Source of the DNA: a virus
Virus record (IMG/VR): IMGVR_UViG_3300044825_000644
Span: 1-31,364 of that record
DNA length: 31,364 nucleotides
Reading direction: 5' to 3' (one strand)
Part shown: positions 1 to 31,364 of the stretch, piece after piece
Layout: every line of letters begins with the position of its first letter
How positions within the stretch are numbered: the first letter of the stretch is position 1
Program-made: the position numbers and the translations under genes
The notes under the pieces: generated by a model
Told to the model about the DNA's origin: nothing
Database searches by the model: none
What the model saw: the letters and a program-made list of their open reading frames with translations, nothing else

Positions 1-43
1 CTTCATCAAATTCTATTTCACATTCTATCTTAATTTTTGCCAT
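1..43 (-). CDS. Partial hypothetical protein, N-terminus only
   Basis: An ATG at 41-43 on the minus strand opens a frame reading MAKIKIECEIEFDE that runs off the left edge. It follows the stop of the 73-aa gene by 11 bases, with an A/T-rich spacer like those ahead of its neighbours. Its first eight to nine residues are identical to the 18-codon frame at 31235-31291, after which the two diverge. This may be the intact version of a gene that is cut short at the other end, or a strain variant. Function unknown. Confidence 0.45.
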   Translation of the reverse strand, partial: MAKIKIECEIEFDE

Positions 44-116
44 CTTATTCTAATTTAAAGGTTAATTATTTCTTGTCTAACTTCTTGATAATATTCAATG
101 GCATTAAAAGTTGTAT
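18..116. repeat. Left copy of 99-bp terminal direct repeat
   Basis: These 99 bases are identical to 31266-31364. They span the end of the 73-aa gene (55-276) and the start of the next short gene. The match stops abruptly at base 18: bases 1-17 differ from 31249-31265. A 99-base exact overlap is what a de Bruijn assembler leaves on a circular genome, so circularity or terminal redundancy is the likely meaning. Confidence 0.95.
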
Positions 117-276
117 AAAATACATTACCATTAGTTAATGTGCCAAATGACTTCAAAATTTCATCAACTAAAATCAATGCACATTGCTTGGCATTTCTAA
201 ATTCAACAGTATCTTTTCTCCATTGGTGTTGATACATTTTATCAACTAATTCTTTTGCTTTTTCTTTCGGTGTCAT
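55..276 (-). CDS. Small hypothetical protein, MTPKEKA family, copy 1
   Basis: This is a 73-aa protein starting at the ATG at 274-276. That start sits just after the stop of the upstream gene (278-280), and the in-frame ATG further up lies inside that gene. It shares its opening MTPKEKA(K/Q)EL and a central ALI(L/A)VDEIL with the 89-aa protein at 2984-3253, and both end in a similar FY...EV(R/K)xEI tail, so the two are paralogues. No catalytic motif is visible. Such short accessory proteins are common in phages of Bacteroidota, where roles are unknown. Its 3' end is duplicated at the right edge of the window. Confidence 0.75.
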   Translation of the reverse strand: MTPKEKAKELVDKMYQHQWRKDTVEFRNAKQCALILVDEILKSFGTLTNGNVFYTTFNAIEYYQEVRQEIINL

Positions 277-277
277 T

Positions 278-508
278 CTATTCTGATTTAAAGGTTTCTT
301 CCCAGTATTCTTCAAATTTAAAAAAATTTTCCTCGGCAATACCTTTGCCTTCAAATCTACCTGCTTGATGTGCTACATCCCAAGTTTCTTGATGTTTCCC
401 CTTCTCCATCTCTTTGGCTTGTTCAATTATTTGGTCAAAGGTCATATTTTCATACCAATATTCATTGCACATTAATTTCTCTTTAATATAATCTACTGCT
501 GTTTTCAT
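278..508 (-). CDS. Small hypothetical protein, AKEMEK family, copy 1
   Basis: This 76-aa protein starts at the ATG at 506-508. A longer frame reaches 535, but MKTAVDYIKEKL is the start that matches its relatives. It shares the pattern MK(Q)TAV near the start, (Q)AKEMEK in the middle and ETFKSE at the C-terminus with the 68-aa protein at 685-891. The shared ETFKSE-stop-ATG junction is also conserved in DNA. It overlaps the preceding coiled-coil gene by 26 bases. Function unknown; probably an early accessory protein. Confidence 0.75.
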   Translation of the reverse strand: MKTAVDYIKEKLMCNEYWYENMTFDQIIEQAKEMEKGKHQETWDVAHQAGRFEGKGIAEENFFKFEEYWEETFKSE

Positions 509-683
509 ATTCTTCAAGTTTTTTTTGTAATTCAAATTTTTCCAATGCTAAATAATCATATTTTCTTGACTTCTTTGCAAAGCGTTGTGTTTGCCAGCCA
601 TCAGTTTGAACACTGTAATTCCTTACTTTTTCTAACTCTTTCTCTATTGTCTGTAATCGCTTTTTAATTTTCTGTATTTCCAT
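483..683 (-). CDS. Small coiled-coil hypothetical protein
   Basis: This 66-aa protein is rich in K, E, L and Q, with heptad-like spacing in residues 1-22 and 45-60, so it is probably helical or coiled coil. A short non-helical stretch (about residues 22-40) contains W, Q and R. It lies between the two AKEMEK-family paralogues, one base after the upstream stop and overlapping the next gene by 26 bases. No family recognised. Confidence 0.7.
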   Translation of the reverse strand: MEIQKIKKRLQTIEKELEKVRNYSVQTDGWQTQRFAKKSRKYDYLALEKFELQKKLEEYENSSRLY

Positions 684-684
684 T

Positions 685-891
685 CTATTCTGATTTAAAT
701 GTTTCGTTGTAGTATTGTTCTGCTGTTCTATTGTCAGTATACGTTAATACTCCATCAATTTTTGCTCTTACATTCCAAGCTTCAATTATCTGCTCTTTCT
801 CCATTTCTTTGGCTTGTTTGATAGCTTCTCTTGCAGGCATTGTGCTATCAGTTATCTGCTCAACCAACCACTCTACTGCTGTTTGTTTCAT
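685..891 (-). CDS. Small hypothetical protein, AKEMEK family, copy 2
   Basis: This is a 68-aa paralogue of the 76-aa protein at 278-508. It begins MKQTAVEWLVEQ, carries AIKQAKEMEKEQ near residue 27 and ends YYNETFKSE. Its start overlaps the stop of the upstream gene as ATGA. The upstream gene also begins MKQTALEW, so the N-terminal segment has been shared among genes that otherwise differ. This kind of protein is frequent in phages of Bacteroidota, with no known function. Confidence 0.75.
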   Translation of the reverse strand: MKQTAVEWLVEQITDSTMPAREAIKQAKEMEKEQIIEAWNVRAKIDGVLTYTDNRTAEQYYNETFKSE

Positions 892-1157
892 TGTTCTTGT
901 TGTTTAATAAATCTAAATCGACCATGTGTTTTATTGCCTTCTTGATTTGCTTTATTTGTTGATTCTATTTGATACATAGAATTATCTTGTTGATGATATT
1001 CAATAACATTTTTTACCCAAGGCATCCCAATTGAAATGTGGTATCCATAAAAGTGTATGGTTAAAGCGTTTGCTCCTCTTGATTTCCAAATATTTTTAAA
1101 CCAATCTCTTTTTTCAATCTGTATCCAAAATACCCATTCTAGTGCTGTCTGTTTCAT
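888..1157 (-). CDS. Hypothetical protein with shared MKQTALEW leader
   Basis: This 89-aa protein has a first eight residues that nearly match the next gene (MKQTAVEW), but the rest is unrelated and aromatic-rich (W, Y, H). The stop overlaps the next start (888-891). The C-terminus is polar (GRFRFIKQQEQ). Upstream is a 100-base gap holding an attC-like hairpin. Function not recognised. Confidence 0.65.
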   Translation of the reverse strand: MKQTALEWVFWIQIEKRDWFKNIWKSRGANALTIHFYGYHISIGMPWVKNVIEYHQQDNSMYQIESTNKANQEGNKTHGRFRFIKQQEQ

Positions 1158-1200
1158 AGTATTTTTATTTAATTTTAATAATTTACGCCATTAAAACGGC

Positions 1201-1252
1201 GGTTAACAGTTAGCAGGTGCAGTTTCAATTGCACTTGCTTTTGTGTTAGCAG
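1201..1252. repeat. attC-like hairpin S1
   Basis: GGTTAAC (1201-1207) and GTTAGCAG (1245-1252) flank a strong inverted repeat: GCAGGTGCA (1213-1221) and TGCACTTGC (1230-1238), with an 8-base loop. The outer elements pair with each other except for one G-T. Core sites in the style of GTTRRRY/RYYYAAC flanking a hairpin resemble integron attC sites. It fills the gap between two small genes. Its identity as a recombination site is inferred. Confidence 0.45.
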
Positions 1253-1260
1253 TAATGCCA

Positions 1261-1494
1261 TCAAAACGTAATCAATGGTACTGTAAATGTCGTAACCTTG
1301 CCACAAGAAGGGCAGGTATATTCATAAGTTCCTGCTGTTAAATAAATGTGCATCGGTGGGTTATGGTCAGGATGTAGGCAAGGTTGCTCTGCATCTTTAA
1401 TTTTACGAAGTCCACCTTTGGCACTACTGCTAACATTGTGTAAATTCAATGCCTGTGCAGTGCTTTGTTGATAATTTTCTACTTGATTTTTCAT
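1261..1494 (-). CDS. Small zinc-ribbon-like protein
   Basis: This 77-aa protein has a C-terminal metal-binding pattern: CLHPDH near residues 39-44, then YTCPSCGK near residues 59-66. The CxxC knuckle plus the upstream Cys/His pair suggests one zinc site. The N-terminal 30 residues are polar and low complexity. It could bind nucleic acid or protein. It is flanked on both sides by inverted-repeat elements, as if carried in a cassette; its TGA stop lies 8 bases before the GCTAAC core of S1. Confidence 0.65.
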   Translation of the reverse strand: MKNQVENYQQSTAQALNLHNVSSSAKGGLRKIKDAEQPCLHPDHNPPMHIYLTAGTYEYTCPSCGKVTTFTVPLITF

Positions 1495-1526
1495 TTTATT
1501 TTTAATTTAAAGTTTATACTAATTTT

Positions 1527-1560
1527 ACGGCACTGAAATTTACACAAGTACCGTTAGCTG
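1527..1560. repeat. attC-like hairpin S2
   Basis: ACGGCACT (1527-1534) and AGTACCGT (1547-1554) form an 8-base inverted repeat with one mismatch and a 12-base loop. They run straight into GTTAGCTG (1553-1560). The stop codon TAA of the 88-aa gene is part of the complementary GCTAAC. The structure is shorter than a classical attC and lacks a clear second core, so it may instead be a degenerate element or an mRNA 3' hairpin. Confidence 0.35.
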
Positions 1561-1820
1561 TCAGTTTGCCCACACTTATGACATTCATAATGCAAAAACT
1601 CACTTTCCCTTCCATACCTCGGTTCTGTAAATTCATGCTGGCAAACCGAACCGCTAACAGCGGCCTGCCGAAATTGTTCTGCATACTCTTCCATTGCGGC
1701 AGTTACAAATTCAATGGTCGGATCCCCGGCCATTTTAAAATCCTTAACCCAGTTTTCTTCAGGGTACTTTTTAACGGCCTCCTGAAAGTGCCTTTCAAGT
1801 ATTTCTATTGGTGTTTTCAT
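1554..1820 (-). CDS. Small Cys-rich protein containing a palindrome-derived segment
   Basis: This 88-aa protein has a helical N-terminus (MKTPIEILERHFQ, about 1-50), followed by a zinc-ribbon-like C-terminus: C60 region, YECHKCGQ near the end. The stretch FRQAAVSGSV around residues 50-59 is encoded by one arm of a 13-base inverted repeat (1660-1672). Its partner (1844-1856) lies just upstream of the gene. This suggests part of the protein came from a mobile palindromic element. The TAA stop coincides with the GCTAAC core of the next element. Function unknown. Confidence 0.65.
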   Translation of the reverse strand: MKTPIEILERHFQEAVKKYPEENWVKDFKMAGDPTIEFVTAAMEEYAEQFRQAAVSGSVCQHEFTEPRYGRESEFLHYECHKCGQTDS

Positions 1821-1870
1821 CTTTCGTAAATTTCTGGTTCAACTTCGGCAGGCCGCAGCACGTTATAGGT
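1651..1870. repeat. Long-range inverted repeat with attC-like cores, S3
   Basis: CCGCTAAC (1651-1658) is followed by GCGGCCTGCCGAA (1660-1672). The exact reverse complement TTCGGCAGGCCGC (1844-1856) is followed by GTTATAGGT (1862-1870). The arms are GC-rich in an AT-rich region and 171 bases apart, enclosing most of the 88-aa gene. The core GTTAGC of S2 is complementary to GCTAAC here, as expected if S2-S3 bounded one cassette. The long spacer is larger than usual for attC, so this could instead be two separate half-elements. Confidence 0.45.
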
Positions 1871-2021
1871 AATAAAATTTGCTAAGTACCCAACATCCTG
1901 TAATTATGATACAACTTACTATTACAGTTCCTATTCCTATCCATACCAAGTATCTGTTGGTTACATAAGGTTCATACCATTCACCACCTTCTCCTTTATC
2001 AAGCCATTCTTTTAATTTCAT
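1863..2021 (-). CDS. Small single-pass membrane protein
   Basis: This 52-aa protein reads from the ATG at 2019-2021 to a TAA at 1863-1865. The first 23 residues are polar and acidic (MKLKEWLDKGEGGEW...), followed by a hydrophobic segment (about residues 25-47, WIGIGTVIVSCIIITGCWVL) that should span the membrane. The TAA stop is part of the GTTATAGGT core site. The gene lies wholly between the matching cores GTTATAGGT (1862) and ACCTATAAC (2038), the layout of a gene cassette. Function unknown. Confidence 0.6.
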   Translation of the reverse strand: MKLKEWLDKGEGGEWYEPYVTNRYLVWIGIGTVIVSCIIITGCWVLSKFYYL

Positions 2022-2037
2022 ATCACAAATTTTACAT

Positions 2038-2137
2038 ACCTATAACAAAGTGTATAAGTAATGTGGCTAAATAAGTTTATCTATAAGTTGAAAATATGTG
2101 TAAAGCCACACTACTCATACACCCAACCGTTAGTGGC
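2038..2137. repeat. attC-like element S4, best preserved
   Basis: Within 100 bases, in order, are ACCTATAAC (2038-2046), an 18-base arm (2051-2068), a 35-base spacer, the inverted arm (2104-2121) and GTTAGTGGC (2129-2137). The arms match at 16 of 18 positions, and on the minus strand both mismatches become G-T pairs. ACCTATAAC is the exact complement of GTTATAGGT at 1862-1870, the relationship a cassette's inverse core has to its leading core. Size and order fit a typical attC site. No integron integrase gene is present in the window. Confidence 0.5.
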
Positions 2138-2141
2138 AAGG

Positions 2142-2300
2142 CTAAATGTCCTCACCACGTTTCAATCTCTTAATTTTATGTTGTAATTCTTTGATAGTTA
2201 CGATGTGAAGTTGTGAATTAACCCTTTCAAATCGTTCTTTAACTTCTTGAGATTTCCACTCTTTCAGTTCTTTTTTCAGTCTTTTAATTTCTTCTGTCAT
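2142..2300 (-). CDS. Small coiled-coil hypothetical protein
   Basis: This 52-aa highly charged protein (start ATG 2298-2300, stop TAG 2142-2144) is almost wholly K, E, R, L, I and Q. It is predicted to form one or two amphipathic helices. It ends 5 bases before the attC-like element S4. The codon pattern and unbroken frame support a gene, but such composition carries little functional information. Confidence 0.55.
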   Translation of the reverse strand: MTEEIKRLKKELKEWKSQEVKERFERVNSQLHIVTIKELQHKIKRLKRGEDI

Positions 2301-2367
2301 TTACTTTATTTTTTATTTTCTCTTCTATATAATTATACAATATATCTCTAGCTAATTCTTTATTCAT
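2284..2367 (-). CDS. Possible 27-aa peptide coupled to the exonuclease gene
   Basis: The ATG (2365-2367) overlaps the TGA stop of the YqaJ-type gene as ATGA, the coupling used throughout this genome. The 27 codons (MNKELARDILYNYIEEK...) end inside the start of the next gene. It would be a charged helix. Its small size means it could be chance. Confidence 0.3.
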   Translation of the reverse strand: MNKELARDILYNYIEEKIKNKVNDRRN

Positions 2368-2987
2368 TTGCTTTCAAGTTGATTATATACCTCCTCATAA
2401 AACAAGCTCGCAGCCAGTAGCTTCTCCTGCATCCTTATCTCTATCTCTGCATCACGCTCAAAAGTAATGGAGGTAATTCTCTTGGCAGGGTCAATGTGGT
2501 CCACCTCATGGATATCAATGGGGTCATACTGACTAAGGATCTCGGGATGAGTTGATACCATCACATAGCATAGCTCAAAGATAGGCCTATCATATAGCCA
2601 CATATAGGCTCTGCCCTGCCATTCATACTCAGATAGATCCTTCAGCTCAAAAGTGGTAGCAGGGAAGGTCTCAAGGGACCATGAGCTCTTAATATCAATG
2701 ATGCTATCCTCCGTAATGATATCACAGCATCCTGTCAAATACTCATTTTCTGCCCTCTGCTCGTTTTTAACGTAGTTTTGGAACCTTACCCCATTGAGTA
2801 GGTCAATCGAGTCCTGTTCCTGCTCTAATCCCTTCAATACGTACTTATTCATGAGCTGAGTACGGTATCCATAGAAGTCCTGTTTAGCCTGCTCAATGAT
2901 ATACGTCTTAGCAGTCTGCCCTAATGCCTCCCCCTTAGTCCTGGAGGAGGTCATTAACTTACCTAATGATGATGCTCTGAACTTCAT
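2364..2987 (-). CDS. YqaJ-type PD-(D/E)XK exonuclease
   Basis: This 207-aa protein is likely an alkaline 5'-3' exonuclease that resects double-stranded DNA ends and hands the strand to the annealing protein encoded two genes upstream (ERF). Motifs visible are the N-terminal RASSLGKLM, a conserved acidic pair GLEQE (residues 53-57), GCCD (D89), IDIK (D98, K100) forming the PD-(D/E)XK core, then a Q-x-x-x-Y-like helix (EWQGRAYMWLY, about 142-152). This is the pattern of lambda-exonuclease-like YqaJ proteins. The start overlaps the upstream stop by 4 bases. The family assignment is from motifs and context. Confidence 0.8.
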   Translation of the reverse strand: MKFRASSLGKLMTSSRTKGEALGQTAKTYIIEQAKQDFYGYRTQLMNKYVLKGLEQEQDSIDLLNGVRFQNYVKNEQRAENEYLTGCCDIITEDSIIDIKSSWSLETFPATTFELKDLSEYEWQGRAYMWLYDRPIFELCYVMVSTHPEILSQYDPIDIHEVDHIDPAKRITSITFERDAEIEIRMQEKLLAASLFYEEVYNQLESK

Positions 2988-3253
2988 AATTTTTTTATTT
3001 CGAGTTTAACTTCTATATAAAAACCATTTAACCAAATTAAAGTATCCTGCCAATCTGTCCAATATAATATCTCATCAACTGCAATAAGTGCCGATTGTTT
3101 AGCCAATTCATGCCAATATATTAAAACATCATCTCCTAGCTCATCGTTTAATTTTTCCGCTTTTAATACTGTTTCTTCGCTACTCCATTCAATGGATTTT
3201 GCAACAGCAAAATACTTATTAAATAATTCTTGTGCTTTTTCTTTTGGTGTCAT
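2984..3253 (-). CDS. Small hypothetical protein, MTPKEKA family, copy 2
   Basis: This 89-aa protein sits between the ERF and exonuclease genes, overlapping both by 4 bases. It is a paralogue of the 73-aa protein at 55-276: same N-terminal MTPKEKAxEL, AxQxALIxVDEIL in the middle, and similar FY...EVxxEI tail. Compared with copy 1 it carries an acidic insert. Its place inside the recombination operon may mean a regulatory role, but nothing in the sequence shows it. Confidence 0.75.
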   Translation of the reverse strand: MTPKEKAQELFNKYFAVAKSIEWSSEETVLKAEKLNDELGDDVLIYWHELAKQSALIAVDEILYWTDWQDTLIWLNGFYIEVKLEIKKL

Positions 3254-3786
3254 AGCTGTGCCTCCTGCTCTTTGGTTAGTGAATAGGTAGCTTTCAAATC
3301 CTCAACGGTGTATCTACCCTCTTGGATAGCTTGAAGTGCACTGTTGAATCTGTCAGGTGTTAGGGTAGGCTTAGCCTTGGTTGCTCTGCTTGCCTCATGG
3401 CCATCATCATCCACAGCTTGTAAGGATAGGAGAGATACAAGGGTATATCTGCGGAAGTAAGTGATGGCACCGCCGAGCTTCTGTGCATCGGTGATGACAG
3501 GCAACTGCATGAATGACTCAAACCTATCACCACTTTCAATGTCCACCACTATGGTATAGACCTTATCATCCTTCACAGGCTGTATCAACAGCAGGCCATG
3601 GTCCAACAGAATAGGCTCCACCGTATCAATAATGCTGTTGATGTCGGCATAGTTACGCTTGAGGTGGGGGTTGGTAGCATTCTTAATGACCTTACCCATT
3701 GACTGCTTAGCTAAATGTAGCTTTTGGTAGATGTTTAGGCTATTAGCCTGAGGTGCTACCTCCTCTTTTTTTGCTCTTGTTGTCAT
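3250..3786 (-). CDS. erf: ERF-family single-strand annealing protein
   Basis: This 178-aa protein anneals complementary single strands in phage recombination, possibly helping genome circularisation. The conserved ERF core is visible: LNIYQKLHLAKQSM near residue 18, GLLLIQP near 64-70, and the signature GGAITYFRRYTLVSLLSL near 105-122 followed by an acidic DDDG (126-129). Length matches short ERF proteins. A promoter lies 22-50 bases upstream of its start. It is followed by a small gene and the YqaJ-type nuclease, a standard annealase-exonuclease pair. Confidence 0.88.
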   Translation of the reverse strand: MTTRAKKEEVAPQANSLNIYQKLHLAKQSMGKVIKNATNPHLKRNYADINSIIDTVEPILLDHGLLLIQPVKDDKVYTIVVDIESGDRFESFMQLPVITDAQKLGGAITYFRRYTLVSLLSLQAVDDDGHEASRATKAKPTLTPDRFNSALQAIQEGRYTVEDLKATYSLTKEQEAQL

Positions 3787-3804
3787 AAGATATAGTTTTA
3801 ATTT

Positions 3805-4257
3805 TTACAAAGATACAAAATTATTGTACCACTCAACAAATTCATCAAAATTTTTTGCGATAATATACACACCCCCTGCCCTCTCAATCATCTCCTGGTA
3901 TCTCTTCTGTGCCTCTGATTGCCTATCCTTGCCTATTTTGACCTCTATCTTAACACTTCTGCCCTTGATGGTAGCAGATATATCGGCACTTCCTGCTGTT
4001 CCGGTGCCCTTGGTCCATTGAATGCCTGCCACTGAGCCATCAGTGCGGTACCTTGTACGTGCTACACCCATGGTGTTGATGCGTTCTGCTTGGTATCCAT
4101 GCAGGTTTATCCAATCACAGATAGCTTTGGTCAGTCCATTGGCAGTTGAGTCGGTGTATTTTCTTTTCATAATGTAGTCTTGGGGGTAATGGGGACACTT
4201 CTCAAGTAGCTTCTTGATCTTGAGCTCATGCAGGGTTTTAATGTGGTCTTTGTTCAT
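3805..4257 (-). CDS. VRR-NUC-type nuclease
   Basis: This 150-aa protein has a C-terminal half (about 60-140) showing the VRR-NUC pattern: GSADIS (catalytic D near residue 93), KIEVKIGKDRQS with the ExK pair, then AQxxYxxxxxxAGGxYIIA. These small stand-alone nucleases are common in phage replication clusters and may cut branched DNA. The N-terminal 50 residues are basic and look like an added helix. It shares one base with the upstream stop (TAATG). Confidence 0.8.
   Translation of the reverse strand: MNKDHIKTLHELKIKKLLEKCPHYPQDYIMKRKYTDSTANGLTKAICDWINLHGYQAERINTMGVARTRYRTDGSVAGIQWTKGTGTAGSADISATIKGRSVKIEVKIGKDRQSEAQKRYQEMIERAGGVYIIAKNFDEFVEWYNNFVSL
3808..3839 (-). promoter_or_regulatory. Promoter for the recombination genes
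   Basis: On the minus strand TATCTTTG (3808-3815) matches the Bacteroidota -7 box TAnnTTTG. A TTG lies 18 (3834-3836) or 21 (3837-3839) bases upstream, in the -33 position. The inferred start near 3801 gives a 15-base A/T-rich leader to the ERF gene. The promoter lies at the 3' end of the VRR-NUC gene, so recombination genes could be expressed independently of the operon above. Confidence 0.6.
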
Positions 4258-4472
4258 TAGAATAGTTTAAGTTGAGCCCATTGCGGTTTATTTTCTTGAC
4301 ATACTTCACAATTGCAGGAAACATTTATAGTATCCCATTTATTTGTTTTATCATTCCATTGAATATAACTCGCACGGTGTTTAATCGCACGAATAGTAAA
4401 ATCTTTCAATTGACCATCCTCATGATAAGTTTTCACACTTTTCCAAAGATTTACATAATGTATTTTAGTCAT
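4257..4472 (-). CDS. Small hypothetical protein with CxCxxC motif
   Basis: This 71-aa protein has a β-rich N-terminus and a CNCEVC cluster near residues 53-58, suggesting a small metal site. It is coupled to both neighbours (ATGA with the lipoprotein gene, TAATG with the nuclease gene). No family recognised. Confidence 0.65.
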   Translation of the reverse strand: MTKIHYVNLWKSVKTYHEDGQLKDFTIRAIKHRASYIQWNDKTNKWDTINVSCNCEVCQENKPQWAQLKLF

Positions 4473-4693
4473 AGCTTTACTTTAGTATATGTTATCTCCT
4501 CTCCTTTCCATGCCTTAATGATGTACTCTCCAGGTGGAAGGTGGAGCTCCTCCTCTCCCAAGGTAGGAACGGTATCAGTATATCCAATCACTTGGATGTA
4601 GTCATATCCTCGGATGCTATATGCATCACATTTTTGGGTACTCTTACAGCTTAGCAGGCTGAGTAGGAGTAAGGTAAAAGTGGCGGCCTTCAT
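4469..4693 (-). CDS. Small lipoprotein
   Basis: This 74-aa protein starts MKAATFTLLLLSLLSC. A short basic N-region, a hydrophobic stretch and a Cys at residue 16 form a lipobox (LLSC), so it should be exported and lipid-anchored. The mature part is acidic and may form a small β-domain. The gene starts inside the last 50 bases of the primase-helicase gene. Phage lipoproteins expressed with early genes sometimes block superinfection, but that role is only a guess here. Confidence 0.65.
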   Translation of the reverse strand: MKAATFTLLLLSLLSCKSTQKCDAYSIRGYDYIQVIGYTDTVPTLGEEELHLPPGEYIIKAWKGEEITYTKVKL

Positions 4694-6968
4694 GGTTACG
4701 GTGTTTAGTTAATTTATATTTCATGTGAGTTGCATAGCAATCAATCCATCGAGCAAAGACTTGAGGCTTGAGGTCCTTGAAGCCATTAGTCTCTTCCTGG
4801 AATTGTTGCATGAGTCCTTTGTACCGGTGCAAGTGGGAACCATCCGCAGTGAGGGGTGTATCCTCCACGAAGTCATAGAACTCCTTGCAGGTGTTTTGAA
4901 TAAATTTCTTGATGTCACTGTTGATACCTGTGGTTTGGTACAGCCCATGCTCCAGGTAGTACTTGATATTATCAATCATGTAGTTATCGAAGTAGCTCCA
5001 TTCCTCCTGTGTCCATTGGTCGAATAGCTTGCACCCATACTCATCAATGGGGCTATGGTTAGCATTGAAGTATTGGTTGAATTCTACCTCATGCCTTCTC
5101 CTATCATGACTCCCACCTGCTCCTGCTATCACATAGTTGGTAGTGATCACTATCTTAGGACTTCTCTCATATGGGATGTAGTACTCATCCTTGTTCTTGC
5201 GGTTCACAGGGATACCCTCAGTGATCAGTGAGAACAACTGCTCAAAGTTAAAGTGCTTTTTGACATCATCGAAGGCCAAGACTTGAGTATCAGGGTTAAC
5301 CCTTGAATAGGCAAAATCATTCTTACCTGGGTTGAAGAGCTTACCATCAATCTTGACAATCTTACGGATGTGACCAAGGGCAGTGAGCATGAGACTCTTA
5401 CCACTCCCTCCATTTGGGTTATCATCTATCTCCTCATCATTGAAGATAACAGCCTTTTGGTCTGCCTTATCCTTGTAGGTGTGCAACAGGTACCCTATGG
5501 TGGTCCTCATGGACTTGATTCGGTTGGGGTCCTGTGCTGCAATCTTGTTAACGAAGTCTTGGAAGTTGTTCTCATAGGTATCCTCCACCTTAAACTCCCT
5601 CGGTATTATTTGGTCACGCCATATGTACCCATCAATATCAATGTAGCTCAGTAGCTTTACCTTGTTTTTGGTGATCACTGCCACACCATTGGTAAATGGT
5701 AGGTAACATTCATTCTTTGAGTCCTGCAGGATACGCATATCAATGCTGTCAAGCATATTAAGGTGCCCAGGTGTGAATAGTTGTGAGCTCTTAGCACAAT
5801 GGTTGTATACATCCATCAGCTCTCGCTCCATTAGATAGGTGAGTACATGGTCTTTTATCTTCTCCACTGAGCTCTCTTGGACCTTATTCTCGGTTATGTA
5901 TACGAAAATAGGGTTATTTGACCTCTCAGGGTAGTACTTAGCAAAGCCCTGCTTGTGCAACCACTGAGCATATTTGTTCGGTATGATGTTAACGGTGTTT
6001 TTTTTTACCTCCCAGAATATATCCTCCTCCTTTTGAATGGCCTTAATATCCTCCTTAGATACGCTCAGTTGCTTGCTGATATCCTCAGGAGCTATCCCTT
6101 GCTTGAGTTTATTCTTAATCCCTTGGATGGCCTCCACATCCTCGAATACTTTGAGCCCAAACTGTGCCTGCTTGTATGCATTCCTTACGGTATTGGTTAT
6201 CTCGGTAGCTCCAAAGCCTTCCTGCGTATATTGTAGTAGTGTATTCTCCGCAGTGGTGAGGGGAATAGAGTACTCACATAGGCAGCAGGCTACCTTGTAG
6301 ATGTAGTTAGCTCGGTTACCTTCCTTAAATTCACCATGGTTAAACTTCAGCACCTTCTCAATAATGCGGTTCTCATTGGTTACAATCACCTTGGGGGTAT
6401 ATTCACTTCGGTGGTATCCTGTATCCTCCACAATGCCAGTGTAGATGGCTGCAAACTCATTCAGGTAGGCATCGGGGTCATAGGACTCAAAGCATACCCT
6501 GCTGATATTCTTGTTGGAGGTATCAAAATACTCACTCTTTATGTACTGCTCATAATGGCTGAACCTCCTCCGGTGCTCTACCTTATCACACTGAGGTATC
6601 CTAATGACCACCTTGAGGCCCTTACCACTTGGTGAGGTGAAAAGCATATAGGTGTATTTATCCTCAATGAGCCTCTTTCTTTCTGCTGCCATGGTATCAG
6701 CATCGGGGTACTTGTCGAAGTCCAGGATGCACAGCCCAGAGTGCTCAACAAGGCCATCATCTTTCCGCTCACTGAAAGTACCATTGAACATGATCGCCAT
6801 GAGGGTATTCTTGAGCTCATTGTTACCCTTCCGGATGGCCTTTATCTTACTAATTAAATCAGGTGTGCCTACCTGTATCCTGTTATGCACCTCTATTGCC
6901 TTAATAGAGAAGGGTGTCTCTTTAGAATTGTAGAGACTTTTGAAAATTGAAATGTAAGGGTTATACAT
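4644..6968 (-). CDS. Primase-helicase with VirE-N and D5-like SF3 helicase domains
   Basis: This 774-aa protein is the main replication enzyme. The N-terminal BT4734/VirE-N type domain (about 1-200) includes LDFDKYPD near residue 84 and TSPSGKGLK near 114. The middle is helical. The C-terminal helicase has Walker A NGGSGKS (about 518-524), Walker B VLAFDDV near 566, sensor KIVITTNY near 610 and a basic HDRRRH following it. The start chosen is 6966-6968: it directly follows a promoter and iterons, whereas the longer frame to 7025 only translates iteron repeats. It probably unwinds and primes at the adjacent origin. Confidence 0.88.
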   Translation of the reverse strand: MYNPYISIFKSLYNSKETPFSIKAIEVHNRIQVGTPDLISKIKAIRKGNNELKNTLMAIMFNGTFSERKDDGLVEHSGLCILDFDKYPDADTMAAERKRLIEDKYTYMLFTSPSGKGLKVVIRIPQCDKVEHRRRFSHYEQYIKSEYFDTSNKNISRVCFESYDPDAYLNEFAAIYTGIVEDTGYHRSEYTPKVIVTNENRIIEKVLKFNHGEFKEGNRANYIYKVACCLCEYSIPLTTAENTLLQYTQEGFGATEITNTVRNAYKQAQFGLKVFEDVEAIQGIKNKLKQGIAPEDISKQLSVSKEDIKAIQKEEDIFWEVKKNTVNIIPNKYAQWLHKQGFAKYYPERSNNPIFVYITENKVQESSVEKIKDHVLTYLMERELMDVYNHCAKSSQLFTPGHLNMLDSIDMRILQDSKNECYLPFTNGVAVITKNKVKLLSYIDIDGYIWRDQIIPREFKVEDTYENNFQDFVNKIAAQDPNRIKSMRTTIGYLLHTYKDKADQKAVIFNDEEIDDNPNGGSGKSLMLTALGHIRKIVKIDGKLFNPGKNDFAYSRVNPDTQVLAFDDVKKHFNFEQLFSLITEGIPVNRKNKDEYYIPYERSPKIVITTNYVIAGAGGSHDRRRHEVEFNQYFNANHSPIDEYGCKLFDQWTQEEWSYFDNYMIDNIKYYLEHGLYQTTGINSDIKKFIQNTCKEFYDFVEDTPLTADGSHLHRYKGLMQQFQEETNGFKDLKPQVFARWIDCYATHMKYKLTKHRNHEGRHFYLTPTQPAKL

Positions 6969-6973
6969 GGTTA

Positions 6974-7005
6974 CAAATATATTAAAGTTTTTTATTCCGT
7001 GACAA
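6974..7005 (-). promoter_or_regulatory. Promoter of the primase-helicase gene, embedded in iterons
   Basis: TATATTTG (6974-6981, minus strand) is a perfect -7 box. A TTG at 7003-7005 lies 21 bases upstream and is part of the first iteron. Only five bases separate the -7 box from the ATG, so the transcript would have almost no leader. A protein bound to the iterons should compete with RNA polymerase, suggesting autoregulation. Confidence 0.55.
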
Positions 7006-7193
7006 CTCCGTGACAACCGTGACAACTCCGTGACAACTCAAAGGGGGTAGTTGTCACGCCTATAAGCCCCGTCAGTATTGGGTTTCTTGTGTTTCCGTGA
7101 CAACGTGACAACTCAAAGTCAACTTTTTGGGGGGTGAATATCACTGTATTAAATATATGGCTCATATGCATTTGGGTTGTCACGTCGTCACGG
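6997..7193. repeat. Iteron cluster, probable replication origin
   Basis: At least eight copies of CGTGACAAC or its complement occur in 200 bases: forward at 6997, 7008, 7017, 7028, 7095 and 7104, inverted at 7049 and 7175, plus a partial copy at 7185. The first four are spaced 9-11 bases apart, one helical turn, as for cooperative initiator binding. AT-rich DNA lies at both 6978-6996 and 7141-7160. Three more copies lie in the neighbouring DnaA-like gene. This gene-free 275-base gap (6969-7243) lies between a DnaA-like protein and the helicase. Confidence 0.75.
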
Positions 7194-7199
7194 ATGGGC

Positions 7200-7225
7200 A
7201 AAAAGAAAGGGAGCCGAAGCCCCCT
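7200..7225 (-). terminator. Rho-independent terminator after the DnaA-like gene
   Basis: Read on the minus strand, a 6-bp stem (GGGGGC/GCTCCC with one G-T) closes on a TTCG tetraloop and is followed by TTTCTTTTTT. It begins 18 bases after the stop of the 154-aa gene. It separates the upstream operon from the iteron region and the primase promoter. Confidence 0.8.
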
Positions 7226-7243
7226 AACGTATTAACCCTTATC

Positions 7244-7708
7244 CTATGACAGTGCAAATATCTCGCTTAATTGCTTACCTGTCAAGGGTTTTTCAAAATT
7301 GGTTAATAACTTTGGAGGAAAGTTTCCATTGATAGTTACCTCCACATTCTCCGTGTCAACCTCATTGTATTTTACCTTGTAGGTTGTCACGGGGTTGTCA
7401 TGGGTTGTCACGGTGAGCAGTTGAGGAACCGGGTTAATGGCTGCCAGGTACTTGTTATCGTTCACCTTCCACCACAAGTCATGCATCTTAATGCCATAGA
7501 CTATTGTGCTGTGGTTCAATCCAAGGTAGTACCCTGCAAGCTGCACTGTCATGTGCCTCCTACGTACCAGGTAATGAGCTAAGAAATACCTCTTATAGAC
7601 GTACTCTTGTTTCCTGGTCCTCCTAAGTAGGTTGAAGTCATCAATGATCTTTACTATGTCCATGTTCTGCACCTTGGATAGGTGGTATAGTTCGTCAATC
7701 ATTAACAT
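7244..7708 (-). CDS. DnaA domain IV-like DNA-binding protein, candidate replication initiator
   Basis: This 154-aa protein has residues about 40-80 matching the C-terminal DNA-binding domain of DnaA: a helix RYFLAHYLVRRRHMTVQLAGYYLG followed by the signature NHSTIVYGI (65-73; DnaA itself has DHSTV). The AAA+ domains are absent, so it would bind DNA without ATP-driven melting. The C-terminal half is unrelated and includes a region encoded by three iteron copies (7382-7413). It ends next to a terminator and the iteron cluster, which makes it the likely iteron-binding protein. An alternative start is the ATG at 7700-7702. Confidence 0.75.
   Translation of the reverse strand: MLMIDELYHLSKVQNMDIVKIIDDFNLLRRTRKQEYVYKRYFLAHYLVRRRHMTVQLAGYYLGLNHSTIVYGIKMHDLWWKVNDNKYLAAINPVPQLLTVTTHDNPVTTYKVKYNEVDTENVEVTINGNFPPKLLTNFEKPLTGKQLSEIFALS
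7382..7413. repeat. Three iterons inside the DnaA-like gene
   Basis: GGTTGTCACGG (7382-7392), GGTTGTCATGG (7393-7403) and GGTTGTCACGG (7403-7413) lie in tandem, in the same family as the iterons at 6997-7193. They encode the repeated VTT...VTT residues of the 154-aa protein. Binding here could allow looping to the main cluster or block transcription of the gene. Confidence 0.7.
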
Positions 7709-7893
7709 AGCTCTTCAATTTTGTACCCCCACTGGAGATATTGTTCTAAGGTGTCAAGCTCCTCATCTTGCTCGTCAAAGCTATTTAGTTCGTGGAGGTA
7801 TCCATTGGCATCTAAGCCCATGTAACACCATACTCCTCCCTCGGGCTGAACCGTATCAGGTAGCCACATTCTGTAGTATTTTGTGTACTTCAT
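7702..7893 (-). CDS. Small acidic hypothetical protein
   Basis: This 63-aa protein has an aromatic N-terminal half (YYRMWLPDTVQPEGGVWCYMG) and an acidic C-terminal half (DEQDEELDTLEQYLQWGY). It overlaps the start region of the DnaA-like gene and is coupled to the upstream gene by ATGA. No family recognised. Confidence 0.65.
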   Translation of the reverse strand: MKYTKYYRMWLPDTVQPEGGVWCYMGLDANGYLHELNSFDEQDEELDTLEQYLQWGYKIEELC

Positions 7894-8138
7894 TGTTCTA
7901 ATCGTTTTGGGTCATTAACTCCTTTGAACAGGTTGCTTGTGGTAGCTATCATGCCTGTTGCTTTCATAAAATCAACCTCAGCCTTAGCACTGTTAATTAC
8001 AGAGTTTGACAGGTTAGATATTGCCTGTGCTTTCTCCACTTCCGTAGCCAATTGCTCAGGTGTTAATTCATCATCATTTAATCTTTCGAGTGCTGCAAAT
8101 AGGTGGTCTCTTAGATCATTCATTCCGTTTCTTGCCAT
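7890..8138 (-). CDS. Small helical protein, common phage accessory type
   Basis: This 82-aa mostly helical protein begins MARNGMNDLRDHLFAALERLND. Residues 30-66 (VEKAQAISNLSNSVINSAKAEVDFMKATG) form a conserved-looking amphipathic helix. Proteins of this pattern occur beside HNH or regulatory genes in many phages, where their role is not established. It overlaps the HNH gene by 23 bases and the next gene by 4. Confidence 0.7.
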   Translation of the reverse strand: MARNGMNDLRDHLFAALERLNDDELTPEQLATEVEKAQAISNLSNSVINSAKAEVDFMKATGMIATTSNLFKGVNDPKRLEQ

Positions 8139-8733
8139 TTTGTTTTATTTTTTTGTTTAATTTACTCTTTAATCTTATTACTGTCTGAAGCTCACCTGGA
8201 AAGCGGTGGATGCTGTTGCGTATTGCATTCTCACGCATTGGGATACACTCAAGGTTCTCAATGTCAAGGTTGAGGTTGTTGCCATCCTTAAATCTAACCA
8301 CATGGCCTTTGGGTATTGGTCCATAAATAGACTCCCATATCAACCGATGAGTGAGCACCCACAGGCTATCCTTTACCTTAGTGTATGAGTAGGGCCTTCC
8401 TGTCTTATCATATCGGATGCTGGTTGCATTAGGCTCTCTCGTATTGAAGGGCTTGTTACCAGGTTTGTACATGGTACCTTCCACCTTAGCATAGAGCTCA
8501 CTGCTCATCTTTTTACCCTTGTTGTGAGGTATGTGACCAGGTTGCCATCTGCTATTAGTACCTGCTTTGAGGGATAGTTTTTTATTCTGCAGGTACTTGA
8601 TACGTGGGTTTTTCTTTATCCCCATGTTAAACACTCTATTGTAGAGCTGTGAGGTGGTGTATCCAAGGTAGTCACATAGTGCCCTGCTTGGTACGGTAGG
8701 ATAAAGTATTCTAATTAACTGCTCCTTATTCAT
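8116..8733 (-). CDS. HNH endonuclease, homing type
   Basis: This 205-aa protein has an N-terminal segment (residues 1-40, PSRALCDYLGYTTSQLYNRVFNMGI) that looks like a helix-turn-helix. The HNH core lies at about 120-170: LTHRLIWESIYGPIPKG, then VVRFKDGNNLNLDIENLECI. The usual central His before KDGN is replaced (RF), as in a variant common among phage HNH proteins. The C-terminus is basic. A nick may promote spread of the gene itself. Both ends overlap neighbours, so it is integrated in the operon rather than an intron. Confidence 0.85.
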   Translation of the reverse strand: MNKEQLIRILYPTVPSRALCDYLGYTTSQLYNRVFNMGIKKNPRIKYLQNKKLSLKAGTNSRWQPGHIPHNKGKKMSSELYAKVEGTMYKPGNKPFNTREPNATSIRYDKTGRPYSYTKVKDSLWVLTHRLIWESIYGPIPKGHVVRFKDGNNLNLDIENLECIPMRENAIRNSIHRFPGELQTVIRLKSKLNKKIKQNGKKRNE

Positions 8734-8992
8734 GCCTTGATAATTTTGAAGTTACCCATTTGACAATCTCCTGACATGAGGAGCTCTCGCTTTTTCCAAT
8801 TGCAGAGTCCTCTGCTTGTGAACACCCATTCTCGGATGAGTTGGGTGTGGATGTAGTATTGAAGTCGGTACATTTGGATTTGCATTTTAAGTATTCTAAA
8901 TAGAGGGCCTCATTGAAAGACCCCCCTCTATCATGGGCAAAGGACTGAGACCTCCACCACCGTGCACATTCGTATAGTGTTTTTCCTTTCAT
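8726..8992 (-). CDS. Hypothetical protein with Ser-rich linker
   Basis: This 88-aa protein has an ordered N-terminal third (CARWWRSQSFAHDRGGSFNEALYLEYLK) followed by a Ser/Thr/Cys-rich low-complexity region (about 35-70) and a short basic tail. It is coupled to both neighbours (ATGA upstream, 8-base overlap with the HNH gene). Function not recognised. Confidence 0.6.
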   Translation of the reverse strand: MKGKTLYECARWWRSQSFAHDRGGSFNEALYLEYLKCKSKCTDFNTTSTPNSSENGCSQAEDSAIGKSESSSCQEIVKWVTSKLSRHE

Positions 8993-9273
8993 AGCGTATC
9001 TTCGTAAAAGAGTTTCATTGTGTGAGCATTGGGTCCATCAGGGTGCTTGAGTGCCTCATTGATTAACTGCTCAATGGCCTTGAGCTCGGGTAGTGTTAGC
9101 ACGTAGCTTGTGTTATGGTCATCTGCTAGGGTAATATCCTGGTGAAATATAAATGCAGGACGATTAAAAAATTGCATTATCCTTACAATACCATGCATCT
9201 CGGTACCTGTATCTCTTGTGAAGCTCACATCTACATCGTTGTAGCTCTTAAATTCCATCCAAGTTATCTGCAT
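8989..9273 (-). CDS. Hypothetical protein
   Basis: This 94-aa protein is predicted β-rich in its first 55 residues, with a helix near PELKAIEQLINEALKH (64-79). It overlaps the next gene by 4 bases and the preceding 32-aa membrane peptide by 10. No family recognised; its place is among early regulatory or accessory genes. Confidence 0.65.
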   Translation of the reverse strand: MQITWMEFKSYNDVDVSFTRDTGTEMHGIVRIMQFFNRPAFIFHQDITLADDHNTSYVLTLPELKAIEQLINEALKHPDGPNAHTMKLFYEDTL

Positions 9274-9362
9274 AGCATAAATATTAAGAGGTGATACATA
9301 GCTACCGGTACAGCTACCACTACAAGGGCAGCCAATACATCGTCAAGTACTTTATTTTTCAT
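9264..9362 (-). CDS. 32-aa membrane peptide
   Basis: Start ATG at 9360-9362 and stop TAA at 9264-9266. After a charged N-terminus (MKNKVLDDV) comes a hydrophobic stretch of about 20 residues (LAALVVVAVPVAMYHLLIFM) that can span the membrane. It overlaps the upstream gene by 11 bases and the downstream gene by 10, filling what would otherwise be the only gap in this run of genes, which supports translation. Confidence 0.5.
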   Translation of the reverse strand: MKNKVLDDVLAALVVVAVPVAMYHLLIFMLCR

Positions 9363-9534
9363 TTGGGGTTAAGTTTAATCGGGTTAATAAATCATCCATC
9401 ACTGCCCACTTGGTGGCTGCGTAGTTAGTGCCTGAGTCGTGTGGACCGAATGCATCAAGCATTTCCTGCATTTCATCCCGAAGCTCTTGCTCCATGTCAA
9501 GGATGATCATTTCCATTTCAAATTCTCGTGTCAT
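9352..9534 (-). CDS. Small acidic helical protein
   Basis: This 60-aa protein is very acidic in its first 30 residues (EFEMEMIILDMEQELRDEMQEM) with an amphipathic C-terminal helix. It lies 2 bases after the stop of the upstream gene. It could mimic nucleic acid charge, but nothing beyond composition supports that. Confidence 0.6.
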   Translation of the reverse strand: MTREFEMEMIILDMEQELRDEMQEMLDAFGPHDSGTNYAATKWAVMDDLLTRLNLTPNEK

Positions 9535-9536
9535 GA

Positions 9537-9743
9537 TTAAAGGTTTTCAAAGGTTAATTGTAAAATCATCTCACAATGAGCCTGTGCAGCAGCTTGCTTC
9601 TCAGGATAATCTTCATCATTAAGGTAGTCAAATGCCTCGCTATCTGTAGTGATGCATGATACCTCTACACCATCAACGGTGCCTGTTACTCGGTAGTTAC
9701 CGTAGCTCTTTGTTCTCTCAATTCTTACATTTTCTGTTGTCAT
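9537..9743 (-). CDS. Small hypothetical protein, first gene behind the 9.8-kb promoter
   Basis: This 68-aa protein shows a β-rich N-terminus (NYRVTGTVDGVEVSCITTDSEAFDYLND) followed by a helix (KQAAAQAHCEMILQL). It is a common small phage protein type without known function. It is the first gene after a strong promoter (9773-9802), with a 23-base A/T-rich leader, so it is likely made early and abundantly. Confidence 0.7.
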   Translation of the reverse strand: MTTENVRIERTKSYGNYRVTGTVDGVEVSCITTDSEAFDYLNDEDYPEKQAAAQAHCEMILQLTFENL

Positions 9744-9772
9744 AAATAAAAGTTTTAATTGTTAATACTTGA

Positions 9773-9802
9773 CAAATATACAAATAGTTTCGTTATTAAC
9801 AA
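9773..9802 (-). promoter_or_regulatory. Strong Bacteroidota-type promoter
   Basis: On the minus strand TTG (9800-9802), a 19-base spacer and TATATTTG (9773-9780) match the -33/-7 consensus exactly. It lies in the 175-base gap 9744-9918, the largest gene-free stretch between 7.3 kb and the left of the lysis genes. It would drive the run of small genes down to the terminator at 7200. Confidence 0.75.
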
Positions 9803-9814
9803 GTTATTAGTAAA

Positions 9815-9833
9815 ATTTAGAATGATTCTAAAT
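9815..9833. promoter_or_regulatory. 19-base palindrome, candidate operator
   Basis: ATTTAGAATGATTCTAAAT is a perfect inverted repeat of two 9-base arms around one central G. Its nearest edge lies 13 bases upstream of the -33 element, centred about 58 bases before the predicted start. That spacing suits an activator or a repressor that contacts RNA polymerase. The protein that binds is not known. Confidence 0.6.
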
Positions 9834-9918
9834 AAGGAAATGTAAAAATAGGGTGGTGCAATCGGTAGAAATCCGAGTAATTAACTTAAAAGTGGTGAAA
9901 AATACTTAGATATTTAAC

Positions 9919-10695
9919 TTAAGAGATATTTTTCTTACGCTTGTAGATGTACTCCTGGTACTTAGTGAATACCAAGTGGCTTATTTTATGGTGTTTTTTG
10001 CAGTCTCTGCACCTTAGCCAATGGTGTACAGTGCCTGCAGCAGTGACTACCTTCTTGTTATGTCTTAGATTAGTGCTACCACACTCAGGACATTCATATT
10101 TTTCACCTCCATGTTGTACTGCATAGTTATGCTGTGGGGTTGCATAGCTGTTGAGCTTGCTGAATACCGCCTCAAGGACCTCCACATCCATCTTACAATA
10201 GGCTACCATCTTATCCAGGGCTTCTTGATCCTTCCTAAATACTATATCCTTCCACAAGTCAAGCCCTCCTGTATCCATTTTAGCCCCTACCTTGAGCAGT
10301 TTGGCAATGTAGTCGAGCTTGTTGCTATTAAAATTGAAGTACTTTTTAGCCCATTTAAGGGTATCAATAGTCTTAACTGTTGGCATTACATCAATGCCAT
10401 GAAATAACGCTCGTGTACGCACCCATTTAAGGTCAAATCTATCCCCATTGTGAGCCACTATCTCATCAGCTTGAGCCATTACTTTAATGAACTGCTTGAG
10501 CATTGCCTTATCACATTGGCTCTTGGACCATGTTAGGCTGTGTATCTCATCCTCACCCTCCCATTTGTAGCAGATGCAGATAATAGCACGCTCATGGATG
10601 ATATCACCCGGGTTGATTGTTAGGTTATATCCTGTACGCCAGAATATACCGACATTGAAAGATGTCTCAATGTCATAAAAAAGTCTTTTCCTCAT
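9919..10695 (-). CDS. DEDD-family 3'-5' exonuclease with C-terminal zinc ribbon
   Basis: This 258-aa protein shows the three exonuclease motifs: FYDIET (D8, E10), VAHNGDRFDLKW (D88) and YCKMDVEVLE (D170). These are the acidic ligands of the DnaQ-like RNase H fold. Residues about 200-240 form a zinc ribbon with CPECG and CRDC. No polymerase domain is attached, so it is a stand-alone nuclease, possibly for proofreading, repair or host DNA degradation. It overlaps the spanin gene by 4 bases. Confidence 0.82.
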   Translation of the reverse strand: MRKRLFYDIETSFNVGIFWRTGYNLTINPGDIIHERAIICICYKWEGEDEIHSLTWSKSQCDKAMLKQFIKVMAQADEIVAHNGDRFDLKWVRTRALFHGIDVMPTVKTIDTLKWAKKYFNFNSNKLDYIAKLLKVGAKMDTGGLDLWKDIVFRKDQEALDKMVAYCKMDVEVLEAVFSKLNSYATPQHNYAVQHGGEKYECPECGSTNLRHNKKVVTAAGTVHHWLRCRDCKKHHKISHLVFTKYQEYIYKRKKNIS

Positions 10696-11117
10696 CTGTT
10701 GAGTTTACTGAGTATAGCACTCCATGCCAATCTAAGCACAAAAGGGATAGCTAAGCCTAACCAAAACGGCCACCATCTTAGTCTATATCTCACCACCTCA
10801 TGCTTTTTGGTTATTACATCACCTTTTATCTTCTCTATTTTGGTAAGGTACTTATATTCTAATCTTTTTTGCCACCTGGTCTTTGGAAGGGTCACTGTGC
10901 GGTACTGTATTACCGTATCGCGATATGCAATAAATTTTTCCCACACTATGGTGTCATTCTTAATAACAGGTATGCTGTCAATGGTAGCAATCCGGATGGT
11001 GTCACTATCCTGTACTACCTTGAGCCCATTAGCGATGGCTCTCTTGTAGTGGTACTGTGCTCTCTTAGGAGCTGAGCAGGATACTATCAGTATCAATAAG
11101 GGTAAAAAGTATTTCAT
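10692..11117 (-). CDS. Unimolecular spanin candidate
   Basis: This 141-aa protein starts at 11115-11117, chosen because it gives an ATGA overlap with the amidase gene and a clean signal. MKYFLPLLILIVSC is a lipoprotein signal with the lipobox Cys at residue 14. The middle is a charged, probably extended or coiled periplasmic region. Near the C-terminus WWPFWLGLAIPFVLRLAWSA (about 113-132) is a membrane segment followed by basic SKLNR. An outer-membrane lipid anchor plus an inner-membrane anchor on one chain is the u-spanin design, which fuses the two membranes at the last step of lysis. Confidence 0.7.
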   Translation of the reverse strand: MKYFLPLLILIVSCSAPKRAQYHYKRAIANGLKVVQDSDTIRIATIDSIPVIKNDTIVWEKFIAYRDTVIQYRTVTLPKTRWQKRLEYKYLTKIEKIKGDVITKKHEVVRYRLRWWPFWLGLAIPFVLRLAWSAILSKLNR

Positions 11118-11770
11118 AATGCTTCTAACATTGCTATCATTCGAGGACATGGATAGATATCACTCTTATCCTTCCTTACTGAGTTGTGGGTGTAGATGCC
11201 TGGAGTACCTTTGAAAGCCTCCGTATCAATGGCAAATATCTCTTTTCTGTATGCCTTGGGTATGTTGTAGGTTTCACACAGATACACCAATAGTTGACGG
11301 GTAGATTCTATTTGCTCATCCGTATACTTGTGCCATAGAACATGACCTTTGAAGGGCTTATCAAGTACGGTAACCTCCGAAGGATCTACCACGCTCTTGA
11401 CATAGTTGATGTACTTACCATTGACCTGCTTTAATGGGCCCCAATTGCAGACCTCAATACCTACTGAAAGCTTGTTAAGGTTTTGATACCGAAGCCCATG
11501 AGGTGCAAAGTCTTGGTTATCTATGCCAAGGTGGTATGCCCAGTGCTTGGAACTGAAACATTGAACTATTGTACCCTTGTTTCCAATGACGAAGGCAGTA
11601 GCTATCCTGGTATCGTTGCTATTCCAAAACTTCGCTACCCCCACAGCATTGCCATTGCCTGCTGTATGGTGGAGATATATCTGTTTTTTAGTAGCCTCCT
11701 CTTGGAAGTATTGGTCATTAGATAGGCGTACCTGTAATATCGTTGTTGTGTCTAATTTGGTCGGCATCAT
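11114..11770 (-). CDS. Endolysin, N-acetylmuramoyl-L-alanine amidase (Amidase_2)
   Basis: This 218-aa amidase is of the T7 lysozyme/PGRP type and cleaves the bond between muramic acid and the stem peptide. Visible motifs are YLHHTAGNG with the zinc His at residue 34, AFVIGNKGTIVQ, HWAYHLG, VGIEVCNWG, and the C-terminal zinc ligands H195 and C208 (in YPCP). No signal peptide is seen, so release should depend on the holin next door. It overlaps the holin gene by 53 bases; a second ATG one codon in is an equally good start. Confidence 0.9.
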   Translation of the reverse strand: MMPTKLDTTTILQVRLSNDQYFQEEATKKQIYLHHTAGNGNAVGVAKFWNSNDTRIATAFVIGNKGTIVQCFSSKHWAYHLGIDNQDFAPHGLRYQNLNKLSVGIEVCNWGPLKQVNGKYINYVKSVVDPSEVTVLDKPFKGHVLWHKYTDEQIESTRQLLVYLCETYNIPKAYRKEIFAIDTEAFKGTPGIYTHNSVRKDKSDIYPCPRMIAMLEAL

Positions 11771-12209
11771 TCTTTAATTCTTTAGCTCTTGTGATTAAAT
11801 TCTTAGCACTTATCCATAGGTCAATGCCCTTCACTGCCTTGTAGTTTTCGTTAATACTGACCACCTCGATGGATACCAATACCAAAGATAGCATCTTTGT
11901 CAACATCAAAGGAACAGAAAAAAATGTTAAGATGATATCATTCAGTATGAAATAATCAATAAGATAGAACAATATAACGGTTATTTCATACAGCAACATC
12001 TTACTGATCACTGTGGATAGCTTGCGAGAGGTTACAGGTTGCTTAAGTTTCTTGGCCTTCCATATACCGGTAACTGTATCCACAAATATGGCGAATCCAA
12101 TGAGGAACATGAGGCCTGTAATAGGCATAAAAAAAGCACCCATCATGGATAGGTAAAGCGGCCACTTATTCTGCAGTGCCGTTGTTAGAATTGTTAATTG
12201 TGCTTTCAT
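11718..12209 (-). CDS. Holin, Phage_holin_4 type
   Basis: This 163-aa protein starts at 12207-12209 (MKAQLTILTTAL); the longer frame to 12332 is the shadow of the upstream gene. It has about three to four membrane segments: WPLYLSMMGAFFMPITGLMF, FLIGFAIFVDTVTG, and two between about residues 70 and 115. FVDTVTGIWKA matches the conserved D-T-x-TG-x-x-KA motif of the family. The C-terminal tail is charged and cytoplasmic. Adjacent amidase and spanin genes support a lysis role. Confidence 0.82.
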   Translation of the reverse strand: MKAQLTILTTALQNKWPLYLSMMGAFFMPITGLMFLIGFAIFVDTVTGIWKAKKLKQPVTSRKLSTVISKMLLYEITVILFYLIDYFILNDIILTFFSVPLMLTKMLSLVLVSIEVVSINENYKAVKGIDLWISAKNLITRAKELKNDADQIRHNNDITGTPI

Positions 12210-12390
12210 ATTGGTTGTATAGTATGGTGTATATATCGTAGGTAAGTATGACATATCCTGCAAGGCTAAGGTAATTCTCAGGCTGTTGCACCAATGCAAG
12301 GCCAAGGCTAAGCATAAACACATGGTATGCAATGCCGAAGCAGTTAATCAATGCCTGCAATATCTTTAGGTATACAAATTGTTTGTCCAT
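12166..12390 (-). CDS. Small membrane protein, possible second holin or antiholin
   Basis: This 74-aa protein has two hydrophobic segments (about residues 8-32 and 41-58) and a polar Asn/Ser-rich tail. It ends 44 bases inside the holin gene and leads the lysis cassette. Paired small membrane proteins next to a holin often time lysis. It lacks a recognised family motif, so this is inference from position and topology. Confidence 0.6.
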   Translation of the reverse strand: MDKQFVYLKILQALINCFGIAYHVFMLSLGLALVQQPENYLSLAGYVILTYDIYTILYNQYESTINNSNNGTAE

Positions 12391-12478
12391 CAGTTGTTAA
12401 TATGTGAATATAAATCTCATCTATCTGCTCCCATTCGGTGAAGGTATATGTAATATCGTTGACTGTTACGCTATGCAT
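12344..12478 (-). CDS. 44-aa hypothetical protein
   Basis: Start ATG at 12476-12478, eight bases inside the end of the fibre-like gene; stop TAA at 12344-12346, 47 bases inside the next gene. The sequence (MHSVTVNDITYTFTEWEQ...) looks like a small β-domain and fills an 80-base gap otherwise unexplained. No homology recognised. Confidence 0.45.
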   Translation of the reverse strand: MHSVTVNDITYTFTEWEQIDEIYIHILTTDGQTICIPKDIAGID

Positions 12479-13121
12479 ACTTCTGTACTATTACTCTTTT
12501 CCATGCTGCTATATCAGTTGCTGATGCTGAGTGCTGCACGGTAAAGATGAGGTAATTATCTACGGTCTTATTGAAAGGTATAGGACTAAGAGCACTGATG
12601 CTGTAGTCATTGGATGCACTGGTTCCTGTATTGAAGCAGTTCAAATTAAATGCATCCACAAAAATATTGCGTTCAAATCGTTGGAACCTTACTGTGGTAG
12701 CCATTGCAGCACCCGAACCAAGAAATGTAGCACCTGTCAAGCTGTTGGTGGTGTTAATGTAAAATCTAAATGCTGTTGATCCCGAACCACTTACAACAGT
12801 ACGGTCAATGTATGCCTTGATATAGATAGTATTATTTGTAGTAATAGAATTGGCAGGTATCAATACAGTTGCACTGGTAGTGTTATTGAGTCCGTTAACA
12901 CCTATACCTGTAACACTGCTAATAGTTGTGGGGTTGCCACTACCGGTAACTGTTAAATCACCCTCACCAAGTACGGATGCTCCGTTGATGGTCTTGATGT
13001 TAGTACCACTAACCAAGGCATCCTGCTTGCCTGCTCGACCTGCAGCCACTGCTTGGTCAAACAATTCAGCCTCCTCATCGGGGCCCACAGGGTACTTGCT
13101 TGGTCTTATGTTGTTACTCAT
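12471..13121 (-). CDS. Tail fibre or appendage-like protein
   Basis: This 216-aa protein has an N-terminal segment with a run typical of tail fibres and appendages, LVSGTNIKTINGASVLGEGDL (about 37-57). A Ser/Thr/Asn-rich β-structured region follows to the C-terminus. It lies at the end of the structural operon, just before the lysis genes, where host-recognition proteins usually sit. It overlaps the upstream gene by 4 bases. Likely exposed on the virion; receptor role is inferred. Confidence 0.65.
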   Translation of the reverse strand: MSNNIRPSKYPVGPDEEAELFDQAVAAGRAGKQDALVSGTNIKTINGASVLGEGDLTVTGSGNPTTISSVTGIGVNGLNNTTSATVLIPANSITTNNTIYIKAYIDRTVVSGSGSTAFRFYINTTNSLTGATFLGSGAAMATTVRFQRFERNIFVDAFNLNCFNTGTSASNDYSISALSPIPFNKTVDNYLIFTVQHSASATDIAAWKRVIVQKYA

Positions 13122-13546
13122 CCTACAATTAAGGTATTAGATGTAAAGGTATATGAGGTCTCAGTATCAAGGGCAATGGTCACATAAACCACATAAGAGC
13201 CATCTATTGGGGCTTCAATTAACTCGCTTATTCCATCAGTAGTGAGTGCTCCATCCTGGTTGAATACATCATCTATATATATCTCATAGCTGATGGACTG
13301 AAATACAACATCCTCAGCTAATTGAAAGTAAAGAAACATGATATCATGATCAATGTAGATATTAGGATCATCCGTTAAAACTGATACGGTTGTCCTATTA
13401 TCTGTATCCTGTGAGCTGATATTGGTCTCCCCTGAGTAACTATTGATAACTATTGTACCATACCCATCGGAAGCACCATTAACTGCTGCCATACCGTATC
13501 CATTTTCCTCATTGAAGGGTTGTCCCCATCCTATATCATTTGGCAT
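13118..13546 (-). CDS. Hypothetical virion-associated protein
   Basis: This 142-aa acidic protein has many Y, D, T and S residues and alternating hydrophobic positions, suggesting a β-sandwich. No catalytic motif. It is coupled by 4 bases to the fibre-like gene and lies 54 bases after the connector gene, so it is likely a minor structural or appendage component. Not recognised. Confidence 0.55.
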   Translation of the reverse strand: MPNDIGWGQPFNEENGYGMAAVNGASDGYGTIVINSYSGETNISSQDTDNRTTVSVLTDDPNIYIDHDIMFLYFQLAEDVVFQSISYEIYIDDVFNQDGALTTDGISELIEAPIDGSYVVYVTIALDTETSYTFTSNTLIVG

Positions 13547-13600
13547 TGTTGCTGTTTAAGTAGGTTAATAGTTTTTTGATGTTGCTTTTATTCGGCTTTC

Positions 13601-14341
13601 TTACAGTACCCATCCTATATTGTAATTGTTAGTATCAGGATAAATGTCACCATTGCTGTTCGTATGGTACTCGGGGTAGAGTGCATTGTTAAACTGCAGG
13701 TGATCTATCATTCTTTGAGTATAGTTTTGAGCTATATCCCTCTGCTTGGAAATCAGCATATCAAGCTCGGGTTTCTCAATGGGGGTAGCATTCTCACTGC
13801 TATGCTTGAACACTCCCTTGTTAGCAATGGTATACACACTGAAAGGTAGATATTCTACCATGGCCCAATGGATGAGACAAGGCTTCACATAGGTAGTGAG
13901 TAGGTTGAGGTAGGGCTGTTGTATCTCATCAATGGCTTGCACGGTGATGGTAGCGTCATTGTTACCTGCTTGGATGGTTAGTACATCACCTACCGTGTAG
14001 CCTGTTCCTGCAGTAGCTACGGTGTAAGATACCACCACGTTACCTGCTGTAACCAAGTCAACACCAAAGCCTGCACCTGTACCACCTGAGCAGGCAATAC
14101 CTGTGAGGTTAGTGTATCCTGTACCTCCTGCAGTCAATGCTGTGGTAGTAGGCACACCCGTACCACTCACAGTATTAAGTACATCGCCCTTAAGTTTGTT
14201 GAATAGGTCAGTACCGAGGTAGTTTTGAAGGTGAATATCCTGTGCTACCTTAATCCATTGGATGAAGTTGTCAGTATCTACGTTGCCATTGACAGCAGTA
14301 TACTTAACCAGGTCTTGTCTTGTTATGAGTAGTGCTTCCAT
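13601..14341 (-). CDS. Head-tail connector with inserted Gly-rich β domain
   Basis: This 246-aa protein has residues 1-60 and 140-225, mostly helical, that resemble the adaptor proteins following portals in phages of Bacteroidota (DUF6712-like). Between them (about 63-135) sits a Gly/Thr-rich insert with two GGTGYT/GTGYT repeats and a GGTGAGFGVD motif, a pattern otherwise seen in phage fibre and decoration proteins. The gene shares one base with the portal gene (TAATG). Connector role is inferred from position and the flanking helical parts. Confidence 0.6.
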   Translation of the reverse strand: MEALLITRQDLVKYTAVNGNVDTDNFIQWIKVAQDIHLQNYLGTDLFNKLKGDVLNTVSGTGVPTTTALTAGGTGYTNLTGIACSGGTGAGFGVDLVTAGNVVVSYTVATAGTGYTVGDVLTIQAGNNDATITVQAIDEIQQPYLNLLTTYVKPCLIHWAMVEYLPFSVYTIANKGVFKHSSENATPIEKPELDMLISKQRDIAQNYTQRMIDHLQFNNALYPEYHTNSNGDIYPDTNNYNIGWVL

Positions 14342-16203
14342 TATTTATTAAAATCGGGGTGGTGTCCATTGTTAGGCATATCAATAGGAGGGGTATTAGC
14401 CTCACCTGAGCCTCTTGGGTTAGGTTGGTAGCTCTTAGGTATAGTTGCTACCTGTTCGTTGGATGAGAGGGCTTTATCGGGTCTCAATGTTCCATCGGGG
14501 TTCTTCTTCCGTTGGTATAGTTGCTCAGTCCAGAAGTGGCCACAATTCACACCACCTTTGAACTTGAACAAATCATAAGGCTGTCCTTTGTGCCCTAACT
14601 CCTCATTCACTCCTGCTCTGCTTGCAGCATCAATGTCCTCCAATCGGTATACCACTCCGCTGTTGGTACGTCTCATCATCTGCTTGCAGAAGTCTCGGCT
14701 ATTGCCTTTATTATATCTCTCACTGTATCGGTAACGTACCTTGTAGATGGACTTATCCAGGTAGCTAAATCCATTAGGGTTGCTCTTAATCACGGATGCA
14801 AGCCTCTGCAACATAGATGGCTTGGGTGCTAATACTCGGTTAGCCCAATCATCAGTGCTGTCATTATCGGCAGAGTACTCTCTCTCCTCAACAAGCTCCC
14901 ATACATCTCCATCCACTTCCTCCCCATCAAGGTTTCCAAGTACCTCATTGAGTACCTCATCACTTACATCCTCTTTCTTGAGCTGTACAGGTACAGGCTT
15001 CAATCCTACCAATCCTCTAATCTCATCAGGTGTCATGGACTCAAGTACCTTATTAGCTACCAATGGGCTCATCATGTTGATGGCATCAGTTACCTTAGTG
15101 GCCTCATCCGTTGTAGTCAAGTCACCACCTGCATCTAATGGGTTAAGAGTCTCAAAATATATCTTGAGAGCAATACCATTGTAAGCAAGTATCTTATCGA
15201 AGGCATCAAGCATTACCTCCTGCAATGGCACAATCACCATGTTATTAAACAGGATAGCACTGTTTTTAAGCTCATCTGCATTGCTTCCAAAGCCTGTAGT
15301 GGTAGCAATACCAAAGAGCAGTGGTGATGTCACGTTGTGACCAATCAATATCTTACGTACACATTCCTCACTCAAGTACTTGTATAGCTCGGGTGCCTGC
15401 TGTACCGGCATATTCTCAATGGTGGCAGCAGTCTCTTTGTTTTGGTTGAAGGATACCACAATCTTATCTCCACCTGGTCCTGTGAGCTTGTTCATCACAT
15501 CACTCTTAATCTGCTGTTGCTGTTCCTCCGATGGTACCCCATTGTTGAAGTTAAGAATAGTGCTCGGTGAAAAGGAGCTCTGTACCAGGTTAATCATGTA
15601 GTCACTTGTCTCCTCCTCCAATACGGCATATGGAAGTGCCCCTTGGTAGTCAGGGTAGGCATAGTACTTCATCCCCACTGAGTAAGGCTTGACAAACAAT
15701 ATCTCAATGTCATCCTTGGAGGTACCGAAGGCACTGTATCTTGTTGGTGGGTATTTCTTAACCTCAGCCCAATTATCGGAGTAGTAATACCCTTCAATCT
15801 CCCCCTCCTCATTGCACTTCTCAGCTCGTAATAATTGTACCGGTATGTGGTGTGCCTTAGCTATCTTCTTGTGGTCCTTGGTGTACAGCACTTGGATGGC
15901 AAACTGCCCTAACATCTTAAAGTCAAGGGCCATTTTTCGCACACACTCCTTATCAAAAAGAGCAATCATCTGTGCATACTCATTGGGCTTCTTGCCTGCA
16001 TCCAATGCTCTCAACCCTTTGCCGTATACCAATCGTGCTATGTTGTTGATCACTGCATTGTTGGTGGTGCTGTTGATGTATCTATCAATGAGCCACTGGT
16101 AGTGCATATTATTCTCCCCGTACTCCACCCAATTATCTCGTTTACTCTCTTTGATAACAGGTGGCTCATAGGCCGCTAAATTAACTATGTGGATGTTGTT
16201 CAT
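14341..16203 (-). CDS. Portal protein with C-terminal Cys/His domain
   Basis: This 620-aa protein forms the ring through which DNA enters and leaves the capsid. Residues about 25-420 carry the portal pattern: YINSTTNNAVINNIARLVYGKGL near 43, a wing and stem region with helices, GHNVTSPLLFG near 293 and the clip. A charged linker leads to a C-terminal domain (about 470-565) with SRDFCKQMMRR, YRLEDI and NCGHFWTE, then a proline-rich tail. The extra domain is absent from classical portals. It lies about 11.5 kb downstream of the terminase, unlike the usual order. Confidence 0.82.
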   Translation of the reverse strand: MNNIHIVNLAAYEPPVIKESKRDNWVEYGENNMHYQWLIDRYINSTTNNAVINNIARLVYGKGLRALDAGKKPNEYAQMIALFDKECVRKMALDFKMLGQFAIQVLYTKDHKKIAKAHHIPVQLLRAEKCNEEGEIEGYYYSDNWAEVKKYPPTRYSAFGTSKDDIEILFVKPYSVGMKYYAYPDYQGALPYAVLEEETSDYMINLVQSSFSPSTILNFNNGVPSEEQQQQIKSDVMNKLTGPGGDKIVVSFNQNKETAATIENMPVQQAPELYKYLSEECVRKILIGHNVTSPLLFGIATTTGFGSNADELKNSAILFNNMVIVPLQEVMLDAFDKILAYNGIALKIYFETLNPLDAGGDLTTTDEATKVTDAINMMSPLVANKVLESMTPDEIRGLVGLKPVPVQLKKEDVSDEVLNEVLGNLDGEEVDGDVWELVEEREYSADNDSTDDWANRVLAPKPSMLQRLASVIKSNPNGFSYLDKSIYKVRYRYSERYNKGNSRDFCKQMMRRTNSGVVYRLEDIDAASRAGVNEELGHKGQPYDLFKFKGGVNCGHFWTEQLYQRKKNPDGTLRPDKALSSNEQVATIPKSYQPNPRGSGEANTPPIDMPNNGHHPDFNK

Positions 16204-16204
16204 A

Positions 16205-16540
16205 TCAGTACATTAAAAAGTCATTAGCACTGCTTGGAGCTACGTAGGCAGAGCTGTTAGGTGTATAGTTAGCAGGTGCTTGGTCCGTGCAGAATAGTCT
16301 ATCTCGGTACACTTCCACTCCTGCATTGTCTTTCAGTATTAAACGGTAGTAGTGCCCCTCTTGACATGGGAACACTGCCTCAATCTCATCGGTGTAGTCA
16401 CCAGGTGTATAGGTTGTAATGGGTACAGCTACCTCTACATTGGTGCTCTCATCTGTGAGGTGCATAGTATCTACAGTACTTTCTCTTGGGATAAAGTAAA
16501 TAAATTGGTCATTGACATTATCGGTGGTAACTACCTGCAT
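16205..16540 (-). CDS. Hypothetical structural protein
   Basis: This 111-aa protein is β-rich with two Cys residues (FPCQEGHYY near 74, LFCTDQ near 102). It has an immunoglobulin-like look (YYRLILKDNAGVEVYRDRLF). It starts a new block after a terminator and the motif at 16544-16554, and the portal gene follows after one base. It could be a small decoration or neck protein; not recognised. Confidence 0.6.
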   Translation of the reverse strand: MQVVTTDNVNDQFIYFIPRESTVDTMHLTDESTNVEVAVPITTYTPGDYTDEIEAVFPCQEGHYYRLILKDNAGVEVYRDRLFCTDQAPANYTPNSSAYVAPSSANDFLMY

Positions 16541-16543
16541 ATA

Positions 16544-16554
16544 TTAATAACTCA
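16544..16554 (-). promoter_or_regulatory. TGAGTTATTAA motif, copy 1
   Basis: This is an exact 11-base match to motifs at 18827 and 27665. It lies 3 bases ahead of the start codon and downstream of a terminator, at the head of the portal block. It may be a ribosome-binding or promoter element shared by structural units. Confidence 0.45.
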
Positions 16555-16574
16555 CTTGGTTGTAATTTGTTGCC

Positions 16575-16603
16575 AAAAAAGAAAGGGGAGCAATGTGCCC
16601 CCC
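16575..16603 (-). terminator. Rho-independent terminator after the tail tube gene
   Basis: On the minus strand an eight-pair stem (GGGGGGCA with TGCTCCCC, one G-T pair) and a 3-base loop are followed by TTCTTTTTT. It lies 25 bases after the stop of the 191-aa tail tube gene and before the portal block. Confidence 0.75.
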
Positions 16604-16627
16604 TTCTCAGTTGATATGGTATACTTA

Positions 16628-17203
16628 CTATGAAGTAACCAAAGTAGGTGAACCTAACAAGGTAAGTAGGTCAGCCTCAGTAGAACAGTCAAGGAAGTTG
16701 GCAGGCTTCTCCTCCATGGCTTCAAAAGTAATTTTGTAACCATTAAAATCACCATACGCAACACCACTTTCAACACTTCCTGCAGTAGCATCACATCCTC
16801 TGTAAAGACCTGCTAAAAAGAATTGGTTTCCGTTGGTACGTACAATGATGTGCGGACGGCCATAAGCTAAGATTTTGAACTGCTTGTGGAACACAGGGTC
16901 TTGTCTCTTCAATTCAATAGTCAAAGTTTGAGTGAAGAAAGTAGTACCATTCTCACGGGATGTGTTCATGGTGGTGTTGAATCCGTTGTTACCTTTAAGC
17001 TCATACTTGTAGATAGAGGACAAAGCAGGCAAAGCAATTGCTGTTATTTGGTCCTCAAAACCAACAGTAGCATCATATGTAATATCACCTGATGGAGCTG
17101 GGTCCGGGTCATATATACCGTAGTTTAATAGATATACCGCTTGGATACCTGAGATGCTATCCTTGCATTGCTCGGTGCGGCCATTTGAAATTGTACAAGG
17201 CAT
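16628..17203 (-). CDS. Major tail tube protein candidate
   Basis: This 191-aa protein is β-rich with a long central hairpin region (GTTFFTQTLTIELKRQDPVFHKQFKILAYGRPHIIVR, in pieces about 85-121) and a C-terminal YKITFEAMEEKPA segment typical of tube proteins that stack in rings. It follows the capsid gene and has its own terminators on both sides, consistent with high, separate expression. It lies far from the rest of the tail genes. Assignment rests on fold pattern and context. Confidence 0.6.
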   Translation of the reverse strand: MPCTISNGRTEQCKDSISGIQAVYLLNYGIYDPDPAPSGDITYDATVGFEDQITAIALPALSSIYKYELKGNNGFNTTMNTSRENGTTFFTQTLTIELKRQDPVFHKQFKILAYGRPHIIVRTNGNQFFLAGLYRGCDATAGSVESGVAYGDFNGYKITFEAMEEKPANFLDCSTEADLLTLLGSPTLVTS

Positions 17204-17209
17204 TTTATT

Positions 17210-17241
17210 AAGTATTAAAGGGGGCAGTGTTACCCACCCCC
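17210..17241 (-). terminator. Weak terminator-like hairpin after the capsid gene
   Basis: GGGGG (minus strand, 17237-17241) pairs with CCCCC (17220-17224) across a 12-base loop that can add two or three weaker pairs. TTTAATACTT follows. The poor T-tract suggests partial termination or mRNA 3' stabilisation between the capsid and tail tube genes. Confidence 0.45.
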
Positions 17242-17251
17242 ATGATTAGTA

Positions 17252-18217
17252 TTAGTTAACTGAGTTTACGATACCGTAGGTAACAACATCCTCAACAGCT
17301 CCGTACTGAGCACCACCAACAAAACGCATGATCATACGTACATTTTGTGAACCATCGATGTCAGCCATGTCGATAACTTTAACCTCATTCAAGTCACTCA
17401 ATACAGATGTACCGAAGAATAGGTTATCTACAGTTGTAGCAATCGCAGTGTTAGCAGCCAATCCTGGAGCCCAGAATATCTCGATACCATCAATGCTCAA
17501 TGCACCTTGGTTGTACCAAGTAGTTGACAATCCACCAACACCAGGAGCAGGAGCTACGTTACCTGTTACACCTGATACAGTAGAGAACCCACCCAATGCA
17601 CGTACATAAGCCTTAGCAATGTTAGTGGATACATAGATGCGTAAACCTGGGTTACCATAAAGAGCAGCAGGGATAGCATCAACAATTTTACCTAACTCAG
17701 TAACTACGTTAAGAGCAGTAACAGTTGTACCGGTTACCTCTTGAGCAGCAGGAAGAGCAGGGTCAAGGGCAACGATAGTAGAGATACCATCGAAAGAACC
17801 TTGAGTAGCAGTAGAACCTGTCCAGAAAGCAGTCTCAATGTTAGCAGCAACACGCTCAGCTACACGAGCAATCATGAAGTCAGCAAAAGACTTAGGCAAT
17901 TCTTTGAAGTTAGAAAAACCTAACTCAGCAGCTTGCCAAGTTTGAAAGTAGTCAGCCTTACATAATTCAAGGTTAACCTGTAGGTCCTTAACAGTAATGA
18001 AACGCTCAGTAAGAGTGATGGTAGATGCATCAGTAAATGCACAAGTAGCATTTCTTACAAGGTTAGTGTCTGCTACCTTTTGTAACAATTGCTTGTAACG
18101 TACATTAGGTAATACAGTAACTCCACCCTTCTCGATGGTTGGAGCAGATAAAAGAGATGCAGCAACATACTTGCCTGCAAACTCACCAGCATAAGTGGTA
18201 GTAATCGAAGTAGCCAT
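17252..18217 (-). CDS. Major capsid protein
   Basis: This 321-aa protein has the size and composition (A/T/V-rich, few Cys) of HK97-fold capsid proteins. N-terminal helix and extended arm run from 1 to about 60, a spine-helix-like stretch FADFMIARVAERVAANIETAFWTG lies around 110-133, and a β-rich P/A domain continues to GGAQYGAVEDVVTYGIV near the end. The scaffold gene lies 6 bases upstream and the protease three genes before that. No decoration domain is visible. The protein should form the T-number shell after protease removes the scaffold. Confidence 0.82.
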   Translation of the reverse strand: MATSITTTYAGEFAGKYVAASLLSAPTIEKGGVTVLPNVRYKQLLQKVADTNLVRNATCAFTDASTITLTERFITVKDLQVNLELCKADYFQTWQAAELGFSNFKELPKSFADFMIARVAERVAANIETAFWTGSTATQGSFDGISTIVALDPALPAAQEVTGTTVTALNVVTELGKIVDAIPAALYGNPGLRIYVSTNIAKAYVRALGGFSTVSGVTGNVAPAPGVGGLSTTWYNQGALSIDGIEIFWAPGLAANTAIATTVDNLFFGTSVLSDLNEVKVIDMADIDGSQNVRMIMRFVGGAQYGAVEDVVTYGIVNSVN

Positions 18218-18223
18218 TTTTTG

Positions 18224-18817
18224 TTATTTGTTTAGTTTAGAAATTATACGATCAAATGTTGATACACCTGCACCTTGACCCCAACTAAATTGAGTTTGTG
18301 CTTGCGGTTTCTCAGGGTTGTGAGCAATGGGCTTAGCAGCAGGCTCATCAACTACAGGAGCCTCTTCCATTACAGGCTGCTCGGATAGTTGTGCCTTCAG
18401 TGCCTCATTCTGTGCTTTTAATTCTTCAATCTTAGAGAACAACATCTCTTCGATAGTGCTTTTAATTACTTTCTTAGGTGCAGCAGGGATAGCCTCATCA
18501 GCCATTTCCTCCTCTACCATTGGAGCCTCAGCCTCAGGAGCCTCTTCTACCTCGGGAACTTCCTCCTTCATCTCTTTAATCTCTGCAATGATGCCCTCTT
18601 GAGCTACCACTAACATTCTCCCATCCTCCATTTGGTACTCACCAACAGGCAAAGCAACACGTTGCTCATCCTCAGTAACAATAAAGACCTCCATACCGGC
18701 CTCAAATGCATCAGCCTCAAGGATAGTAACCCCATCCATGAGCTTCATTGTAGCTAACTCTACCTTGTTCATGCCAAGGAGGGCAGCAATCCTGGTTAAA
18801 ATTGTGTTTTCTTTCAT
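18224..18817 (-). CDS. Scaffolding protein
   Basis: This 197-aa protein has a small ordered N-terminal region (1-80), then a highly acidic Glu/Ala/Pro-rich segment (about 82-115), a coiled coil (TIEEMLFSKIEELKAQNEALK, in part 120-140), a second acidic linker and a basic C-terminal helix STFDRIISKLNK. A coiled coil with a short C-terminal helix that touches the capsid protein is typical of scaffolds. It precedes the capsid gene by 6 bases and is a likely protease substrate. Confidence 0.75.
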   Translation of the reverse strand: MKENTILTRIAALLGMNKVELATMKLMDGVTILEADAFEAGMEVFIVTEDEQRVALPVGEYQMEDGRMLVVAQEGIIAEIKEMKEEVPEVEEAPEAEAPMVEEEMADEAIPAAPKKVIKSTIEEMLFSKIEELKAQNEALKAQLSEQPVMEEAPVVDEPAAKPIAHNPEKPQAQTQFSWGQGAGVSTFDRIISKLNK

Positions 18818-18826
18818 GATTTTTCT

Positions 18827-18837
18827 TTAATAACTCA
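18827..18837 (-). promoter_or_regulatory. TGAGTTATTAA motif, copy 2
   Basis: Exact copy of the 11-base motif, 9 bases before the scaffold start codon and within a 65-base gap (18818-18882). It heads the scaffold-capsid pair. See copies at 16544 and 27665. Confidence 0.45.
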
Positions 18838-18882
18838 AGTTAATTAACATTGTACACCTTTATGTAGGCAATTTATTGTAAA

Positions 18883-19032
18883 TCAAGGCTGTACTTTGCC
18901 TCCGATATTACCAATACCTTGTGCTTGTAGTGTACCATCACAGCACTTTGACCTGTATTTTCCATCCTTGCAGAGGCATCCACGCTTACCTCCTTGAGGT
19001 GAGCTCTTAGTTTGTTCTTTTTGCTTACTCAT
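18883..19032 (-). CDS. 49-aa Cys-rich protein
   Basis: Start ATG at 19030-19032 overlaps the stop of the 47-aa gene (ATGA); stop TGA at 18883-18885. The sequence has a polar start, then CLCKDGKYRSKCCDG (residues 18-32) followed by a Gly/Gln-rich LQAQGIGNIGG. Four Cys suggest a metal knuckle or disulfides. Small proteins of this pattern lie near capsid genes in phages of Bacteroidota; role unknown. Confidence 0.65.
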   Translation of the reverse strand: MSKQKEQTKSSPQGGKRGCLCKDGKYRSKCCDGTLQAQGIGNIGGKVQP

Positions 19033-19172
19033 TTGCCTTGTCCTTTGTAAAGTTTAACATAATTCTTAGCACCCTTGCTCCGTGATGCTCGGCACTTGGA
19101 GTGAATACCTGGTCTTTTTCTCTTTGCCTTCCTGACAAAGGAGATACCTGTGGTTGCCTTAGCCTTTTTCAT
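19029..19172 (-). CDS. 47-aa basic protein
   Basis: Start ATG at 19170-19172, 14 bases inside the protease gene; stop overlaps the next start. About 40% of residues are Lys or Arg (RKAKRKRPGIHSKCRASRSK). It could bind DNA or the acidic scaffold inside the prohead. The tight coupling between protease and scaffold genes supports a role in head assembly; no family recognised with certainty. Confidence 0.6.
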   Translation of the reverse strand: MKKAKATTGISFVRKAKRKRPGIHSKCRASRSKGAKNYVKLYKGQGK

Positions 19173-20067
19173 TCTCTATTTCATTGATTTTAGACTTGGC
19201 CCACATCAATCCTGCCTTGCCTCCCCATAGTAGGTAGCTGATATATCCGCAGTCATTGCTATCCCCTTGGTTGTAGTACACCTCAGCTCTTGACAGGTAG
19301 CTGTACATTCTCTTAATGGTTTCAATGCTCACCTTATCACCATTGGCTAATTGCTGTGCTCGTATCTTACCCACTTGAGTAGCACACTTATTGCCATTCC
19401 TTTCATTCAGTGCTATGCCTCTCTGTGCATTTCTTCTAACTACGGATGGGTAGTCATTGTAGCTCTCATCAGCTAACTCCTTACCACGTAGCACGCTCTT
19501 AATCTGCTCAATCAGGTACTCTCTTTCCTCCTCCATTGTTCTCATGGATGCAAGGTCTAACTTATCAGCGAAGTATCCCTCGATGCTGAATCCTTTGACC
19601 TCACCATCCTTTACCTTATTCCATACGCTGTCATTGTTTACCTTCATGCTTATCATCCACGTACCTTTTGGAAGGTCAAACCCATAGATAGCACTCTTAT
19701 CCTTGGCAGAGTCCTCAATCAACCAGGACTCAACTACGGTCATGCCATCAATTTCCTTCTCATGCTCATAGGTAGCATTGTTCTGCTTGCCATTCTTAAA
19801 GAACATTTCACTGGCTTTCCGTACTGTCTCCTCACTGAAGTAGATATAGAACTCACCATGCTTGTCATTCTTCCGGTATATCTGCTTGTTAGGTATCAAG
19901 GCAGGCCCCATGAGGATCCTTTTCTCACCATCCACGGTTGCAAGCTCCATCTTTTGCTTGCTCAACTTGACAAAGTTTTCTTCAATGGCAGGGTCCTCTA
20001 CCACACTAACAGCATACACCCCTGTATCCTGGTCATTCTCATCTAATACTAATTCGATTATTTTCAT
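19159..20067 (-). CDS. Prohead maturation protease with C-terminal extra domain
   Basis: This 302-aa protein has an N-terminal half (1-170) with the prohead serine protease pattern of XkdF-like enzymes: EDPAIEENFVKLS near 24, YEHEKEIDGMTVVESW with H102, and VKGFSIEGYF with S161. It should cleave the scaffold and capsid arm. Residues about 205-295 form a separate domain, with VGKIRAQQLANGDKVS...TIKRMYSYLSR and a terminal CGYISYLLWGGKAGLMWA, found attached to various phage head proteins. It overlaps the tape measure gene by 4 bases. Confidence 0.82.
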   Translation of the reverse strand: MKIIELVLDENDQDTGVYAVSVVEDPAIEENFVKLSKQKMELATVDGEKRILMGPALIPNKQIYRKNDKHGEFYIYFSEETVRKASEMFFKNGKQNNATYEHEKEIDGMTVVESWLIEDSAKDKSAIYGFDLPKGTWMISMKVNNDSVWNKVKDGEVKGFSIEGYFADKLDLASMRTMEEEREYLIEQIKSVLRGKELADESYNDYPSVVRRNAQRGIALNERNGNKCATQVGKIRAQQLANGDKVSIETIKRMYSYLSRAEVYYNQGDSNDCGYISYLLWGGKAGLMWAKSKINEIENEKG

Positions 20068-22442
20068 AACTGTCCTGTGCTTATTCTGTTTCTATCCAAT
20101 GCCTGTTGAGTAGTTACCTCTGCACCTACCACGTATGCCTTGACAGGCTGTTGTTGTAGCTGTGCAAGTTGGTTGATACCATTGTTACCTACCACGTTGA
20201 AGTTAGGTGCTTGCATGGTACTTGTTCCACCACCACCTGCAGAACCACCTGTTGAAGATGGAGCATTCACTGAACCTCCTACACCTATCTCCTTCAATGC
20301 CTTGGCTGTGGCTGCAATGTTAGCAGCAATACCAATACCTGTACTAATGTTGTTCATGGCAATCACCGGAGCTGCTGCTGCACCACTGGTTGCAATGGCT
20401 TGAGGTGTTGCCAATGCTCCGATGTTAGCAATGTTGTTAGCCTGTATCATCTTAGCAATACCAATGGCAGACTCCACCAATACTGCACCCTTCTGCACTG
20501 CCTTAGACTTACCGAATACTTGCTTGAGTAAATCAACACCCTGCAGAGCTACATCCATACCTTGCTGTTGTATTGCTTGCTTCTGCTCCATCTTAGCCCT
20601 TTCAGCACTAAGGTCCTCCTGTCTTAGAGCCTGTATATCTGCATTGAGCTTCTTGGTTGCATTCACATTGGCTATGTCATACTGCTCCTGTGTTATCTTA
20701 CCCTCATCAAGTTTAGCTGCCAAGTCTGCTACCTCCTGCTTGTATGCCAATTCACGGATGGCCTTCTGCTTGTCGAATCCTGCCTGCATAGCATCCACCT
20801 TTATCTTCTCCCCCTCAAAGAAAGCAGCTAATTCAGCAGCATCGGCAGCCTTCATATCAGCCAATACCTTGGCATCATGGTCCTGTTGTATCTTGAGGTA
20901 CTTAGCATTGATAGCCTCCTCATCTTTCAACCGTTGTGCCTCATAGGTAGCAATGAGTGCACGGTCAGTATCGTTCAGCTCTTTCTTACCTTTCTTGAGG
21001 TCCTCAATCAGGATGTCATACTTAAACTTATTCTGCTCGATCTCTCTCTGCTGATCATCCTTAATTAGCTTTAGCTCCTCCTCTCTTAGTTTACGCTTGG
21101 CAGCTGCCTCCTCCTCTTGTTGCTTGAGCAATGCATCTGCAGCACTCTCTGCATTTTTCTTACGGGTTTCTGCTGCATTTTTATCTATCTCCTGGAGAGC
21201 TAATTCAGCATCTAACACCTGACCCTTAAATTGGTCTAACTTAGTCTTGGCCTCATCAATAGTCTTATCCCCTTCTGCCTTTACCTTATCAGGGTTGAAG
21301 ATAAGTTTAGCAAGTCCCTCTGCTGCAGACTCATTGAACTTAGATATCTCCTTGTTGATGTTGAAGGTGGTAACAGTACCAAATCCTAATGCCTCACTGA
21401 GTGAGTTAACTGCTGTGGTAGCTGCATCAATAGGTAGTGCTAAGAGCCTGAGAGTATAGGTACCTAACTCAATACCTGCACGGGCTACATTCTTAAGGAT
21501 GCCGAGGTTTCTCTTCTCACCTTCAAGCTCCATTTTCTTACGTACCTCCATATCAGCAATGTACTGCTCCTGTGCAAGTACTGCCTTTTTCAACCTGTCA
21601 AGCCTTAGCAGGTTAATCTCTTTCTCACTCTTTCCTGCTAACTTCAAAGCCTTAGCTTCCAGGTCAAATGACTGCACGCTCTTCTCAGCTAATTCAGCCC
21701 TTTTCTTATCCTGTTCAACCAGATTATTCTGTTCCTTAGATACACCACTAACAGCGGCCTTAATATCATCCCAATAGGCAACAATCAAACCGAGTGCAAC
21801 CACCAAGGCACCAATACCTGTGGCAGCCATTGCACCCTTGATACCATTGAAAGCAGTCTTACCGCTTACACCTACGGCCTTGTAGCTTGCTGCCGCTTGA
21901 CCATTCGCTGCTACCTGTGCCTCCGTAGCTGCAACATTAGCACCTTGAGCTGCAGCATTGGCTGTGGTGGATGCTGTATCTGTATCCTTAACTACCTTGA
22001 GAATACCTAACTTAACCGCTAAATCCTTGACCTGTGCACCTACATTCTTAAAGCTATCTCTTGCCTCACCAAGTGCGTTGAGTCCTGACGTAATGGCCAT
22101 AGCACTCTGCACCCTTAGCATTGCTTTTTGTACATCCTCACTCTCAGTGCCAAGTAATCCCATAGCTCCGGTAACAGCAGAGAACCCACCTGCCACACCT
22201 GTTAGTGCAGCACCGAAAGCCTTGAACTTAGCATCGGGGTTGTAGGCATCAGTCAAAGCCTTAGCATCACCAATCCTATCCTTGAGGTCCGCTGCCCTCT
22301 TGGCTGCCTCCTTAGCTTGTACGGATGTTGCACCATACTTATCAGCCAAGGCTTGCACTTCCATCTGTGCCTCCTTCAGCTGTGCCTTAAGGCTCTTGGT
22401 GTTGTCCTTGACCTCTAAATTTACTACCCTTGTTTCTGCCAT
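20064..22442 (-). CDS. Tape measure protein
   Basis: This 792-aa protein sets tail length; at about 0.15 nm per residue the tail would be near 119 nm. Residues 5-60 are coiled coil. Hydrophobic segments lie near 75-95 (GAALTGVAGGFSAVTGAMG) and 208-228 (ATGIGALVVALGLIVAYW), with a third, alanine-rich region near 670-720. A long Lys/Glu coiled coil runs from about 420 to 620. The C-terminus is Gly/Ser/Gln-rich. It is the longest tail gene, as expected. Confidence 0.88.
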   Translation of the reverse strand: MAETRVVNLEVKDNTKSLKAQLKEAQMEVQALADKYGATSVQAKEAAKRAADLKDRIGDAKALTDAYNPDAKFKAFGAALTGVAGGFSAVTGAMGLLGTESEDVQKAMLRVQSAMAITSGLNALGEARDSFKNVGAQVKDLAVKLGILKVVKDTDTASTTANAAAQGANVAATEAQVAANGQAAASYKAVGVSGKTAFNGIKGAMAATGIGALVVALGLIVAYWDDIKAAVSGVSKEQNNLVEQDKKRAELAEKSVQSFDLEAKALKLAGKSEKEINLLRLDRLKKAVLAQEQYIADMEVRKKMELEGEKRNLGILKNVARAGIELGTYTLRLLALPIDAATTAVNSLSEALGFGTVTTFNINKEISKFNESAAEGLAKLIFNPDKVKAEGDKTIDEAKTKLDQFKGQVLDAELALQEIDKNAAETRKKNAESAADALLKQQEEEAAAKRKLREEELKLIKDDQQREIEQNKFKYDILIEDLKKGKKELNDTDRALIATYEAQRLKDEEAINAKYLKIQQDHDAKVLADMKAADAAELAAFFEGEKIKVDAMQAGFDKQKAIRELAYKQEVADLAAKLDEGKITQEQYDIANVNATKKLNADIQALRQEDLSAERAKMEQKQAIQQQGMDVALQGVDLLKQVFGKSKAVQKGAVLVESAIGIAKMIQANNIANIGALATPQAIATSGAAAAPVIAMNNISTGIGIAANIAATAKALKEIGVGGSVNAPSSTGGSAGGGGTSTMQAPNFNVVGNNGINQLAQLQQQPVKAYVVGAEVTTQQALDRNRISTGQL

Positions 22443-22603
22443 TGTCTCTTCGCTCTGTTCATATATAACTCACGCATGGCTTGTTTGTACACCCTCTTAG
22501 TGGTGTTGTTGAGTTGGTACTTACCCTTGGCTAATTCAATGAGCTCACTCTTACCAAGGTGGTCAGTTAGGCTCAGCATTTTTACGATGTTTTCAATTAT
22601 CAT
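22424..22603 (-). CDS. 59-aa basic protein ahead of the tape measure
   Basis: Start ATG at 22601-22603 overlaps the stop of the 697-aa gene (ATGA); stop TAG at 22424-22426 lies 19 bases inside the tape measure gene. It is helical and basic (KSELIELAKGKYQLNNTTKRVYKQAMREL). It occupies the place where a tail assembly chaperone is often found, but its sequence does not show that family and no slippery site is seen. Confidence 0.6.
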   Translation of the reverse strand: MIIENIVKMLSLTDHLGKSELIELAKGKYQLNNTTKRVYKQAMRELYMNRAKRQWQKQG

Positions 22604-24693
22604 TCTTCTGGTGTTGGGTCAGGTGGTATGTTGTCAGGACCAACAGGCATGAAGTCATTGAGTAGTCTCAACGTAGCCTGTCCTGTGGTTAGGTTGGTTT
22701 GCATATCATTGATGATATACCGCTTATCTCTAATGATCACCCTGTCATTCAGCCTAAGTGTAGACAGGATGCTGAGTGGCAATACTGCCTTAACAGTGGT
22801 TATCCTGTTCTTAAGGTTGTACAGGTTGTACAAATACTGAAAGTAATAGGTAGCAAATACTCCCTGCTGTATGGCATACCTATGGTAGGTACTTGTCTCC
22901 GCTGAAAAATTCAAGGAGTACTGTATACTTGTTGTGCTGTTGGTGTAGTCCTGTCCAAACATTACATATTGATCATCAGCAGATGCACTGCTCACCCCAT
23001 CCTTGAACTTTATAGTATGAGGCAATCCTGTCACCAATCCATACCGGTACAGTATGCATGGCTTGGGTACGTATGGAGCAAGGGCACTGTTGAGTGAGAA
23101 CCCTACCTGCAATCCCGTTGGTAATCCTGCATGATCGTATTGGTTGAACATCAAGTTTTCAAATGGCACCTGGATATTGTACTCACCACCATCGTATGGG
23201 TAAAGGTGCTCGGTATCTCCGTACTCCTTCTGCCATTGTTGGAGGTAGTACTTATTCATAGTACTCTCACTCGGTTGGTACTTAAATGATATCTTTCTGT
23301 ATAGTGGTACCTTGGCTATCTCAAAGGAGTCAAAGTCAGTAGCCGTAGTGATGTCATATATCCTACCGTATGCATACCAATCAAGCAATGGCTCAACCGT
23401 GTACTCATTATCTCCTGTATTCTCTACCACCATGTTGAACTCCTTGAGAATACCACTAAAGAAATCGGCTATCTTCATATCAGGAGCACAGGTCTCAAGG
23501 TTAATATCCTGGACCAAGTTTTGAGTCACACAGGAGTACTCGCTGTAGCTGTTGGTAGAACCATTTTTGAAGGTATATTTCACCTGCATATCAATGCTCA
23601 ATGCAGAATCAGCACGCACCTTAAAGAGTATAGTATCATTCAAACCTGCCACATTCGGATGCACATATACCATAGAGTAACCTGTATTGCCTTGTAAGTC
23701 TCCACCAATACCTGTAATAGTACTTGAAAAGGCACCATTGATGTATCTATCTATGTAATAGGTTACCGTAGTAGAGCTAACACTTGTGATATCAATGGTA
23801 ATATAGTGAGCACTGTTAACAGCAAATCCAGGTTGATATACAGTGTTGATGCTGTTGAGTCCTAAGTCTACATACTGTGACGTATCAATGTCAGGTGTTA
23901 CGTTGTTAATCAATGCATCGAAATCAATGTACTTGGCAGGGGTGCTTATCTGCACATCATTCCTATTCTTATACCACAGATATGCTGCCCTCCATTGCTC
24001 ACTCATAAAGAAATTACTATTGAACGTGATACCGTACTTGGTGGCAATCATGTTGACAATAGCATTAAGACTCACAGCAGGAAAGAGCTCAGTCAGTACG
24101 TTGATGGCACCACCTATTGAGTGGATGTTGTTGTTAGTAGCTACCGCTGTTAACCAATTCGGAGGTATGAAGTAAGCATTATTTCCGTTGTACTCCCATA
24201 GCCTATTAGAGCTGATGAGTGGGTATTGTACATCCCCTGTAATTGCACCCGTTATCCTGCCATGTACTTGTGTCCAATCATATTGATGGCTGATACCTGA
24301 GTGGTCCAAGTCTTGTAGTCTATCCTCACCAAATAGGTCCTTGAGTGTTACGAGCTTGCCATAGAACGTAATGGTATAGCTCTTGATTTTACCCTTCTCA
24401 ACATTCGCCTTGTCGAGTTGTATCCTACCCTTTTTGAAGGTAGTTAGATCTATCTCAATGAAGCCATCCCTCCGAAGTCCATGGTCAATGGTACTATCCA
24501 CATCCGTCTCATAGAAATGCTGAAATATTTGATTATTCCTTGCAGTACCAGGTACGGTAAATGACTGTGATATATCAGTGTTGCTCTTGCTGATATCATA
24601 CACATTCTGCACACTGGATGATACCTGTATTGTCTCATCATCGAAGAGGTCAAGCTCTTGCCCCTCAATGTATACCTTTACTGCTCTCTTCAT
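22600..24693 (-). CDS. Tail hub or baseplate-type protein
   Basis: This 697-aa protein has an N-terminal part (1-120) with a conserved pattern of tail proteins from phages of Bacteroidota: a β-domain, then ISQSFTVPGTARNNQIFQHFYE near 41-62. The middle is a large β-rich, Tyr/Asn-rich region. A second ordered domain near 390-470 (DMKIADFFSGILKEFN) recalls the tail-associated hub fold. The C-terminus repeats TGQATLRL. It should form the distal tail tip around which the tape measure starts. Assignment from pattern and position. Confidence 0.65.
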   Translation of the reverse strand: MKRAVKVYIEGQELDLFDDETIQVSSSVQNVYDISKSNTDISQSFTVPGTARNNQIFQHFYETDVDSTIDHGLRRDGFIEIDLTTFKKGRIQLDKANVEKGKIKSYTITFYGKLVTLKDLFGEDRLQDLDHSGISHQYDWTQVHGRITGAITGDVQYPLISSNRLWEYNGNNAYFIPPNWLTAVATNNNIHSIGGAINVLTELFPAVSLNAIVNMIATKYGITFNSNFFMSEQWRAAYLWYKNRNDVQISTPAKYIDFDALINNVTPDIDTSQYVDLGLNSINTVYQPGFAVNSAHYITIDITSVSSTTVTYYIDRYINGAFSSTITGIGGDLQGNTGYSMVYVHPNVAGLNDTILFKVRADSALSIDMQVKYTFKNGSTNSYSEYSCVTQNLVQDINLETCAPDMKIADFFSGILKEFNMVVENTGDNEYTVEPLLDWYAYGRIYDITTATDFDSFEIAKVPLYRKISFKYQPSESTMNKYYLQQWQKEYGDTEHLYPYDGGEYNIQVPFENLMFNQYDHAGLPTGLQVGFSLNSALAPYVPKPCILYRYGLVTGLPHTIKFKDGVSSASADDQYVMFGQDYTNSTTSIQYSLNFSAETSTYHRYAIQQGVFATYYFQYLYNLYNLKNRITTVKAVLPLSILSTLRLNDRVIIRDKRYIINDMQTNLTTGQATLRLLNDFMPVGPDNIPPDPTPEE

Positions 24694-25778
24694 TACACTA
24701 TGCTATGGATAACGTCATAAGCTAACTCAATTTCAATGGAGTAGTTGATGGTCTTGTTGTTGATATTCTTCTGCTTGTTGATGGTCTTAGTATTCACCTT
24801 GACAGGTAGAGTTTGCGTAGCTGTTTGCCATATCACCCTCTCACTAAGTAGTAGCTCCTGCATGGTCTCCCCGTAGCTCTCATCCACCCATCCTGTGTTC
24901 ATGGTGTACTTGCGTATCCCGTTGTTATTCATGACGTGCCTCTGCCCCTCACTTATTAAGGTAGGAACCACCTGTGATGGCATGAGGTTGTATGTTGTGC
25001 TGTTGACTTCTAAATTCTCATACGATGCCTTGTAGAAGAACTCCCTCTGCCATCCACCGAACTTGTTAACAAAGTCAATGGTCATAGGTGTATATCGGCA
25101 CTCCGTCTTGGGATAGAAGTACCCTGTCCACTGTAGCACTCCAGTGTTGTTGAATATCTCAAGCTTGTTGCCTGTGGCATAGTTGCCCTGATGCACTCTC
25201 TTTATGTCATACACCCCATCAGCTGTGAAGGTATAGGTAACAGGTGAGCCACCACCAATGGGGGTGTGAGTATAGTACCAATTAGCTTTAACCTTGGCAG
25301 TAACTATACCTGCACGGTGGGATGGGTTACTGCTCGGTGAGTTAGTGCTGTCATGCCAATAGTAATGTGAGGTGCCATTGCCAAGGAGTATTAAACCTCG
25401 GTTGATATTCACACCATCCTCATAGTAACCATATCCGTCAAAGGCTGTATCAGTCATAGTAGCCTGCAGTACATAGCTTGAACCAATCAAGCTGTAGGTC
25501 CTGTACTCAATGAATACATACTCATACTGATCCGTGATGAATTGGTTGGTACTGTAGTTGTTACCGGTAAACCTATGCAGCAGGAACTCCCTGATGTATG
25601 GGCTGATGTTGTAGGCAGTATCGGTGTTGTTACTTGCAGGGATACCCTTGCTCAAGGTATACGTTGGGGTAGTAGGCTGTGTGCCTGTGTAGTACCATAT
25701 ATCAATCTCAATCTTACTACCTGACTGAAACGTATTATTTACTTGCACCACATGAGGGCTACGTGCGTTTATTGGCAT
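24693..25778 (-). CDS. Distal tail protein candidate
   Basis: This 361-aa protein is rich in Tyr, Thr and Asn with a strong β pattern and repeated short aromatic motifs (IDIWYYTG, HYYWHDS, ANWYYTH). It lies directly before the hub gene, sharing one base (TAATG), and after the gp10-like gene with a 20-base overlap. This location suits a distal tail (Dit-like) or receptor-binding component. No enzymatic motif is visible. Confidence 0.55.
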   Translation of the reverse strand: MPINARSPHVVQVNNTFQSGSKIEIDIWYYTGTQPTTPTYTLSKGIPASNNTDTAYNISPYIREFLLHRFTGNNYSTNQFITDQYEYVFIEYRTYSLIGSSYVLQATMTDTAFDGYGYYEDGVNINRGLILLGNGTSHYYWHDSTNSPSSNPSHRAGIVTAKVKANWYYTHTPIGGGSPVTYTFTADGVYDIKRVHQGNYATGNKLEIFNNTGVLQWTGYFYPKTECRYTPMTIDFVNKFGGWQREFFYKASYENLEVNSTTYNLMPSQVVPTLISEGQRHVMNNNGIRKYTMNTGWVDESYGETMQELLLSERVIWQTATQTLPVKVNTKTINKQKNINNKTINYSIEIELAYDVIHSIV

Positions 25779-26295
25779 TTACTCTATTTATTATGTCATC
25801 TAATGCTTGGGTTGTCATCTTCTCGGCATCCAATCCGTACTTACTTATTAACTCATCAGGCAGCTTTTTGTATGCCCCCTCCAATGCCTTAGTAAAAAAC
25901 AAGCTCGCTTTAATACCCCTCCTGTATATGCTACGGGCAATCAGGAACTGCAGGCTCTTCCGTGGGATGAACTTACCCTGCTTATCCTTGGGTGCCAATC
26001 CCTTCTGCACTATCCACTTATCTAACTTAGATGGTGGTGGCATTTTATTCTTGAAGCTGTACGGAGAACCAAAGCCCCTCCATACACCATTCACCCCTTT
26101 ATCCTGGAACGCTGCATAGCTCTCCATGTCAAAGTAGATACCAATGCTGTTAGGCATTGCCTTCACCTCAGCATCAATGGACCTGTACAGCTTACCGCTT
26201 GCATTCTTACCACTACGGGTTAGGTTGGCACGGGCCTGCTTAACAACACGGTCCCTAAATTTCTTGAGCTCCTTGTATGTCTCCTGTTGGTCCAT
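25759..26295 (-). CDS. HK97 gp10-like tail completion protein
   Basis: This 178-aa protein has an N-terminal half showing the gp10 pattern: an early helix with VKQARANLTRSGKNASGKLYRSI (about 17-39), then a β-domain YFDMESYAAFQDKGVNG ending in the ...G(V)xG(x)WRGFGSP loop. The C-terminal helices (LQFLIARSIYRRGIKASLFFTKAL) are typical too. Members join the tail to the head. It abuts the tail terminator gene by one base. Confidence 0.75.
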   Translation of the reverse strand: MDQQETYKELKKFRDRVVKQARANLTRSGKNASGKLYRSIDAEVKAMPNSIGIYFDMESYAAFQDKGVNGVWRGFGSPYSFKNKMPPPSKLDKWIVQKGLAPKDKQGKFIPRKSLQFLIARSIYRRGIKASLFFTKALEGAYKKLPDELISKYGLDAEKMTTQALDDIINRVNANKRT

Positions 26296-26750
26296 TAGCA
26301 GATGGTCATATCATTAGGGCAGATGATATCCAAAGTCATGGCCCATCCTACCAGGTCATTCTCAAACCTCTCACTAAAAGGCTCACAGCTCGGGGTATTC
26401 TCCACATGGAAGTTAAGGTCATGAAGAGCACCATGGAGTAGCATCTGATATGCTCGGTTGAGTATCTGCAGGGTGCTGTTGAGTGCATCATTGGTATTGT
26501 CCTTGGTCTCCCATTTCGTGTCATCCTCCACCTTTACCTTATCCACAATGTCCATGCAGAAGATAGTCAAGGTGAACCGTTGGATGTTGGACTCAAACTG
26601 TGCCTGTGTTACCATGGTATGCACCAATGGGAAGATGGTTTGCTTGGCAACATCCACATCAAAGATATCACCATTGGTTACAGTGTTAACCAAGGCATCT
26701 GCATCGAAGTGATCCTTGAGTGCTTTTACAAGTGTATAGTATCCTGTCAT
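26295..26750 (-). CDS. Tail terminator candidate
   Basis: This 151-aa protein has an α/β mix with an N-terminal helix (YYTLVKALKDHFDADALVN), a strand pattern around FTLTIFCMDIVDK (57-69) and a C-terminal strand WAMTLDIICP. This layout suits tail terminator proteins that cap the tube. It sits next to the gp10-like gene, as terminators usually do. No strong signature motif, so the call is mainly contextual. Confidence 0.55.
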   Translation of the reverse strand: MTGYYTLVKALKDHFDADALVNTVTNGDIFDVDVAKQTIFPLVHTMVTQAQFESNIQRFTLTIFCMDIVDKVKVEDDTKWETKDNTNDALNSTLQILNRAYQMLLHGALHDLNFHVENTPSCEPFSERFENDLVGWAMTLDIICPNDMTIC

Positions 26751-26760
26751 TTTATTTTAT

Positions 26761-27510
26761 TTATTCGTTGTATTTCTCTTTGCTCGATTTCCGTTTTTTG
26801 TTTCTCGAATGTGAGATAGGTGAGACATTTATGTAGTCCATATCCGGTAACTTCATCATACTTGGATATATCTCCCTTAGCCACTGCATAGATTGAAGAA
26901 TACCATCCCCATTGTTTGTTGAATTGGCCCCTCTCCGAGAAGTCCTCTTTGTCCCTATCCTCTTCACTTCCATCTCCAAAAAGGACAGGGTACTGTCTAA
27001 TAATTCGCTCCCTAAATCGTAAAAAAAAACCCTGCTTGAAATAGCTATCTCCATCGGCATATACTTCATGAGCTCATGGTACTCCTCTCCTGCTGTGTAT
27101 GGAGCTATCTCATACTTGTCCTTCCGTGTGTTAATGATGGGCCTGTACATCACAGCCATTGCCTTGTGGTAATCATCCCAATTATTGAGGTGATGCTCAA
27201 GGTCAATGTACTCACCCCATGATATCTCTTCCAGGTTAGGGATGAAACCGAACTCCATGTCCTTGAGCTTGAACCTGTGGTAGAACTTAGGAGGCTCATT
27301 GAATATCTTATTGAAGTGCTCAATCAATTCATTGAGATCAGTGAGCTTAATCTTCACCACCTCCTTGAGGTCAAGGCCACAGAATATCTCAATCATCTTC
27401 TGTGCAATGAACTCCTCATCGGTGCTCTCTGCCTGCATCTTTAGGAACCGTTGGTAGTTTTTCAACGGTATCTCCCCCATGTTACTTGGTATCGTTATCT
27501 CTGCTTTCAT
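26761..27510 (-). CDS. Hypothetical protein of the tail module
   Basis: This 249-aa protein starts at 27508-27510 (MKAEITIPSNMGEIPLKNYQRF); the 12 codons above that belong to the overlapping 59-aa gene's region. A helical core includes FGFIPNLEEISWGEYIDLEHHLNNW (in part 87-111) and YHELMKYMPMEIA. The C-terminal 60 residues are basic and probably disordered. It resembles hypothetical proteins near terminase genes of phages of Bacteroidota and could be a tail assembly chaperone, but that is uncertain. Confidence 0.6.
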   Translation of the reverse strand: MKAEITIPSNMGEIPLKNYQRFLKMQAESTDEEFIAQKMIEIFCGLDLKEVVKIKLTDLNELIEHFNKIFNEPPKFYHRFKLKDMEFGFIPNLEEISWGEYIDLEHHLNNWDDYHKAMAVMYRPIINTRKDKYEIAPYTAGEEYHELMKYMPMEIAISSRVFFYDLGSELLDSTLSFLEMEVKRIGTKRTSRRGANSTNNGDGILQSMQWLREIYPSMMKLPDMDYINVSPISHSRNKKRKSSKEKYNE

Positions 27511-27661
27511 TCTTAATGTAATTGTAACAAGCCACAAGCATCTCAAGGTGCACTGGAAACCGCTGTATGTTGTTGAACTCTATCTGCACCCTACGTCCTT
27601 TCTTCTCAAGGATGAAAGCCTCAACCACTTTTATCATCTCGTACATATCAACGGTAGCCAT
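27482..27661 (-). CDS. 59-aa hypothetical protein, first gene of the tail module
   Basis: Start ATG at 27659-27661, stop TAA at 27482-27484, overlapping the next gene by 29 bases. It is helical with a charged centre (VVEAFILEKKGRRVQIEFNNIQ). It follows a 100-base gap that contains the third TGAGTTATTAA motif, so it opens a transcription or translation unit. No family recognised. Confidence 0.6.
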   Translation of the reverse strand: MATVDMYEMIKVVEAFILEKKGRRVQIEFNNIQRFPVHLEMLVACYNYIKNESRDNDTK

Positions 27662-27664
27662 ACC

Positions 27665-27675
27665 TTAATAACTCA
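27665..27675 (-). promoter_or_regulatory. TGAGTTATTAA motif, copy 3
   Basis: Exact copy of the 11-base motif 3 bases before the start of the 59-aa gene, in the gap 27662-27763 between the terminase and tail modules. Copies at 16544 and 18827 also stand directly before structural blocks. Confidence 0.45.
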
Positions 27676-27737
27676 GTTAGTTGTCATGTGTTAACCCTGT
27701 TTTTAATCTATTGTTATTCAGTTATTTATATCACTTT

Positions 27738-27766
27738 ACTTGAAGCTTTACTTTAAGTCTTTTTTA
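27738..27766 (+). terminator. Plus-strand terminator-like hairpin next to the terminase stop
   Basis: On the plus strand an 8-bp stem (27738-27745 with 27751-27758, one G-T) and a 5-base loop are followed by CTTTTTTATTTT. No plus-strand gene precedes it, so it would only stop antisense transcription; on the minus strand the same hairpin has no T-tract. It may instead protect the 3' end of terminase mRNA. Confidence 0.35.
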
Positions 27767-28981
27767 TTTTATATAGTATTTTCCTTTGTTTGGGTTTTCG
27801 AGCTGGTAAGAAATAGAGTATCTAATAGCATCAATAGCATGGTTGTACTTATCAATGGGGGTCTTACTCTTCTGCGATAACCAACAGTAATTATTCAGCT
27901 CCTTAACCAAGTCAACACTACCCTCATCAATCACCATGTCATAGTCCTGCAGGAGGGCTATCCCATAGCTCACGGAGTCAGGTCCTTTGATGGCAGGAAC
28001 CACATTGCACCCCATTGCATTGAGCTCGGTAATGAGACGGGGCTCTGCACTATCTGCCACAATGAGTGAACTCCCTGCTCTGCTCTTGTTGATGTCAGCA
28101 ATCATGGAGGTGGTGAGTCCTTTCTCATACAGGTGGAGTCTTACATAGATCACCTTGTTGCTTGTGTCGATGGATGTCTCTACCAATGTGGTGGGGTCTT
28201 GGCTGAACCCGTAATCCTGACCATAGACCGATGGACTTACCTCGGTGAACTTACCTAACCTCCAATTGTTGAAGATAACTCCCTCCGCTTTGTCTAACCA
28301 TCCACCAAGGATGCTGTGGTTGTACTTTTCGGGTCTCCGTTCCTTCATGATGGCTACCTCATCCAGGAAGGACTGAGGCAGGTTGGTGATGTTATCAAGG
28401 TAGGTGGTATGGATGTAGCAGGTATCTCCATGCTCGGTGTTGGTACCGGGACTGATGCCCTTATCCTCAAAGAATTTACCGTATATCCAATGCTCTTTAG
28501 TGGCAGGGTTGAGAATAAGGACCACCCTGTTCTGTTGCTTAGGGCTACGGATGGACAGGTTAATCTTATCAAAGGTATTCTCATCGGTGAGCTCCTCTGC
28601 CTCATCCACTATCCAAGTGGTGATACCTTGTAGAGATTTTAGGTTTGCCGTTTGGTCACCGCTTGAGGTCCTGATACCTCTAAAGATTATCTCACTACCT
28701 GTGGTCTTGTTGACTATCTCGGACTTGGTTATCTCAAAGTGCTCCTCCAATCCCATGAGCTCTATCTTCTCCTTGAACTCGGGGATAATGGATATATGTG
28801 CTGAGGTCATGGTCTGCCTTGTGAACAGTATCTTGTGGCCATGCTCAAATGACAGCAGGCACACCCATGCAGCTACACTAAAAGACTTGGAACTACCCCT
28901 CCCTCCTGTAATTACAAAGTACCTACAATCGGAGGTGTACAGGGGCTTGTACTTCTCACTCGCCTTGATCATTGAACTCAA
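27764..28981 (-). CDS. terL: Terminase large subunit
   Basis: This 405-aa protein packages DNA into the prohead. The ATPase domain shows Walker A TGGRGSSKS (residues 25-33), Walker B TTWIVDEAEEL near 122-132 and a coupling motif LILNPAT near 154. The nuclease domain starts near 240 with YGQDYGFSQDP, then IVADSAEP near 315 and NHAIDAIRYS near 380, giving the acidic metal ligands of the RNase H fold. Length is typical of Terminase_3/PBSX-type subunits. It overlaps the small subunit gene by 26 bases; MIKASEKYK three codons in is an alternative start. Confidence 0.92.
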   Translation of the reverse strand: MSSMIKASEKYKPLYTSDCRYFVITGGRGSSKSFSVAAWVCLLSFEHGHKILFTRQTMTSAHISIIPEFKEKIELMGLEEHFEITKSEIVNKTTGSEIIFRGIRTSSGDQTANLKSLQGITTWIVDEAEELTDENTFDKINLSIRSPKQQNRVVLILNPATKEHWIYGKFFEDKGISPGTNTEHGDTCYIHTTYLDNITNLPQSFLDEVAIMKERRPEKYNHSILGGWLDKAEGVIFNNWRLGKFTEVSPSVYGQDYGFSQDPTTLVETSIDTSNKVIYVRLHLYEKGLTTSMIADINKSRAGSSLIVADSAEPRLITELNAMGCNVVPAIKGPDSVSYGIALLQDYDMVIDEGSVDLVKELNNYCWLSQKSKTPIDKYNHAIDAIRYSISYQLENPNKGKYYIK

Positions 28982-29246
28982 TTACATCACGGATGCTGAA
29001 GCTATTGATATCCACCTTGGTCTCCTGCTCGACCCTTTGAACAGGCATACCTAATCGGTAGTTGAGCCACAGCTTGATGGCGGCAGTATCTCCCTCAAGT
29101 ACCTTGTGGTATAGGGCATTGAGTACCTGTTCACAGGGTGCCACCTTATCCATCTGCTGAGCAAGGGCTATTTCAGCTGCCTTGGGTTTCCTCCCTGCAC
29201 CTGGTCTCCTTCCTCCGTTCTGTTTTACAATTTCCTCCATGTTCAA
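28956..29246 (-). CDS. terS: Terminase small subunit
   Basis: This 96-aa protein has a basic N-terminal motif NGGRRPGAGRKPK (10-22), found at the start of many small terminase and related DNA-binding proteins. A helical pair follows, including VLNALYHKVLEGDTAAIKLWL, and an acidic tail. It is short but in the right position, overlapping the large subunit. It should recognise the packaging site and stimulate the large subunit. DNA-binding is inferred. Confidence 0.72.
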   Translation of the reverse strand: MNMEEIVKQNGGRRPGAGRKPKAAEIALAQQMDKVAPCEQVLNALYHKVLEGDTAAIKLWLNYRLGMPVQRVEQETKVDINSFSIRDVIEFNDQGE

Positions 29247-29255
29247 AAAAAGTGA

Positions 29256-29681
29256 TTATTCAGCAGGCACAACATAGGCCTCATATATCCTCTTTAATTG
29301 GTTGACCATAGAGATAACACAGCTACCACAGGTAGAGTACTGGAGCTTTTGTGAGAACACCCTGTTGTTAATCTTAAGGAGCTCATACTGCTCGCTGTTT
29401 TTGACCGTGCCTCGGTAATTGGTAAAGAACTCATCAAGGTATGCATACTCCTCGGTGGTAAGGACTTGGACCTGCTTATTAAATAGCCCGTTTATTTTCT
29501 GCTGTAGGTTAGCACTCCACTCATTGAGCTTCTCTTTACGTTCCTCACATCCACAATCTTCACCTGCCATGTGCTTGACAAGTGCTTTGATACCGGTAAC
29601 GGTTGTAACCTTCTCAACTGCTGTACCTAACTCCCAGGTGACAGGTTGCTCTGCTTGAGCCTTTGGTTTACGTTTACTCAT
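29256..29681 (-). CDS. Hypothetical protein with paired Cys motifs
   Basis: This 141-aa protein has a basic N-terminus, then GEDCGCEERKEKLN near residue 41 and STCGSCVIS near 116; these two CxC/CxxC clusters could bind metal together. The rest is helical. Found just before terminase genes in phages of Bacteroidota, where it is usually left unnamed. It overlaps the sigma-like gene by 8 bases. Confidence 0.65.
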   Translation of the reverse strand: MSKRKPKAQAEQPVTWELGTAVEKVTTVTGIKALVKHMAGEDCGCEERKEKLNEWSANLQQKINGLFNKQVQVLTTEEYAYLDEFFTNYRGTVKNSEQYELLKINNRVFSQKLQYSTCGSCVISMVNQLKRIYEAYVVPAE

Positions 29682-30183
29682 TGTCTTTATAGTTATCCCA
29701 TTGCTCCTGCACTGCCTCTCTTAGTCTATGCTTGCAGGACTTAAGGGTGTTGAATATACTCTTGCTTGATATCTTCGTCTTATCTGCTATCTTCCTAATG
29801 GATAGCTGTTCCTCCCTATGGATATCCCACACTCGTTGGTCATACCAATGCCATTTAGCTACCTCACCATCAATGGAGTGCTCAAGCTCTTTGTATGCAT
29901 CGAGCAGGTTAGGGTTATCTGCAGCCAATCCAAAGGCATTATCAATGGATACAAACTGAGGCTTGTAATTACGGTTGATGATAAGGTAAGTATTCCTAAG
30001 TACGTAATACATATAGGCTCTATTTATTTCGCCACTTACTATGCACTGTTCCTCCCTGGAGTAATTCATGAGCCGTATGTAGACCTCTTGGACCACATCC
30101 TCGGCATAGAATTGCTCGCCAAAGGTATTCACTACCCTGACCCATTCGCTGTGATGCTTAGCTATTTGGTTTATCCATTCCAT
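29674..30183 (-). CDS. Sigma-70-family-like regulator
   Basis: This 169-aa protein has an N-terminal part resembling sigma region 2: YAEDVVQEVYIRLMNYS near residues 26-42, followed by a helix that would contact the -10 element (YMYYVLRNTYLIINRNY). Near 128-160 LSIRKIADKTKISSKSIFNTLKSCKHRLREAV is a helix-turn-helix matching sigma region 4. The spacing and length fit short ECF-type factors. It may redirect host RNA polymerase to late promoters or act in terminase control; its position just above the terminase genes suggests the first. Confidence 0.68.
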   Translation of the reverse strand: MEWINQIAKHHSEWVRVVNTFGEQFYAEDVVQEVYIRLMNYSREEQCIVSGEINRAYMYYVLRNTYLIINRNYKPQFVSIDNAFGLAADNPNLLDAYKELEHSIDGEVAKWHWYDQRVWDIHREEQLSIRKIADKTKISSKSIFNTLKSCKHRLREAVQEQWDNYKDNE

Positions 30184-30424
30184 TTGTAACCATAGACGTA
30201 TTTTGACCGTAGATGGTTTTCAAATATAACGAAATAAACTTATCCTGTATCTCAAGGGCTACGTTCTCCCCTGCAATGAACCTCCTCACCGTATGGTAAG
30301 GAGCCTTCATGTCAAGTGCCAAGTGAACCAATCGGTACCGGTCACTGAGCATACTGTTAGCTGTTTTTACAGCCCATTGGCTGAAGGTTTCGCCATCAGA
30401 AAGGTAGATCGTCAGTGTTTTCAT
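30158..30424 (-). CDS. Small putative helix-turn-helix protein
   Basis: This 88-aa protein has residues about 33-56 (LALDMKAPYHTVRRFIAGENV) resembling a helix-turn-helix recognition pair of Cro/CI type. The rest is helical with a polar tail. It lies between the SSB-like and sigma-like genes and overlaps both (29 and 26 bases), so it may be a transcription regulator. Function is inferred from this motif only. Confidence 0.55.
   Translation of the reverse strand: MKTLTIYLSDGETFSQWAVKTANSMLSDRYRLVHLALDMKAPYHTVRRFIAGENVALEIQDKFISLYLKTIYGQNTSMVTNGMDKPNS
30221..30228 (-). promoter_or_regulatory. Possible -7 box for the sigma-like gene
   Basis: TATATTTG on the minus strand matches TAnnTTTG and lies 38 bases before the sigma-like gene start. 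The nearest upstream TTG is 24 bases away, longer than usual, so the promoter may be weak or need an activator. Confidence 0.3.
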
Positions 30425-30740
30425 TCTTTTTCAACTTATTTTCAACAATAGGGGTAGGTGCAGATGAGCTGAGGCTCATAGTCCATGCCTCGATGGTGTT
30501 AAAGTACTTGATGGTGCCATCCTGTGCCTCCCATCTACGGCCTCGTAGGTTGTACTTCAGCTCCACCACATCCCCAGGCTTGAGGTTATTAGCCAGGTCA
30601 CACTTGTCCTGTACTAATTGAAAGGTAATGTACTGCGGATACTCATCCTGGCTCTTCAGGGTTATATCTCTCTTTTTGAATTTGTCATTTACTGACATTG
30701 TAGGGGTAACGAATACCACCTCTCCTTTGAAATCACTCAT
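30396..30740 (-). CDS. SSB-like OB-fold protein (DUF3127-type)
   Basis: This 114-aa protein has a β-pattern MSDFKGEVVFVTP, YPQYITFQLVQDKCDLANNLKPGDVVELKYNLRGR (in parts 32-67) and a following RWEAQDGTIKYFNTIEAW that matches the OB-fold proteins of the DUF3127 group common in Bacteroidota. The C-terminus ends in the acidic DDLPF, as in single-stranded DNA-binding proteins that recruit partners through such tails. It probably coats single-stranded DNA in replication and recombination. Confidence 0.72.
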   Translation of the reverse strand: MSDFKGEVVFVTPTMSVNDKFKKRDITLKSQDEYPQYITFQLVQDKCDLANNLKPGDVVELKYNLRGRRWEAQDGTIKYFNTIEAWTMSLSSSAPTPIVENKLKKNENTDDLPF

Positions 30741-30828
30741 GTTTGTTTAGATATATTATGTAATTAATAGTACTTATCCATCCCCACACTATGGCAGGGG
30801 CTAATAAAATTGATGCTAAGATAATCAT
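30733..30828 (-). CDS. 31-aa membrane peptide
   Basis: The ATG at 30826-30828 overlaps the upstream stop as ATGA; the stop TGA (30733-30735) lies 8 bases inside the SSB-like gene. A hydrophobic stretch (IILASILLAPAIVWGW) occupies half the peptide. Exact coupling at both ends in a gap of 85 bases supports it being real. A small toxin-like or host-membrane-acting peptide is possible. Confidence 0.5.
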   Translation of the reverse strand: MIILASILLAPAIVWGWISTINYIIYLNKHE

Positions 30829-31049
30829 TTGTCCAGGTTTATATTGTGCTCTTGTAGTATCTCATAGAACTTATCACGTATGGAGTCCACAATGGCATAC
30901 TCCTCCTCGGTTTGGTACTGTTGATACTTCCACATAGTACGAAGCTCTTGAGATAGATCCCACAGGGCACAGTACATAGCATCAGCCCGGATAGCATTCT
31001 CCCATTCGTACTTGTCCTCGGGTAGGTCAAAGGTTAGTTTTGCTTTCAT
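30825..31049 (-). CDS. Small hypothetical protein, widespread phage type
   Basis: This 74-aa protein begins MKAKLTFDLPEDKYEWENAIRA and contains ALWDLSQELRT near residue 28, a pattern seen in many small phage proteins without assigned function. It is mostly helical and acidic. It overlaps the upstream gene by 23 bases. Confidence 0.72.
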   Translation of the reverse strand: MKAKLTFDLPEDKYEWENAIRADAMYCALWDLSQELRTMWKYQQYQTEEEYAIVDSIRDKFYEILQEHNINLDK

Positions 31050-31245
31050 CTTCTTTTTGTTTTAAATCTAATTCACTTTCATAAAAATAAGGACAACACC
31101 ATTTTCTCTCATCACAATTAAGCTTAACCATCTTTCCACCATAACAACCCACTTGAGTTACTGTAGCCCAACCACTATATCTAGTTTTAACTCTGTCACC
31201 TACTTTTAAGTCACTAAATGTCATTGTTCTCTTATTATTTCCCAT
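31027..31245 (-). CDS. Small β-domain protein with Cys motif
   Basis: This 72-aa protein has a KOW/SH3-like opening (DLKVGDRVKTRYSGWATVTQVG, in part 12-33), then LNCDERKWCCPYF with three Cys, and a charged tail. It may be a small nucleic-acid-binding domain; that is inferred from the pattern. It overlaps the next gene by 23 bases. Confidence 0.6.
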   Translation of the reverse strand: MGNNKRTMTFSDLKVGDRVKTRYSGWATVTQVGCYGGKMVKLNCDERKWCCPYFYESELDLKQKEDESKTNL

Positions 31246-31291
31246 TTAAAATTATATGTCTGACCTCACATTCTATCTTAATTTTTGCCAT
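31235..31291 (-). CDS. 18-aa frame, possibly truncated gene
   Basis: An ATG at 31289-31291 opens MAKIKIECEVRHIILNGK then stops (TAA 31235-31237), overlapping the next start by 11 bases. The first nine residues nearly equal those of the longer frame at the left edge (1-43). It may be a remnant after deletion of a longer gene, or the working leader of a coupled gene. Confidence 0.35.
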   Translation of the reverse strand: MAKIKIECEVRHIILNGK

Positions 31292-31364
31292 CTTATTCTA
31301 ATTTAAAGGTTAATTATTTCTTGTCTAACTTCTTGATAATATTCAATGGCATTAAAAGTTGTAT
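31266..31364. repeat. Right copy of 99-bp terminal direct repeat
   Basis: Identical to 18-116. It includes the 3' end of the 73-aa gene (its last 20 codons, corresponding to 31303-31364), which is therefore incomplete here. When the ends are joined the genome would be about 31,265 bp. Confidence 0.95.

What the first reader, a model, noticed from the sequence alone, without database searches (positions are those of the whole stretch)
1862..2137. Integron-like gene cassette in a phage genome
GTTATAGGT (1862-1870) and its exact complement ACCTATAAC (2038-2046) bracket a 52-aa membrane-protein gene. The second core leads into an imperfect 18-bp hairpin and a new core GTTAGTGGC (2129-2137). In integron cassettes the leading core is complementary to the inverse core of the cassette's own attC, which is this arrangement. 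The gene's TAA stop lies in the core. No integrase is present, so the host or another element would have to supply it. Phage-borne cassettes of this kind seem little described.
Basis: partly seen in the sequence, partly recalled or inferred. Interest (0 to 1): 0.82.

Follow-up and report, generated by a model that had tools for sequence, protein, structure and literature searches.

The report
Phage gene-cassette array, mirror-image integron
A virus, probably of Bacteroidota bacteria, carries a small stack of swappable gene cassettes separated by DNA hairpins, part of an integron-like system in which the viral genes point the opposite way from bacterial cassettes and often start inside the hairpin itself.

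Summary
In 1500 shuffles not even two such sites fell within 1 kb. The same plan occurs in about 200 viral cassettes and in Bacteroidota chromosomes, where arrays often lie near an IntI-like tyrosine recombinase lacking the IntI-specific insertion. By one criterion, genes run with the site polarity in 183 of 191 viral cassettes but 4 of 116 bacterial ones, so in phages the hairpin precedes the gene; in 82 of 224 viral cassettes the start codon lies inside the hairpin and the frame reads through the core (88-aa and 77-aa genes here). Of 41 loci of a phage recombinase family, 32 have a same-strand site less than 3 kb upstream; an attI-like TAAC junction precedes most. Close Flavobacterium phage isolates differ by loss or exchange of cassette-sized units, including methyltransferases, near these cores; the cleanest loss involves a degenerate site. 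Phage attC clusters were already published (Qi 2023); the mirrored, leader-bearing form and its recombinase were not found in my literature searches. The window has no integrase and is CALIN-like. No recombination was tested.

The parts
2039..2136 (-). attC-like site 1: core CCACTAAC - spacer - stem of about 20 bp - spacer - core GTTATAGG
   Evidence: single-strand DNA fold z -3.6; minus strand more stable than plus
1863..2021 (-). 52-aa gene of cassette A (one hydrophobic stretch by eye); TAA stop inside the closing core
1866..2132 (-). cassette A (site 1 hairpin + 52-aa gene), cut assumed at the TAAC cores; a few nt uncertain
   Evidence: end complementarity 10 nt; cut side inferred
1651..1869 (-). 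attC-like site 2: core CCTATAAC - 5 nt - GCGGCCTGCCGAAGTTG ... CAATTTCGGCAGGCCGC - T - core GTTAGCGG; its loop holds the start of the 88-aa gene
1554..1820 (-). 88-aa gene of cassette B: starts in the hairpin loop, reads in frame through stem and core (A-V-S-G), stop in the next core; Cys pattern like a zinc ribbon by eye
   Evidence: no Pfam or PHROG match
1427..1560 (-). attC-like site 3: core CAGCTAAC ... core GTTAGCAG; loop holds the start of the 77-aa gene
   Evidence: z -2.8
1261..1494 (-). 77-aa gene of cassette C, start codon in the loop of site 3
   Evidence: phrog_28447, E 7e-7
1200..1252 (-). attC-like site 4 (spacers 5 and 4 nt by eye), start of a conserved module with an AT-rich stretch down to about 1155; folds better on the plus strand
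   Evidence: same module in other viral contigs with different cassettes before its TAAC
888..1157 (-). 89-aa ORF following the array
2142..2300 (-). 52-aa ORF before the array

Best explanation
A three-cassette array without its own integrase (CALIN-like), belonging to an integron-like system of Bacteroidota and their phages. Each unit is a hairpin recombination site plus the gene after it, flanked by TAAC/GTTA cores. A site-specific tyrosine recombinase supplied in trans, by the host's IntI-like enzyme or by another phage carrying the array-capping enzyme, joins units at the TAAC core on the 5-nt-spacer side; units are gained, lost and swapped. In phages the genes point the opposite way relative to site polarity than in bacterial cassettes, so the hairpin lies at the 5' end of the gene and often supplies the start codon and a short N-terminal leader that reads in frame through the core into the cassette body. 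Shown by sequence: anatomy, chance test, phage/bacterium orientation difference, recombinase adjacency, loss and exchange near the cores in isolates. Inferred: that this recombinase does the cutting, that single-stranded DNA is the substrate, that the leader fusions are translated, the host of this contig, and who supplies the enzyme for it.
For: Array beyond chance. Same site-4 module in other viral contigs, diverging exactly at TAAC. Bacterial arrays in Bacteroidota, with a site in the fetched stretch for 21 of 31 loci of the IntI-like family and 0 of 6 loci of other tyrosine recombinases (tally and grouping by hand; Fisher p 0.003). Orientation by one criterion: viral 183 of 191 sense, bacterial 4 of 116; between neighbouring bacterial sites 4 of 62; first viral set 16 of 16. 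Start codon in the hairpin in 82 of 224 viral cassettes; the leader ending PFCQTRV precedes four different bodies in five cassettes; one cassette protein has leader-only and body-only relatives. Phage recombinase family: 32 of 41 loci have a same-strand site less than 3 kb upstream; of 128 sites, 127 upstream on the same strand, 1 upstream on the other, 0 downstream; a TAAC before the recombinase is complementary to a nearby upstream site's core in 28 of 40. Isolates: mumin6-1 versus 6-3/6-4, exact 506-bp loss between two AACGTTA copies; further breakpoints near TAAC. One bacterial array recombinase is fused to a single-strand-binding protein domain.
Against: The window has no integrase or attI. 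L003 shares cassettes B and C at 98%, but its left breakpoint (window 1846) lies inside the stem. The unit lost in mumin6-3 has a degenerate site: leader, 3' arm and both cores are there, but the detector does not call it and it folds weakly; with a 7-nt repeat this loss could be ordinary illegitimate recombination. The other breakpoints lie 1-20 nt from a TAAC, which occurs 46 times in that 7.2 kb; not tested against chance. Core boxes do not fit GTTRRRY. For bacterial pairs the cut side is weakly supported (12 against 8 of 706 alignments; viral 27 against 0 of 122, not independent). 9 of 41 phage recombinase loci have no site within 3 kb upstream, 5 of them with little sequence. The short attI motif is also found after ordinary sites (37 of 161). 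Among 9 viral sites the predicted strand is the more stable in 6.
Confidence: 0.83

Rival explanations
1. Modular mosaicism without site-specific recombination: the hairpins are conserved linkers or terminators, and homologous or illegitimate recombination of phage DNA at them reassorts neighbouring genes.
For: 7-nt repeat and degenerate site at the mumin loss; whole hairpins shared between different neighbours; L003 breakpoint within a stem; no PF00589 match in 59 of 64 site-bearing viral records searched, many of them fragments.
Against: Does not explain complementarity of the two ends of each cassette across the gene, the constant core and spacers, recombinases standing at one end and on one strand of arrays, or chromosomal arrays near an IntI-like enzyme.
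Confidence: 0.11
2. Classical integron gene cassettes (ordinary CALIN moved by a true IntI).
For: attC-like architecture; Qi 2023 report such clusters in phages, one site of a Bacteroidota phage being used by IntI1 (PMC9892861, sections 2.1 and 3.4 and passages).
Against: 0 of 36 array-bearing bacterial genomes has a match over the TIGR02249 cut-off; the local recombinase has 25 residues where IntI4 has 67; 1-nt spacer on one side; flipped genes in phages; GTTRRRY not met.
Confidence: 0.06
3. Single-strand transposon hairpins (IS200/IS605- or REP-like) or RNA regulatory hairpins with no role in gene exchange.
For: Hairpins fold as single strands and often lie in the 5' leader of genes.
Against: No Rfam family over its gathering score; hairpins alternate with genes and are chained by complementary cores; recombinase adjacency. 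I did not search for TnpA-like genes.
Confidence: 0.03

Closest known systems
CALINs in phages (Qi et al. 2023, PMC9892861), including Polaribacter phage P12002L
   Same: attC-type sites and cassettes with DNA methyltransferases in phage genomes; in P12002L detector sites with spacers 4/1 and 6/3 flank its methylase gene on the coding strand, probably the sites they predicted (their coordinates were not seen)
   Different: In the parts I read they report no array-capping phage integrase family, no systematic gene inversion and no start codons inside sites; they note 'divergent directions' in P12002L
Chromosomal integrons (IntI, attI, attC array)
   Same: Tyrosine recombinase near an array of hairpin sites, self-complementary cassette ends, G after AAC of the presumed cut core, one strand more stable
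   Different: Recombinase without the IntI-specific insertion, 1-nt spacer on one arm, phage genes flipped, hairpin upstream of the phage gene
Integrons with reverse-oriented integrase (Treponema; recalled, PMC3607928 seen only in listings)
   Same: Integrase with its 3' end towards the array and codirectional with cassettes, as inferred for 18 of 21 bacterial loci here
   Different: There the IntI is classical (recalled)
NCBIfam NF040815 'site-specific tyrosine recombinase/integron integrase' (XerA-like)
   Same: Best-scoring NCBIfam profile for the bacterial and the array-linked phage enzymes tested
   Different: 3 of 5 tested bacterial enzymes and 0 of 4 phage enzymes (L413-L416) pass its cut-off

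Membership tests
Integron gene-cassette array / CALIN | Two or more attC-like sites close together without integrase | tested here: met
   Three detector sites plus a fourth by recurrence; PF00589 absent; 0 of 1500 shuffles
Integron gene-cassette array / CALIN | Each cassette's start complementary to its own end core | tested here: met
   10 nt for cassettes A and C, only 6 nt for B
Integron gene-cassette array / CALIN | Hit with published attC models (IntegronFinder, HattCI) | not testable with these tools
   Models not available; Rfam gathering search empty
Integron gene-cassette array / CALIN | R' core fits GTTRRRY | tested here: not met
   Cores GTTAGTGG, GTTATAGG, GTTAGCTG, GTTAGCAG share only GTTA
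Integron gene-cassette array / CALIN | Unpaired spacers between cores and stem, and extrahelical bases marking the recombined strand (PMC2727003, abstract and passages) | tested here: inconclusive
   Spacers 5 and 1 in 103 of 155 bacterial sites; strand asymmetry in stability in 140 of 155 bacterial but 6 of 9 viral sites; extrahelical bases not resolved
Integron gene-cassette array / CALIN | Precise gain and loss of whole cassettes in close relatives | tested here: inconclusive
   Seen between Flavobacterium phage isolates, but the cleanest case has a degenerate site; the window's own relative L003 differs at a breakpoint inside a stem
Integron gene-cassette array / CALIN | Cassette gene in the conventional direction relative to the site | tested here: not met
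   Window and viral cassettes flipped against bacterial ones
Classical integron (IntI) | IntI with its additional domain next to attI | tested here: not met
   No PF00589 in window; enzymes of related arrays below TIGR02249 cut-off, matched in two pieces
Classical integron (IntI) | Recombination of folded single-stranded attC | not testable with these tools
   needs an assay

The most novel reading that the evidence does not exclude
Phages of Bacteroidota carry complete mirror-image integrons: a phage-encoded IntI-like recombinase without the IntI insertion, an attI-like TAAC junction directly before its start, and arrays in which genes and recombinase are flipped relative to attC polarity, so that every site doubles as the 5' leader of its gene and can lend its start codon and an N-terminal peptide to interchangeable bodies. 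Phages would thereby shuffle methyltransferase and other accessory genes.
Probability: 0.68. Interest if true: 0.92.

Novelty: new variant of a known kind. Interest (0 to 1): 0.86.

Why it matters
IntegronFinder 2.0 (PMC9024848, passages) reports one complete integron in Bacteroidetes proper (Salinibacter ruber M1), and two integron papers name the phylum only in lists in the passages I saw (PMC8618304, PMC9668308). Here an integron-like system is common in that phylum and in viral contigs, with its own recombinases. It offers a mechanism for turnover of phage methyltransferases; Nilsson et al. 2020 (PMC7077304, passages) suggest that reduced plating of some of these Flavobacterium phages on one host may stem from a lacking methyltransferase. 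A recombination site that also starts translation would be a new way to make exchangeable protein N-termini.

Tried and rejected
Exact site-4 pattern in bacterial genomes: no match. DNA similarity of window 1-8000 to phage records: none. One cassette protein in phage records: none; the 88-aa protein in viral contigs: only L003's contig. My first reading, a start codon lent by the previous cassette, was given up when breakpoints pointed to hairpin + downstream gene as the unit. A first reading of the bacterial layout (array converging on the integrase) was corrected. Classical attC geometry could not be read off phages H101 (first 50 kb only) and TJE1: one doubtful hit in H101, none in TJE1, so the comparison rests on PMC2727003. 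No covariance model was built and no structure predicted. My notebook called the mumin6-1 loss a gene with its own hairpin; one search shows that hairpin to be degenerate. Rows dropped: sites and cassettes deduplicated by sequence; cassettes without an 8-nt core match or an ORF of 45 aa left out; alignments over 97% identity left out; one broken (L275) and one duplicate (L246) recombinase locus set aside. One search saw 80 of the 118 bacterial loci; all. One search's printed rows were cut; its totals were shown and repeated.

Full report
Check. Looking for the same plan (a TAAC core, a short spacer, a stem, a loop, the stem's partner, a short spacer, a GTTA core) gives three sites in 2136-1427 on the minus strand, one isolated hit near 17430 and none on the plus strand. 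Shuffled sequence rarely gives one and in 1500 shuffles never two within 1 kb on a strand. A fourth site at 1200-1252 was recognised by recurrence. The window is a virus record; its exonuclease, ERF and terminase genes match phage families and its primase has a BT4734-like domain. A Bacteroidota host is inferred, not tested.

Anatomy. On the minus strand the order is site 1 - 52-aa gene - site 2 - 88-aa gene - site 3 - 77-aa gene - site 4 - phage ORF. The start of each cassette is complementary to its end (10 nt for the first and third, 6 nt for the second). In sites 1-3 the spacer is 4-5 nt after the TAAC core and 1 nt before the GTTA core. The 88-aa and 77-aa genes begin inside the loops of sites 2 and 3 and read through stem and core without a stop. 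Folded as single DNA strands, site 1 (z -3.6) and site 3 (z -2.8) are more stable on the minus strand; site 4 on the plus strand (site 2 was not folded).

Relatives. Of 80 fetched loci with a related exonuclease (the best of 297), L003 shares window 1152-1846 at 98% and has a second copy of site 4 before another gene; L076 shares 1152-1256. L003 lacks cassette A, but its breakpoint lies in the stem of site 2, beside a gene that looks like a GIY-YIG nuclease by eye, so this is not a clean excision. The site-4 pattern matched 16 stretches of viral contigs, several from one contig; in those printed, except the chance match L083, a conserved module begins at TAAC and follows different cassettes.

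Bacteria. In the first 80 loci the detector found 112 sites in 55. Over all, 155 distinct sites: 108 are 124-128 nt long and 103 have spacers 5 and 1. In 62 segments between neighbouring sites the longest ORF lies against the site polarity in 58. In bacteria, then, the gene precedes the hairpin as in ordinary integrons. G follows the AAC of the 5-nt-side core in 153 of 155 sites (partly by choice of pattern) and that strand is the more stable in 140, the less stable in 10; for 9 viral sites the figures are 9, 6 and 2. The G agrees with the recombined bottom strand of classical attC sites as described in PMC2727003 (abstract and passages read).

Bacterial recombinase. None of 36 array-bearing genomes has a match over the integron-integrase cut-off, while many listed matches cover the two ends of that profile and not its middle. 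Against IntI4 (2A3V) one such protein has 25 residues where IntI4 has 67. NCBIfam's best profile is NF040815, over cut-off in 3 of 5 tested. I fetched up to 20 kb around 38 tyrosine-recombinase loci. I grouped 31 loci from 30 genomes as the IntI-like family with an N-terminal extension, 6 as other tyrosine recombinases and 1 as broken: 21 of the 31 and 0 of the 6 have a detector site in the fetched stretch. In 18 of the 21 the array lies beyond the recombinase's 3' end; by the rule its cassette genes then run in the recombinase's direction. One of these enzymes (L239) has a single-strand-binding protein domain in place of the extension (PF00436, E 1e-30).

Phages. The same code on the bacterial loci gives 4 of 116. 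An earlier viral set gave 16 of 16. One search's p of 3e-43 compares 183 of 191 with the 4 of 62; cassettes are not fully independent. In 82 of 224 distinct viral cassettes the ORF starts inside the hairpin; the core then falls in codon phase 0 in 53, phase 2 in 23 and phase 1 in 6, while the 137 ORFs that start after the core show 47, 54 and 36. In 29 of the 82 the TAA of the closing core is the stop (19 of the 137). The leader ending PFCQTRV occurs in five cassettes with four different bodies, and one cassette protein has relatives in which only the leader (L106, L107) or only the body (L103-L105) is shared. Hosts of the viral contigs were not checked.

Phage recombinase. PF00589 was found in 0 of 14 and in 5 of 50 site-bearing viral records. 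In three of the five it stands right after the array on the same strand (L413, L415, L416); one lies near a contig end without a site in the fetched stretch (L414) and one is an unrelated type (L417). Relatives of two of them gave 41 loci, which include the two query contigs, near-duplicates and two weak relatives (L420, L458). 32 have a same-strand site less than 3 kb upstream; 5 of the other 9 have less than 1.5 kb of upstream sequence; of 128 sites 127 are upstream on the same strand, 1 upstream on the other, none downstream. In 28 of the 40 loci with enough sequence, a TAAC in the last 140 nt is complementary (8 nt or more) to the core of a nearby upstream site; to its right the sequence is often TATTATATAT before the recombinase start, an attI-like junction. 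The motif test is not specific: 34 of 40 here, 37 of 161 after ordinary sites.

Isolates. A hairpin with the leader MIDRITEQPFCQTRV is found in 13 records, 10 Flavobacterium phages of which three are held twice; I fetched seven of the ten. mumin6-1 and mumin6-3/6-4 (about 99% identical) differ in the array by exactly 506 bp, one hypothetical gene and the stretch before it, between two AACGTTA copies at TAACG cores. That stretch keeps cores, leader and 3' arm, but its hairpin is degenerate and folds weakly, so the loss may be illegitimate recombination. Six further array breakpoints against tooticki6-1 and filifjonk9-1, which involve methyltransferase cassettes, lie 1 to 20 nt from a TAAC; TAAC occurs 46 times in that 7.2 kb and I did not test this against chance. 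The paper on these phages (PMC7077304; passages found by term) does not contain the word integron.

What is known. Attachment-site clusters in phages, with methyltransferases, were reported by Qi et al. 2023 (PMC9892861; abstract, sections 2.1 and 3.4 and passages read), who showed IntI1 use of a site of the Bacteroidota phage P12002L; detector sites flank a methylase there, probably theirs. Eight literature searches (listings of at most 25 papers each) showed no description of flipped phage arrays, start codons in attC loops or array-capping phage recombinases; the library lacks preprints and most subscription journals.

Verdict. A real, non-random phage cassette array. It works, by its anatomy, like an integron array and is CALIN-like by layout, but fails several defining features of classical integrons. 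Its family appears to be a mirror-image phage integron. Mechanism in vivo is untested. On re-checking I lowered confidence from 0.85 to 0.83 and the novel reading from 0.70 to 0.68, because the cleanest cassette loss involves a degenerate site.

Noticed in passing
L239 9615-10670 (-): An array-associated bacterial recombinase fused to a single-strand-binding protein domain (PF00436, E 1e-30), suggestive for a system thought to act on single-stranded DNA.
   Followed up: partly
L076 700-1190: The array interrupts a phage gene (MKAKLTFNLP...) after about 28 codons and a second copy of that gene follows site 4, as if array and gene start had been exchanged together.
   Followed up: partly
L003 8190-8480: A gene that looks like a GIY-YIG nuclease by eye ends where the window has site 2's first arm; its end runs into the shared region before the 88-aa gene.
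   Followed up: no
L087 9479-9534 and 10332-10387: A short class of site (48 nt) with a recurrent CGTTTTAATG loop, a sequence also present after site 4.
   Followed up: no
L245 1075-2817; L243 9438-10802: Some bacterial recombinases seem to carry repeated copies of the N-terminal extension ('RWS...WHLPDT'-like, by eye); Pfam names nothing in it for L243.
   Followed up: no
L256, L257, L264: Three bacterial loci have the site(s) on the 5' side of the recombinase; the other 18 have them on the 3' side.
   Followed up: partly
L155: A contig labelled Proteobacteria MAG (AWTP1-29) with a sense-oriented cassette as in phages; perhaps a mis-binned phage.
   Followed up: no
window 17277-17430: One isolated detector hit inside a coding region, probably chance.
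   Followed up: no
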